A stretch of DNA of 64,000 bases. Source: an uncultured Pelagibacteraceae bacterium (GTDB lineage: Bacteria; Pseudomonadota; Alphaproteobacteria; Pelagibacterales; Pelagibacteraceae). The notes beneath the pieces were generated by a model. The model ran no database searches and was not told the DNA's origin. It saw only the letters and a list, made by a program, of their open reading frames with translations. Of this stretch, positions 1-64,000 are shown one piece after another. The translations under genes were made by a program, and so were the position numbers. The first letter of the stretch is position 1. The number at the start of each line of letters is the position of its first letter. The stretch lies in the NCBI GenBank assembly GCA_902620585.1, contig CACNJC010000004.1, positions 1-64,000 on the forward strand, read 5' to 3'.

Positions 1-576
1 TTGCACAAAGAATCAGATTTATTTTTTGATTGGTATCTTAAACATTGTTCTAAAAATTTAAAACTTGGAAAAATAAAAAAAATATTAAAGAAAGAACTCA
101 ACAATATATATAAAAAACTTTATTTTAAAAATAATTGTTTTACACATAAAGATTTTCATGCATCAAATATTATGATGATTAAAAACAGATTAAGTCTTAT
201 TGATAGTCAAGACGCAATAATTGGAAATCCTTTATATGATGTTGCTTCATTAATTGATGATGTGAGGATTAGAATACCAAAAAATTTACAAGATAATTTA
301 TTCAAGTATTATTTTTCAAAATCAAAATTTAAAAAGAAAGATAAAAATTATTTAAAAAATGATTTTGATATTTTATCAGTTCAAAGAAATCTGAAAATAT
401 TAGGAATTTTTGTGCGTCTTTACAAAAGAGATAATAAATCAAATTATTTAAAATATTTACCTTATACTTGGCAATTGATTGATAGAAGAATGAAGAGTCC
501 TATTTTTAATAGATTGAACATATTGATGAAGAAGTATTTGTCGTTAAAAAAATTAAAAAAGATAAAAAAAATATGA
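1..576 (+). pseudogene. amgK: C-terminal part of AmgK-like aminoglycoside-phosphotransferase-family sugar kinase (N-terminus missing; runs off left edge)
   Basis: Kinase motifs FTHKDFHASNIMM (catalytic HxDxxxxN) and LIDSQDAIIGNPLYDVASL; directly followed by murU. The N-terminal part of the same family lies at 1518-1838 on the minus strand. Confidence 0.75.
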
Positions 577-1268
577 AAATTAAACATGGGATGATTCTAG
601 CTGCCGGATTAGGAAAAAGAATGAATCCCATTACTTTAAAAAATCCTAAGCCACTAATTAAAATAGGTAACAAAAATTTGTTAGAGAGGGCCATGGAGTT
701 GCTAATTGGTCATGGTGTAAAAGAAATAGCTATCAACGTTCATCATCTAGCTGATCAAATAAAAGATTTTATTAATCAAAAAAAATATAAAGTAAAAATT
801 ATAATTTCTGATGAGCAGAACACATTACTTGATACTGGAGGAGGAGTGCTTCAAGCCACTAGATCTTTTAAAGAACCTTTTGTAGTTATTAATCCTGATA
901 CCCTATGGAACAAAAGTTATTCTAATGAACTAAAAGTTTTAGAAGATCTTTATTTTAAACAAAAAAAATCCTGTTTATTATTAGTTAATAAAAATTTATG
1001 TTTTGATAGTTCATTTAAAGGAGATTTTAACCTTAATACAAATATAGTCAGTAGAGATGATAGCAATGAATTTATTTTTACTGGACTACAAATTTTAGAT
1101 CAAAGTGTTTTTAATTCTATAAACGATAAAATATTTTCTATGAATAAGATATGGGATAATTTAATCAAAAATAAAAGTTTATTTGGTACTCAAAGTAAGC
1201 AAAAATTTTATCATTTAAATACTAAAGAAATGTACGATAAAATATCGAATTTAAAAATTACTGATTAA
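573..1268 (+). CDS. murU: MurU-like N-acetylmuramate-1-phosphate uridylyltransferase / nucleotidyltransferase
   Basis: GMILAAGLGKRMNPITLKNPKPLIKIGNKNLLERAMELL nucleotidyltransferase motif; adjacent to amgK-type kinase. Confidence 0.8.
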   Translation: MKIKHGMILAAGLGKRMNPITLKNPKPLIKIGNKNLLERAMELLIGHGVKEIAINVHHLADQIKDFINQKKYKVKIIISDEQNTLLDTGGGVLQATRSFKEPFVVINPDTLWNKSYSNELKVLEDLYFKQKKSCLLLVNKNLCFDSSFKGDFNLNTNIVSRDDSNEFIFTGLQILDQSVFNSINDKIFSMNKIWDNLIKNKSLFGTQSKQKFYHLNTKEMYDKISNLKITD

Positions 1269-1524
1269 AGATAATAGTTTTAGTTCTAGTTTCATCCAGA
1301 TAATAATATTTTTGAATTTTGAGATTATTATCAAATTCAATTATTAAAGGATTTCCTGTTGGAATTTCTAATTCATTTATCTTTTGATTGGAAATTTTAA
1401 ATAGATATTTGCATAGTGCTCTTAGTGAATTGCCATGAGCTGATATTAAAACGTTTTTATTTTCTTTAATATTTTTTTGAATTTCTTTTTCATAATAAGG
1501 AATTACTCGTTCATAAGTATCTTT
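1258..1524 (-). pseudogene. gpmA: C-terminal fragment of 2,3-bisphosphoglycerate-dependent phosphoglycerate mutase (no start codon; absent from ORF track)
   Basis: Own minus-strand translation: KDTYERVIPYYEKEIQKNIKENKNVLISAHGNSLRALCKYLFKISNQKINELEIPTGNPLIIEFDNNLKIQKYYYLDETRTKTIIFNQ*, matching the GpmA C-terminus (AHGNSLRALVKYL...IPTGVPLVYEF...YYL). Overlaps murU tail-to-tail by 11 bp. Confidence 0.85.
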
Positions 1525-1838
1525 TGTAACTTGATAATTAATTCAATTAATTTTTTGTAATCTTTAAGCTTATTTTTTTTGTTTTTAATATAATCATAGA
1601 AAGATTTATCGCCTAAATCTGTAATTTCAATCATATTGTCTTTGTAATAATTTTTTAGAAGCTTAGGCGATAAAATATTATGACTATTTAAAATTTTATT
1701 TACAAAGGAATAAACAATTAAATTTTTATATTGTTCTTTTCTTGCAAAGACTATTATTGAAGTTTTATTGTTTTTTTTAACTCTATAAAATTCTCTAAAA
1801 GATGCATCACCAGAAATCTTTTTTAATTTATAATTCAT
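1503..1838 (-). pseudogene. amgK: N-terminal fragment of AmgK-like kinase (about first 105 aa), interrupted by junction to gpmA fragment
   Basis: MNYKLKKISGDASFREFYRVKKNNKTSIIVFARKEQYKN is an APH-family N-lobe; overlaps tsaE end as in alphaproteobacterial tsaE-amgK operons; last codons (LMNE*) read through the gpmA sequence in another frame. Confidence 0.75.
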
Positions 1839-2283
1839 TTTTATTAATATCTTTCCATTTTCCTTGTCCTACAAGGCTTAGTTCTCTTTCGTTTTCTTTT
1901 TTAGAATATTTCAAATGCAAATCTAATCTATTTGCTAAATTTGTCTCAACTAATTCTGGCCATTCAATTATTTTTATTGAATTTAGATCTTCTTTAAAAA
2001 TGCCGAGTTGACTAAGTTCTTGACTATTTTTAATTCTATAAAGATCGTAATGCATTACCTTCAAATTTTTAATATCGTATTCATATAATAAGTTAAATGT
2101 AGGACTTAAAACTTCTGTTTCCTTAACGCCTTCTCGTTTTTGTAAATAATTAATAAAATTTCTTGTAAAAGTTGTTTTGCCAACACCAATTTCGCCAATT
2201 AAAAAAATGCAATCTTTTTCAGACACATTGTCTGCAATTTTATTTGAAATTATTCTAAGGTGATCTAAGGATTTAATAATCAT
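1828..2283 (-). CDS. tsaE: tRNA t6A biosynthesis ATPase TsaE
   Basis: FLIGEIGVGKTTFTRNFI P-loop, VLSPTFNLLYEY, VMHYDLYRI, IIEWPE motifs. Confidence 0.9.
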   Translation of the reverse strand: MIIKSLDHLRIISNKIADNVSEKDCIFLIGEIGVGKTTFTRNFINYLQKREGVKETEVLSPTFNLLYEYDIKNLKVMHYDLYRIKNSQELSQLGIFKEDLNSIKIIEWPELVETNLANRLDLHLKYSKKENERELSLVGQGKWKDINKNEL

Positions 2284-2294
2284 TAGCTACTAAT

Positions 2295-3584
2295 CTAGTA
2301 GCGATAAGTATCTGGTTTAAATGGCCCTGATGGTTTAACGCTAATGTAATCTGCTTGTTCTTTTGACATTTTGGTCAATTTTGCTCCAACTTTTTCCAAA
2401 TGTAACATAGCTACTTTTTCGTCTAAATGTTTTGGTAAAACATAAACTTTCTTTTCATATTTATCTGAATTATTCCATAATTCGATTTGTGCAATCACCT
2501 GATTAGTAAAAGAAGCGCTCATTACAAAACTAGGATGCCCAGTTGCACAACCTAGGTTTACCAATCTTCCTTCAGCCAATAAAATAATTCTTTTTTTGCT
2601 TGGCAATTCTATTTCATGAACTTGAGGTTTAATCTCATCCCACTTATAATTTTTTAAAGCTTCAACTTGAATTTCATTATCGAAGTGACCAATATTGCAT
2701 AATATTGCTCTGTCTTTCATATTCCTCATATGATCAGCTGTTACAATATCTTTATTTCCTGTGGCAGTTACTACAATGTCTGCATCTTTAATTGCATCGT
2801 CCATCAGTACAACTTCATAACCTTCCATCGCGGCTTGCAGAGCGCAAATTGGATCTGTTTCGGTGATCATAACTCTTGCACCAGCTTGTCTTAATGATGC
2901 TGCACTTCCTTTTCCAACATCACCAAATCCTGCTACGATAGCAACTTTTCCCGACATCATAACATCTGTTGCTCTTTTTATTCCATCTACTAAACTTTCT
3001 CTACAACCGTATAGATTGTCGAATTTAGATTTTGTTACTGAGTCATTTACATTGATAGCTGGTATTAAAAGTTCTTTCTTTGCTTCCATTTTCTTTAAAG
3101 CTAAAACACCTGTTGTTGTCTCCTCTGAAACACCTTTAATATTTTTTAACATATCTTTGTATTCTTTATGCATTAGAGATGTAAGATCACCACCGTCATC
3201 TAAGATTAGATTTGGTTTCCAATCTTTCTTTCCTTCTATTGTTTGTCTAACACACCACCAATATTCTTTTTCTGTTTCACCTTTCCAAGCAAACACAGGT
3301 ATGCCAGCTTTAGCTATTGCTGCTGCTGCATGATCTTGTGTGGAAAAAATATTACAAGAAGACCACCTAACTTCAGCTCCAAGTTCTACTAAAGTTTCAA
3401 TTAAAACTGCCGTCTGAATTGTCATATGAAGACAACCTAAAATACGAGCTCCCTTTAATGGCTTTTTACTTTTATATTCTTTTCTCAATGCCATTAACCC
3501 AGGCATTTCAGTTTCAGCTAGAGAAATTTCTTTTCTACCAAATTCAGCTTTTTTTATATCTTTTACTTTAAAATCTTGAGACAT
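2295..3584 (-). CDS. ahcY: S-adenosylhomocysteine hydrolase
   Basis: Full-length; [23 protein letters not shown] motif; C-terminal KPDTYRY. Confidence 0.97.
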
Positions 3585-3635
3585 ATTTTTTTAGAGTTAT
3601 TTAACAACATAAATAGACGTTATCAAGAAAGATTG

Positions 3636-5159
3636 CTAAGAAAATTTTGGTAGCAATACCTCAACTTGAGCGCCACCTTTATTTAGTCTGTTTGAGGCTG
3701 ATATTGTTCCTTCATGCAATTCTACAATATTTTTAACGATGTTAAGTCCTAATCCAGAGTGTTTTCCAAAGCTTTTCGGCCTGTTACTATAAAATCTTTT
3801 AAATATTTTTTGAGGAGAAGTTTCAGAAAAACCTGGACCTTCGTCTTTAATCAATATCACCAAATTATTTGAAGTTTCTTCAACTTCAATTTCAATTTTT
3901 TTATTTTCTTCACTAAAAGAAATGGAGTTGTCCAACAAATTAGCTATTACTTGTTCTAATCTATTTTCAATACCCAATACATAATGACCATTTGTAGAAA
4001 CTGATTTTTTTTTGACTTTTATTAAAATATTTTTATTTTGGTTTTTTAAATCTTGTTTGAAATCATCTGCAACATTATTTATAATTTCAATTAAGTTTAC
4101 TTTACTCATTTGTTCTCTCGACCATGAAGCTTCGTCTTTTAACATTTGAGAGTAATCAGTTATTAATCTTTCAATTCTTTCAGCATCATGGTTTATAATT
4201 GTTAGCAATTTTTCACTCTCCATTTTATCAGTCGTCTTATCTAATAATTCTGAAGCACTTTTTAAAGAAGCTAGTGGATTTCTTATTTCATGGGCAAGGT
4301 CATTTGAAAAAGTTTCTGCTCTTGTAGTTCTTTTTTGAAGTTCTTTTGTCATCTCATCTATAGATTTCGTTAACTTTCCAATCTCATCATCTCTAACAAA
4401 AAAGTTTTTTATATCGATATTTTTACTAGACTTTTTTTTAATTGAATCACTAAATTTTACTAACAAACCAACCGGTTTCAAAATGTATTTATTTAAGAAA
4501 AGAGAAAAAATTAAAATTACAAGTGCCACAGCCAACACTGTTCTTATTATAAAATCTTTTCTTTCTTTAACTGCGTTAAGAATATCATTTGCTTCTTCTG
4601 ATACCACAATATAACCCACCACTTCTTTTTGAATTTCTATTCTACTTATGGTGCTTACAAAAAAATTGTTTTGAATATTTTCTGAAATTGTTAATGGTTC
4701 GTTATTATATTTGTTTAAAATAGTTTCTTTAATTAAATTTTTGTTTTGCTTTTTAATTAACTTTTTAGAGTTTCCTTTATCCTTTATTTGTCCATCAATT
4801 GTTTCCTCTATAATTGTATCTGACCTTGTAAAAACATTTTGATCTAAATCTAAAATATTAGTATCTCCTATTAAATTTCCATCGGTGCTGAAAAATTGTA
4901 CTCTGTCTAAACTTTGAAATAAAAATCTTGTCGATAATAAAAAAGTTCTAATATCTTCAGCATTAAAACTTATATTTAATCTTTCTAAGTGATCTACAGT
5001 ATTATCAATTATAATATAGTGATTTGATGTTCTTTTTTTTACAAGATTAGGTTGAATAGCTTTTAAATAAAAAATTGTGAAAAGACCTAAAACTGAAAAT
5101 ACTGCTAAATTGAATAGTAAAAATTTTCTTAATATAGAAGCTGATTTTTTTTGTTTCAT
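3636..5159 (-). CDS. chvG: ChvG-like sensor histidine kinase
   Basis: Two TM segments, HAMP-like region, H-box DLAHEIRNPLASLKSASELL, HATPase DEGPGFSE; paired with chvI. Confidence 0.85.
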   Translation of the reverse strand: MKQKKSASILRKFLLFNLAVFSVLGLFTIFYLKAIQPNLVKKRTSNHYIIIDNTVDHLERLNISFNAEDIRTFLLSTRFLFQSLDRVQFFSTDGNLIGDTNILDLDQNVFTRSDTIIEETIDGQIKDKGNSKKLIKKQNKNLIKETILNKYNNEPLTISENIQNNFFVSTISRIEIQKEVVGYIVVSEEANDILNAVKERKDFIIRTVLAVALVILIFSLFLNKYILKPVGLLVKFSDSIKKKSSKNIDIKNFFVRDDEIGKLTKSIDEMTKELQKRTTRAETFSNDLAHEIRNPLASLKSASELLDKTTDKMESEKLLTIINHDAERIERLITDYSQMLKDEASWSREQMSKVNLIEIINNVADDFKQDLKNQNKNILIKVKKKSVSTNGHYVLGIENRLEQVIANLLDNSISFSEENKKIEIEVEETSNNLVILIKDEGPGFSETSPQKIFKRFYSNRPKSFGKHSGLGLNIVKNIVELHEGTISASNRLNKGGAQVEVLLPKFS

Positions 5160-5857
5160 TAACTAACATTCCATCTATACCCACTTCCATATCTAGTTTC
5201 AATTGCAGAAAACTTTTCATCTACTTTTTTGAACTTTTTTCTTATTCTTTTAACATGACTATCAATAGTTCTATCTTCAATTTCAGTATTTTCTTTATAG
5301 GCAATATCCATCAAATGGGCTCTTTCTTTTATTACTCCTGGCCTTTTTGCAAGCTCTTTAACAATTAAAAATTCAGTGGTTGTGAGTTTATCAGGTAAAG
5401 GTTTTCCAGCCCATTCACATTCTAGTTGAGAGGGATCTAGTTTCAATTTTCCATGGCTAATAATATTTTTTGTATCATCTACCACATTATTTTTTTTTCT
5501 TAATTGTACTCTTATTCTTTCGATTAGAACTTTAGTAGAAAAACCGCCTGATTTTTTAACAAAATCATCAGCTCCTAATTTTAAACCTAGTAATTCGTCA
5601 ACCTCTTCATCTTTTGATGTTAAAAAAATTATTGGTATCGATATTTTTTTTCTTAATTTTTTTAACAATTCTTCTCCATCCATTCTTGGCATCTTGATGT
5701 CCAGTACAGCTAAATCTGGAGGGTTTCTTGTTAAACCTATTAATGCTGACTCTCCGTCAATATAAGTTTGAACTTTAAAGCCTTCTCTTTCTAGTGCAAT
5801 ACTTATGCCTGTTAAAATATTTCTGTCATCATCTACTAGTGCAATTGTTTGTGCCAT
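5159..5857 (-). CDS. chvI: ChvI-like OmpR-family response regulator
   Basis: LVDDDRNILTGI, LDIKMPRMDGEELL receiver and winged-helix C-terminus DRTIDSHVKRIRKKF...YGSGYRW. Confidence 0.87.
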   Translation of the reverse strand: MAQTIALVDDDRNILTGISIALEREGFKVQTYIDGESALIGLTRNPPDLAVLDIKMPRMDGEELLKKLRKKISIPIIFLTSKDEEVDELLGLKLGADDFVKKSGGFSTKVLIERIRVQLRKKNNVVDDTKNIISHGKLKLDPSQLECEWAGKPLPDKLTTTEFLIVKELAKRPGVIKERAHLMDIAYKENTEIEDRTIDSHVKRIRKKFKKVDEKFSAIETRYGSGYRWNVS

Positions 5858-5896
5858 ATAATCATTCTCAAGAACTTAATGTCAAAATTTAGGCGT

Positions 5897-8662
5897 CTAG
5901 TGTGCCTCTCCCCAATTATTTCCTGAATTAATACTAATCTTTAAAGGAATAGAAAACAAATGATGTTGTGAACTAGAAACAGAAGTCATGGCATCTTGAA
6001 TTAATTTCTTCACACTAGTCACATCTTTTTTCATACATTCAAAAATCAATTCATCATGAATTTGAAGTAACATTTTTGCCTTTTGTTTTTTTTCTAACAT
6101 GTTATCAATTTTAATCATTGCTAATCTAATTATATCAGCAGCAGAACCTTGTATAGGAGCGTTAATCGCAGCTCTCTCTTGAAAACTTCTTACACTAAAA
6201 TTTTTGTCATTTATTCCTTTTAAATGAATTCTTCTTCCAAAAATATTTGAAACATACCCATATTTTCTACAGCTTTTAATTGTTGATTGCATATAATCTT
6301 TAATTTCAGGAAACTTTTTAAAGTAGGAGTTTATAAATTCTTGAGCGTCTTCATTAGAAACTGAAATTTGTTTTGCTAAACCATATTGAGTAATTCCATA
6401 AATAATACCAAAATTAATAGCTTTAGCTTTTCTTCTTTGGTCTTCAGAAACTTTTGTTATTGGAACATCAAAAACTTGACTAGCGGTTAAATTGTGTATG
6501 TCTAAATTATTTTTAAAAGCTTTTTTTAATTCCTTTACATCTGCCATGTCGGCAAGAATTCTCATTTCAATTTGATTATAATCTGCAGAAATTAAAATAT
6601 TATCTTTTTCTGCAATAAATGCTTTTCTTATTTCTTTTCCATCAGGCGATTTTATTGGAATGTTTTGTAAATTAGGATCACTTGAAGCTAGCCTACCTGT
6701 GTTAGTTGCAGCAAGAAGGAAAGAGGTATGAACTCTCTTTGTTTTCTTGCTTATATGGTCTTGAAGAGCGTCTGTATAAGTGCTTTTCAATTTTGAAACC
6801 TGTCTCCATTCTAAAACCAAATTTGGAAATTTATGTCCTGATAATGCTAAATCCTCTAAAATTTTTGCACTAGTAGCTAAACTACCTTTTTTTGTTTTTT
6901 TTAACTTAGCTATTTTTAAATCATTATATATTATTTCTCCTAGTTGTTTTGGTGACCCTATATTAAATTCTTTTCCACAAATTTTATAAATTTCTTTTTC
7001 TATCTTAATAAGTCTTGTGCTAAATTTTTTTGATAATTCTTTTAAGTAGTTTTCATCAACTTTAATACCGTTGGACTCTAATTTCGACAAAATCTTAATC
7101 ATTGGCTTCTCAAATATTTCATAAACATTGTTAAGTTTTTCACTGTCAACTCTGTCAGATAGTATCTTATACAATCTAAGTGTAACGTCTGCGTCTTCTG
7201 CGGCATATTCAGTAGCTTTGTCTAAATCAATTTCTGAAAAATTTAATTGATTTTTACCCGAGCCAACTAAATCTTTATAAGTTATTGTTTTGTGACCTAA
7301 ATGCAATTCTGACAAAGTATCCATGTTGTGACGGTTATTTCCTGCATCCAGTGTGTAAGATAAAAGCATAGTATCCTCTATTGACTCTAATTCAATTCCG
7401 AGTTTTTTAAAAATTATATAATCATATTTAATATTTTGACCTACTTTTTTTATGCTTGTATCTTCTAAAATTGGTTTTAATTTTCTGATCACAAAATCTG
7501 CCTTTAAACTTTCTAAATTTTTATGTCCAACAGGAATGTAAAATGATATATTTGGTTTGTAACTAACGGACACACCAATTAATTCAGCTTCTTGCGGATT
7601 TAGAGAAGATGTTTCTGTATCTACGGCAATGATACTTTGTTTATTTAAATCTTCAATTAATTTATTTAAGTCTTTTTCTTTTAAAATTTTTTTGTAAAGC
7701 TTCGTATCAATTTTTGATATCTTTTTTGAATTATCAGCTGAGTTTAGAATTTTTGAACCTGGCTCGCCATAAAAACTAATTGCTTGACTTAGCAATCTGT
7801 TAAATTCCATTTCTCTTAAAAAGTTATAAAGTTTATCTTTATCAACTGATTTAATTAAAAATTCACTTGGATCATTCTTTATTGGTACGTCTTCTTTTAA
7901 CGTAACTAATTTTTTGCTTAGTAGTGCTTTTTCTTTATTAGCTAATAAGGTTTCTCTTCTTTTATTTTGCTTAATTTCTTGTGCTTTCTTCAACAAGTTA
8001 TCAAGATTTTTATATTTATTTATCAATTCAGATGCTGTCTTTATTCCTATTCCAGGAACACCAGGAATGTTATCAGAAGAATCGCCAGCTAGTGATTGTA
8101 CATCAATCACTTGTTCAGGCTTCACTCCAAATTTTTCTAAAACTTCTTTATCTCCAATTACCTTGCTTTTCATTGGATCAAATAATCTTATCTTTTTTGA
8201 CACTAGTTGCATTAAATCTTTATCTGAAGAAATTACAGTCACTTTAGCTCCTGCCTCAGTAATTTGTTTAGAATAAGTTGCTATTAAATCATCAGCTTCA
8301 TAATTTAAAAGCTCTATAGATGGTAAATTGAAAGCTTCTACTGACTTTCTAATATATTCAAATTGCGGCACTAGATCATCAGGAGCCTCTGTACGATTGG
8401 CTTTATAGTCACTATAGATATCATTTCTAAAATTTTTTCTAGCAGAGTCAAATATTACTGCAAAATGGGTAGGTTTATTTTTTGAGTCATCCGATCTCAC
8501 ATCTTCTAAAAGTTTAAAGAGCATTGAACAAAAACCACTTACTGCTCCAGTTGGTAATCCATCGCTTTTTCGAGATAGAGGTGGTAAAGCGTAATAAGCT
8601 CGAAAAATATAACCTGAGCCATCTACTAAATAAAAATGATCTGTTTTTTTTATTGAACTCAT
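5897..8662 (-). CDS. polA: DNA polymerase I (5' nuclease, 3'-5' exonuclease and polymerase domains)
   Basis: GDSSDNIPGVPGIGIKTA; AVDTETSSLNP; SADYNQIEMRILADMA; IHDELIFE. Confidence 0.97.
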   Translation of the reverse strand: MSSIKKTDHFYLVDGSGYIFRAYYALPPLSRKSDGLPTGAVSGFCSMLFKLLEDVRSDDSKNKPTHFAVIFDSARKNFRNDIYSDYKANRTEAPDDLVPQFEYIRKSVEAFNLPSIELLNYEADDLIATYSKQITEAGAKVTVISSDKDLMQLVSKKIRLFDPMKSKVIGDKEVLEKFGVKPEQVIDVQSLAGDSSDNIPGVPGIGIKTASELINKYKNLDNLLKKAQEIKQNKRRETLLANKEKALLSKKLVTLKEDVPIKNDPSEFLIKSVDKDKLYNFLREMEFNRLLSQAISFYGEPGSKILNSADNSKKISKIDTKLYKKILKEKDLNKLIEDLNKQSIIAVDTETSSLNPQEAELIGVSVSYKPNISFYIPVGHKNLESLKADFVIRKLKPILEDTSIKKVGQNIKYDYIIFKKLGIELESIEDTMLLSYTLDAGNNRHNMDTLSELHLGHKTITYKDLVGSGKNQLNFSEIDLDKATEYAAEDADVTLRLYKILSDRVDSEKLNNVYEIFEKPMIKILSKLESNGIKVDENYLKELSKKFSTRLIKIEKEIYKICGKEFNIGSPKQLGEIIYNDLKIAKLKKTKKGSLATSAKILEDLALSGHKFPNLVLEWRQVSKLKSTYTDALQDHISKKTKRVHTSFLLAATNTGRLASSDPNLQNIPIKSPDGKEIRKAFIAEKDNILISADYNQIEMRILADMADVKELKKAFKNNLDIHNLTASQVFDVPITKVSEDQRRKAKAINFGIIYGITQYGLAKQISVSNEDAQEFINSYFKKFPEIKDYMQSTIKSCRKYGYVSNIFGRRIHLKGINDKNFSVRSFQERAAINAPIQGSAADIIRLAMIKIDNMLEKKQKAKMLLQIHDELIFECMKKDVTSVKKLIQDAMTSVSSSQHHLFSIPLKISINSGNNWGEAH

Positions 8663-8705
8663 ATATATATATTACATTAATTTTTGACCTATATTTAATC
8701 AAACT

Positions 8706-9635
8706 ATGAATAAATTTGCTTTAACTGTTGAAAATCTTACTAAGATTTACTCTGGGACTAAAAATGAAATAGAAAATAAAGCTCTTAATGATTTAAATTT
8801 TCAAGTCAAACAAGGAGAGGTGTTTGGTTTACTAGGACCTAATGGAGCAGGTAAAACAACTTTTCTAAGTATTTTGGGTGGAACTGTCTCAAAAACAGAA
8901 GGTAAGATAAATGTGTGGGGTTTTGATATAGACAAAAATCCGAGGCAAGTAAAAGCTTCAATTGGTATAGTTCCACAAGAAGTAAATTTAGATGCTTTTT
9001 TCAGTCCTAAAAAGTTACTAGAGCTTCAAGCTGGCTTATATGGGGTGACAAAAAAAGAGATGATTACTGACTTAATTTTAAAGATTGTAGCGCTAGAGAA
9101 AAAGGCTGATGCTTATTCAAGAAGTTTATCTGGAGGGATGAAAAGAAGACTACTAATTGCAAAAGCTATGGTACATCAGCCTCCTATACTCATTTTAGAC
9201 GAACCTACAGCAGGCGTTGATGTCGAATTGAGAAATAACCTTTGGAGCAATGTCAAAAAACTAAATAAGGAAGGTGTTACAGTTATATTAACAACACATT
9301 ATTTATTTGAAGCTCAAGAAATGTGTGATCGAATAGCAATTTTAAATAAAGGAAACCTAGTTGCCCTCGATACAACTCAAAAACTTTTAGATAGAATTAA
9401 AACCAAAAAAATTAATATTAAAGTTGAAAAAATTGAGTCTAGTAAAAATTTACAAATGAACGGAATTAAGTTTAAAGTAAATTCAAGTGATTCTATTTCA
9501 GTGACTTATGAAAAAACTTCATTTAATTTTGGTGAAGTTGTTAATTATTTAAGTAAAAATAACGTAAAAATACTAGATATTGTGACAGAAGATGGTGATT
9601 TAGAAGATGTATTTGTTCAGCTAACAAATAGGTAG
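8706..9635 (+). CDS. ABC transporter ATP-binding protein (ABC-2/YadG-like)
   Basis: Walker A GPNGAGKTT, signature LSGGMKRR, Walker B LILDEPTAGVD; no permease adjacent. Confidence 0.88.
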   Translation: MNKFALTVENLTKIYSGTKNEIENKALNDLNFQVKQGEVFGLLGPNGAGKTTFLSILGGTVSKTEGKINVWGFDIDKNPRQVKASIGIVPQEVNLDAFFSPKKLLELQAGLYGVTKKEMITDLILKIVALEKKADAYSRSLSGGMKRRLLIAKAMVHQPPILILDEPTAGVDVELRNNLWSNVKKLNKEGVTVILTTHYLFEAQEMCDRIAILNKGNLVALDTTQKLLDRIKTKKINIKVEKIESSKNLQMNGIKFKVNSSDSISVTYEKTSFNFGEVVNYLSKNNVKILDIVTEDGDLEDVFVQLTNR

Positions 9636-9667
9636 ATTTAATTTAAAAAAAAGATAAATATATATAA

Positions 9668-10219
9668 ATGGAAATTGTTAAAAATATTTCGCAGCATAAA
9701 CTGATTAAAAATTTACTTATAGTTTTTATTGGTACAATGTGTCTCGCTATTTCATCAAAAGTTAAGATACCTTTTTTTCCAGTTCCTATGACAATGCAAA
9801 CTCTTGTTGTATTGGTAATTGGTATTGGTCTAGGGTGGAAACTTGCAGTAACAACTATAACTCTTTATTTATTTGAGGGAATAATAGGGCTACCAGTTTT
9901 TTCAGGGACTCCAGAAAAAGGAGTAGGTCTTATGTATTTTACTGGTCCTACCATGGGTTATTTAATTGGATTTTTAGCAGCTGCTTTTATTGCTGGTAAG
10001 TTTGACTACAGCGATAATCTAATAAAGAATTTTCTAAAATTGTTGTTTGCAGTTAGTATAATTTATCTTTTTGGATTAATTTGGCTGGGACAATTGATAG
10101 GTTGGGATAAACCATTATTTAAACTAGGTGCAGAACCCTTTTTGTTAGCCGAGTTATTTAAAATTCTTTTAGTAACTTTTTCAATTAATCAAATAAAGAA
10201 AATAAAAAAAATTCTTTAA
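9668..10219 (+). CDS. bioY: BioY family biotin transporter substrate-binding component
   Basis: KVKIPFFPVPMTMQTLVVLVIG and GPTMGYLIGFLAAAFIAG are BioY signatures. Confidence 0.92.
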   Translation: MEIVKNISQHKLIKNLLIVFIGTMCLAISSKVKIPFFPVPMTMQTLVVLVIGIGLGWKLAVTTITLYLFEGIIGLPVFSGTPEKGVGLMYFTGPTMGYLIGFLAAAFIAGKFDYSDNLIKNFLKLLFAVSIIYLFGLIWLGQLIGWDKPLFKLGAEPFLLAELFKILLVTFSINQIKKIKKIL

Positions 10220-10220
10220 T

Positions 10221-10793
10221 TTATTTTGGGGATCTTTTAGATAAAATTCTTTGGAGTGTCCTTCTATGCATTTTGAGTCTTCTAGCTGTTTCAGATACAT
10301 TACGGTTACATAATTCAAAAACTCTATGAATATGTTCCCATTTCACTCTGTCTGCGGACATTGGATTTTCTGGCGGTTTTGCTTTCGACTCAGGTGAAGC
10401 CAATAGTGCTGCTTCGACATCATCTGCATCCACAGGTTTAGCTATGTAATCTATAGCACCTGCCTTAACTGCCGCTACAGCAGTAGGTAAATTCCCGTAT
10501 CCGGTTAACATTACAATTCTACAATCTTGTTTATTTTTAGATAATTCTTTAACTACATCAATTCCACTTCCATCCTCTAGCCTAAGGTCTATAATAGCAA
10601 AGTTAGGAGGGCTATTTTTTACTATTTGAAGTCCCTCAGCCACATTTTTAGCCTCTTTTGGAAGAAAACCTTTCTTTTCCATGGCTCTTGAGAGCCTGCC
10701 CCGCAATGGATCGTCATCATCAAGGATAAGTAGAGACTTGTCGGAAAAATCCGACAGATTTAGTTGTTTTGGATAATTTTTTTGTGCTCTCAT
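10221..10793 (-). CDS. regA: RegA/PrrA/ActR-type photosynthetic/redox response regulator
   Basis: Receiver FAIIDLRLEDGSGIDVV, C-terminal Fis-type HTH CNRNVSETARRLKMHRRTLQRILSKRSPK. Confidence 0.92.
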   Translation of the reverse strand: MRAQKNYPKQLNLSDFSDKSLLILDDDDPLRGRLSRAMEKKGFLPKEAKNVAEGLQIVKNSPPNFAIIDLRLEDGSGIDVVKELSKNKQDCRIVMLTGYGNLPTAVAAVKAGAIDYIAKPVDADDVEAALLASPESKAKPPENPMSADRVKWEHIHRVFELCNRNVSETARRLKMHRRTLQRILSKRSPK

Positions 10794-10852
10794 ATGATGT
10801 TCATATAGTTATAAAATCCTGAATTACAATGTTTCAAAAGGGGTTTTTTTTC

Positions 10853-10867
10853 TTGACATAAAGTCAA
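10853..10867. promoter_or_regulatory. Perfect palindrome TTGAC-ATAAA-GTCAA in the divergent regA/decarboxylase intergenic region
   Basis: Read directly; lies between two divergent genes; includes a TTGACA -35-like hexamer. Confidence 0.45.
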
Positions 10868-10889
10868 AAACGCTTAAATGCGAATAAAT

Positions 10890-10951
10890 AAGGTTTTTTT
10901 TATACAAATTTTTTAAAAACCTTCTGTGTAAACTAACGAGGGACACATGAA
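10890..10951 (+). promoter_or_regulatory. Structured 5' leader of the polyamine operon (two potential hairpins, second with SD in its loop)
   Basis: AAGGTTTTT(10890-10898)/AAAAACCTT(10915-10923), then TGTGT(10925-10929)/ACACA(10943-10947) around AAACTAACGAGGG, next to the ATG at 10952. Confidence 0.45.
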
Positions 10952-12130
10952 ATGCGAAAATTTAAGAACGTTAACGAATTAGTTAATGAATTAAAACCAG
11001 ATTACCCCGTATACTGTATACGGCCAGAAGCGATAAAAAAATCCACAAAATTTTTCAAGGAAAATTTCCCAGGTAAGATTTTATACGCAGTCAAGACCAA
11101 TCCTAATGTTAAAGTCATTAAACAAATTATTTCAAATGAAATTGAAGATTTTGATGTAGCGTCTTTAAATGAAATTAAACTGATTAAAAAGATAAAACCT
11201 GATGCTAACTTATACTTTATGCACACTATTAAAAGCATCGAAAGTATTTCATCAGCATATTACGATTATGGAGTCAGAAATTTTGCATTAGATCATAAAG
11301 ATGAGCTTAGAAAAATTCTTGAAGCCACTAATCAAGCCAAAGATCTTAACTTATATGTAAGAATAGCTATTTCTAATGAGCATGCTGAAATTGACTTGTC
11401 GAGAAAATTTGGAGCCCTTCCAAATGAAGCTTTAGGCCTTGTAAGACTATGTAAAGACCACTCGAAAAAACTTGGGATAAGCTTTCATGTGGGTTCTCAA
11501 TGTATGCATAAAATATCTTATTCTAAAGGTATTAGTGAAATTGGAAATATCATTAAAAAAACTAAAATTATACCTGACGTAATAAATGTAGGAGGTGGTT
11601 TTCCATCAATTTATCCTGATCTTAATCCAGAACCAATTATTAATTATATTAACGAGATTAAGAGATCACTAAAAAATTTAAAATTAACAAAAACACCCCA
11701 AATCATTTGTGAACCCGGTAGAGCAATTGTCGCTGAAAGTGGTTCGACAATCGTTAAGGTGGTTTTAAGAAAAAAACAAAACCTGTATATAAATGATGGT
11801 ACTTATGGGTCCTTATTTGATGCGGGAGTTCCTAATTTTGTACTACCAAGCAAAATGATTACTAATGGCAGAGTACATTCAAAAAAATTAACACCATTTA
11901 GCTTCTTTGGCCCGACTTGCGATAGTATAGATTATATGAAGGGACCTTTTTTGTTACCAAATAATATTAAAGAAGGTGACTACATTGAGCTAGGGCAACT
12001 TGGAGCTTATGGATTGACTTTCAGAACAAAATTTAACGGTTTTTATTCAAATGCAATTTTTGAAATAAATGATAAACCAATAATGTCTTTATATGAAGAC
12101 TCAAGTAAAATTAATTACTTGGTTGCTTAA
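10952..12130 (+). CDS. Fold type III PLP-dependent ornithine/lysine/arginine decarboxylase family (ODC-like)
   Basis: YAVKTNP PLP-lysine motif, FDVASLNEI, HVGSQ, GGGFP, CEPGRAIVAESG, FFGPTCDSID, GAYGLTFRTKFNGF. Confidence 0.88.
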   Translation: MRKFKNVNELVNELKPDYPVYCIRPEAIKKSTKFFKENFPGKILYAVKTNPNVKVIKQIISNEIEDFDVASLNEIKLIKKIKPDANLYFMHTIKSIESISSAYYDYGVRNFALDHKDELRKILEATNQAKDLNLYVRIAISNEHAEIDLSRKFGALPNEALGLVRLCKDHSKKLGISFHVGSQCMHKISYSKGISEIGNIIKKTKIIPDVINVGGGFPSIYPDLNPEPIINYINEIKRSLKNLKLTKTPQIICEPGRAIVAESGSTIVKVVLRKKQNLYINDGTYGSLFDAGVPNFVLPSKMITNGRVHSKKLTPFSFFGPTCDSIDYMKGPFLLPNNIKEGDYIELGQLGAYGLTFRTKFNGFYSNAIFEINDKPIMSLYEDSSKINYLVA

Positions 12131-13176
12131 TGATAAAAAAAAATGGTCCTAAAATTGGACATAACAAGAAATCATTTTTAAATAGCCCCGTAGAACATAT
12201 TGATATTACTTCTTTTGACGCCAGAAAGATAATTGACGGTATGAGCAAAATGTCGTTCACATCAAGGGATACAGCAAAAGCAGCTAATATTTTTAATGAA
12301 ATGATATCAGATGAAAATTGTTCCATTTTTCTAACTATTGCTGGATCAACATCTGCTGGTGGTTGTATGAAATTGTATTCAGATTTAATCAAATATAATA
12401 TGGTTGATGCAGTAGTAGCTACTGGTGCCTCTATTATAGATATGGATTTTTTTGAGGCTTTAGGTTTTAAACACTATCAAGGATCTCAATTTCAAGATGA
12501 TACAGAACTTAGAAAAAACTATATTGACAGAATTTATGACACGTATATAGATGAAGAAGAACTACAAGCTTGTGATAAAGCTATTTGTGAGATTGCCAAT
12601 TCCCTTCAACCTAAACCTTATACTTCAAGAGAATTTATACTTGAATTAGGTAAGTATTTAAAAACAAAAGCTAAAAAAAAAGGCTCTCTTATTGAAACAG
12701 CTTTTGACAATGGTGTTCCAATTTTTTGCCCCGCTTTTACTGATAGTTCTGCAGGTTTTGGATTAGTTATGCATCAAGAAGAAAACCCTGATAAACATAT
12801 AACAATTGACTCAATTAGAGAAATGAGGGAATTAACCGAAATAAAAATTAAATCAAAACAGTCTGGCTTGCTAATGGTAGGTGGGGGGGTTCCTAAAAAT
12901 TTTATTCAAGACACAGTTGTATGTGCTGAACTATTAGGCAAACAAGTTGATATGCATAAGTATGCTATTCAAATTACTGTAGCTGACACAAGAGATGGAG
13001 CTTGCAGCAGTTCAACTTTAAAAGAAGCTAGTTCATGGGGAAAAGTAGATATTGCTAAGGAGCAAATGGTGTTTGCTGAAGCAACAAGTGTTTTACCTTT
13101 AATTGCGAGTGATGCATATCACCGTCAAAATTGGAAAAGTAGAGAAAAAAGAAATTTCCAAAAAATATTTAAATAA
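12130..13176 (+). CDS. Deoxyhypusine synthase-like protein (possible homospermidine-forming enzyme)
   Basis: LTIAGSTSAGGCMK, DNGVPIFCPAFTDSSAG, GGGVPKNFIQDT, and SSWGKVD retaining the DHS catalytic-lysine position (SWGK). Confidence 0.85.
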   Translation: MIKKNGPKIGHNKKSFLNSPVEHIDITSFDARKIIDGMSKMSFTSRDTAKAANIFNEMISDENCSIFLTIAGSTSAGGCMKLYSDLIKYNMVDAVVATGASIIDMDFFEALGFKHYQGSQFQDDTELRKNYIDRIYDTYIDEEELQACDKAICEIANSLQPKPYTSREFILELGKYLKTKAKKKGSLIETAFDNGVPIFCPAFTDSSAGFGLVMHQEENPDKHITIDSIREMRELTEIKIKSKQSGLLMVGGGVPKNFIQDTVVCAELLGKQVDMHKYAIQITVADTRDGACSSSTLKEASSWGKVDIAKEQMVFAEATSVLPLIASDAYHRQNWKSREKRNFQKIFK

Positions 13177-13177
13177 G

Positions 13178-14053
13178 ATGAAAAAGACGAGAGTAGCCTT
13201 GATACAGATGAAAATGTCATCTGAAAAAAAGAAAAATATAAATAACGCAATATCAAAAATATATAAAGCTAAAAAAAAAGGTGCAGAAATTATTTGTTTG
13301 CCAGAATTATTTTTAACAAATTATTTTTGTCAGACAGAAAAACACTCAAATTTTAATTTAGCAGAAAAGATTCCAGGACCGACCACTGATATGTTTTCTT
13401 TAATTGCTAAAAAGCTAAAAATAATACTCCTTTTATCTTTATTTGAGAAAAGAACTTCGGGTATTTATCATAATACTTGTGTAGTTATAAACGAGTATGG
13501 AAAAATAAAAGGCAAATATAGAAAAATGCATATACCAGATGATCCTCAATATTATGAAAAATTTTACTTTACCCCTGGAGATCTTGGTTTTAGATCCTTT
13601 AAAACCTCAAAAGGTAACTTAGGAACTTTAATTTGTTGGGATCAATGGTTTCCTGAAGCTGCAAGATTAACAGCTTTGAAAGGAGCAGAGATACTTTTTT
13701 ATCCAACAGCAATAGGCTGGCATCCAAAAGAAAAGAAAAAATTTGGAAAAACCCAGCTTGACTCATGGTTGTCAGTCCAGCGATCTCATGCGATAGCTAA
13801 TGGTGTATATGTTGCTGCTATAAATAGAATCGGTATAGAAAAACAAGGCTCGAAGAAATTAGAATTTTGGGGTAATAGCGTTATATTTGATCCAAGCGGA
13901 AATATTATTAAAAAAGCAAGTTTAGCTGAAAAAATTATTATTTGTGATATAGATTTTAAAAAGATAGAAAATGTAAGAAGACATTGGCCATTTTTTAGAG
14001 ATAGAAGAATAGATTATTATAAAGGTATATTGAAAAATCCTAAAGATGCTTAA
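13178..14053 (+). CDS. aguB: N-carbamoylputrescine amidase (nitrilase superfamily)
   Basis: Start reassigned to ATG 13178 (ORF track starts at 13103 inside the previous gene). E-K-C nitrilase residues: CLPELFLTNYFC, KYRKMHIPDDPQYYEKFYFTPGD, LICWDQWFPEAARL. Confidence 0.9.
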   Translation: MKKTRVALIQMKMSSEKKKNINNAISKIYKAKKKGAEIICLPELFLTNYFCQTEKHSNFNLAEKIPGPTTDMFSLIAKKLKIILLLSLFEKRTSGIYHNTCVVINEYGKIKGKYRKMHIPDDPQYYEKFYFTPGDLGFRSFKTSKGNLGTLICWDQWFPEAARLTALKGAEILFYPTAIGWHPKEKKKFGKTQLDSWLSVQRSHAIANGVYVAAINRIGIEKQGSKKLEFWGNSVIFDPSGNIIKKASLAEKIIICDIDFKKIENVRRHWPFFRDRRIDYYKGILKNPKDA

Positions 14054-15092
14054 AGATTCTAAAGATCTTAACTATAGGATGCCTGCCGAGTGGGAAAAGC
14101 AAAAGTCTACTTGGATAGCCTGGCCACATAATAAAAAAGATTGGCCTAATAAGTTTAAATTTATACCATTTGTTTTTTGTGAGATAATTTCCAAAATCTC
14201 AAATTACCAGAAGGTTAATATTCTTATAGAAAAAAAATCAATTAAAAAACATATAAATTTATTTTTAAAAAAATATTTTATTAATACCAATAATATAAAC
14301 TTTAGAATTTGTAAGACAAATAGAGCATGGCTTAGAGACTCTTTCCCCATTTTTGTTAAAAATAAGAATAACCAAAAAGTCTTGGTAGATTGGGGTTTTA
14401 ATGGATGGGCAAAATATAAAAATTTTGACCATGATAATAAGATATGTACTAAAATAAAGAATTATGTTCGTTTAAGTTCCATAACTCCAACTATAAAAAA
14501 TAAAAGAATAATCTTGGAAGGAGGATCCATAGACGTTAACGGCAAAGGAGTTCTTTTAACAACTCGTGAATGTTTACAAAGTAATATACAAGTCCGAAAT
14601 CCCGGCCTTAAAAAAAAAGAATATGAATACATATTTAAAAAATATTTAGGAATTAAAGAAGTTTTGTGGCTTAATAAAGGAATTGCAGGTGATGACACTC
14701 ATGGCCATATAGATGATATTGCAAGATTTGTAAGTGAAAAAAAAATTTTTTTAGCGCATGAAAGTAATAGAAATGACATTAACTACAAACCATTAAAAGA
14801 GAACTATGAAATTTTAAAGAAATCGATAAAAACAAAACAAATAAAAATTATCAAAATTCCAATGCCTAAAGCAAAATATATTAATGGAATAAGAGTTCCA
14901 GCTACTTATCTAAACTTCTATATTGCAAATAGAATAGTTTTGGTTCCCATTTTCAATGACTACAAAGATAAAATGGTAATTAAAATTTTTAAAAAACATT
15001 TTAAAAATAAAAAGATTATTCCGATAGATTGTTCTTTATTAATTTGGGGATTCGGAGCAATACATTGTATAACTCAACAAGAGCCTAGTTAA
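14046..15092 (+). CDS. aguA: Agmatine deiminase
   Basis: MPAEWEKQKSTWIAWPHN, RAWLRDSFPIFV, LEGGSIDVNGKG, GFGAIHCITQQEP. Confidence 0.94.
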   Translation: MLKDSKDLNYRMPAEWEKQKSTWIAWPHNKKDWPNKFKFIPFVFCEIISKISNYQKVNILIEKKSIKKHINLFLKKYFINTNNINFRICKTNRAWLRDSFPIFVKNKNNQKVLVDWGFNGWAKYKNFDHDNKICTKIKNYVRLSSITPTIKNKRIILEGGSIDVNGKGVLLTTRECLQSNIQVRNPGLKKKEYEYIFKKYLGIKEVLWLNKGIAGDDTHGHIDDIARFVSEKKIFLAHESNRNDINYKPLKENYEILKKSIKTKQIKIIKIPMPKAKYINGIRVPATYLNFYIANRIVLVPIFNDYKDKMVIKIFKKHFKNKKIIPIDCSLLIWGFGAIHCITQQEPS

Positions 15093-16368
15093 TTAAATCT
15101 CTTAAATTCCACTTGACTCTCACTGTAGCCCCATTTTTATTTCTATCATTTAAAAAATAAAGCTTGGCTCCACGTCTTTCTAAGAGAGTTTTACCTAAAA
15201 AGGTTCCTAAACCAGTTCCTGCATTACTATTAATTTGAAAAGATTTAGATTTAATATAGGGTTCTCCTAATATTTCTATGATATCGTCTGGAAAACCTGG
15301 GCCATCATCTTTAATTAATATTTCAATATTTTTTTCATTACTTGATAAGATTACTTCAACTTTACTTTTAGAAAATTTAACTGCGTTACCTAGGAAATTT
15401 CTCAAACCGTAAATTATTTCCGGTGATCTTTGAAAAGAAAATTTATTTTTATCTTCCTTCAAGATCAATTTTATATTTTTTGAGGAAGATTCTTTAAATG
15501 ATGAGATTACCTCACTAAGTAAATCTTCAAATTTAGTTTTAGAGAAAAATTCATCATCTTTGATTTGTTTTTTTGAAATTTTTTTTAAAATTTCACCACA
15601 TCTCTTTGTTTGGCTAACTAATAAATCGATATCTTTAGAATGTTCACTACTATTTCCAAGTTCTTTTTTGAGCTCTGACGCAACTACACTTATTGTTGCC
15701 AATGGTGTTCCCAGTGAATGTGCTGCCGCTGCTGCTTGTCCTCCAAGAGACTCTAACTCGTACTCTTTTGCTATTACTTGTTGTAATTTAGTTACTGCAT
15801 CAGATCTTCTTTTGCTTTCACCAGAAAATCTGATTCCAAAGTAACATAAAAATATCAAGCAAACAATAATTGCCAAAAAATAACCAACTAAATAAAATTT
15901 AGGAAAAGTAAAAGAGTTGTCATGTATTCCAGGCAATGGATAATGAAAAATAGTTAAAGAAAATAAAAAAATAACAGTTAAGATGCCTAATATCATAGTC
16001 GTTCCCATACTTAAAAACGTAGATGAAACTATCGCCGGCACAATGATTAAAATTGAAAATGGATTTGAAATACCACCCGTTAAATAAAGTAATGCTGACA
16101 ACTGTATCAAATCATATACTAAGAATATACTGGCATATAAGTCCTTCAAAATAACAGATTTTATAGTAAACTGAAGGTAGACATTAGTTAATATTCCTAT
16201 AAATAAAATTAAATATGTAATTAGAACTAGGAAATCTAATTTTAGATAAAAATATACTAAATTAATTGCTGTAAACTGGCCTATTATTGCTATCCATCTT
16301 AAAATGACTAAGGTTTTTCTATCTAAATTGAGGTTTTCTCCCAACCTGAAGAGAGTAGAAAAATTCAT
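15085..16368 (-). CDS. regB: RegB/PrrB/ActS-type redox sensor histidine kinase
   Basis: Six-TM-like N-terminus with quinone-site motif GGISNPF, H-box AAAAAHSLGTPLATI, Cys in SQTKRCGEILKKIS. Confidence 0.92.
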   Translation of the reverse strand: MNFSTLFRLGENLNLDRKTLVILRWIAIIGQFTAINLVYFYLKLDFLVLITYLILFIGILTNVYLQFTIKSVILKDLYASIFLVYDLIQLSALLYLTGGISNPFSILIIVPAIVSSTFLSMGTTMILGILTVIFLFSLTIFHYPLPGIHDNSFTFPKFYLVGYFLAIIVCLIFLCYFGIRFSGESKRRSDAVTKLQQVIAKEYELESLGGQAAAAAHSLGTPLATISVVASELKKELGNSSEHSKDIDLLVSQTKRCGEILKKISKKQIKDDEFFSKTKFEDLLSEVISSFKESSSKNIKLILKEDKNKFSFQRSPEIIYGLRNFLGNAVKFSKSKVEVILSSNEKNIEILIKDDGPGFPDDIIEILGEPYIKSKSFQINSNAGTGLGTFLGKTLLERRGAKLYFLNDRNKNGATVRVKWNLRDLIN

Positions 16369-16374
16369 TGTATT

Positions 16375-18444
<2,070 letters not shown>

Positions 18445-18570
18445 TTAGATAATTATTTATAACATTTTTTTAGGTTAATATAAAATGGCTAGTTAGATCT
18501 ATTGCTTAGAATGATTGTGTTCCAACGATTTTAGCTTAAAATAAAAAAAAAATTTTAAATTGTAGAAAAG

Positions 18571-19686
18571 TTATATTTTCATAGGCATTATAACATAATA
18601 ACTGTTTTTATCTGAAAAGTCTTCGATTAACACAGGAGATACTGAATCTTTTAAATTCATTTTCAAATTTTTATCTTCAATTTCGGACGCTATATCAATT
18701 AAATATTTTGAGTTAAAACTTATACTTAAATTATCGGAGTTAAAATTTGCTTTAATGACTTCATTCCCTTCGCCAGAATTAGCACTATTTACAGAAAGTT
18801 GAATATTTTCTTTATTTATAACTAATTTTACACCCTCTTTTCTGTCTAAAGAAACACTTGCCACTCTCTCTATTGAACTTATAAAATCTTTAGAAGGTAC
18901 TATTAGAGATTTTTCGTTTTTCGTAGGCACAACTTTTTTATAATCTGGAAATTTTCCATCTATTACTTTGGAAATCAATTTCATTTTTCCTAAGGTAAAC
19001 TTCACTTTATTTTCACTTGTCTGCATTAGCATTTTTTCATTTGTTTCAGCCAATAATGTACAAAGTTGAAAAACAGTTTTTCTAGGTAGTATTAAAGATG
19101 AAAAATTTTCTGTATTTTCTATTTCTAGGCTACTTGATGAGAGCCTATGACTATCAGTGGCCACACCTGTTAGAAAGTTTCTGCCATGCCCCTCTGTAAG
19201 GTGCAAAAAGATACCATTTAAATAATGTCTTGTGTCATCGTTCGAGATTGCAATTTTAGTTTTATTTAGAAGTTTTAAAAATCTATTATTGTCTAGGGAA
19301 ATTTCATGACCTTCAAATTCATCAGCAAATGATGGAAAATTGTCTGTCGGCAAACAAAGTAAATTAAAATCAGAATTATCGCTTTTTAGACTTAATTTAT
19401 TCTCTGATTTAAGGTCAAAATTTAATTCTGAGTCTGAGGATATTTTCCTAAGTATATCGTAAAGGATAGCTGCGGAAGTTGTAGTGCTTCCCTCTTTTAA
19501 AATCTTTACTTCACTTATTTCATCGTAAAAAACAATATCTAAGTCAGTTGCAACTATTGACAATTTATTATCTTTTAATTGAATTAAAACATTTGAAAGA
19601 ATTGGCAGGGTATTTTTCTTTTCAACTACTCCCTGGACAAAATTTAGTGATTTTAATAATATATCCCTTTTAACAATAAACTGCAT
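18571..19686 (-). CDS. dnaN: DNA polymerase III beta clamp
   Basis: Full length; C-terminal YYVIMPMKI; next to dnaA. Confidence 0.95.
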   Translation of the reverse strand: MQFIVKRDILLKSLNFVQGVVEKKNTLPILSNVLIQLKDNKLSIVATDLDIVFYDEISEVKILKEGSTTTSAAILYDILRKISSDSELNFDLKSENKLSLKSDNSDFNLLCLPTDNFPSFADEFEGHEISLDNNRFLKLLNKTKIAISNDDTRHYLNGIFLHLTEGHGRNFLTGVATDSHRLSSSSLEIENTENFSSLILPRKTVFQLCTLLAETNEKMLMQTSENKVKFTLGKMKLISKVIDGKFPDYKKVVPTKNEKSLIVPSKDFISSIERVASVSLDRKEGVKLVINKENIQLSVNSANSGEGNEVIKANFNSDNLSISFNSKYLIDIASEIEDKNLKMNLKDSVSPVLIEDFSDKNSYYVIMPMKI

Positions 19687-19694
19687 CTTTATTA

Positions 19695-21086
19695 TTATTC
19701 TTGTAAAAGATTTTTTATTTGATTTATATTTTTTTTCATTTCATCGTCTTGCTCAGATAGTCTTGTAATAGTTTTTACGGCGTGTATAACTGTAGTGTGA
19801 TCTCTGTTTGCAAATCTTCTGCCTATTTCTGGAAGAGATCTTGTTGTCATTTTTTTTGCAAGGTACATGGCAATTTGTCTTGGCCTAGCTAAAGGCCTAG
19901 AACGTCTTTGAGATAGCATTTCACTTAGTTGAATATTAAAATAATTTGATACAACATTTTGTATTTTATCTACCGTTATAACTCTTATTTGCGTAAAAAT
20001 ATCTTTCAATATATTTTTGCAGTCATTAATAGTTAAATCTTTATTGTGAACTCTACTAAATGCTACGACTCTATTTAAGATACCAATTAATTCTCTGATA
20101 CTTGTTTTACTTTCATTAGCAATATAAGTAATAACATCATCATTTAAATTTATGTTTTCCTTAAATTGACTTTGCATTTCTACAATCCTTTTTTTAATAA
20201 TCTTTCTTTTTAATTCCAAATCTGGAATATCAATATCAACTACCAGTCCACCTGCTAACCTCGATTTAATTCTCTCTTGAACCCTATCAAGCTTCATAGG
20301 TGTTCTATCGGCTGATATAATGATTTGAGAGCCTTTGTCTATCAAACTATTAAATGTGTGGAAGAACTCTTCCTGTAAGCTTTCTTTACCTCTAATAAAT
20401 TGAATGTCGTCAATGATAAAAACTGATGATTTCCTAAAGAAATCTTTAAAATTAACCATATCGTTCTTTTTAATTGATTTAATAAAATGATACATAAAAC
20501 GCTCGGCTGAAATAAACATAACATTGTTTTCCGATTGAAGCTCTAAACCGATAGCATTTAACAGATGAGTTTTGCCTAGCCCTACTCCTCCACAAACATA
20601 TAATGGGTTATATCTTGAAAGGTGTTCACATACTTTTTTTGAATAAGATAAAGCAATATCATTACTTTTTCCTTGAATAAAACTTTCAAAATTCAAATTC
20701 GGATTGAGTCTATTATAATTTAAAATAGAGTCTCTGATTTCTGTAACTTTATTTATTTCGTTTGTTTTATTTACTAAATCATTGTTATTTTTAACCTCTT
20801 CTACAATCTTAAACTCTATTCTATTTAAACTAAGTTTAAAGCTTTTTACTTGTTCTAAAATTTTGTCTAAATACCTTGACACTATCCAATCTCTAAAAAA
20901 TCTAGTTGGAACGCTCAGTATTAAGTAATCATTGTACTCTTTTACTAACGAGATTTTTTCTAACCAACTATTATAAATTTCACTGCCAAAAGTTTTTTTA
21001 AATGAAGACTGTATATCGGACCAATCTAAAGTTTTCTCTTCTTCAGAAATATAAACATTTTGTTTTTTTGTATTATATTTGTCCAT
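19695..21086 (-). CDS. dnaA: Chromosomal replication initiator DnaA
   Basis: GGVGLGKTHLLNAIG, SRPLARPRQIAMYLAKKMTTRSLPEIGRRFANRDHTTVIHAVK. Confidence 0.98.
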   Translation of the reverse strand: MDKYNTKKQNVYISEEEKTLDWSDIQSSFKKTFGSEIYNSWLEKISLVKEYNDYLILSVPTRFFRDWIVSRYLDKILEQVKSFKLSLNRIEFKIVEEVKNNNDLVNKTNEINKVTEIRDSILNYNRLNPNLNFESFIQGKSNDIALSYSKKVCEHLSRYNPLYVCGGVGLGKTHLLNAIGLELQSENNVMFISAERFMYHFIKSIKKNDMVNFKDFFRKSSVFIIDDIQFIRGKESLQEEFFHTFNSLIDKGSQIIISADRTPMKLDRVQERIKSRLAGGLVVDIDIPDLELKRKIIKKRIVEMQSQFKENINLNDDVITYIANESKTSIRELIGILNRVVAFSRVHNKDLTINDCKNILKDIFTQIRVITVDKIQNVVSNYFNIQLSEMLSQRRSRPLARPRQIAMYLAKKMTTRSLPEIGRRFANRDHTTVIHAVKTITRLSEQDDEMKKNINQIKNLLQE

Positions 21087-21304
21087 GTAGTTTTTTTTTT
21101 GAAGAAATTCCTTTAAACGCTGTTTTTAAAAATTTTGCAAGTATCTGGAGGTTGTAATTAAAAATAAATTTTTTTTGGTTGTACTATTAACGTCAAGATA
21201 GAAAAAAAAAATAAATTTATTACAACTATAAAAAGAAACTAAATATAGTTTCCATTTATTGAAAAACTAATATCTAATAAAAATATCAACTGAAAATTGT
21301 TTAT

Positions 21305-21562
21305 TTAAATTTTAATTTTTTTTGAAACTCTAGAAATTTTTCTAGCCGCTGTTTTTTTGCTCACTACACCTGACTTAGCAACCTGCATTAGAATTGATTG
21401 AAATTTAGGGTAAAATTTTTTTATTTTTTCCTTATTTTTTGATTTAATAATTAATTCCATTTCCTTGATAGCGTTTTTGTACTTACTTTTTCTGATTTTA
21501 TTAATCTGAGTCTGCTTTTTAACTCTTCTAACCCTTCTAATTGCAGATTTTGTATTTGGCAT
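21305..21562 (-). CDS. rpsT: 30S ribosomal protein S20
   Basis: MPNTKSAIRRVRRVKKQTQINKIRKS...GVVSKKTAARKISRVSKKI. Confidence 0.93.
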   Translation of the reverse strand: MPNTKSAIRRVRRVKKQTQINKIRKSKYKNAIKEMELIIKSKNKEKIKKFYPKFQSILMQVAKSGVVSKKTAARKISRVSKKIKI

Positions 21563-21608
21563 ATTTTTTTAAAATGTATATATGCCAGTAATAATAGGGT
21601 CAACTTTA

Positions 21609-22475
21609 TTATTTTTGGCATTTTGGACAAAGAAAGCTTGCCCGGTTAGCTATTACAATTTTTTTTATTAAACCAGTGCAATCTGAGTTAGAACAATTAT
21701 GACCAATTTTTCCATAAACTTTGAAAACTTGTTGAAATTTTCCTTTTTTTCCACTCACGTTTGAGAAATCCTTAATTGATGAGCCTCCTAAAAATATAGC
21801 TTTTTTTAAAACTTTTTTGGTAAATATCAAAATCTTCTTCAATTCTTTAATTTTTAAAGAACTTACTTTTCTAGTAGGCATTATCCTACTTAGAAAAAGA
21901 ATTTCATTTGCATAAATATTACCAATACCAGATACAAATTTTTGATCCATTAATAGATCTTTAATATTTCTTTTTCTGCCAACTAAATATTTTTTAAAGT
22001 ACATAAGGTTAAACTTGTTATCTAAAGGTTCTGGACCTAACAAATTTAGATGTGGGTTTTTACTGATACTTTTAGCTGAAAAAAATTTTATAAAACCAAA
22101 TTTTCTTATGTCATTGTAAATCAATTTAAGTTTATTTGAAAATAAAAATTCTAATCTATCATGCTTACTGTTTGTTTTATTTATTTCATAGTAGAAACTA
22201 GTTTTTTGCCTTTGAATATTTTTTTTTATTATTATAAATTTTCCTGTCATGCCAAGATGAACTAACATGGCTAGGTCTTTATTGAAGAAAAAAATTAGAT
22301 ATTTAGATCTTCGTTTTATTCTTAAAATTTTCAATCCATTGACCTTTTTTACTTCCATTTTGTTGATCTTATATCTTAAATTAACATCGTGTATTTTTAT
22401 CCTTTTTATAGTTTTGTTAGTCACTGCTTTATCTAGAGACTTTTTAACAACTTCAACTTCAGGTAATTCTGGCAT
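21609..22475 (-). CDS. mutM: Formamidopyrimidine-DNA glycosylase
   Basis: MPELPEVEVV; YANEILFLSRI; zinc-finger C-terminus. Confidence 0.97.
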   Translation of the reverse strand: MPELPEVEVVKKSLDKAVTNKTIKRIKIHDVNLRYKINKMEVKKVNGLKILRIKRRSKYLIFFFNKDLAMLVHLGMTGKFIIIKKNIQRQKTSFYYEINKTNSKHDRLEFLFSNKLKLIYNDIRKFGFIKFFSAKSISKNPHLNLLGPEPLDNKFNLMYFKKYLVGRKRNIKDLLMDQKFVSGIGNIYANEILFLSRIMPTRKVSSLKIKELKKILIFTKKVLKKAIFLGGSSIKDFSNVSGKKGKFQQVFKVYGKIGHNCSNSDCTGLIKKIVIANRASFLCPKCQK

Positions 22476-22486
22476 ATAATTTATTT

Positions 22487-23191
22487 ATGAAAAGTAGTAT
22501 TCAAAACAAAAAAAAGCTAGTCAATTCTGTATTTGAAAAGGTCTATAAAAAATACGATTTAATGAATGATATTATGTCTCTTGGAATTCATCGTATTTGG
22601 AAAAATAAACTAATTGATTGGATGAATCCTCAACCTAATGAAACCTTAATAGACGTTGCATCAGGAACTGGAGATGTTGCAAAACTTTTTTCAAGAAAAT
22701 ACAAAAATTTGTCAAAAATTTCTTGTGTAGAACCTAATAGTGAGATGTTTAATGCTGGCAAATCTAACCTTAAAAAATTTGAAAATATCAGTTGGTACAA
22801 AGCTAATGCAGAAAAACTGCCGTTTAAAGACAATACATATAATTTTTATACAATAAGCTTTGGCATCAGAAATGTTTCCGATATAGATTTATCTTTAAAA
22901 GAAGCTTTCAGGGTCCTTAAACCTGGAGGTAGATTTATGTGTTTAGAATTTTCAAAAGTAGACAATGAAATAATTAATCTTTTTTACAAACAATATTCAA
23001 AGTTAATACCAATGGTCGGTAAATACATTGTTGGATCATCAAAACCTTATGATTATTTAATTAAAAGTATAAATGAGTTTTATAATCAAGAAGAACTTAA
23101 AAATTTGATGAAAAAACACGGCTTTTCTAACGTCAAATATAGGAATCTTACAAACGGTATTTCTGCTATACATTCTGGATGGAAAATTTAA
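22487..23191 (+). CDS. ubiE: Ubiquinone/menaquinone C-methyltransferase UbiE
   Basis: FEKVYKKYDLMNDIMSLGIHRIWK, DVASGTGDVA, FGIRNVSD. Confidence 0.96.
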   Translation: MKSSIQNKKKLVNSVFEKVYKKYDLMNDIMSLGIHRIWKNKLIDWMNPQPNETLIDVASGTGDVAKLFSRKYKNLSKISCVEPNSEMFNAGKSNLKKFENISWYKANAEKLPFKDNTYNFYTISFGIRNVSDIDLSLKEAFRVLKPGGRFMCLEFSKVDNEIINLFYKQYSKLIPMVGKYIVGSSKPYDYLIKSINEFYNQEELKNLMKKHGFSNVKYRNLTNGISAIHSGWKI

Positions 23192-24757
23192 ATGTTTAAA
23201 AGAGTTTTTCAGTTATTTAAAATTGCTAGAAAGCTATCTATTTCTGGAGCAATAGATACTATCAATCAAATATACAATTTACCCTTAACTATAAATTTTT
23301 TTTTCGATGTTATTTCTATTGGATCGCATAAGAGAACTTTAAATAATGACTTACAACCTGGAGACAAGCTTTGCGCAGCACTTGAAGGAATGGGCACAAC
23401 ATTTATTAAACTTGGGCAGTTTCTTGCCACCAGACCTGATATAATTGGAGATGAGCTGGCTAAAAGTTTGGAAAAATTACAAGATAAACTTCCTGCTTTT
23501 AATACTTTTGAAGCCAAAAAAATAATAAAGAAAGAAATAGGAGATGAACAATTTAAAAATATAGATGATCTTAGCGAACCTATAGCTGCGGCATCTATCG
23601 CACAAGTTCATATAGCAAAAATCAAATACGAGAATGAAAGTAGAGAAGTAGCTATTAAGATTTTAAGGCCAGATATAGAAAAATTATTTAATGAGGAATT
23701 AGATGCTTTAATGTTATTTGCTTATTTAGTTGAAAATACTTTTACAAAAGCAAAAAGATTAAAACTAGTAGAGGTTGTTCACCTTCTTCGTGAAATCACA
23801 AATATTGAAATGGATTTGCGTTTCGAGGCTGCTGCTGCAAATGAATTATATGAAAATACGAAAAATGATGAAGGTTTTAATGTTCCCAAAATTTATTGGA
23901 ATTATACAACTAAAAGAATTCTTACATTAGACAAAGTTGATGGAGTTTCAATAAGAGAACTTGATAAGCTTAAAAATCACGGCGTAGATTTGAAGCTACT
24001 AGCAGAAAAATTAATTCAACACTTTCTAAAACAAGCCATTAAAGATGGTTTTTTTCATGGAGATATGCATCAAGGAAATTTATTTGTAGATCGAAATGGA
24101 AATATTATTCCAGTTGATTTTGGCATAATGGGTCGATTGGATAAAAATAACAGAAAATTTTTAGCTGAAATTTTATACGGGTTTATTCAAAGAGATTACA
24201 TAAAAGTTGCTGAAGTGCATTTTAAAGCCGGCCTTGTACCTCAAGAAACTTCCAAAGAGGAGTTTGCACAGGCGCTAAGGTCAGTAGGTGAGCCAATTTT
24301 TGGTCAATCTATTAAAGATATATCTGGGGGAAATTTATTAGCTCAATTGTTTGAAATCACTGAAAAGTTTAATATGCAAACTCAAACTCCTTTACTCCTT
24401 CTTCAAAAAACAATGGTCGTAGTTGAAGGAGTAGCTAGAAAATTGTACCCTGAAACTAATATTTGGGAAGTTTCCAGGCCAGTTTTAGAGGACTGGTTAA
24501 AGGACATTAAAAGCCCTAAATCTACTTTAGATACTGCAATTAATACTTCAACAGAGATAATTAAAAGAATACCAGATTTTCCTGATTTAATGGATAAAGC
24601 TAATTATGCTCTTCAATTAATGGCTGAAGGAAAACTTAATTTGGGGTTAGGAAATAATAAAAATCTAGAAATAGAGCAAATGAAGATTAAAAATTTTAGA
24701 AACAATTTAATTATTAGTTTTTTTGGTATTGTAATTGTTGCGCTATTAGTATTTTAA
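23192..24757 (+). CDS. ubiB: Ubiquinone biosynthesis kinase-like protein UbiB
   Basis: GTTFIKLGQFLATRPD, AAASIAQVH, FHGDMHQGNLFV. Confidence 0.96.
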   Translation: MFKRVFQLFKIARKLSISGAIDTINQIYNLPLTINFFFDVISIGSHKRTLNNDLQPGDKLCAALEGMGTTFIKLGQFLATRPDIIGDELAKSLEKLQDKLPAFNTFEAKKIIKKEIGDEQFKNIDDLSEPIAAASIAQVHIAKIKYENESREVAIKILRPDIEKLFNEELDALMLFAYLVENTFTKAKRLKLVEVVHLLREITNIEMDLRFEAAAANELYENTKNDEGFNVPKIYWNYTTKRILTLDKVDGVSIRELDKLKNHGVDLKLLAEKLIQHFLKQAIKDGFFHGDMHQGNLFVDRNGNIIPVDFGIMGRLDKNNRKFLAEILYGFIQRDYIKVAEVHFKAGLVPQETSKEEFAQALRSVGEPIFGQSIKDISGGNLLAQLFEITEKFNMQTQTPLLLLQKTMVVVEGVARKLYPETNIWEVSRPVLEDWLKDIKSPKSTLDTAINTSTEIIKRIPDFPDLMDKANYALQLMAEGKLNLGLGNNKNLEIEQMKIKNFRNNLIISFFGIVIVALLVF

Positions 24758-24764
24758 TAAAGTT

Positions 24765-25994
24765 ATGTCACTTAAAAATAAGAAAATTTTGATTGTAATA
24801 GGGGGTGGTATATCAGCGTATAAAGCCCTTGATCTCATAAGATTGTTAAAAAAAAACAATGTTAATATAAAAACTATTTTGACTAAAAGTGGAAAAGAAT
24901 TTGTTACACCATTATCGGTAACAACCCTAACGAAAAATAAAACATTTGAAGATATTTTTGATAAAAACAGCGAAGCTGAAATTGATCATATTTCTTTATC
25001 TAGATGGGCTGACCTTATTGTTGTTTTGCCGACTACCGCAAATTTTATGACAAAACTAAGCATTGGGAAAGCAGAAGATTTAGCGACCACAGTTTTGTTG
25101 GCATCTGATAAAGATATTCTTTTGGTTCCAGCAATGAATGTTCGAATGTGGCTACATAAGGCTACGCAAAATAATTTTAGAATTTTACAGGATTATGGTT
25201 ATATTTTTATTGGACCAGAAAAAGGTGAAATGGCTTGTGGTGAGTATGGCGAGGGAAAAATGTCGAGCCCAAGGCAGATTTATTCTTATATAAAAGATTA
25301 TTTTGATAAGAAAAATTTAGTAATTAAAAAAAAGTTTAAAGCTTTAGTAACCACTGGTCCAACAAGAGAATACTTAGATCCCGTAAGGTATATTTCTAAC
25401 GAGTCGAGTGGAAAACAGGGATATGAAGTAGCTTTGGCTTTAAGAAAACTTGGTATTGAAACAAAGTTAATTTCAGGCCCATCAAACTTAATTCCTTTCA
25501 AAGATTTAAAAATTAAAAATATTGTTTCAGCGAAAGAAATGATGTGTGAGGTAAAAAAATCTCTGCCAGTAGATATAGCTGTTTGTACTGCTGCAGTTTC
25601 AGACTTCAAACCAATTTATAAAAGTAAAAATAAAATTAAGAAAACTGATAATAGAATGAATTCAATAAAATTTGAAAAAAATCCTGATATTTTAGAATTT
25701 TTATGTAAAAGCAATAAAGACAGACCCAAAATAGTAGTTGGCTTTTGTGCAGAAACAGAAAAAGTTATTCAAAACGCAAAAGTTAAACTTAGAGAAAAAT
25801 ATTGTGATTTAATTGTTGCAAATAATGTTAGTAACAAAAACTTGGGTTTTAATTCAGACTTTAATAAAGTATCAATAATTGATCAAACAGGTAAAGTGAT
25901 TTCTATACCTAAGAATAAAAAAAGTTATATTGCTAATAAAATTGCTAATATCATATTAGATAAGCTTTTAATAAATGATAAAAGTATTAATTAA
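24765..25994 (+). CDS. coaBC: Bifunctional phosphopantothenoylcysteine decarboxylase/synthetase
   Basis: GGGISAYKALDLIR, PAMNVRMW, TTGPTREYLDPVRYISNESSGKQG. Confidence 0.95.
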   Translation: MSLKNKKILIVIGGGISAYKALDLIRLLKKNNVNIKTILTKSGKEFVTPLSVTTLTKNKTFEDIFDKNSEAEIDHISLSRWADLIVVLPTTANFMTKLSIGKAEDLATTVLLASDKDILLVPAMNVRMWLHKATQNNFRILQDYGYIFIGPEKGEMACGEYGEGKMSSPRQIYSYIKDYFDKKNLVIKKKFKALVTTGPTREYLDPVRYISNESSGKQGYEVALALRKLGIETKLISGPSNLIPFKDLKIKNIVSAKEMMCEVKKSLPVDIAVCTAAVSDFKPIYKSKNKIKKTDNRMNSIKFEKNPDILEFLCKSNKDRPKIVVGFCAETEKVIQNAKVKLREKYCDLIVANNVSNKNLGFNSDFNKVSIIDQTGKVISIPKNKKSYIANKIANIILDKLLINDKSIN

Positions 25995-26415
25995 AAGATT
26001 ATCAAAGCAAGTCTCTTTACCAAAATACGAAACAATCGGTTCATCAGGTATGGACCTTAGCGCTAATATACATGACAATTTAAAAATTGAACCAGGTAAA
26101 ACCGTTATAATTCCAACTGGTTTAGCTCTTTCAATTCCTAAAGGGTATGAGGCTCAGATAAGGCCTAGATCAGGTTTAGCTGCTAAAAATAAAATAAGTG
26201 TACTAAACACTCCTGGTACAATTGATGCAGATTATAGGGGTGAAATTAAAGTTATTTTAATTAATCATGGAAATGAACCTTTTAAGATTGAAAAAGGATC
26301 TCGTATCGCACAAATTGTTATTTGTCCTGTTGTTAAGGCTCAACTAGTAGAGGTAGATGATTTAAATATAACTGAAAGAGGAGATGGTGGATTTGGGTCA
26401 ACTGGAACTAAATAA
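25975..26415 (+). CDS. dut: dUTP diphosphatase
   Basis: GSSGMDLSA, RPRSGLAAKN, GTIDADYRGEI, RGDGGFGSTG. Confidence 0.97.
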   Translation: MIKVLIKRLSKQVSLPKYETIGSSGMDLSANIHDNLKIEPGKTVIIPTGLALSIPKGYEAQIRPRSGLAAKNKISVLNTPGTIDADYRGEIKVILINHGNEPFKIEKGSRIAQIVICPVVKAQLVEVDDLNITERGDGGFGSTGTK

Positions 26416-26423
26416 TTAAAAGT

Positions 26424-27167
26424 ATGAAAGGTAATTTTGATCAATTTCAAAGATTTGAGAAACAAATAGTACTAAAAAAGATTGGCTTTTCAGGACAAAA
26501 AAAAATATTTTCTGCCAATGTGCTTATTGTTGGTTTAGGTGGTTTAGGTTGTCCATTGCTTACATACTTAGCTGCCTCTGGGGTAGGTAAAATTGGCATA
26601 GTAGATTTTGATAAAGTTGAAATTTCAAATCTTAACAGACAGGTCCTTTTTTGTTCTTCAGATATTGGAAAATTAAAAGTTAAACAGGCAAAAAAGGCAA
26701 TAAATAAAATAAATAGAAAAATAAAAATTATTACCTACAACCAAAAAATAACACAACAAAACATCGATAAGATTCTCAATAACTTTGATATTATATGTGA
26801 TGGTACAGATAATTATAAAACAAGGTATCTAATCAACGATTATTGTTTAAAGAATAAGAAAATATTAATAACTTCCGCAATAAGTAAATTTGATGGTCAT
26901 CTTATGAAATTTGATTTTAAAAAAAAAGGGCCATGTTACAGATGCTTTATGCCTAGTCCCCCAAGTCTTGAAAATAACTGTCAAATGGAAGGAATATTTT
27001 CACCTGTTGCAGGTATTATGGGATCTTTACAAGCAAATGAAGTTTTAAAAAGTATCTTAAATTCAAAAGATAAATTAAATAACCAAATATTAATTTTCGA
27101 CGCTTTAAAAACTGATTTTAGAAAATCTAAAATTTCAATAAACCCGAAATGTATTAATAAATGTTAA
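26424..27167 (+). CDS. HesA/MoeB/ThiF family adenylyltransferase
   Basis: VGLGGLGCPLLTYLAASGVGKIGIVDFDKVEISNLNRQVLF; CYRCFMP; PVAGIMGSLQANEVLK. Confidence 0.9.
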   Translation: MKGNFDQFQRFEKQIVLKKIGFSGQKKIFSANVLIVGLGGLGCPLLTYLAASGVGKIGIVDFDKVEISNLNRQVLFCSSDIGKLKVKQAKKAINKINRKIKIITYNQKITQQNIDKILNNFDIICDGTDNYKTRYLINDYCLKNKKILITSAISKFDGHLMKFDFKKKGPCYRCFMPSPPSLENNCQMEGIFSPVAGIMGSLQANEVLKSILNSKDKLNNQILIFDALKTDFRKSKISINPKCINKC

Positions 27168-27607
27168 AAATAATTTTAGTTATATCTAGTATCTTATTCT
27201 TTGAAAGTCCTAGTTTTTCTCAAGATGAATATTTTTTAACGCTTCGTTATGACAAGGTTAATTTGAGACAAGGTCCATCTCGAGAATATCCAGTTAAAAT
27301 TTTTTACAAAAAAAAATTTTTACCAGTTTTAGTACAAGATAAATCTGATAATTTTAGAAAAATTAGAGATCACGAAAATAACACTGGCTGGATACATATA
27401 TCTCAACTTTCAAAAAAAAAATCGGCTATAGTTATTGATGATAATTTAATAATGTTCAAAAAGCCTACTATATATTCTAGACCTCTTGTTATTCTTAGAA
27501 AGGGTAGATTAAGTAAAATAATTAGATGTAAAGATGATTGGTGCAAAGTAAAAACTAGTGGTTACAAGGGTTGGCTGAAAAAGGAGAGCTTATGGGGGCT
27601 TCTTTAA
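27161..27607 (+). CDS. Exported SH3-domain protein
   Basis: Signal-like N-terminus then two SH3 repeats (LRYDKVNLRQGPSREYPV..., CKDDWCKVKTSGYKGWLKKESLWG). Confidence 0.8.
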   Translation: MLKIILVISSILFFESPSFSQDEYFLTLRYDKVNLRQGPSREYPVKIFYKKKFLPVLVQDKSDNFRKIRDHENNTGWIHISQLSKKKSAIVIDDNLIMFKKPTIYSRPLVILRKGRLSKIIRCKDDWCKVKTSGYKGWLKKESLWGLL

Positions 27608-27846
27608 CTTCTCATTTTTGATGCCCAAAATTTATCCAGCATAAAATACCAAACTGCATTAGCTAAAGGTTCTACAATTGCATCTGTTAATGCAATCATA
27701 AAAGAGACATTTGCAATTAACATTAGTACAGTTATTGCTATCGCAAAATGGCCAATTGTATAGACTATCGTTCTTAGTATTGAACCCTTATTATTGTTGT
27801 AAATGTTTTTTGCAGCAGTAAAAATTCCGTGTGTTAATTCAACCAT
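27604..27846 (-). CDS. DUF2061-like small membrane protein
   Basis: RTIVYTIGHFAIAITVLMLIANVSFMIAL..., AVWYFMLDKFW; beside katG. Confidence 0.6.
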   Translation of the reverse strand: MVELTHGIFTAAKNIYNNNKGSILRTIVYTIGHFAIAITVLMLIANVSFMIALTDAIVEPLANAVWYFMLDKFWASKMRS

Positions 27847-27849
27847 TTT

Positions 27850-30027
<2,178 letters not shown>

Positions 30028-30045
30028 TTATAAATTAAATCTTTT

Positions 30046-30068
30046 TAGTTTATAATTATTCTAAACTA
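30046..30068. promoter_or_regulatory. 23-bp near-perfect palindrome TAGTTTATAATTATTCTAAACTA upstream of katG; candidate Irr/Fur-family operator
   Basis: Core TTTATAA-TTA-TTCTAAA with TAG/CTA extension; 22 bp upstream of the katG ATG; downstream of a Fur-family gene. Confidence 0.55.
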
Positions 30069-30088
30069 TAAAGTCAATATTAGAGTGC

Positions 30089-30499
30089 TTATTTTTGGAT
30101 TCTAATTACGACCTCAAAGCTCTTAATTTTTTTTCCTTTGGGAGGGGTTGGAAGCTTATTTAATTTTACTTGGTTGTAATTAATGTCAGTAAGCTCCTTG
30201 GTTGTTTCGTCGTAAAAATGATGGTGCGACTTTATGTTCGTATCATAATAACTTTTATTTTTACTAGTTAGGATTTCTTTTAAGTACCCAGCTTTAGTGA
30301 ATGCTTCGACAGTATTGTAAATTGTTGCTAGTGAAACTTTTTCATTTCCATTTTTGTTAATTTCTTTTTCAAGTTTTTCAACTGTGAAATGAAATGTTTT
30401 ATTTCTGATAAATAAATTTTGGGCTAATAATATTCTTTGTTTTGTGGGTCTAAGACCTGAAGTTCTTAATTTATTTATAATTCCGTTCTTTTGGTTCAT
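30089..30499 (-). CDS. irr: Fur-family regulator, Irr-like
   Basis: LRTSGLRPTKQRILLAQNLF, SLATIYNTVEAFTKAGYLKEI, SHHHFYDETT; next to fabA as in other alphaproteobacteria. Confidence 0.8.
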   Translation of the reverse strand: MNQKNGIINKLRTSGLRPTKQRILLAQNLFIRNKTFHFTVEKLEKEINKNGNEKVSLATIYNTVEAFTKAGYLKEILTSKNKSYYDTNIKSHHHFYDETTKELTDINYNQVKLNKLPTPPKGKKIKSFEVVIRIQK

Positions 30500-30581
30500 A
30501 AACTACATTGTTTTTTGTTATAATTCACAATTATTTATATTAAATTGTATATAAATCAAGTAAAAACTATTAACCTAACTT

Positions 30582-31085
30582 ATGCAAAAAAATAGTTATA
30601 ACTACGAAGAATTAATTTCTTGTGGTGAAGGAAAGTTATTTGGAGAAGGTAATGCTAAGCTACCTTTGCCCCCAATGTTAATGTTCGACAGAATAACTGA
30701 AATTAAAAAAGGTGTTGGAGAGTTTAAAAAAGGTATTATCAAAGCTGAATTAGATATCAAAGATAATCTTTGGTTTTTTAATTGTCATTTTCAAAACGAC
30801 CCTGTAATGCCAGGTTGTTTAGGTCTAGATGCTATGTGGCAATTAGTTGGGTTTTATTTAGGCTGGATTGGGGAGCCAGGAAAAGGAAGAGCCTTAGGTG
30901 TAAACACTGTTAAATTCACTGGAGAAGTATTAAAAAACGTAAAAAAAGCTACCTATGAAATAAATATGAAAAGAATTTTAAAAAAAGAAGGTGCTGTAGT
31001 AGGATTGGCTAATGGTATACTAAATGCTGATGGAAAAACAATATATACGGCTGAAAATTTAAAAGTAGGGTTATTCAAATCATGA
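30582..31085 (+). CDS. fabA: 3-hydroxydecanoyl-ACP dehydratase/isomerase
   Basis: [43 protein letters not shown]. Confidence 0.96.
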
Positions 31086-32293
31086 AAAGAGTAGTTGTTA
31101 CAGGTGTTGGAATTGTATCTTGTCTTGGTAATAATCAAAACGAAGTTTACAAATCTCTTTTAGACTCAAAGTCTGGAATTTCATTTTCTGAAGAATACAA
31201 AGAATATAATTTAAAAAGTCATGTTCACGGTAAACCAAATATAAAACTTGAAGATCATGTAGATAGAAAATTTATAAGGTTTATGGGCCCTGGTTCAGCT
31301 TATAATTATATTTCTATGAATGAAGCTGTAAAAGACTCTGGTCTTGATGATAAAGATGTAAGTAATATATCCACTGGGATGATTATGGGATCTGGAGGGC
31401 CTTCAATAGAAAACGTAATTTTAGCAGCTGATAAAACTCGGGAAAAGAGTCCGAAGAGAATGGGTCCTTTTGTTGTGCCCAGGACAATGTCAAGTACAGC
31501 TTCTGCAACTTTAGCCGTTCCTTTCAAAATTAAGGGTGTCAATTATACAATAAGCTCAGCATGTGCAACAAGTGGACACTGTATAGGAAACGCTATGGAA
31601 TTAATTCAACTTGGTAAACAAAAAATTATATTTGCTGGAGGGAGTGATGAAGTTCATTTTGCTATGACAGCAATGTTTGATGCAATGACAGCATTGTCAT
31701 CTAAATATAATAGCACACCAGATAAAGCTTCAAGACCATATGATAAAACTAGAGATGGATTCGTCATTTCTGGAGGAGGCGGTGTATTAGTTTTAGAAGA
31801 ATATGAACACGCAAAAGCCAGAGGTGCAAAAATTTACGCTGAACTTACAGGTTATGGAGCAACTTCAGATGGTTTTGATATGGTAGCTCCATCAGGTGAG
31901 GGTGCAGTTAGATGTATGAAGATGGCTTTAGGAACTGCAAATAAAAAAATTGATTATATTAATACTCATGGAACATCAACTCCCGTGGGAGATATTACAG
32001 AACTAAAAGCAGTTGGAGAAGTATTTAGTGATTACAAACCTAAAATTAGCTCAACTAAGTCTTTAGCAGGTCATTCATTGGGAGCTACTTCAGTTCATGA
32101 AGCCATTTATAGTTTGATAATGATGAAAAATAATTTTATTGCAGCTTCAGTAAATATTACTGATATGGACGAAGAAGCAAAAAAGTATCCAATTGTAACT
32201 AAAGTTGAAAAAAATGTAAATCTTAATGCAATTATGTCTAACAGTTTTGGTTTTGGGGGAACCAATGCAACTTTGGTTTTTGAAAAAATATAA
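31082..32293 (+). CDS. fabB: 3-oxoacyl-ACP synthase I
   Basis: [51 protein letters not shown]. Confidence 0.96.
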
Positions 32294-32296
32294 ATT

Positions 32297-33082
32297 ATGA
32301 GCTTGATGAAGGGAAAAAAGGGTTTAATAATGGGCGTAGCTAACGAACGGTCTATAGCTTGGGGTATATCAAAAAAATTATCAGAAGCAGGTGCTGATTT
32401 AGCTTTTACTTATTTAGGAGATTCTTTAAAAAAAAGAGTTGTTCCTCTGGCGGAAAAATTAAACTCAAAAACGACATTTAGTTGCGACGTGGAAAAAAAA
32501 AATGAAGTTATCAAACTTTTTGAAAATATAAAATCTGATTGGGGAGAAATTGATTTTGTTGTGCATGCAGTGGCATTTTCAGATAAATCAGAACTTTCAG
32601 GTGAATACTTAAATACAAGCAGAGAAAATTTTTTAAAAAGCATGCTTATATCTTGCTTTTCATTTACAGAGGTGGCTAGAGAAGCATCAAAATTGATGAA
32701 AAATGGTGGAAGTATTATTACGCTGACGTATGAATCTACTAAAGCTATTCCTAATTATAATGTCATGGGTGTTTGTAAATCTGCACTTGAGGCGAGCGTA
32801 AAATATTTAGCTAGAGATCTTGGAGTGAAAGGAATAAGGGTAAACGCAATAAGTGCTGGCCCAATTAAAACTTTGGCTGCCTCAGCAATTGGGGATGCAA
32901 AATTCTTATATAAATGGAATGAAAATCACTCATTTTTAAAAAGAAATGTAGATATCAATGATGTTGGAAATTCAGCCTTATATCTATTGAGTGACCTCGC
33001 GTCAGGAGTTACGGGTGAAATTCATTATGTAGATGCTGGCTATAATAAAGTAGGAATGCCTGATCCAAAAAATATTACCTAG
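32297..33082 (+). CDS. fabI: Enoyl-ACP reductase
   Basis: GLIMGVANERSIAWGI, TYESTKAIPNYNVMGVCKSALEA (Y-x6-K). Confidence 0.96.
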   Translation: MSLMKGKKGLIMGVANERSIAWGISKKLSEAGADLAFTYLGDSLKKRVVPLAEKLNSKTTFSCDVEKKNEVIKLFENIKSDWGEIDFVVHAVAFSDKSELSGEYLNTSRENFLKSMLISCFSFTEVAREASKLMKNGGSIITLTYESTKAIPNYNVMGVCKSALEASVKYLARDLGVKGIRVNAISAGPIKTLAASAIGDAKFLYKWNENHSFLKRNVDINDVGNSALYLLSDLASGVTGEIHYVDAGYNKVGMPDPKNIT

Positions 33083-33161
33083 TCTACACAAAATGCATAG
33101 CAGAAGTACAATCTTAACAATAATAAAATAAAATTAAAAACTTTATCTAATAAGATTAAAA

Positions 33162-33677
33162 ATGAAGAAATTTAATAAAAAGGTAAAAGAAAAATTAAAT
33201 AACTTTTTTGATTGGATCAAAGGAGCTGAATTAGTAGAACTTAAAACTTGTAATGTTAAAGAAGATCCCGTTAGACCTGAGCTGGATTTAAAATTTAGAA
33301 CTGAATATGGACGTAAAATATATGGTGTAAAATATAGAGATGAAATTTGTGCAATTATGTGTTTTGGATTTACCAACGATATACCAAAAACAGTCGAGGA
33401 ACTTGATTTAATGACAAAGGATGCCCATTTGCAAAGCACTTTAAGAGATAGAAATGTTGGAAAAATAGCTATTGCCTATACAGTTTGGTCTAAAAAAAAA
33501 GGAGGAGGAAAACTAATTGTTAAAGAAGTTTTTAAAAAAATAAAACAATCTCATCATTTAAATAGATTAGTGACTTTATCCCCTCTGACTGAGATGGCTA
33601 GAAAATTTCACTTAAATAATGGTGCTTTCGAATTGCAAGTAAATGAGAAAACTCAAAATTTTGAGTATAAAATTTAA
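33162..33677 (+). CDS. Uncharacterised protein, weakly GNAT-acyltransferase-like
   Basis: Complete 171-aa [25 protein letters not shown]...[24 protein letters not shown] resembles a GNAT C-terminal half. Confidence 0.55.
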
Positions 33678-35746
33678 GCTACAGCTTGTTTTATAGATAA
33701 CTTAACTTTTCCTCTGTCAAAACCAACTACTTTAACAGAAACTTCATCTCCTTCTTTAACGACATCTCCTACTTTAGCTACTCTTTTAGATGCAAGCTCT
33801 GATATGTGTACTAAACCATCTTGTTTTCCTAAAAAATTTACAAAAGCCCCAAATTCCATGATTTTGACTACTTTACCTTTGTAGATTTTTCCAACCTCTG
33901 GTTTTGCGATTAAATTTTTAATAAATTCTAATGCTTTATTTCTTGAATCTTCATCTGGAGCTGCAACGGTAACTTCACCTGTATCTTTTACATCTACTTT
34001 TGCACCAGATGTTTCAACTATTTCCCTAATAGTAGCTCCACCTTTCCCAATTACTGTAGCAATATCTTTTTTATCAACTTTAATTGTTTCCATCTTAGGT
34101 GTGTGTTTTGAAAATTCTTTTCTTGAAGATTTTATCGCTTTATTCATCTCTACTAAAATTTTTTCTCGACCATCCTTGGCCTGGTTCAATGCTTTTTCCA
34201 TAATTTCAAATGTAATACCTGTAATCTTTATATCCATTTGAAGGGATGTTATTCCATTTCTAGTTCCAGCTACTTTAAAGTCCATATCTCCTAGATGATC
34301 CTCATCTCCCAAAATATCTGACAATACTGAAAAATCATTCCCCTCTTTAATTAAACCCATTGCTATTCCAGCAACTGGCTCTTTTATTGGAACTCCTGCA
34401 TCCATAAGAGATAAAGAGGTTCCACAAACTGTTGCCATTGAAGACGATCCATTTGACTCTGTTATTTCAGAAACTACTCTTAATGTGTAAGGAAAATTCT
34501 CTTTTTTTGGTAAAGACGAATTAATTGCTCTCCAAGCTAGTTTCCCATGACCTATTTCTCTTCTACCAGTACCTATTCTTCCACATTCACCAACTGAAAA
34601 AGGTGGAAAGTTATAGTGAAGCATAAAATTTGATCTTTGCATTCCATCCAGGCTTTCAAGTCTTTGCTCGTCATCAGACATCCCAAGAGTGGTAACTACT
34701 AAAGCTTGGGTTTCACCTCTTGTGAACAAAGCCGATCCATGTGCTCTTGGCAGTACGCCTACCTCACATTTTATCTGTCTTACATCTGCAAGTCCTCTTC
34801 CATCTATTCTTTTTTTATCTTTTAAAATTGCTGTTCTAACAATATCTTTCTCTAACGATTTTAATTGTGTCATTGCTTGATTTTCTGTAACATTTTCATT
34901 TTCAGAAAACATTTCTTTGCATTTTGTATCGATTTCTGAAATTGCAGTTGATCTTTTCTTTTTATCGATTTCTTTAAATGCTTTTCTTAAATCTTTTTCG
35001 AAATTAGTAGAAATTTTCTTTTTTACATCCGAAAGATCTATTTCTTCAACTTCCCATTTAGGCTTGCCAGCTTTTTTTGCTAATTTTTCTATTACCTCTA
35101 TTATCGGTACGAAATTTTCATGTCCGAATTTAACAGCGTCTAACATTTCTTTCTCTGTTAACCCAGAAGTTTCTGATTCAACCATCAAAACTGCATCTTT
35201 TGTTCCAGCTACAACTAAATCTAATTTTGAATCTTGTAACTCTGTTGGTGAAGGATTTAATAGGTATTTACCATCTTTAAACCCAACTCTGCTGGCAGCA
35301 ATTGGCCCTTGAAAAGGTAGACCTGATATAGCTAGAGCTGCTGAAGAAGCAATTATAGATAATATATCTGGTTGGTTTTCTCCATCATAGGACAAAACCG
35401 TTGGCAATAATTGTACTTCGTTCATAAAACTTGATGGAAATAATGGTCTTATAGGTCTATCTATAAGTCTTGAAATTAAAGTTTCTGCTTCAGTAGGTCT
35501 AGCTTCTCTTTTAAAGTAACCTCCTGGTATTTTTCCGGCTGCATAATATTTCTCTTGATAATTAACTGATAGTGGAAAATAATCTTGACCTTCATTAAGT
35601 TTTTTTGCCCCTACAGCAGTTGCTATGACAACTGTTTCTCCACATGTAGCAATAATTGCGCCGTCAGCTTGGCGAGCAATTCTTCCTGTTTCTAGAGTTA
35701 TTTTTTTTCCATTAATTACAATTTCTTCTTTACTAATTTTAAACAT
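33674..35746 (-). CDS. pnp: Polynucleotide phosphorylase
   Basis: [34 protein letters not shown] and S1 C-terminal domains. Confidence 0.98.
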
Positions 35747-36006
35747 TATTTCCTTATATTTAGTTCTTTAATTACTTTTTGATATGAATCTGGATTTCTT
35801 TTTTTTAGATAATTAAGTAATTTTTTTCTTTTGTTCACAGATTTAGTTAATCCTAATGTTGAATGCTTGTCTTTTTTGAAATTTTTAAAATGTTCTGAAA
35901 GTTTTGATATTTTTTCAGTCAATAAGCCTATCTGAACTTCAGTAGAACCAACATCCTTTTCATGGATTGCTAATAATTTAATTGCACCTTTTTTTTTCTG
36001 TATCAT
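35746..36006 (-). CDS. rpsO: 30S ribosomal protein S15
   Basis: [52 protein letters not shown]. Confidence 0.96.
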
Positions 36007-36376
36007 TTATTTTTATTTTTTTTATAATTTTCTCAATCTTTTCAGCATATTCAAATGAGTTATCTTCTACAAATGTGAGTTTAGGAAGAAACTTAATATC
36101 TAGCCTTTTTGACAAGGCTTTTCTAACAAGATGCGAGTATTCAGTCAAGATCCTTACTGATTCCTTCATATCTACTCCCCCTAAGGGTATTACGTAAACT
36201 CTAGCTGTTTTTAAATCTGGAGTCATTCTTACCTCTGTAACAGTAATTAATTTTGAATTAATTGAGGGTATTTTAGCCTCGTTTCTTATAAATAATTCCC
36301 CTAGACTTTGTTTTACTAATTCTCCTACTCTTAATTGTCTTTGACTAAAAGTTCGTTGAGATGATTGGTTTCCCAT
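35978..36376 (-). CDS. rbfA: Ribosome-binding factor A
   Basis: SQRQLRVGELVKQSLGELF, VTVTEVRMTPDLKTARVYV; overlaps rpsO by 29 nt. Confidence 0.93.
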   Translation of the reverse strand: MGNQSSQRTFSQRQLRVGELVKQSLGELFIRNEAKIPSINSKLITVTEVRMTPDLKTARVYVIPLGGVDMKESVRILTEYSHLVRKALSKRLDIKFLPKLTFVEDNSFEYAEKIEKIIKKIKINDTEKKRCN

Positions 36377-38562
36377 TAAATTGACCTCTGAATTTCTTCT
36401 GCTAAGTAGGATTCTATTACGTCTTTTTCTTTAAAATCAATAAAATCTTTAATGCTAATTCCACACTCTAATCCTGTTCCTACCTCTTTAACTTGATTTT
36501 TTTCTCTAAAAATACTTTGAATTTCACCATTATAGACAACAACGCCATCTCTAATTATTCTTGCTTTAGATTTACTTTTTATTTCACCATTAATTACTTT
36601 TGAACCTGCAATTTTACCAGCACTAGATACCTTAAATATTTTTTGTATTTCTGCTGACCCTAATATTTTTTCTTTTATATCTGGCTCTAACAACCCAGAT
36701 AAAGATTTTTCTACATACTCTAAAGCTTTGTAAATAATATTAAAATATTGAATATCAATTTTTTGATCTTCAGCTAATTTTTTTGCTTCTCTATTTGGTT
36801 TAACATTAAAACCAATTAAAATTGCATTTGAAGCTTTGGCTAAAGAAACATCTGTTTCGTTGATCATGCCTATATCTGATAAAATTATCTTGGCCTCGAC
36901 CTCGCTGTGTTCAATTTTATTTATTGCCATTTTAAGTGCTTCACTTGAACCTTGAACATCTGATTTTATGATTATATTTAACTCATCTTTTTCTTTAGAT
37001 TTATCAAATAGAGTTGTCTTATCTTTTGCTAGTATCTTATTTTTAGCAAGATTATCTTTTTTATATTGTACCATTTCTTTAGCTACATTTTCATCATTTG
37101 TGACCAAGAACTCTGCTCCAGCAAATGCGGAACTATTCATTCCAAGAATTTCAACTGGCATTGATGGTAAAGCTTCTTCAATATTTTTTCCTTCATAGTT
37201 TATCATTGCTCTTATTTTGCCCCATGTATCACCACAAATAAAATAATCCCCTTTTTTAAGATTTCCATTTTTAATTAATATTGTTGATACTGGACCTTTC
37301 CCTTTATCAATTTTTGATTCTATTACGACACCTTTAGCTTGACCTGAGTAAGAAGCTTTTAAATCTAAAATTTCTGCTTGTAATAAAATACTTTCCTTTA
37401 GCTTATCTAAGTTTGTTTTTTTTAATGCAGATACTTCAACAAATAAAGTATCTCCACTTAAATCTTCTGCAATTAATTCATATTGCATCATTTCATTTTT
37501 AATTTTGCTTATATTCTTTTCTGGAAGATCACATTTATTTATTGCAACTATTATCGGAACATTTGCAGCTTTTGCATGTTTTATTGCTTCAACAGTTTGT
37601 GGTTTTATTCCATCATCAGCTGCAACAACTAAGACTACAATATCTGTGATTTTTGAGCCTCTTGCACGCATTTCTGTAAATGCAGCATGGCCGGGCGTAT
37701 CAATAAAAGTTATTGCTTTATTGTTGTCTGTTTTAACTTGATAAGCTCCAATATGTTGAGTAATACCTCCATGTTCTCCAGATACAACGTTTGAGTCTCT
37801 TAAAGAGTCTAGCAAAGAAGTTTTTCCATGGTCAACATGGCCCATAATTGTAACAATGGGAGGCCTAATTTTAACATCCCCTTCTAATTTCTCCTTAATT
37901 TGATTTTTTTCTAATGTTGGCTCGTTTTCTATTAACGGATTATGCCCGAATTCTTTAACAATATATTCTGCAGTATCTTTGTCTATATTATGATTAATTG
38001 TTGCAATAACTTTCATATTAAACAAAAATTTAATTATATCGCTAGATTTTTCAGCCATACGATTAGATAACTCTTGGATTGTAATTTGTTCAGGTATTTT
38101 CACATCTCTAATAACTTTTTTAAATTCTTTTTTCTCTTCTCCTTCTGGTTTATTTTTTTTTTCTTTTAGTCTTGCTCGCTTAACAGATGCTAAACTCCTT
38201 TGCTTAATTTCTATCTCTTCTACATTTAAAGCTCGAGACACGGTAAGTTTAAAATCTCTTTTGTCTATTGGATTTTTAAGTCTTAATTTACTTTTTCCAG
38301 TTGGTTTATCTGCTTTTTTTATAAAAGCTTTGGTTGCTTGCTGTTCTACAAATTTTCGTGCAAAATTTTTCTTTTTTGCCTCAAAATTACTAGGCTGTGT
38401 GAAATATTGATTAGTTTTATTGCTACTCTTACTAGGTCTAAAAGGTTTTTTCTTTTCTACAGAGAATGATTTTTTTCCATCTGATTTGATAGCGCTAGTA
38501 TCAATTTTTTTTTTTAAACTTGATGAAATAGTAAGTGTCTTTTTTCTATCTTTTTTTTCCAT
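36376..38562 (-). CDS. infB: Translation initiation factor IF-2
   Basis: RPPIVTIMGHVDHGKTSLLDSLR, DTPGHAAFTEMRARG. Confidence 0.98.
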   Translation of the reverse strand: MEKKDRKKTLTISSSLKKKIDTSAIKSDGKKSFSVEKKKPFRPSKSSNKTNQYFTQPSNFEAKKKNFARKFVEQQATKAFIKKADKPTGKSKLRLKNPIDKRDFKLTVSRALNVEEIEIKQRSLASVKRARLKEKKNKPEGEEKKEFKKVIRDVKIPEQITIQELSNRMAEKSSDIIKFLFNMKVIATINHNIDKDTAEYIVKEFGHNPLIENEPTLEKNQIKEKLEGDVKIRPPIVTIMGHVDHGKTSLLDSLRDSNVVSGEHGGITQHIGAYQVKTDNNKAITFIDTPGHAAFTEMRARGSKITDIVVLVVAADDGIKPQTVEAIKHAKAANVPIIVAINKCDLPEKNISKIKNEMMQYELIAEDLSGDTLFVEVSALKKTNLDKLKESILLQAEILDLKASYSGQAKGVVIESKIDKGKGPVSTILIKNGNLKKGDYFICGDTWGKIRAMINYEGKNIEEALPSMPVEILGMNSSAFAGAEFLVTNDENVAKEMVQYKKDNLAKNKILAKDKTTLFDKSKEKDELNIIIKSDVQGSSEALKMAINKIEHSEVEAKIILSDIGMINETDVSLAKASNAILIGFNVKPNREAKKLAEDQKIDIQYFNIIYKALEYVEKSLSGLLEPDIKEKILGSAEIQKIFKVSSAGKIAGSKVINGEIKSKSKARIIRDGVVVYNGEIQSIFREKNQVKEVGTGLECGISIKDFIDFKEKDVIESYLAEEIQRSI

Positions 38563-38566
38563 AACA

Positions 38567-40117
38567 TTACTTGTAAACTATCTCTCTAGCAGACATTATT
38601 AATTGGTCTGCTTCTTTTCTAGATAAAGAAAATTCCTCCAGGTATCCTTCTATTCTAATTTTTTTACCTTTAACTTCATCAAATCCACCGATCAGCTCGT
38701 CTGAAGATAGATCTGCAAAGTCATTTAATTTTTTTATGTTTTTTTGCCCTAAAATTACTAACATGCCTTGAGTCATGCCTTTTAAATTTATTAAAGACTC
38801 TTCAACTCCAAGTTCTTTTAGTTTCTGAGCAACTTCCTCTTTTTCTTTAATCAAAGTATCTTTAGATCTACTAATTAGTTCTTTTGCTGTTTCTTCATCA
38901 ATAGCATCTATCTTTGAAATATCTTCTGGTGTAGATTGTGCAATATCTTCGATACTAGTAAAACCTTCTGACACTAAAAGTTGTCCTAGGGTTTCATCAA
39001 CTTCTAAATTTTTAATTAAGGTTTCAGTCCTATCTTTAAATTCAGCTTGTCTTCTCTCGGAGTCTTCTTTATCTGTTAAAATATCAATTTCATAATTTGT
39101 TAATTTAGATGCCAACCTTACATTCTGCCCTCTTCGTCCAATTGCTTTACTCAAATTTTCTTCAGTCAAAATTATATCTATTCTTTTATTTTCTTGATCA
39201 ATTAAAACTTTTTGTATCTCTGCTGGAGAAAGTGACTCTGAAATTAAAGTTGGTAAATCCTCTGTCCACTTGATTATATCTATCTTTTCACCGTGTAGCT
39301 CGTTTACTATTGTTTGAACTCTACTACCTCTCATTCCAACACAAGCTCCTACAGGGTCTATAGAGGAGTCTTGGGAATGAACACATATTTTAGCTCTACT
39401 ACCAGGATCTCTTGCTACAGATTTTATCTCTATAGTTCCCTCATAAATTTCGGGAACTTCTTGGAAAAACAGTCTAGCTAAAAACTGGGGATGTGCTCTA
39501 GATAAGAATATTTGATGACCTTTTATCTCTTTTTTGACTTCGTAACAATAAGCTTTTACTCTATCACCATTTTTGAGAACTTCTCTTGGAATTAACTCAT
39601 CTTTTTTGATTACACCTTCAGCTTTTCCTAAATCAACGATAACATTTCCATATTCCAAACGCTTGATTATTCCACTTAGAATTTGACCTTGCTTATCAAT
39701 AAAATCCTCATATTGTCTATTTTTTTCAGCTTCACGAACTCTGGAGCTAATAACTTGCTTAGCACTTTGAGCTGCAATTCTACCAAAATCTACTTGAGGT
39801 AATTCCTCATAAATTTTATCTCCAATTTTTAGATCATTATTTCCTGAATTTATTTTTTTTGCATCGCTTAAATTTATTTCTTTTGAAGGATCCTCAACAG
39901 TTTCTACGATATCTAAAACTTTTTGAATTTTTATATCACCACTTTCTCTGTCAATTATGACTTCAATATTGTTCTCATTTCCAAATTTGGTAAGAGCCGC
40001 TTTTTGAATAGCACTTTCCATTGAGCCAATAACAAGCTCTTTATCAATAGATTTTTCATTGGCAACCGCGTCGACAATTCTTAATAATTCTAATTTATCT
40101 AATCCTCTATTTAACAT
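38567..40117 (-). CDS. nusA: Transcription termination/antitermination factor NusA
   Basis: S1/KH1/KH2 domains: DPVGACVGMRGSRVQTIVNELHGEKIDI, KAIGRRGQNVRLASKLT. Confidence 0.97.
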   Translation of the reverse strand: MLNRGLDKLELLRIVDAVANEKSIDKELVIGSMESAIQKAALTKFGNENNIEVIIDRESGDIKIQKVLDIVETVEDPSKEINLSDAKKINSGNNDLKIGDKIYEELPQVDFGRIAAQSAKQVISSRVREAEKNRQYEDFIDKQGQILSGIIKRLEYGNVIVDLGKAEGVIKKDELIPREVLKNGDRVKAYCYEVKKEIKGHQIFLSRAHPQFLARLFFQEVPEIYEGTIEIKSVARDPGSRAKICVHSQDSSIDPVGACVGMRGSRVQTIVNELHGEKIDIIKWTEDLPTLISESLSPAEIQKVLIDQENKRIDIILTEENLSKAIGRRGQNVRLASKLTNYEIDILTDKEDSERRQAEFKDRTETLIKNLEVDETLGQLLVSEGFTSIEDIAQSTPEDISKIDAIDEETAKELISRSKDTLIKEKEEVAQKLKELGVEESLINLKGMTQGMLVILGQKNIKKLNDFADLSSDELIGGFDEVKGKKIRIEGYLEEFSLSRKEADQLIMSAREIVYK

Positions 40118-40130
40118 TTTTAATGCTCCT

Positions 40131-40157
40131 AAAAAAAAATGGGCACCTGCCCATTTT
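40131..40157 (-). terminator. Rho-independent terminator after metK, abutting the nusA ribosome-binding site
   Basis: Minus-strand AAAATGGGCA-GG-TGCCCATTTTTTTTT: 10-bp complementary arms plus T-tract, then AGGAGC and the nusA ATG at 40117. Confidence 0.85.
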
Positions 40158-40209
40158 GAATTAATCCAACAATAGTTTAATAATAATGAAAATTATGGTT
40201 TTTTCAAGA

Positions 40210-41373
40210 TTACAATTTGAATAAATCTGCCTTATCAGTTTTTTCCCAAGTAAATTGACCATTATTCGAAGGTTTCCTGCCAAAATGACCATAAGCTGAG
40301 GTAATCTCATATATTGGTTTATTTAACTTTAACATTTCTCTTATTCCCCTTGGAGATAAATCAAAATTTTCATCTATAATTTTTTTGACCATCTTAATTT
40401 TATCTTCATCTCCTTCTGCAAGTTTTATGAAAATAGATAAAGGTTTAGAAACGCCAATAGCGTAAGCTAATTGAATTAAGCATTTATTAGAAACACCTGC
40501 TGAAACTATATTCTTAGATAGATACCTTGCAGCATAAGCGGCGGATCTATCAACTTTTGTTGGATCTTTGCCTGAAAAAGCCCCACCTCCATGTGGAGCT
40601 GCTCCGCCATAAGTATCGACAATGATTTTTCTACCTGTTAAACCAGTGTCTCCATCTGGACCACCAATTATAAATTGACCTGTCGGATTTATATAAATTT
40701 CTTTTTGGTTTAATTCTTTAATGTAATTTTCTGGAATAGATTTTTTGATATAAGGCATGACTAATTCTTTTACCTGCTCTTGATTTAAATCTTTTGAATG
40801 TTGAGTTGATATTACCAATGATGTAACTTTGGTAGGTTTATTGTTTTCATAAAGCATTGTTACTTGACTTTTTGAGTCTGGCTCTATGCCTCTAAGAATT
40901 CCTTTTTTTCTGTCTTCTGCCATTAATCTTAAAATTTTATGAGAATAATAAATTGGAGCAGGCATTAAATCCTCAGTTTCTTTACATGCATATCCAAACA
41001 TAATTCCTTGGTCACCCGCGCCTTCATCTTTATTATCTTTTGAGTCAACGCCCATAGCTATATCTGTGGATTGTTCGTGTAAAAATGTTTCAATATTAGC
41101 TGTTTTCCAACTGAAGCCTTTTTGATCATAACCTATATCTTTAATGCAGTTCCTTACTTTGCTTATAATATTATCTTTATCAATTTTTGGGCCCCGTACC
41201 TCTCCTGCTAGTACAACTTTATTAGTTGTTGTTAAAGTTTCACAAGCTACTCGAGAAAATGGATCATTGGATAAATATAAATCAACAACCATATCTGAAA
41301 TTCTGTCGCAAACTTTATCGGGATGACCTTCAGAAACTGACTCACTTGTAAATAGATATTTATTATCTTGCAT
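40210..41373 (-). CDS. metK: S-adenosylmethionine synthetase
   Basis: [55 protein letters not shown]. Confidence 0.98.
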
Positions 41374-42935
41374 TATTTTTTATTTTTAAAAATTAAAAAG
41401 ATAAATAGATATGTAAATAAAAGAGAAAAAAATATCAAATCATTTTTATTTTTATATTTTGATTGAAGTAAGGGAATTTGCATCTCTATATTTCCTGCTT
41501 CTTTAATATTTAATTTCTTAATTATTTCACCTTTATTGTTGATAATTGCACTAATTCCTCTATTTGCTGATCTCACTAGAAATGAATTGTTTTCTATCGA
41601 CCTAAATATTGCTTTAGCAAAATGCTGATGGGGACCTATTGAACTACCAAACCATCCATCTTCAGAAATATTGACGATAAGATTAGTTTTCTCTTTTGCA
41701 TTTTGTGCCAATTCTGGAAAAATTATTTCGTAGCAAATCAACGGTAAAATATTTACATTATCTATTATTATGTTTTCTTGAATTTTTCCTCTTGAAAAAG
41801 AACTGTAACCTTCTGTAATTTTTTTCAGTCCAAATTTATTCAAAAATTTATTAAATGGTAAGAACTCACCAAAAGGAACAAGTTTTTTTTTATTATATCT
41901 ATAAATAATTTCAAATTTATTATTTACTAGAATTAAACTATTAAAAAACGTGGACGAAGTTTTATCAAATGTATTTAACCCCAGTAATATCAAATGTTTT
42001 TCACTAAAGTTTTCTTTTATTAAGTTACTAAATTGTGAAATTTCGTTATAATTATAACCAGTAAAAACCCCCTCTGGCCAAATAAAAAGAGTTTTTCTGT
42101 TTGGATCTGGATCACTATATCTAATTAATTTTTTTATCTTAATTTCTACTTCTTCAATTGATAAATAATATTTTAATTCAAAATCTGGTGAGATAACTTT
42201 TGTGTATATGCTATCATTTTTATTTATATAATCTATTACAGCGTTATTCTTATTAATTGTAAATGTTCCATAAATATATGTGAGGAAAACAAATAAAAAA
42301 ACAGAACTTAATATGAGTACCTTTTTACTTGAGCTATATCTAAAAAATAAGACTGCAGGAATAGTAAATAAAGTTATAGTAATAAGATTAAAAGCGTAGA
42401 GACCTAAAAAATTTAGTACTTGCAGAATTTCTGTGAACCATGACCAACTATATCCCCAAAGATTCCATGGGAAGCCAGTTAAAATTTTTCCTCTGACATA
42501 ATCTGATATAGCGAGCGAACCTGAAAAAAGTAAGATGGATGAAATATTATAATTTAAAAATTGACCAACTATTAGAGTAGTAAGACCTGTAAAAAAGCTT
42601 AAAAAAAGTGGTATGAGAATTAGAGCAAATGGAATTAAAAATTTAAAGCTTTCATCGAATGTTAAGGAATATGTAATCCAGTGAATTCCACCTAGATAAA
42701 AACCAAACCCAAAAACACAACCAAAAGTAAATAAGTTTCTGCGGTATGGTTTTTTTCTATAAATACTTTTTGATCTATTTTTTATGTAAACTAGTAATAA
42801 AAAGACAATTGGTAATAAAATAAAATTAACAAAAGATAAATTAAATGGCTGAAAACTTAAAACTGAAACTAATCCAAAACAAAAAGGCAATAGATATAGC
42901 ATATAAGTTCGACTGTTTAATATTTTTTCAATCAT
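41373..42935 (-). CDS. lnt: Apolipoprotein N-acyltransferase
   Basis: [45 protein letters not shown]. Confidence 0.95.
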
Positions 42936-43400
42936 CTAACTAATATATTTAAAATACTTTTTTTCTATTTTACTCATAGAATAAAAATCTTTATTTAATT
43001 TATGTCTATAGCCAAATAAATGAACAAGCCCGTGAATCCATAATTTGTTTAGTTCGGTTTTGAAATTTTTTTTATCACGCTTATCTTTAATTTTATTTAA
43101 ATTTATAATTATATCCCCTAAGTAAATTTCTTTATTCTTTTTTAAAATATCATTTAATTTTTTTTTTTTATAAAAAGGAAAAGATAAAACATCAGCAGAT
43201 TTATTCTTGTTTCTAAATTTGTTATTTAGTCTTTTGATATTTTGTGTATCTGACAATAGCAAACTACATATTAAACATTTATTTTTGTATAGTTTATTTT
43301 TTTTGTTTAGTAACTTTATTTTTTTCTTGATATAACTATTTGGACTTTTAATATATTTTTTCCAACTTTTGTTATCTAAAATTACATTAATTTTTATCAT
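42936..43400 (-). CDS. ybeY: rRNA maturation endoribonuclease YbeY
   Basis: NKSADVLSFPF, LGDIIINLN, HGLVHLFGYRH (variant of HGxLHLxGYDH). Confidence 0.9.
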   Translation of the reverse strand: MIKINVILDNKSWKKYIKSPNSYIKKKIKLLNKKNKLYKNKCLICSLLLSDTQNIKRLNNKFRNKNKSADVLSFPFYKKKKLNDILKKNKEIYLGDIIINLNKIKDKRDKKNFKTELNKLWIHGLVHLFGYRHKLNKDFYSMSKIEKKYFKYIS

Positions 43401-44391
43401 CAGTGCTTTTTTTTTGATAAGCCCGAATAATCTTTGAAACTAATGGATGTCTTACTACATCAGTATGATCAAATTCTATAATCTTAATTTCTTCTAATTC
43501 CTTTAAAATATTTTTTGATTTTACTAATCCAGAATGAGATTTGTTTATTAAATCAATTTGGGATGGATCTCCATTAACAACCAATTTTGAATTTTCACCA
43601 ATTCTAGTTAAAAACATTTTTATTTGAGTTTCAGTAGCATTTTGTGCTTCATCCAAAATAGCAAAACAATTTTTTAATGTTCTACCTCTCATAAATGCTA
43701 AGGGAGCAATTTCAATTTCACCAGTTTCAATCCTTTTATCTATTTTTTCCGCTCCAAATAGTTCATATAACGCATCGTACAAAGGTCTTAAGTATGGATC
43801 TACTTTCTCTTTCATATCTCCAGGTAAAAACCCCAGTTTTTCACCCGCTTCTACCGCTGGTCTAGATAAAATTACCCGCTCTATTTTTTTTTCCATTAAT
43901 AAAGTTACTGCTACAGAAACTGCTAAAAAACTTTTTCCAGTTCCAGCTGGTCCTAGTGACAAAATAATATCATTTTCTTTAAGAGCCTTTATATAATCGG
44001 ATTGTTTTTCAGATCTTGCAATTACTGATTTTCTCGGAGTTTTAATCAGTTGTTTGAAAGATTTAATGTTTGATTCTTCTAACTTCATATTTTTTTTAAC
44101 TGACATTATAATATCGCCTTTTTCAATAAGATTAGTCAAAAGATATTTGCTTACTAAAAATTTAATAGCTTTAGAGAAATCTTTCAAATTTCCCATTTTT
44201 CCTTTGCAGGTTATGGAATTTCCTCTAAAAAATACATTTGTGTCTGTTAATTTACTCAACTCTTTTAAATTTTGATCAAATTGACCGACGATTGACATAA
44301 GCATCGTATTATTATTAATTTGAATATTAATTGTATCTGAGTCTATTTTTCTTATAGTTAAACTTTGGTCTAATTTACTTATTTCCGACAT
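43387..44391 (-). CDS. phoH: PhoH-like ATPase
   Basis: LSLGPAGTGKSFLAVSVAV, LSRPAVEAGEKLGFLPGDMKEKVDPYLRPLYDAL, ILDEAQNAT. Confidence 0.96.
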   Translation of the reverse strand: MSEISKLDQSLTIRKIDSDTINIQINNNTMLMSIVGQFDQNLKELSKLTDTNVFFRGNSITCKGKMGNLKDFSKAIKFLVSKYLLTNLIEKGDIIMSVKKNMKLEESNIKSFKQLIKTPRKSVIARSEKQSDYIKALKENDIILSLGPAGTGKSFLAVSVAVTLLMEKKIERVILSRPAVEAGEKLGFLPGDMKEKVDPYLRPLYDALYELFGAEKIDKRIETGEIEIAPLAFMRGRTLKNCFAILDEAQNATETQIKMFLTRIGENSKLVVNGDPSQIDLINKSHSGLVKSKNILKELEEIKIIEFDHTDVVRHPLVSKIIRAYQKKSTDDKN

Positions 44392-44396
44392 ATCTG

Positions 44397-45731
44397 TTAT
44401 GCTGCATATTCTTTTGGTTTGTCATTTAAAACGACCTCACCGAATAAAGTGTTGTGATTACAGCTATTAATTTGTACTGTCTTAATCATACCCGATAGAT
44501 CTTCATTGCTGTTTACAATTACAGAATTAAAATGCTCATCTCTTCCAAAATATTTATTCTCGCTTCTTGCTTTATTTTCAAACAATACTTTCACATAGGA
44601 ATTTATAAGACCATTTCTGTAATTACTTTTAATTTTATCAGCAACTTTTTGAAAAATAGATAATCTTTCCTTAGCAATTTCTAGCTGAATTTTTCCTAAG
44701 TTAGCTGCAGGTGTTCCAGGTCTGGCACTAAAAATAAACGAATACGAGTTTATGTATTCAACTTGCTTCATTAATTTCAATGATTTATCGAAATCATTTT
44801 CTGTTTCACCAGGATAAGCTATTATAAAGTCACTTGAAAATTTTATAGAAGGATTTTTTGCTTTAAGTTTATTAATCACTTCTAGATATTCTTCAACAGT
44901 ATGATTTCTATTCATACTTTTCAAAATTTTTGTTGATCCACTTTGAACTGGGAGGTGAAGAAGTGGCATCAATTTTTTACATTTGCCATGAACTTCAATT
45001 AGGTCTTCTGTAAAATCTTTTGGATGTGAAGTGGTATACCTAATTCTTTGTAAATCTTTTATTTCACTCAAAGAATATAAAAGATCGGAAAGCTTTTTGT
45101 TTTTAAAATTATAAGCATTTACGTTTTGTCCTAATAAAATAATTTCTTTACATCCATTTTCTACAAGTTGTTTTGCTTCAGATATAATTTGTAATGGTGA
45201 CCTCGAGTATTCAGGTCCCCTAGTATAAGGGACAACACAAAATTTACAAAATTTATCACAACCTTCCTGAATTGTTAGAAAAGATGAAATGTCATCATTC
45301 GTATTATGTACTAAATCTAACTGATCAAACTTTGCAATAGTTTCAAACTCTGTTTCATTAATTCTTTCATCTTTAATTTCTAAATTTGAAATTACTTTAT
45401 TGATTTCATGATAGGATTGAGGCCCAATAACCCCATCTATATATTTTTCTTTTTGTAAAAGAACTTCTCCCTCTGCTTGAGCTACACAGCCAGTAATTAA
45501 TACAATTGGTTTTTTCTTATCTCTAAATTCTTTCTTTACTCTTCCAACTTCATGATAAACTTTGTCTGTAGCTTTTTCCCTTATGTGACAAGTATTTAAA
45601 ATATAACAGTCAGCTTCTTTGATATCATTAGTTGGGACATAATTATTCTTTTTAATTAAATCCAAAATACGATCGCTATCGTACGCATTCATTTGACAGC
45701 CTAAAGTTTTGATGAAAATTTTTTTTAACAA
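44397..45731 (-). CDS. miaB: tRNA-2-methylthio-N6-dimethylallyladenosine synthase MiaB
   Basis: TLGCQMNAYDSDRI, EGCDKFCKFCVVPYTRGPEYSR radical-SAM CxxxCxxC. Confidence 0.97.
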   Translation of the reverse strand: MLKKIFIKTLGCQMNAYDSDRILDLIKKNNYVPTNDIKEADCYILNTCHIREKATDKVYHEVGRVKKEFRDKKKPIVLITGCVAQAEGEVLLQKEKYIDGVIGPQSYHEINKVISNLEIKDERINETEFETIAKFDQLDLVHNTNDDISSFLTIQEGCDKFCKFCVVPYTRGPEYSRSPLQIISEAKQLVENGCKEIILLGQNVNAYNFKNKKLSDLLYSLSEIKDLQRIRYTTSHPKDFTEDLIEVHGKCKKLMPLLHLPVQSGSTKILKSMNRNHTVEEYLEVINKLKAKNPSIKFSSDFIIAYPGETENDFDKSLKLMKQVEYINSYSFIFSARPGTPAANLGKIQLEIAKERLSIFQKVADKIKSNYRNGLINSYVKVLFENKARSENKYFGRDEHFNSVIVNSNEDLSGMIKTVQINSCNHNTLFGEVVLNDKPKEYAA

Positions 45732-45732
45732 T

Positions 45733-46170
45733 TTATTTTTTAATTTTTGAACCGTATAATTCTAATTTATGATCAACAAGTTTGTAACCTAATTTTTTTG
45801 CTACTTCATGTTGTAATTTTTCAATTTCTTTATCTACAAATTCAACTATTTCTCCACTATTAATATCAATCAAGTGATCATGGTGCTCGTCAAAAGTTTG
45901 TTCGTATCTCGCCTTACCACCTTTAAAATCGTGTTTTTCAACAATACCTGACTCTTCAAATAATTTTACAGTTCTATAAACTGTTGCAATGCTGATCTTA
46001 TTATCTATTTCACTTACTCTCTTATGTAGCTCATCGACATCTGGATGATCTTTAGAGCCATATTTTTCTTTAGAGTTTGAAATAACTTGAGCTATAACCT
46101 TTCTTTGATCAGTTAACCTGACCCCCTTTGATTTGCATTTTTCTTCTATTGAATTCATAAATTGTGTCAA
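45733..46170 (-). CDS. fur: Fur-family ferric uptake/manganese regulator
   Basis: SIATVYRTVKLFEESGIVEKHDF, EHHDHLIDINSGEIVEF. Confidence 0.92.
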   Translation of the reverse strand: MTQFMNSIEEKCKSKGVRLTDQRKVIAQVISNSKEKYGSKDHPDVDELHKRVSEIDNKISIATVYRTVKLFEESGIVEKHDFKGGKARYEQTFDEHHDHLIDINSGEIVEFVDKEIEKLQHEVAKKLGYKLVDHKLELYGSKIKK

Positions 46171-46171
46171 T

Positions 46172-46555
46172 TTAACTTAAATATAGTGGGTTTATCAATT
46201 TTTTTTCTATTAAATTTTGATTAATTAAAACTTCAATATTTTCAAGGTTAAATTGAGGTAAATCTGAATCTTTATATCCAAATAATTTAATATTATTTGA
46301 TATTTTTATTCCTTTAGCAACAGAGAGCGCTACCCGTAATGTTGAAAAACTACCAGGACCTTTATTTACAAGAATAGAAAAATTTTTATCAATTTTTGCT
46401 TTGTGCTTAGTTGTTAAATCTAATATGGTCGTGACTAGGATATCATTTTTATTTATATTATTTTGAAAAGCATGAACAAAAAACTTATTATTCATTTTTA
46501 AACCAACTTTATCGTCCTTGCCTGTGCAATTTATTATCAAAAAATCTCTTATCAT
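46172..46555 (-). CDS. tsaB: Short TsaB-like t6A biosynthesis protein (127 aa)
   Basis: VNKGPGSFSTLRVALSVAKGI matches TsaB GPGSFTGLRVGLATAKGL; ends with PLYLS like TsaB C-termini, but the middle is short. Confidence 0.75.
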   Translation of the reverse strand: MIRDFLIINCTGKDDKVGLKMNNKFFVHAFQNNINKNDILVTTILDLTTKHKAKIDKNFSILVNKGPGSFSTLRVALSVAKGIKISNNIKLFGYKDSDLPQFNLENIEVLINQNLIEKKLINPLYLS

Positions 46556-47579
46556 TTTTATATTTATAATTTTTTTATTTCCTCAAAACAATTACTATTC
46601 AACTCTACTTGCAAAAACAATTGATGATTATGGCTTAATATCAGTGATGTATCACCGATTTAATGAGAGCAAGTACCCATCTACAAATATAAAATTGGAA
46701 ATTTTTAAAGAACAATTAAAAATAATTGAAAATGAAGGGATAAAATTTATCAACCCGTATAATTTCGAAGAAAGTTTATCTAAAGAAAAAAATGAAAGAA
46801 AATTATTATTAACTATTGACGATGGTTTATTGTCATTTTACGAAAATGCTTGGCCGATTTTAAAAAAAAAAAAGATACCATTTATTTTATTTGTTAATAC
46901 TAGAGAAGTTGGATCTTTTAACTATATGAATTGGGATCAAATAGTTGAACTACATAACGCAGAAAATGTAGAGATTGGGAATCACAGCCATTCACATGAG
47001 TACTTAGTAGATGAAAGTCCAGAAACAATTAAAAATGATATCTTAAAATCAATCAAAATTTTCAATGATAAGTTGGGAATGCAATCTAAGTTTTTTTCGT
47101 ATCCATTTGGTGAGTATAGTGAAGAATTTAAAAAAATAATTAAAGAACTTGGATTTAGTTATGCCTTTGGTCAACATTCTGGCGTTATTGATGAAACAAA
47201 AGACTTATGGGAACTTCCAAGATTTCCAATCAATGAAAAATACGGTGAATTAAGTAGATTCAAAACCTTAATGAAAACTTTACCTTTTAAATATCAAAAA
47301 ATTGTTCCTGAGGACAAATATTTATTACAATCTAAGAATCCTCCTGATGTAAAAATTTTTTTCAATAATAATTTAGATAATCTAGAAAATATTAACTGCT
47401 TTTCAAACGAAGGTAATAAATGGAGAAATTCTAACATTTCTTTTGCAGATGAGAATGTTCTAGAAATTAAAATTACTGAAAAATTTATTGGTGAGCGTGG
47501 TAGAATTAATTGTTCTTTGAAGGTTTTTGATGGATTTTGGAGATGGCTAGGAATTCAATTTGTTGTTGCAGAAAAATAA
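46518..47579 (+). CDS. Exported polysaccharide deacetylase (NodB-like)
   Basis: Hydrophobic N-terminus; VMYHRF, LLTIDDGLLSFYENAWPIL, EIGNHSHSHEYL. TTG start uncertain. Confidence 0.85.
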   Translation: MPVQFIIKKSLIIFIFIIFLFPQNNYYSTLLAKTIDDYGLISVMYHRFNESKYPSTNIKLEIFKEQLKIIENEGIKFINPYNFEESLSKEKNERKLLLTIDDGLLSFYENAWPILKKKKIPFILFVNTREVGSFNYMNWDQIVELHNAENVEIGNHSHSHEYLVDESPETIKNDILKSIKIFNDKLGMQSKFFSYPFGEYSEEFKKIIKELGFSYAFGQHSGVIDETKDLWELPRFPINEKYGELSRFKTLMKTLPFKYQKIVPEDKYLLQSKNPPDVKIFFNNNLDNLENINCFSNEGNKWRNSNISFADENVLEIKITEKFIGERGRINCSLKVFDGFWRWLGIQFVVAEK

Positions 47580-47582
47580 TAT

Positions 47583-49088
47583 TTATAAATTTAATTCTTT
47601 TTTTTCAATTGAATTTTCTAATCTGACTAGTTCAAAATCAGTTAATTTATTCTGAATAATAATCTGTTCTAAAATTTTTGTGTATTTGTCCCCTGTTTGC
47701 GCATAGCTGTCTAGTGTTTTTGTAAGTGCTAAACCTGTGATTTTCTTTTTTCTTTCTCTCATATCTCGTCTTTTAGCTCTAAATTCTTTGTAACTCTTAT
47801 GCGTATTTAAATTATTTTTATAAGATTTAACTGATGCTCTCAAAATTGGGAATCTTAGAATTTTATGATTTTTGGATTTGTCTTTTAACAAAGGTTCAAT
47901 CCCTTTTCCTGTCCAAGTCCACTGCCCAAATATTGCATTTCCCTCAAGGGCAAATCGAGAAGTTCCCCATCCACTTTCTTTTGCTGCTTGAGCTAATGCT
48001 ATAGAAACAGGAATTACATCCATTCTATTTTTTAATTCTTCAACGCTTCCTTTTTTAACCTTGTATTCTAAAAACTTTTGCCTCAACCACTGTTTTTCTT
48101 CATCTGTTGTAATTTTTCTGGATGTAATTTTATTCAGTTTATATCTGTCATCTAGTATTTTTTCGTTCTCTGCCACAATCAATGGAAGAACAATTTTAAT
48201 AAAAGTTTCTTTTTTCAGTTGGACGCTCTGAATTTCATCTAAATCTTTCGGAAATTGTGTAAAATATATTGGTTTAACTCTTTTTTTTATTCTCACATTT
48301 TTAAGATCATAATTTACATCTTCAAACAAATTTAAAACAGTTTGGGTTTTTAAATTCAAGTCAGGTAAGATTACTTCAGAAACTTTTTCTTTACTTTTTT
48401 TATCTTTAGGTTTTATTTTTTTTACTTCTTTTTTAGGTTTTAATTTTTTAACTTCTTTCTCAAGTTTTGGTTTTTTAATTACCTTTTCTGTTGTCGGAAG
48501 TTCTTTTTTTACTATTTGCTCTTTTTCAATATCTTTAAAATCTTTAAATGTAGAGATACCAGAAACTATAATAGTTATTACTCCTGCGACTACAAACAAC
48601 GCTGCTATAACTTGGCCAACTTTTTTTCCTTTGCTTAGTTGCTGACTGTAGATTCCGTGAAATAAGTCAGTGAATATCTCAACAAAAAAATTATAATAAG
48701 TTCGACCTAATTTAGGTATAATATTTAAGAAGCCGAGACCCGCTTTTCCGACCAATCTCCATAAGTTATAAAAAAAGCTAGATACTGATCTAGAGCTGTC
48801 TTCTTTAAAATAAGTTATTCTTCTTGAAAATTTGCTAGCTGTTTTAGAGGACTCCTCTTTAAAATTATCGATTTGTTTTGAAACTTTTGATAAAGGTTTT
48901 GAAAAGTTTTCTTTAAAAAAACTAGTTTTAAAATCTTTTGGGATTATTATTTTATTTTTTCTTAAAATTAATTCTAACTGACCTGTAGTTAAATTTTTTC
49001 TTCTTTTAGTGTATTCTTGAATTTCTCTAACACCATAAATTTGTGCTAACTCTAATAATTTATCTCTATAAGTTAAATTTTTTTTCAT
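47583..49088 (-). CDS. Bax-type glucosaminidase-domain protein with long N-terminal region, single TM and Lys-rich linker
   Basis: VIPVSIALAQAAKESGWGTSRFALEGNAIFGQWTW (glucosaminidase/Bax motif); TM VGQVIAALFVVAGVITIIVSG. Confidence 0.85.
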   Translation of the reverse strand: MKKNLTYRDKLLELAQIYGVREIQEYTKRRKNLTTGQLELILRKNKIIIPKDFKTSFFKENFSKPLSKVSKQIDNFKEESSKTASKFSRRITYFKEDSSRSVSSFFYNLWRLVGKAGLGFLNIIPKLGRTYYNFFVEIFTDLFHGIYSQQLSKGKKVGQVIAALFVVAGVITIIVSGISTFKDFKDIEKEQIVKKELPTTEKVIKKPKLEKEVKKLKPKKEVKKIKPKDKKSKEKVSEVILPDLNLKTQTVLNLFEDVNYDLKNVRIKKRVKPIYFTQFPKDLDEIQSVQLKKETFIKIVLPLIVAENEKILDDRYKLNKITSRKITTDEEKQWLRQKFLEYKVKKGSVEELKNRMDVIPVSIALAQAAKESGWGTSRFALEGNAIFGQWTWTGKGIEPLLKDKSKNHKILRFPILRASVKSYKNNLNTHKSYKEFRAKRRDMRERKKKITGLALTKTLDSYAQTGDKYTKILEQIIIQNKLTDFELVRLENSIEKKELNL

Positions 49089-49089
49089 T

Positions 49090-49641
49090 TTAAACAGCCT
49101 CTACAGATTTAACCTCTTTAACATAATGTTTTAAAAGATTTTGAACACCTTGTTTTAGAGTCATTAGAGAACTTGGGCACCCTGAGCAACTTCCTTGTAA
49201 TTCAACCTTTACAACGCCGTCCTCAAAAGACTTGAACTTAATATCTCCACCGTCTTTAGCAACCGCAGGTCTAATTTTTGTATCCAATACTTCAATTATT
49301 TTTTTAACAACCTCGTTATTTTTATCTTTATTGTCAAGATTATTAAATTTTTCTTTTGTTAATATAGGTTTTTTACTACTTTCAAAATAATGATTTAAAT
49401 GTGAGATTACCATTGGTTTTAATTCATCCCAGGATATGTCTTTCGTTTTTTTTACAGATAAAAAATTCTCTGAAAGTAATACTAGTTCTACTCCCTTAAA
49501 GCTTAGCAATTCTTTTATAAATGGATTTGATATTTTACTAATTTCTTTTTTTTGAAATTCTTCAGTTCCTATAGAGGAGATAACATTTTCTGATAAAAAT
49601 TTTAATGAATCTGGATTTGGTGTAGGTTCAGTATGGATCAT
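49090..49641 (-). CDS. NifU-like Fe-S scaffold (Nfu) with Nfu_N domain
   Basis: MIHTEPTPNPDSLKFL; IRPAVAKDGGDIKF, LQGSCSGCPSSLMTLKQGV. Confidence 0.95.
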   Translation of the reverse strand: MIHTEPTPNPDSLKFLSENVISSIGTEEFQKKEISKISNPFIKELLSFKGVELVLLSENFLSVKKTKDISWDELKPMVISHLNHYFESSKKPILTKEKFNNLDNKDKNNEVVKKIIEVLDTKIRPAVAKDGGDIKFKSFEDGVVKVELQGSCSGCPSSLMTLKQGVQNLLKHYVKEVKSVEAV

Positions 49642-49652
49642 AGCTTTTTATA

Positions 49653-50657
49653 TTATATCAAGCCAATTTTTTCACGTATATTTTTAAGGTTTTCCTCAGC
49701 TATTATTCTAGCCTTTTCTGAGCCTTTTTGAAGAATATTTTCTAAATGCGTCTTATCGCCCATCAATTTTTTTATCTCTTTTCCAACTGGACATATTTCA
49801 CTTATCAAAAGATCTGTAAGATTTTTTTTTACATAAGAATAATCTTTACCCGACATTTCTTTTAAGACTTTATCTAAATTTATTTTTGATACTTCAGAAT
49901 AAATACTTAATAAGTTGAATGCTTCAGGTTTATTTTCTAAAGATTTGATATTGTCTGGAATAACACTGGAATCTGACTTTGCTTTTTTTATCTTTTTTTC
50001 AATGTCGTCTGCGCTGTCTTTTAAATTAATTCTAGAATAATCTGACTCCTCAGTTTTACTCATCTTTTTTGTACCATCTCTTAAACTCATTACTCTAGAA
50101 ACATTTTTTGGAATTAAAGGTTCTGGTAATGGAAAAAATCCTGCACAATTAAAATCTTTATTAAATTTTTGCGCAATATCACGTGATAACTCTAAATGTT
50201 GTTTTTGATCTGCGCCAACAGGCACATGAGTTGCTTTATACAATAAAATATCAGCTGCCATTAAATTGGGATAAATATATAGACCCACACTTGCTTTTTC
50301 CTTATCAGAACCAGCTTTGTCTTTAAATTGTGTCATTCTATTTAACCAACCTAATCTAGATACGCAACTAAAAATCCACGCTAGTTCTGCATGGCCTGAA
50401 ACTGACGATTGATTGAAAATGATACTTTTCACAGGATCTAATCCAGATGCAATGAAACCTGCAGTAGTCTCCAAAATATTGCTCCTTAGTGTTTCAGGTT
50501 TTTGAAAAACAGTTATCGCGTGAAGATCTACAACACAATAAATACATTTGGACTCCTTCTGTAATAAAACGAAATTTTTTAGAGCTCCAAGGTAATTGCC
50601 CAGATGTAGATTTCCAGTTGGCTGAACACCTGAAAATACTAATTTTTTATTATTCAT
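49653..50657 (-). CDS. trpS: Tryptophanyl-tRNA synthetase
   Basis: [49 protein letters not shown]. Confidence 0.97.
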
Positions 50658-50658
50658 T

Positions 50659-52185
50659 TTAATATTCTTTAAAATTACTCTTTTTTAAAACCCCAGTAAG
50701 ATAACACGATATCAAATAAATACTTGCAACAAAACCAACAATTACAATTAAATAAACAGATTTGAATTTATAAGTATAATCTAAATAATCTGAATAATGA
50801 TCTAAAGCTAAAACTAGTAGAAAAGACATTAAAATTGTTGAAAAAATTATTTTTAGAATACTTTTTTGCAGATAGGCTTTAAGTAATAAATAATTTTTAA
50901 TGTTAAGCAAGAAAATATATATCATCACGCCAACCCATGTTGATAATGAAGTCGCTATCGGAATGATAATGAATCCAATTTTACTAAAAAAAGTTATGCT
51001 AATAACTATATTTAACAAAACGATAAAACTTGAAATATAAAAAGGTATTTTTGTATTGTTTCGTGCAAAAAAGAAATTCGAAAAAATTTTTACTAAAGCA
51101 AAAGCTGGTATTCCATAACCAAAATACATTAACGCTGAAGCAGTCATCTTAATATCTTCTGCATTAAAAGATCCATATCCGAATAGTGCATTCACAATTT
51201 CATGAGAAGCTAAAATCAAGCCTAGGCTAGCTGGTATAGAAAATAAAAGAGATAGTTCAACTGACTTACTTTGTATGTTAGAAATTTTTAAAATATTCTT
51301 TTGCTTAAAAGCTTTAGATAAAACTGGTAATGAAACAGTTCCCACCGCGACACCAGCTATAGCTAGATTAATTTGATATATACGATCGGCATAGTATAAA
51401 TACGATACTGCACTAGCTTCAAAAGATGCAATAATTGTGCCTACTAAAATATTTATTTGGGTGACTCCGGAGGATAAAATACTTGGGAGAAGTTTTTTAA
51501 AAAATAATTTTACTTTTCTGCTTAATTTAATTTTAAAGGAAAAAGTTGGTTTATAATATTTTGTGGTAAAAAATATTAAATAAATCAATTGAATAATCCC
51601 TGCTAAAGTCACTCCATAAGATAGTTGTTTTTCATAGTTCAAATTATAAGCATATGAGGTTACTAAACTTAATATCAATATAATATTAAGTATGATTGGA
51701 GCTGAGGCCGCTGCTCCAAATTTATTGTTTGAGTTTAATACGCCTGAAAAAAAAGAGGAAAGACTTACAAATAATAAAAACGGAAACGTTATTCTAGTAA
51801 GTTCAACTGCAAGATTGAATTTTTGATTATCTTCCAAAAAACCAGGGGCAATTAAATATATTAAGTAGGGTGTAAATATTTCAGCTATTAAAACTAAAAA
51901 TAGTAAAATTAAAATTAAAAGACTTAGAACATCATCAGCAAAATTTTTACCTTTTGTCTTTCCGTCCATTTTTGCAGAAGTATAACTTGGAATAAACGCA
52001 GCATTAAACGTACCTTCAGCAAATAACCTTCTAAATGTATTTGGAAGTCTAAAAGCCACAAAAAAAGCATCTGCGGAAATTGACGCTCCTAAAAATATTG
52101 CAATTAGTATATCTCTGAGATAGCCTAAAACTCTACTTAATAAAGTAAAAAAACTAAAAATATATGTTGAAGATAACAGATTCAT
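50659..52185 (-). CDS. murJ: Lipid II flippase MurJ
   Basis: [49 protein letters not shown]. Confidence 0.97.
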
Positions 52186-52238
52186 ATTATTTCTAAATTA
52201 AGCCACAAATAAAGTTATATTACATACTCATAATATAA

Positions 52239-54521
52239 ATGACAAAAAAATCTAAAATAGATCATTATTCAGATAAAGAAGCATTGGATTTTCATATAAA
52301 AGGAAAGTCAGGCAAAATTGAGATTTCTTCGTCTAAGCCTTTAACAACAAAAAGAGATTTATCTTTAGCCTATTCGCCAGGTGTTGCAGCACCAGTTAGA
52401 GAAATAGCAAAAAATCCTGAGCTTGCTTACGACTATACTAGTAAAGGAAATTTAGTTGCAGTTATAAGCAATGGATCTGCAATTCTGGGTTTAGGGAATC
52501 TTGGATCTCTTGCCTCAAAACCTGTGATGGAAGGAAAGTCAGTTTTATTTAAAAGATTTGCTGATATTGACTCTATTGATATTGAAATTAATAATAACAA
52601 TGTAAATTCAATTGTTGAAACTATAAAAAATATAAGTGGAACCTTTGGTGGAATAAATCTTGAGGATATTGCTGCTCCAGATTGTTTTGTTATAGAACAA
52701 AAGCTTAAAGAAACTTTAGATATACCAATTTTTCATGATGACCAGCATGGTACGGCGATTATCACTTTAGCAGCTTTGATAAATGCATTAGAGATATCAA
52801 ATAAAAAAATTGAAAATATAAAAATAGTAGTCAATGGAGCTGGTGCTTCAGCTCAAGCTTGTACAAACTTGTTTAAAAGTTCTGGTGCTAAAAGTGAAAA
52901 TATCATTATGTGTGATAGCAAAGGAATAATTTATCAAGGAAGAAAAAATATAGATCAGTTTAAATCAGCCTTTGCAGCTAATACTAAATTAAGAACATTA
53001 GAAGAAGCAATGAAAGGTGCAGATGTCTTTTTAGGTTTATCAGCTAAAGATGTTGTTTCAAAAGCAATGATTAAATCAATGGCAAAAAATCCGATCATTT
53101 TTGCTTGTGCAAACCCTGACCCAGAAATTAAACCTGAAATTATTAACGAAGTAAGATCTGATGCAATTATAGCGACTGGGAGATCTGATTACCCAAATCA
53201 AGTAAATAATTTAATTGGTTTCCCTTATATATTTAGGGGAGCATTAGATGTGAGAGCAAAGACAATAAACGAGGAAATGAAAGTTGCTGCAGCAAAAGCA
53301 ATTGCCTCTTTAGCTAGAGAAGATGTGCCAGACGAAGTTGTTTCAGCTTATGGTGGTGATAGACCAAAATATGGAAAAGATTATATCATACCCTCAACAT
53401 TTGATCCCAGACTAATTAGTGTAATACCATCTGCTGTAGCTGAGGCAGCTATAAAAAGTGGTGTAGCAAGAAAAAAAATAATAGATCTCGATAGCTATAA
53501 GGATGAACTAACCAATCGTTTGGATCCGTCTATGTCCTTAATGCAAGGTATTAACGCAAAGGTAAGAAAAAATCCGAAAAGAGTAATATTTGCTGAGGGT
53601 GAAGATGAAAATATGCTTAAAGCAGCAATTGAATTCGGAAAAAACAAACTTGGCACACCTATTCTTATAGGTGCTGAAAAAAGAATTAGGGAACAATTAA
53701 AAAAAATTGGTTTAGATGAAAATCATCAAATTGAAATAGTTAATTCCACCGATAAGGAGAAAAGAGATAAATACGTCAAACATCTCTATAAAAAATTGCA
53801 GAGAGAAGGGCAATTAGAAAGAGACGTTGATCGACTGGTAAGAAATGATCGTATTGCTTGGGGATCATCAATGATAGCATGTAAAGATGCAGATGCAATG
53901 GTTACTGGCAATATTAGACATTATGCAGCTTCAATTGAGAAATTAAAAAAAGTTGTCGAACCTAGACCTGGAGAGGAAATTTTTGGAATGACTATGATAA
54001 ATTCTAAAGGGAAAACAATTTTAGTAGCAGATACTAATGTTCAAGACTTTCCTTCAGCACAAAGACTTGTTAATGTTTCAAAATCGTGCGTGCGTGTTGC
54101 TAGATTATTTGGATTTGATCCTAAAGTTGCATTTCTTTCACACTCAACATTCGGTAATCCCATATCTAAAAATACAAAACATGTTAGAGATGCTATTGAG
54201 ATTTTAAAAAAGGAAAATGTAGATTTTGATTTTGATGGAGAAATGCAACCGGATGTAGCTTTGAACCCAATTTATAAAGAAACATATCCTTTCTCCAAAA
54301 TCGTAGGTAACGCAAACATATTAATTATGCCCGCTCTGCACAGCGCTGCTATATCTACTAAACTAATGAAAGTTTATGGGGGAGCAAAACTAATTGGTCC
54401 TTTATTAATTGGATTAGGTTTACCAATTGAGGTAGCGCCATTAAGATCAAGTACATCTGACATACTTAACTTAGCTTCTGTAGCTGCTTACTCTTCAGAT
54501 GTTATTGATTATTCAAATTAA
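52239..54521 (+). CDS. maeB: NADP-dependent malic enzyme with C-terminal phosphotransacetylase-like domain
   Basis: LAYSPGVAAPVREIAKNPE, FHDDQHGTAIITLAAL; C-terminal PTA domain. Confidence 0.95.
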   Translation: MTKKSKIDHYSDKEALDFHIKGKSGKIEISSSKPLTTKRDLSLAYSPGVAAPVREIAKNPELAYDYTSKGNLVAVISNGSAILGLGNLGSLASKPVMEGKSVLFKRFADIDSIDIEINNNNVNSIVETIKNISGTFGGINLEDIAAPDCFVIEQKLKETLDIPIFHDDQHGTAIITLAALINALEISNKKIENIKIVVNGAGASAQACTNLFKSSGAKSENIIMCDSKGIIYQGRKNIDQFKSAFAANTKLRTLEEAMKGADVFLGLSAKDVVSKAMIKSMAKNPIIFACANPDPEIKPEIINEVRSDAIIATGRSDYPNQVNNLIGFPYIFRGALDVRAKTINEEMKVAAAKAIASLAREDVPDEVVSAYGGDRPKYGKDYIIPSTFDPRLISVIPSAVAEAAIKSGVARKKIIDLDSYKDELTNRLDPSMSLMQGINAKVRKNPKRVIFAEGEDENMLKAAIEFGKNKLGTPILIGAEKRIREQLKKIGLDENHQIEIVNSTDKEKRDKYVKHLYKKLQREGQLERDVDRLVRNDRIAWGSSMIACKDADAMVTGNIRHYAASIEKLKKVVEPRPGEEIFGMTMINSKGKTILVADTNVQDFPSAQRLVNVSKSCVRVARLFGFDPKVAFLSHSTFGNPISKNTKHVRDAIEILKKENVDFDFDGEMQPDVALNPIYKETYPFSKIVGNANILIMPALHSAAISTKLMKVYGGAKLIGPLLIGLGLPIEVAPLRSSTSDILNLASVAAYSSDVIDYSN

Positions 54522-55096
54522 AGTTTATTTCTACTTAACTCTGACGCTAAATAAATTGAAGGAAAAATTTCTTTTACATCGTAAATTTTATTAGCCTCAT
54601 TAATAACTTCTTTTTTCTCATTCTCATCCATCGCTATACCAAAAATATAAATATTCTTATTTATGGTTTCTAAAGTATAGTTTCTAGACTTTGTTTTTTT
54701 ATTAAATATTAAGGCTGATCTTAGTTGGCTAGTAATAAGAATATCTTTTGCTGTACCTTTAAAGTTAGTTTGTCCTTTAATGGTAATTGCATTTTTTACT
54801 GATCTAACACCTTTAGTTTCCCATGCAATTTTTGTAATCTTTATTTTGTCCTCGGGAGCCGTTACCTTGCCCGACAAAAATATACGTCCATCAATAACCT
54901 CTGATTGAATTGTTAAAAAATATTTTTTATCAGTCAATGCTAGTCTTGCTGTAAGATTTTTTTGCATAATCGTGTCATCAATTTGCATTCCAATTGTTCT
55001 GGGATCAAATGTTATATCAACACCGGTTCCAAATCTAGTTACTGAAGTGCAAGAAACTAAAAATAATATTAATATTAAGTTAAATATTTTTTTCAT
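54518..55096 (-). CDS. BON-domain lipoprotein
   Basis: Lipobox-like LFLVSCTS; two BON repeats. Confidence 0.85.
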   Translation of the reverse strand: MKKIFNLILILFLVSCTSVTRFGTGVDITFDPRTIGMQIDDTIMQKNLTARLALTDKKYFLTIQSEVIDGRIFLSGKVTAPEDKIKITKIAWETKGVRSVKNAITIKGQTNFKGTAKDILITSQLRSALIFNKKTKSRNYTLETINKNIYIFGIAMDENEKKEVINEANKIYDVKEIFPSIYLASELSRNKL

Positions 55097-55925
55097 CTTT
55101 TCTTTTTATATCTAAACATATTTGATAGATCTTCTTTTTATTTACTTGTTCTGACTCAAATAATAATTCGACCACATCTTTTAAAGTATACTTTTTCAAA
55201 TATAACCTTGCTTTTTTTATAATTTTATCTTCATCAAGAATTTTATCTTTAATATTTTTTTCTGATATTACAACTGTTAACTCACCTTTAATCGAAGTTT
55301 TAAACAATTTTATCTGATCGATATTTTCTCTGTAAAATGTTTCATGAAGCTTAGTTATTTCTTTAGCAATCAATATTTTTCGGCTTGAGAAAAAAGTTTT
55401 GAATCTTTTTAAGTAAAAGTTAATTTTTTTTGCTGGAATAAAAAAAACTAGCGAACAAGTTAGCTCAGAAAGCGATAATAAAACTTTTTTTACTTCATTC
55501 TCTGTTTTAGGTAAAAAACCATAAAAAAAGAATTGATCTTTGAATCCTGAAACACTCATTGCAGAAACGATTGAAGAAACACCTGGGATAGGTATAATGT
55601 TTACGCCTTCATCAACGCATGTTTGAATTAATAGACGGCCAGGGTCCGATAATGCAGGTGTGCCCGCATCTGATATTAATGACAAAATTTTGCCGTCATT
55701 TAAATATTTTATAATTTTATTTAACTCCTTTTTTTCGTTAAACTTATGATAAGAAAATATTTTTTTTTTAATTTTAAAATGGTTCAATAACTTGAGAGAA
55801 TGCCTAGTATCCTCACATAAGATAATGTCTGAATTTTTTAATGTTTCAATAGCCCTTAAAGTTATATCTTCTAGATTTCCAATAGGTGTTGAAACGATAT
55901 ATAAACTCTTTGTAGATAATTTCAT
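55080..55925 (-). CDS. rsmI: 16S rRNA (cytidine1402-2'-O)-methyltransferase
   Basis: LYIVSTPIGNLEDITLRAIETL, CEDTRHSLKLLNH, ISDAGTPALSDPG, PGVSSIVSAMSVSG. Confidence 0.96.
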   Translation of the reverse strand: MKLSTKSLYIVSTPIGNLEDITLRAIETLKNSDIILCEDTRHSLKLLNHFKIKKKIFSYHKFNEKKELNKIIKYLNDGKILSLISDAGTPALSDPGRLLIQTCVDEGVNIIPIPGVSSIVSAMSVSGFKDQFFFYGFLPKTENEVKKVLLSLSELTCSLVFFIPAKKINFYLKRFKTFFSSRKILIAKEITKLHETFYRENIDQIKLFKTSIKGELTVVISEKNIKDKILDEDKIIKKARLYLKKYTLKDVVELLFESEQVNKKKIYQICLDIKRKDEKNI

Positions 55926-55928
55926 TTT

Positions 55929-57083
55929 ATGAAAAAAAAATTTTTAATAATAATATCCTATTTATTTATCTTTTTTAATTTTAATTTACTTAATGCTGAA
56001 AATGGTAGTTCGCTTAAAATTGGGTTACTTGCACCTTTAAGTGGGGAATATAAAGAAATTGGGATATCTCTTTTATACTCTTTACAATTAGCTCTTAATG
56101 AAATTAACGATAAAAATGTTTTCATAATACCTCAAGACTCTGGAACGGGTGATAAAGAAAAGTTAAATGAAGCAATTAAAGAGATCAAATCAAAAGGTAT
56201 TAATGTTGTAATTGGACCTATTAACAATGATGACTTTAATGCAGTGAAGAAATTTAATGACATAACTTTTATTTCACCTTCAAACATTAACCCTGAGTTC
56301 CAACAAAATATTATAAGTATTGGAATTAGTTTGGAGTCTCAAATGAAAGCTATTGTAAAATTTATAAAAAAACAAAAAAAAAATAAAACTATAATTCTCA
56401 TACCACAAAATAATTACACTGATTTAATTGAAAATAAATTAAATAAATTAGATTTAAAAGGATACAAGGTATTTAAATATAATCCAGATCCTAAAATTTT
56501 AACTGGAGAAATTGAAACTTTAACAAACTATTCTCAAAGAAAAAAAAATTTAGAGTTAAGAAAAAAAATGTTTGAAGATAAAGATGATGAACAATCAAAG
56601 CGTCAGCTAGAAAGATTGGAACAGAGGTATACTTTGGGTGATGTAAATTTTGACTCGGTAATTATAATTGACTTTGGAAGTAGTTTGAAAAGTGTTTTAA
56701 CTTCTTTAGTGTTTACTGATGTTGATCAAGACAAAGTCTTATTTACAACGGTTAATCAATGGTTTGATGAAAGTATCTTTTATGAAAATACAGTAAAAAG
56801 TTTATATTATCCATCTGTAAATTATAAAGAATTCAAAAAATACAAGGATAATTATTTTAAAACTTTTAATAACTTTCCTAGTGAGATGACAATTTTAGCT
56901 TATGATGCACTGGGCTTAATTTATTATGTCTGGAAAAAAAATGGGAATATTAATTCAATAAACGACTTTTCATTTAAAGGGAAAATCAAAGGAAAAATTG
57001 GAACTTTTAGTTTTAATAGTAAACGAATTATACAAGACCTAAGTATATATAAAGTTGAAAATAACAAATTTATAAAATTTTAA
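55929..57083 (+). CDS. Exported periplasmic-binding-protein-like / LpoA-like penicillin-binding protein activator
   Basis: Signal peptide; KIGLLAPLSGEYKEIGISLLYSLQLALNEI; divergent from rsmI. Confidence 0.8.
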   Translation: MKKKFLIIISYLFIFFNFNLLNAENGSSLKIGLLAPLSGEYKEIGISLLYSLQLALNEINDKNVFIIPQDSGTGDKEKLNEAIKEIKSKGINVVIGPINNDDFNAVKKFNDITFISPSNINPEFQQNIISIGISLESQMKAIVKFIKKQKKNKTIILIPQNNYTDLIENKLNKLDLKGYKVFKYNPDPKILTGEIETLTNYSQRKKNLELRKKMFEDKDDEQSKRQLERLEQRYTLGDVNFDSVIIIDFGSSLKSVLTSLVFTDVDQDKVLFTTVNQWFDESIFYENTVKSLYYPSVNYKEFKKYKDNYFKTFNNFPSEMTILAYDALGLIYYVWKKNGNINSINDFSFKGKIKGKIGTFSFNSKRIIQDLSIYKVENNKFIKF

Positions 57084-57648
57084 CTATCTTTTTTAATTTT
57101 TTAAATGCGATATATCTATGATCAATTCTAATTTTTTTAGACTTAGACATTTGACCGAAAGTAATAGATGCTGAATTAGGAATAAAAATAGGATCATAAC
57201 CAAAGCCATTTTTTCCGAGTATTGATTTTGATATCTCTCCTTTTATTTTTCCGGTAACAGTAATAATTTTTTTATTTGGATATTTAAAAGATAAACTGCA
57301 AACAAAAATAGCAGATCTGTTTTTCTTTTTTTTCATTTTTTTTAATATAAATTTCATAGCTTTAAAAAAACTCCCATGTTTTTTTGCCCATCTAGCAGAA
57401 TAAATTCCTGGTTTACCCTTTAAAATATTAATACATAGTCCTGAGTCATCTGAAATAACCGGTAGTCTCGTAAATTTAGAAAAATAATTTGCTTTTAGTT
57501 TTGCATTCGCAGTAAAGCTTTTTCCTGTTTCTTTTGGGCTTTTAATATTGAGTTTAATTGGTGAAACTTTCTTTATCTTTTTAGAGATCAAATAGCTAAT
57601 TTCTTTGAATTTACCTTTATTGTGAGTGCCAACTAAAATTTTTTTCAT
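57070..57648 (-). CDS. rdgB: XTP/dITP diphosphatase (RdgB/HAM1)
   Basis: ILVGTHNKGKFKEI, SDDSGLCINILKGKPGIYSARWA, GFGYDPIFIPN. Confidence 0.96.
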   Translation of the reverse strand: MKKILVGTHNKGKFKEISYLISKKIKKVSPIKLNIKSPKETGKSFTANAKLKANYFSKFTRLPVISDDSGLCINILKGKPGIYSARWAKKHGSFFKAMKFILKKMKKKKNRSAIFVCSLSFKYPNKKIITVTGKIKGEISKSILGKNGFGYDPIFIPNSASITFGQMSKSKKIRIDHRYIAFKKLKKIVKIL

Positions 57649-57692
57649 AAATATCTAGTAATTTAGATTTAAATAACTATATAGCAACTATT

Positions 57693-58271
57693 ATGGATAA
57701 AAATGATCAAAAAAATAATGATTCTTCAGAGAAGAATGATGAAACACCTCAGATGTTAAAAGAGGAAAAATCATTAGAAGAAAAACTAAAAGAAACTGAT
57801 GAAAAACTCTTGAGATCTCTAGCAGAAATAGAAAATCAAAGACGTAGATTTGAAAAAGAAATTAAAGATGCTTTTGAATTTGGATCTTTTAATTTTGCAA
57901 AAGAAAGTTTAGTAATTTTAGATAATTTACAAAGAGCTAAAACAGCTATTAAAAACGATGAAATACTTAAAGAAAATAAAGATTTAGATAAATTCCTGGA
58001 AAATATAACTATTATTGAAAAGGATTTAATCAATATATTCGAAAAAAATAGGATAAAAAAAATTAAAACTAAAAATCTAAAATTTGACCCCAATTTACAC
58101 CAGGCGATGTCAGAAGTTGAGGATGAAAATAAAGACACCGGAAGTATTCTTGAAGAAATTCAACCAGGTTATATGTTAGGGGAAAGGCTATTAAGGCCGT
58201 CTCTTGTGAGCGTTGCTAAGAAAAAAACCCACAAAACTGAGGAAAATAATCAAAAAAAAGAAGGTAAATAG
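57693..58271 (+). CDS. grpE: Nucleotide exchange factor GrpE
   Basis: AEIENQRRRFEKEIKDAFEFGSFNFAKE; FDPNLHQAMSEVED; QPGYMLGERLLRPSLVSVAKK. Confidence 0.95.
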   Translation: MDKNDQKNNDSSEKNDETPQMLKEEKSLEEKLKETDEKLLRSLAEIENQRRRFEKEIKDAFEFGSFNFAKESLVILDNLQRAKTAIKNDEILKENKDLDKFLENITIIEKDLINIFEKNRIKKIKTKNLKFDPNLHQAMSEVEDENKDTGSILEEIQPGYMLGERLLRPSLVSVAKKKTHKTEENNQKKEGK

Positions 58272-58301
58272 CCTTGTAGAAGGAAAAAAAACACCCATAT
58301 A
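58272..58301 (+). promoter_or_regulatory. Candidate sigma32 (RpoH) promoter of dnaK
   Basis: CTTGTAG (58273-58279), 14-nt gap, CCCATATA (58294-58301); compare CTTGAAA-N11-16-CCCATNT. Confidence 0.6.
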
Positions 58302-58330
58302 AAAGTCGTACAATAAAAGGAAATTAAAAA

Positions 58331-60247
58331 ATGAGCAAAGTAATTGGAATAGACTTAGGAACAACTAATTCATGTGTTTCTATCATGGATGGTTCACAAG
58401 CAAAAGTTTTAGAAAACACTGAAGGAGCAAGAACTACACCTTCAGTTGTAGCTTTTTTAGAAAATGACGAGAAACTTGTTGGTCAGCCAGCAAAAAGACA
58501 AGCTGTCACGAATGCAAAAGATACAATTTTCGCAGCCAAAAGATTAATTGGTAGGTCTTTTGAAGATGAAACAGTTAAAAAAGATATTGGAAGAGTTCCA
58601 TTTCAAATAGTTAAATCAGATAACGGTGAAGCTTGGGTTGAAGGAAAAGGAAAAAAATATTCTCCTTCTCAAATATCTGCTTTTGTTTTACAAAAAATGA
58701 AAGAAACTGCGGAAAAATATTTGGGTCAAGCAGTCACAAAAGCTGTGATTACAGTTCCGGCTTATTTTAATGACGCCCAAAGACAAGCAACAAAAGACGC
58801 TGGAAAAATTGCAGGATTAGAAGTTTTAAGAATCATCAATGAACCTACAGCTGCAGCGTTAGCTTATGGATTAGACAAAAAAAATGGACAAAAAATAGCG
58901 GTTTATGATTTAGGTGGTGGAACATTTGATGTGTCGATATTAGAAATAGGTGATGGCGTTTTCGAAGTTAAATCAACTAATGGAGACACCTTTTTAGGAG
59001 GTGAAGATTTTGATGACTCAATAGTAAATTATTTAATAGACGAATTTAAAAAAGACAATGGAATTGATCTTAGAAATGATAAACTTGCCTTACAAAGATT
59101 GAAAGAAGCAGCAGAAAAAGCTAAAATAGAATTATCTTCAGCAGCGCAAACAGAAATTAATTTACCTTTTATCACAGCAGATAAAACTGGACCTAAACAT
59201 GTTAATTTAAAATTAACTAGAGCAAAGTTAGAAGCCTTGGTCTCAGATTTGGTTGAGAGAACATTAGAACCGTGCAAAGTAGCATTAAAAGACTCTGGCT
59301 TTTCAGCTGCTGAAATCAACGAAGTAGTGCTAGTCGGTGGAATGACTAGAATGCCAAAAATTGTGGAGACTGTAAAAAACTTTTTTGGTAAAGAACCAAA
59401 CAAAAGTGTAAATCCAGATGAAGTTGTTGCAATGGGTGCTGCTATACAAGCAGGTGTGTTACAAGGTGATGTAAAAGATGTTTTGTTATTAGATGTAACT
59501 CCTTTATCCTTAGGGATAGAAACGCTAGGGGGTGTATCAACTAAACTTATTGAAAAAAATACAACCATTCCAACTAAAAAAAGCCAAGTATTTTCAACTG
59601 CTGAAGACAATCAGCCAGCTGTTTCAATTAGAGTTTTACAAGGTGAAAGAGAAATGGCATCAGACAATAAGATTTTAGGAAATTTTGAATTAGTTGGAAT
59701 TCCTCCAGCACCAAGAGGAACTCCTCAAATTGAAGTTACATTTGATATTGATGCAAATGGAATTGTAAACGTATCTGCTAAAGATAAAGGAACTGGAAAA
59801 GAACAAAAAATTCAAATTCAGGCCTCAGGAGGTTTATCAGAAGAAGAAATTCAAAAAATGGTCAAAGATGCAGAAGCAAACAAAGAAGCAGATAAAAAGA
59901 AAAGAGAAGCTGTAGACGCAAGAAACCAAGCTGACAGTTTAGTATTTTCTACAGAAAAAAGTTTGAAAGAGCATGGAGATAAAATTTCTGCAGACGAGAA
60001 AAAGGCTATTGAAAATGGAATTACAGAACTTAAAAAGTCTTTAGAAGGCACAGACTCTGAAGATATAAAGAAAAAAACACAAAGTTTAATTCAGGCTTCA
60101 ATGAAATTAGGTGAGGCAGTTTATAAAAGTCAACAAAAACCAGATGCCAAAGATGAAAATCCTAAAGATTCAAAACAAGAAGCAAAAGATAACGTTGTAG
60201 ATGCAGATTTTGAAGACGTAAAAGAAGATAAAGAAAAAAGCGCCTAA
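58331..60247 (+). CDS. dnaK: Chaperone DnaK
   Basis: [34 protein letters not shown]. Confidence 0.99.
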
Positions 60248-60270
60248 GATAATTGATAAGGAGACGTCCT

Positions 60271-61401
60271 GTGGCAAAAAGAGATTACTATGATGTCTTA
60301 GGTATAAATAAATCTGCATCAAAAGATGAAATAAAAAAAGCCTACCGTAAGCTAGCATTAAAATATCACCCAGATAAAACTAAAGGCGATAAATCCTCAG
60401 AGGAAAAATTTAAAGAAGCAAGTGAAGCATATCATGTGCTTTCTGATGAAAAAAGAAAAACAAATTATGATCAATTTGGACATGCTGCATTTGAAGGGTC
60501 AGCAGGTGGTGGACAAGGATTTGGAGGGTTTGATTTCAATGCATCTTCATTCTCAGATATATTCGAGGATTTTTTTGGAGATTTTGGTGGCGGTCAAGGA
60601 ACTTCAAGAAGATCAAGTAATAGAGGAAATGATTTAAGATACGATGTAAATATTAACTTAGAAGAAGCTTATAAAGGAATAGAGAAAAATGTTAAATACT
60701 CTACTTTTAAAAAATGTTCTTCGTGTTTAGGTAGCGGAGCTGCAAAAGGATCGAAGCCCGTCAAGTGTGGTTATTGTGCGGGGAGAGGAAAGGTTAGAAC
60801 CAATCAAGGTTTTTTTACAATACAACAGACATGCCCCCAATGTAGCGGGTACGGTGAGAAAATAGGAAACCCATGTAAAAATTGTAGTGGTAATGGAAAA
60901 GTGCAGGGTAACGAAAATGTAACAGTAAAAATTCCAAAAGGAGTTGACGATGGAACAAGAATTAGATTATCTGGTAAAGGTGAAGCTGGATCAAAAGGTG
61001 GGTCTAATGGTGACCTTTATCTTTTTATCTCAATTGAAAATCATAGTATATTTAAAAGATCTGAAGAAAATTTGTATTATGAACTCCCTGTTTCTTTTTC
61101 AGATGCAACTTTAGGAACGACTGTCGAAGTTCCATCTATTGATGGTGGAAAATCTAAAATCAAAATTCCAGCTGGTACACAACATGGAAAACAATTTAGA
61201 TTAAAAGGGAAAGGGATGCCTCTGTTGAGAAGGAACTTATTTGGAGATCTTTACATAAGAATTATAACGCAAGTTCCGACATCTCTAACTAAAAGACAAA
61301 AAGAAATCTTAGAAGAATTTAATACAATAGAAACGAGTAAACCAGATCCAATAATAAAAAGCTTTTTTGAAAAGGCTAAAAAATTTTGGAAAAGGTCATA
61401 A
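60271..61401 (+). CDS. dnaJ: Chaperone DnaJ
   Basis: J domain [34 protein letters not shown]; four CxxCxGxG zinc motifs. GTG start at 60271 preceded by AAGGAG is preferred over 60253. Confidence 0.97.
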
Positions 61402-61406
61402 TTTAA

Positions 61407-61574
61407 ATGCAAGCTGATCAAATAATGTCTGCGATATTTCTTTTAGCAGTACTAGCTTTAATCTTGCCAGGTTTTTTATCAACAAATAATAAATTAAAAC
61501 AATTTATTAGCAATTTATCTATTTGGGCTGTAATTGTAATCTTTATTATTGTAACTATTTACTTAATAAAATAA
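61407..61574 (+). CDS. 55-aa small membrane protein (below ORF-track size cut-off)
   Basis: MQADQIMSAIFLLAVLALILPGFLSTNNKLKQFISNLSIWAVIVIFIIVTIYLIK*: two hydrophobic segments; TAATG overlap with dapB. Confidence 0.7.
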   Translation: MQADQIMSAIFLLAVLALILPGFLSTNNKLKQFISNLSIWAVIVIFIIVTIYLIK

Positions 61575-62350
61575 TGAAACAAATTAAAATAGCAATTACT
61601 GGGTGTATGGGAAGAATGGGTAAACAACTCATTAAATCCTCTAAATCTAATAAAAATTATAAATTAGTTTCTTTAACTGAAAATAAAAAAATTGATAAAA
61701 AAATTTTTGGAATAACACCAGAATTAAATACGGACGAAACTTTTAAAAAGGTCGACGTTATCATAGATTTTACAGTTCCTAGATGCACTTTGGACGTATT
61801 AAAAATTGCCTCTAAATTAAAAAAAAGAGTCGTCATTGGCACTACAGGCTTCAATAATAACCAAGAAAAAAAGATTAGAAGTTATTCTCTAAAGATTCCG
61901 ATTCTAAAAGCAGGGAATATGAGTTTAGGAGTTAACTTGCTTATGTATTTAACTGAAATAGCTTCTAAATCTTTAGGAAATAGTTTTTTAAGCAAGGTTT
62001 ACGAAGTTCACCATAAACACAAAATAGATTATCCCTCTGGAACAGCTCTAATGCTAGGAAATGGTATAGCTTTGGGAAAAAATAAAAATTTTAAAAATAT
62101 GATTGGAAAAAAATTTCTTAATAAAAAAACTTTTCCCTATAGCAAAAGAATAAACTTTAATTCACTTAGAAAAGGAGAAGTTATCGGAGAACATAAAGTC
62201 ATGTTCTCTAGCGGTAAGGAAATTGTGACCTTAAATCATGAGTCATTTGATAGAGCTCTATACTCAGATGGTGCTTTAGTTGCTGCTAAATGGTTAATGA
62301 AAAAAAAACCAGGTCTTTACTCAATGCAAGATTTACTAAATTTTAAGTGA
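61574..62350 (+). CDS. dapB: 4-hydroxy-tetrahydrodipicolinate reductase
   Basis: IAITGCMGRMGKQLIK, VIDFTVPRC, VHHKHKIDYPSGTAL. Start set at 61574, not 61523. Confidence 0.95.
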   Translation: MKQIKIAITGCMGRMGKQLIKSSKSNKNYKLVSLTENKKIDKKIFGITPELNTDETFKKVDVIIDFTVPRCTLDVLKIASKLKKRVVIGTTGFNNNQEKKIRSYSLKIPILKAGNMSLGVNLLMYLTEIASKSLGNSFLSKVYEVHHKHKIDYPSGTALMLGNGIALGKNKNFKNMIGKKFLNKKTFPYSKRINFNSLRKGEVIGEHKVMFSSGKEIVTLNHESFDRALYSDGALVAAKWLMKKKPGLYSMQDLLNFK

Positions 62351-63000
62351 ATAACAAAAAAAAATCTAGGATCATTCTAAAGATCTTAAATAAAACTTAT
62401 CCTAAAGTTCCTATACCTTTAAAATATAAAAATACATTTACTTTATTAATATCTGTTTTGCTTTCAGCTCAATGTACTGATGTAAATGTTAATAATGTTA
62501 CAAAAAATATTTATCCTAGATACAATAAGCCTAAACACTTTGTAAACCTTGGAAGAAAAAAGATTGAGCGACTTATTAAAAGAATTGGAATTTTTAGAGT
62601 CAAAGCAAAAAGTATATTCTACCTCTCAAAAACTTTAGTTGAAAAATATAATGGAAAAGTACCAAGAACTTATGAAGAATTAGAACAATTGCCTGGAGTT
62701 GGTCATAAGACGGCTAGCGTTGTAATGTCTCAAGGATTTGGGTTTCCAGCTTTTCCAGTAGACACACATATTCATAGACTTGCTCAAAGATGGGGCTTAA
62801 CAAACGGAAAAAATGTTGTGCAAACAGAAAAGGACTTAAAAGAAATCTTTCCAAAAAAATATTGGAATAAACTTCATTTACAAATAATTTGGTACGGAAG
62901 AGAATATTGTAAAGCTAGAGATTGTTTTGGAATAACTTGTAAAATTTGTAAAAGCTGTTATCCAAATAGAATAAAACCAATTAAAACTAAAAAAGCTTAA
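62347..63000 (+). CDS. nth: Endonuclease III
   Basis: LLSAQCTDVNVN, LPGVGHKTASVVMSQGFGFPAFPVDTHIHRLAQRWGL; C-terminal 4Fe-4S cysteines. Confidence 0.97.
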   Translation: MNNKKKSRIILKILNKTYPKVPIPLKYKNTFTLLISVLLSAQCTDVNVNNVTKNIYPRYNKPKHFVNLGRKKIERLIKRIGIFRVKAKSIFYLSKTLVEKYNGKVPRTYEELEQLPGVGHKTASVVMSQGFGFPAFPVDTHIHRLAQRWGLTNGKNVVQTEKDLKEIFPKKYWNKLHLQIIWYGREYCKARDCFGITCKICKSCYPNRIKPIKTKKA

Positions 63001-63930
63001 ATGAAAATTATAGGAATAGGGAACGCAATCGTTGATGTTATTTGTAAAGTAAACGATGAATTTCTCATTAATAATAAATTAACAAAAAGTACTATGAAAC
63101 TTGTTAATGAAAGTGAATTTACGAAATTACTATCAACTCTTAAAATTGAGAGTACAGTCTCTGGTGGTTCTGTTGCAAATTCAATAGTGGGTCTGTCACA
63201 ATTAGGAAATGAAGTTGGTTTCATTGGTAAAATAAATGATGATGAACTTGGTGCTAAATATGAAGAAGGATTAAAAAAAGAAAATGTAAAATTCTTTTAC
63301 ACAAAGAAGAAAGAGATAATTCCCACAGGGACTTGCCTAATTTTAATAACTCCCGACTCTGAAAGAACAATGGTGACTTTTCTTGGAACTGCTGGAAAAA
63401 TTAGTGACAAAGATTTAAACATTGATGCAATAAAAAAAAGTGAAATTTTATTTCTCGAGGGTTATCTTTGGGATGAGGGAGAGCCTAAGAAAGCGTTTGA
63501 TAAAGCAATCAAAAATTCAAATAAAGTTGCAATGTCGTTGTCAGACTTATTTTGCGTTGAAAGACACAAACCTCATTTTCTAGAATTGGTCAAAAATAAA
63601 ATCGATATTACATTTGCAAATGAACAAGAAATTATGTCTCTTTTTGAAGTAAAAAAATTTGATGACGTTATAAATTTTGCAAAAAAAATTGGTAAATTAA
63701 TCATTATTACACGAGGAGAAAAAGGAGCAATAGCAATTAGTGGTGATAAAATTGCTGAATGTTCTGCTAAGAAAGATCTTAAGATTAGAGATTTAACAGG
63801 AGCAGGTGACTTATTTGCTGGTGGCTTTCTTCATGGAATTATAAATAACAAATCTTTAAAAGAAAGTCTAAACACTGGAACTAATTTGTCATCTAAAGTA
63901 ATTCAAATTATAGGAGCGCGTCTAAATTAA
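63001..63930 (+). CDS. PfkB-family sugar/adenosine kinase
   Basis: GIGNAIVDVICKVND; C-terminal DLTGAGDLFAGGFLHGI. Confidence 0.93.
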   Translation: MKIIGIGNAIVDVICKVNDEFLINNKLTKSTMKLVNESEFTKLLSTLKIESTVSGGSVANSIVGLSQLGNEVGFIGKINDDELGAKYEEGLKKENVKFFYTKKKEIIPTGTCLILITPDSERTMVTFLGTAGKISDKDLNIDAIKKSEILFLEGYLWDEGEPKKAFDKAIKNSNKVAMSLSDLFCVERHKPHFLELVKNKIDITFANEQEIMSLFEVKKFDDVINFAKKIGKLIIITRGEKGAIAISGDKIAECSAKKDLKIRDLTGAGDLFAGGFLHGIINNKSLKESLNTGTNLSSKVIQIIGARLN

Positions 63931-63931
63931 A

Positions 63932-64000
63932 TTATTTCTTCCTTCTTTTAAAACTTCCTTTTCCTTTTTTTGGTTTTATTATTCTTTTTCGATATTTTTT
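63932..64000 (-). CDS. C-terminal tail of an unidentified very basic protein (runs off right edge)
   Basis: Minus-strand reading ...KKYRKRIIKPKKGKGSFKRRKK*; convergent with pfkB. Too short to assign. Confidence 0.3.
   Translation of the reverse strand, partial: KKYRKRIIKPKKGKGSFKRRKK

Follow-up and report, generated by a model that had tools for sequence, protein, structure and literature searches.

The ADC-DHS/SpeY-NCPAH-AIH cluster of Candidatus Fonsibacter ubiquis brings together, in a SAR11-type bacterium, the same four enzyme families as the locus analyzed here, and its decarboxylase has been shown to be arginine-specific (PMC9992855). In Zymomonas mobilis (ZMO1020/ZMO1019 and ZMO1369/ZMO1370), a decarboxylase and a DHS-like gene share one operon, AguA and AguB are also encoded, and homospermidine is the main polyamine (PMC8594446). 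The caldomycin route of Thermus thermophilus (CdmS/TtSpeBap; PMC10981699) employs a DHS-like enzyme from the same NCBIfam family as that of our locus. Cyanobacterial SpeY (Anabaena type, NF001980) belongs to the PF01916 fold family, has the catalytic lysine and makes homospermidine, and Chlorovirus PBCV-1 (ADC-AIH-NCPAH-HSS) proceeds from arginine to homospermidine via an ODC-derived ADC and AguA/AguB. The four-gene cluster itself is therefore not new: the same ADC/DHS-like/NCPAH/AIH cluster has been published for Ca. Fonsibacter and an equivalent set was proposed for Zymomonas.

The window (the whole stretch of 64,000 nucleotides that was analyzed, from a very small SAR11-like marine bacterium) contains four packed plus-strand genes flanked by regA and regB, an arrangement described in an earlier note and confirmed to the base by the coordinates. 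regA (10221-10793, minus strand) encodes an ActR/PrrA/RegA-family redox response regulator and is divergent from the cluster, and regB (15085-16368, minus strand) encodes an ActS/PrrB/RegB-family sensor kinase and is convergent with it. Both proteins exceed their NCBIfam cut-offs (NF033791, 301 bits against 250; NF033792, 431 bits against 350). The cluster starts with an alanine-racemase-fold PLP decarboxylase gene (10952-12130; PF02784/PF00278) and a DHS-like gene (12130-13176; PF01916, NF002699), which meet in a TAATG at 12128-12132. The DHS-like stop codon ends at 13176 and the next ATG, at 13178, follows after a 1-nt gap; it opens the gene of an AguB-like carbon-nitrogen hydrolase of the N-carbamoylputrescine amidase family (13178-14053; PF00795; TIGR03381, 299 bits, short of its 410-bit cut-off). 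This gene overlaps by 8 nt that of an AguA-like guanidine deiminase of the agmatine deiminase family (14046-15092; PF04371 357 bits; TIGR03380, 248 bits, short of its 382-bit cut-off). All these junctions are as previously claimed, and the convergent AguA and regB genes also overlap by 8 nt. The nearest solved structure of AguA is 1xkn (308 bits), and the AguA proteins encoded in four further CdmS genomes likewise remain under the TIGR03380 cut-off. An exclusive tie between this AguA subfamily and CdmS was rejected, because several genomes that have no CdmS-type match (e.g., G126, G273, G428, G232 and G334) also encode similar AguA proteins (35-45%).

The decarboxylase is most likely an L-arginine decarboxylase, to judge from its sequence and its characterized relatives. 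Its specificity segment, NDGTYGSLFDAG, has a core common to all 38 linked decarboxylases and is the same in the enzyme of a neighboring genus of the family, to which it is 67-68% identical. Purified Pelagibacter and Fonsibacter homologs used arginine only, ornithine and lysine being inactive (PMC9992855). The ODC-type Asp332 motif is absent, and 10 of the 11 genomes checked separately encode another PF02784 protein (~410 aa) that is most likely LysA. These observations support arginine, one of the substrates offered by the earlier note, rather than ornithine or DAP. That the enzyme decarboxylates DAP or ornithine instead appears very improbable, even though its top NCBIfam score is to lysA, far under the cut-off (130 of 298 bits), and its best solved-structure matches are Lys/Orn decarboxylases. 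ADC-type speD genes have been reported to cluster mostly with 'speY', and ODC-type ones with other routes (PMC10407285). An exclusive link of the decarboxylase to CdmS genomes was rejected, as the ranking of decarboxylase hits fails to separate these genomes.

The DHS-like protein scored 570 bits with NF002699 (cut-off 500), versus 192 bits with the SpeY model NF001980 (cut-off 450). A Thermus CdmS ortholog gave 541 and 227 bits, respectively, and a Nostoc SpeY-type protein 150 and 592 bits. The protein reaches the cut-off of no DHS model and carries F and C in place of the human DHS active-site residues Asp243 and Asp316 (F204 and L286 in CdmS), which argues against a deoxyhypusine synthase proper. 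In the phylogenetic tree, it lies in a 33-row clade (support 100/100) within a 102-row family, from which SpeY is separated at 99/95, but it is only ~55% identical to the Thermus enzymes. Six of the seven named Thermus active-site residues are identical: S67, E136, D143, F204, E293 and K299 of CdmS, whose roles derive from a docking model (PMC10981699), correspond with a single constant offset to S73, E142, D149, F210, E299 and K305. The last of these is the SWGK lysine, retained as the earlier note had stated. S73, E142, D149 and E299, checked against two Thermus sequences (L182 and L185), match the guanidine-binding residues proposed for CdmS. Together with K305 they are invariant in 120/120 family members, and F210 is found in 118. 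Reading by eye, the SpeY-type protein has A, Y and M where the window protein has S73, E142 and F210. The position of CdmS L286 (window 292) is occupied by C, neither L nor Asp, as in 40/40 members of the alphaproteobacterial clade; this difference was dropped as a discriminator, the Nostoc SpeY-type protein likewise having L. A tblastn search with a hand-entered SpeY-like N-terminus gave no plasmid match. The NF002699-type DHS family is spread over many phyla, including DPANN archaea. Based on model scores, phylogeny and residues, the protein is most likely a CdmS-type synthase of caldomycin, 1,9-bis(guanidino)-5-azanonane, outside the putrescine-type SpeY family. Of the activity envisaged earlier, homospermidine as the end product is still likely, but the joining of aminobutyl groups is not upheld, since the enzyme belongs with the caldomycin synthases, a family that couples agmatine. 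For the same reason, agmatine is probably joined before AguA and AguB act.

Conservation of the layout, a check set beforehand, was borne out: all 17 loci fetched from the genus have the order regA-decarboxylase-DHS-X-regB, as do two genomes from a different genus of the same family. In each of the 17 loci, the last slot is occupied by either AguB-AguA or SpeB, never both and never neither, and its content has switched at least three times within the genus. PF00491 was absent from all four AguBA genomes checked. Each of the 24 sampled alphaproteobacterial genomes above the NF002699 cut-off encodes an agmatinase-type or agmatine-deiminase-type enzyme (raw count). PF00491 directly follows the DHS gene in 13 of them (matched parts ≤117 bp apart), with AguA absent, and the other 11, window included, have AguA; AguB occupancy was assessed for the alphaproteobacterial loci. 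It should be added that co-occurrence with AguA or SpeB is equally predicted if agmatine first becomes putrescine.

A complete arginine-to-polyamine route, as suggested in the earlier note, is supported, with arginine as the decarboxylase substrate. We consider that it probably runs from arginine via agmatine and caldomycin to homospermidine, with AguA and AguB acting last. The decarboxylase would convert L-arginine to agmatine, as shown for the purified SAR11 homologs. Homology and active-site residues suggest that the DHS-like enzyme then couples two agmatine molecules into caldomycin with NAD and lysine K305, the reaction shown for Thermus CdmS. AguA would deiminate both guanidine ends, and AguB would hydrolyze the resulting ureas to yield sym-homospermidine; this action on the coupled product is what we infer for the two enzymes. 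The SpeB ureohydrolase in the same slot of sister genomes would perform the same step. As a side role, AguA/AguB may convert some agmatine to putrescine for a SpeE-like enzyme whose gene lies outside the cluster, elsewhere on the genome; the presence of this gene indicates that putrescine is probably needed as well. We give about an even chance to the broader proposal that, in SAR11 and other alphaproteobacteria, the guanidine-last route is completed by a deiminase and an amidase, i.e., that AguA/AguB-type enzymes, interchangeable with SpeB, process caldomycin rather than mainly agmatine.

In the published order, ADC, AguA and AguB (or SpeB) lead from arginine through agmatine and N-carbamoylputrescine to putrescine, two molecules of which are joined into homospermidine by a SpeY-type DHS-like enzyme. 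This order, which PMC9992855 draws for Fonsibacter and Pelagibacter (Fig. 2 legend) and PMC8594446 proposes for Zymomonas, leaves AguA and AguB with their accepted reactions and accounts just as well for ADC, AguA/AguB and DHS occurring together. It is, however, a somewhat doubtful alternative here: the DHS-like enzyme lies outside the SpeY subfamily and has CdmS residues at the differing positions, and no assay of the DHS step was found in the available text of either paper. In addition, all 24 genomes with this DHS have an agmatine-processing family, although in most alphaproteobacteria ornithine is the source of putrescine (PMC9992855). In SAR11 cultures, excess spermidine, which increased putrescine in strain HTCC7211, brought no significant rise in homospermidine, so that little of it was made with both amines elevated; HSD synthesis was accordingly judged by the authors not to be the primary role of Dys2 (PMC8437039). 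When HTCC7211 was fed norspermidine, spermidine and homospermidine increased (PMC8437039), and DHS-family homospermidine synthases have been described as promiscuous. The last two reports and the SpeE-like gene would fit an enzyme that uses agmatine, putrescine or spermidine as donor of a butyl unit for any amine present, AguA/AguB mainly supplying putrescine for spermidine synthesis. We regard such promiscuity as unlikely, given that agmatine is the only substrate used by Thermus CdmS (PMC10981699) and that all 120 sequences retain the residues assigned to the two guanidine ends.

The position of the cluster could also mean that it is a candidate redox-controlled unit regulated directly by RegB/RegA, and hence placed between them; it is this adjacency that suggests the redox control raised in the earlier note. 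The layout is kept throughout the genus and recurs in another, the regA-decarboxylase gap is constant in length with a conserved leader, and the homologous Zymomonas decarboxylase decreases upon oxygen exposure (PMC8594446). On the other hand, a third genus within this family has the cluster and regA side by side but no adjacent regB, and both regulatory genes are on the minus strand, which may simply reflect insertion of the cluster between the two. Direct control seems rather improbable. The promoter-like and leader region (10853-10949, plus strand), conserved in an alignment of 18 loci, comprises a TTGACA-like box, an 8-10 bp hairpin (AAGGTTTTT...AAAAACCTT) and a TGTGT...ACACA repeat around the ribosome-binding site. 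When each sequence was folded singly, the hairpin formed in all 18 loci, with compensated stem changes in three (L093, L097 and L098), whereas the RNAalifold consensus was a misregistered structure. The single-sequence fold energy is not unusual (z -0.78), the region has no Rfam match to a riboswitch or other known RNA, and matches resembling sigma-70 promoters or terminators are no more than expected by chance.

SAR11 bacteria are among the most abundant ocean cells and have a prominent polyamine transport and metabolism. Coupling of agmatine as the first step would allow homospermidine to be made without a putrescine pool. The key intermediate would escape the usual amine-labeling assays, because caldomycin is unreactive with o-phthalaldehyde (PMC10981699); this is a possible reason for the lack of searches for it in organisms other than Thermus. 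Should guanidine removal indeed come last, the putrescine-first schemes for SAR11 and Zymomonas would need correcting, as would the 'SpeY' label of many ADC-linked clusters; given the occurrence of the DHS family in many phyla, the correction would reach many bacterial proteins annotated as 'deoxyhypusine synthases'.

Compared with the known systems, the new point is the placement of the DHS-like enzyme in the caldomycin synthase family, and the order that it suggests reverses the published one. The Fonsibacter cluster was read as putrescine-first with its DHS named SpeY, and the available text of PMC9992855 makes no mention of a regA/regB setting. In Zymomonas, AguA and AguB are in a second operon, and the putrescine-first order proposed in PMC8594446 is as yet unconfirmed. 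Cyanobacterial SpeY is a separate subfamily described as putrescine-using, with other residues where the window protein has S73, E142 and F210. PBCV-1 relies on an unrelated HSS, and Glu replaces the ODC Asp332 in its ADC, whereas the window enzyme has neither residue. In Thermus, an agmatinase-type ureohydrolase removes the guanidines (PMC10981699) and position 286 is L; here, the slot holds AguB-AguA, the position is C, and the DHS-like gene, found here in a non-thermophile, shares an operon with a fold-III ADC.

All six genes from regA to regB lie where the earlier note had placed them, with the junctions that it had described: the decarboxylase and deoxyhypusine synthase (DHS)-like genes meet at TAATG, a single base separates the DHS-like gene from aguB, and aguB overlaps aguA by 8 nt. 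Profile matches make the Pfam-level family assignments of the cluster genes firm, and RegA and RegB both score above their NCBIfam cut-offs. Of the 37 genus genomes, 33 gave a DHS match, among them the window genome, a 0.96-Mb alphaproteobacterial assembly (85% complete); all 24 genomes (G037-G060) of another family in the same order gave none. Genome size, AT-richness, gene content, and the published Fonsibacter and Pelagibacter clusters suggest that the window genome is SAR11-like. The bracketing by regA and regB is likewise conserved: the order regA-decarboxylase-DHS-X-regB, where X is a variable slot, was present in all 17 fetched genus loci (the fetched stretches of L083 and L098 start near regA), flanked, where the contig reaches, by polA-ABC-bioY and gyrB-dnaN-dnaA. 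In two loci of another genus (L069 and L072), the SpeB version, with an agmatinase-type ureohydrolase (PF00491), sits between regA and regB; in two loci of a third genus (L063 and L067), it adjoins regA, and regB is not alongside. One genus genome (G032, 85% complete) has its DHS match in three pieces with in-frame stops (C15:27086-28125), representing either a decayed gene or assembly errors, and is also without an AguA match.

Slot X contains AguB and AguA in 7 of the 17 genus loci and a lone agmatinase-family ureohydrolase of ~293 aa in the other 10, never both and never neither. On the RegA+decarboxylase+DHS tree, a minimum of four changes in slot content is needed, well-supported branches requiring three of these, and the window's nearest relatives by these proteins carry either version (AguBA in L082 and L083, SpeB in L085 and L086). 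Thus, two unrelated means of guanidine removal have been swapped within one operon slot. A second ureohydrolase is encoded at another site in some relatives (L101-L103, in genomes G005, G327, and G246); the L103 protein clears the cut-off for the agmatinase subfamily (NF002564, 314 bits), and the two operon SpeB proteins tested score below it.

The closest solved structures of the decarboxylase are lysine/ornithine decarboxylases and a chlorovirus arginine decarboxylase (ADC). Its specificity segment, the counterpart of that holding Asp332 of ODC and Glu296 of the chlorovirus enzyme, is NDGTYGSLFDAG, and the core FDA is conserved in all 38 aligned linked decarboxylases. In 10 of 11 genomes checked, exactly one further PF02784 protein accompanied the operon enzyme, a probable LysA of ~410 aa; in the window genome, the operon enzyme was the sole PF02784 protein seen, probably because of genome incompleteness. 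Purified Pelagibacter and Fonsibacter homologues decarboxylated arginine and neither ornithine nor lysine (PMC9992855). Based on the segment, the separate LysA-like protein, and the arginine-only activity of these SAR11 homologues, the operon enzyme is very likely an arginine decarboxylase.

Because an NCBIfam model name alone does not equal function, the residues of the DHS-like enzyme were examined. Those named for the Thermus caldomycin synthase CdmS, which couples two agmatines (S67, E136, D143, F204, L286, E293, and K299; PMC10981699), correspond at a single constant offset to S73, E142, D149, F210, C292, E299, and K305 of the window protein, an alignment confirmed with two Thermus sequences. 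Five of the six positions common to both are invariant in 120 sequences, and F210 is found in 118 of them; all 40 alphaproteobacterial sequences and 11 others have C at position 292, and the other 69 have L. The window protein falls in a 33-member clade (100/100), within a 102-row family that also contains Thermus and is separated from SpeY with 99/95 support, both outgroup rows being on very long branches. A Nostoc genome has a second DHS-family protein of SpeY type (NF001980, 592 bits), in which A, Y, and M were read by eye at the S73, E142, and F210 positions. This genome (Nostoc sp. CHAB 5715, G620) encodes both CdmS-type and SpeY-type homologues (L141 and L232), and the two pathways may coexist separately in one cyanobacterium. 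Trichormus variabilis carries a CdmS-type gene on its conjugative plasmid A (L099 7998-9041), near rocD, feoAB, and hypB. DHS proteins of Micrarchaeota (L188, L199, and L209) and Syntrophaceae/Smithellaceae (L196, L201, L212, L213, and L219) group in the alphaproteobacterial clade with 65-68% identity to the window protein, which suggests transfer between phyla.

Co-occurrence, spermidine feeding, and ADC-'speY' clustering all fit agmatine as the substrate of this enzyme. In the class sample, 24 of 386 genomes passed the cut-off of the CdmS-type model NF002699, and all 24 have a guanidine-removing family: PF00491 immediately 3' of the DHS gene, with AguA absent, in 13, and AguA in the other 11 (sample-wide, AguA matches occur in 123 of 386, about one-third). 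The published putrescine-first order, in which agmatine is converted to putrescine before coupling, predicts this co-occurrence as well, which therefore argues solely against an ornithine-fed enzyme. In spermidine-fed SAR11 cells, putrescine increased in HTCC7211 and homospermidine showed no significant rise, and Dys2 was judged by the authors not to be primarily a homospermidine synthase (PMC8437039). Pyruvoyl-type ADC genes were mostly clustered with 'speY', as labelled in that paper, and ODC-type genes with other routes (PMC10407285).

If agmatine coupling comes first, the DHS-like enzyme would join agmatine, and AguA and AguB would act last, on the coupled product. AguA (248 of 382 bits) and AguB (299 of 410 bits) both score under their equivalog cut-offs, as do four AguA proteins from other CdmS genomes, and such scores would allow another substrate; the closest solved relative of AguA is 1xkn (308 bits). 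No PF00491 protein was found in the four genus AguBA genomes searched, the window genome included, so that AguA and AguB are the sole candidates found to open caldomycin, if it is made there. The window genome also has a SpeE-like gene (on contig C8), and hence some putrescine is probably required as well.

The regA-decarboxylase gap contains an operon leader (10852-10957) conserved in 18 genus loci, composed of a TTGACA-like box, a hairpin, and then a TGTGT...ACACA inverted repeat around the ribosome-binding site. All 18 sequences contain the hairpin, its T-rich/A-rich stem counting 8-10 pairs, and compensated changes in the stem are seen in L093, L097, and L098; an Rfam search of the leader matched no family. 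An 11-codon frame, MKCENLRTLTN (10947-10982), starts 5 bases 5' of the decarboxylase ATG in a different frame; its ATG is conserved in all 18 genus leaders and not in the third-genus locus L063, and the frame may encode a leader peptide or have arisen by chance. Adjacency makes RegA control of the cluster a possibility, and the question is worth raising since the Zymomonas homologue of the decarboxylase drops sharply upon oxygen exposure and ammonium loss (PMC8594446).

The cluster and most of the pathway proposed in the earlier note are already published (PMC9992855, PMC8594446), and ADC activity has been demonstrated for homologues (PMC9992855). Of the note's arginine-to-polyamine route, the gene set holds, arginine decarboxylation is very likely, and the order of steps would probably differ, the DHS-like enzyme being CdmS-type by residues and tree. 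The present analysis establishes the genes present, their conservation, the enzyme's subfamily and residues, and the exchange in slot X; its new contribution is evidence for a coupling enzyme of the agmatine-joining kind. CdmS activity is established in Thermus (PMC10981699), and we infer that the window protein likewise couples agmatine, with AguA and AguB finishing the route and probably gaining a new substrate; the order of steps would then be the reverse of the published one.
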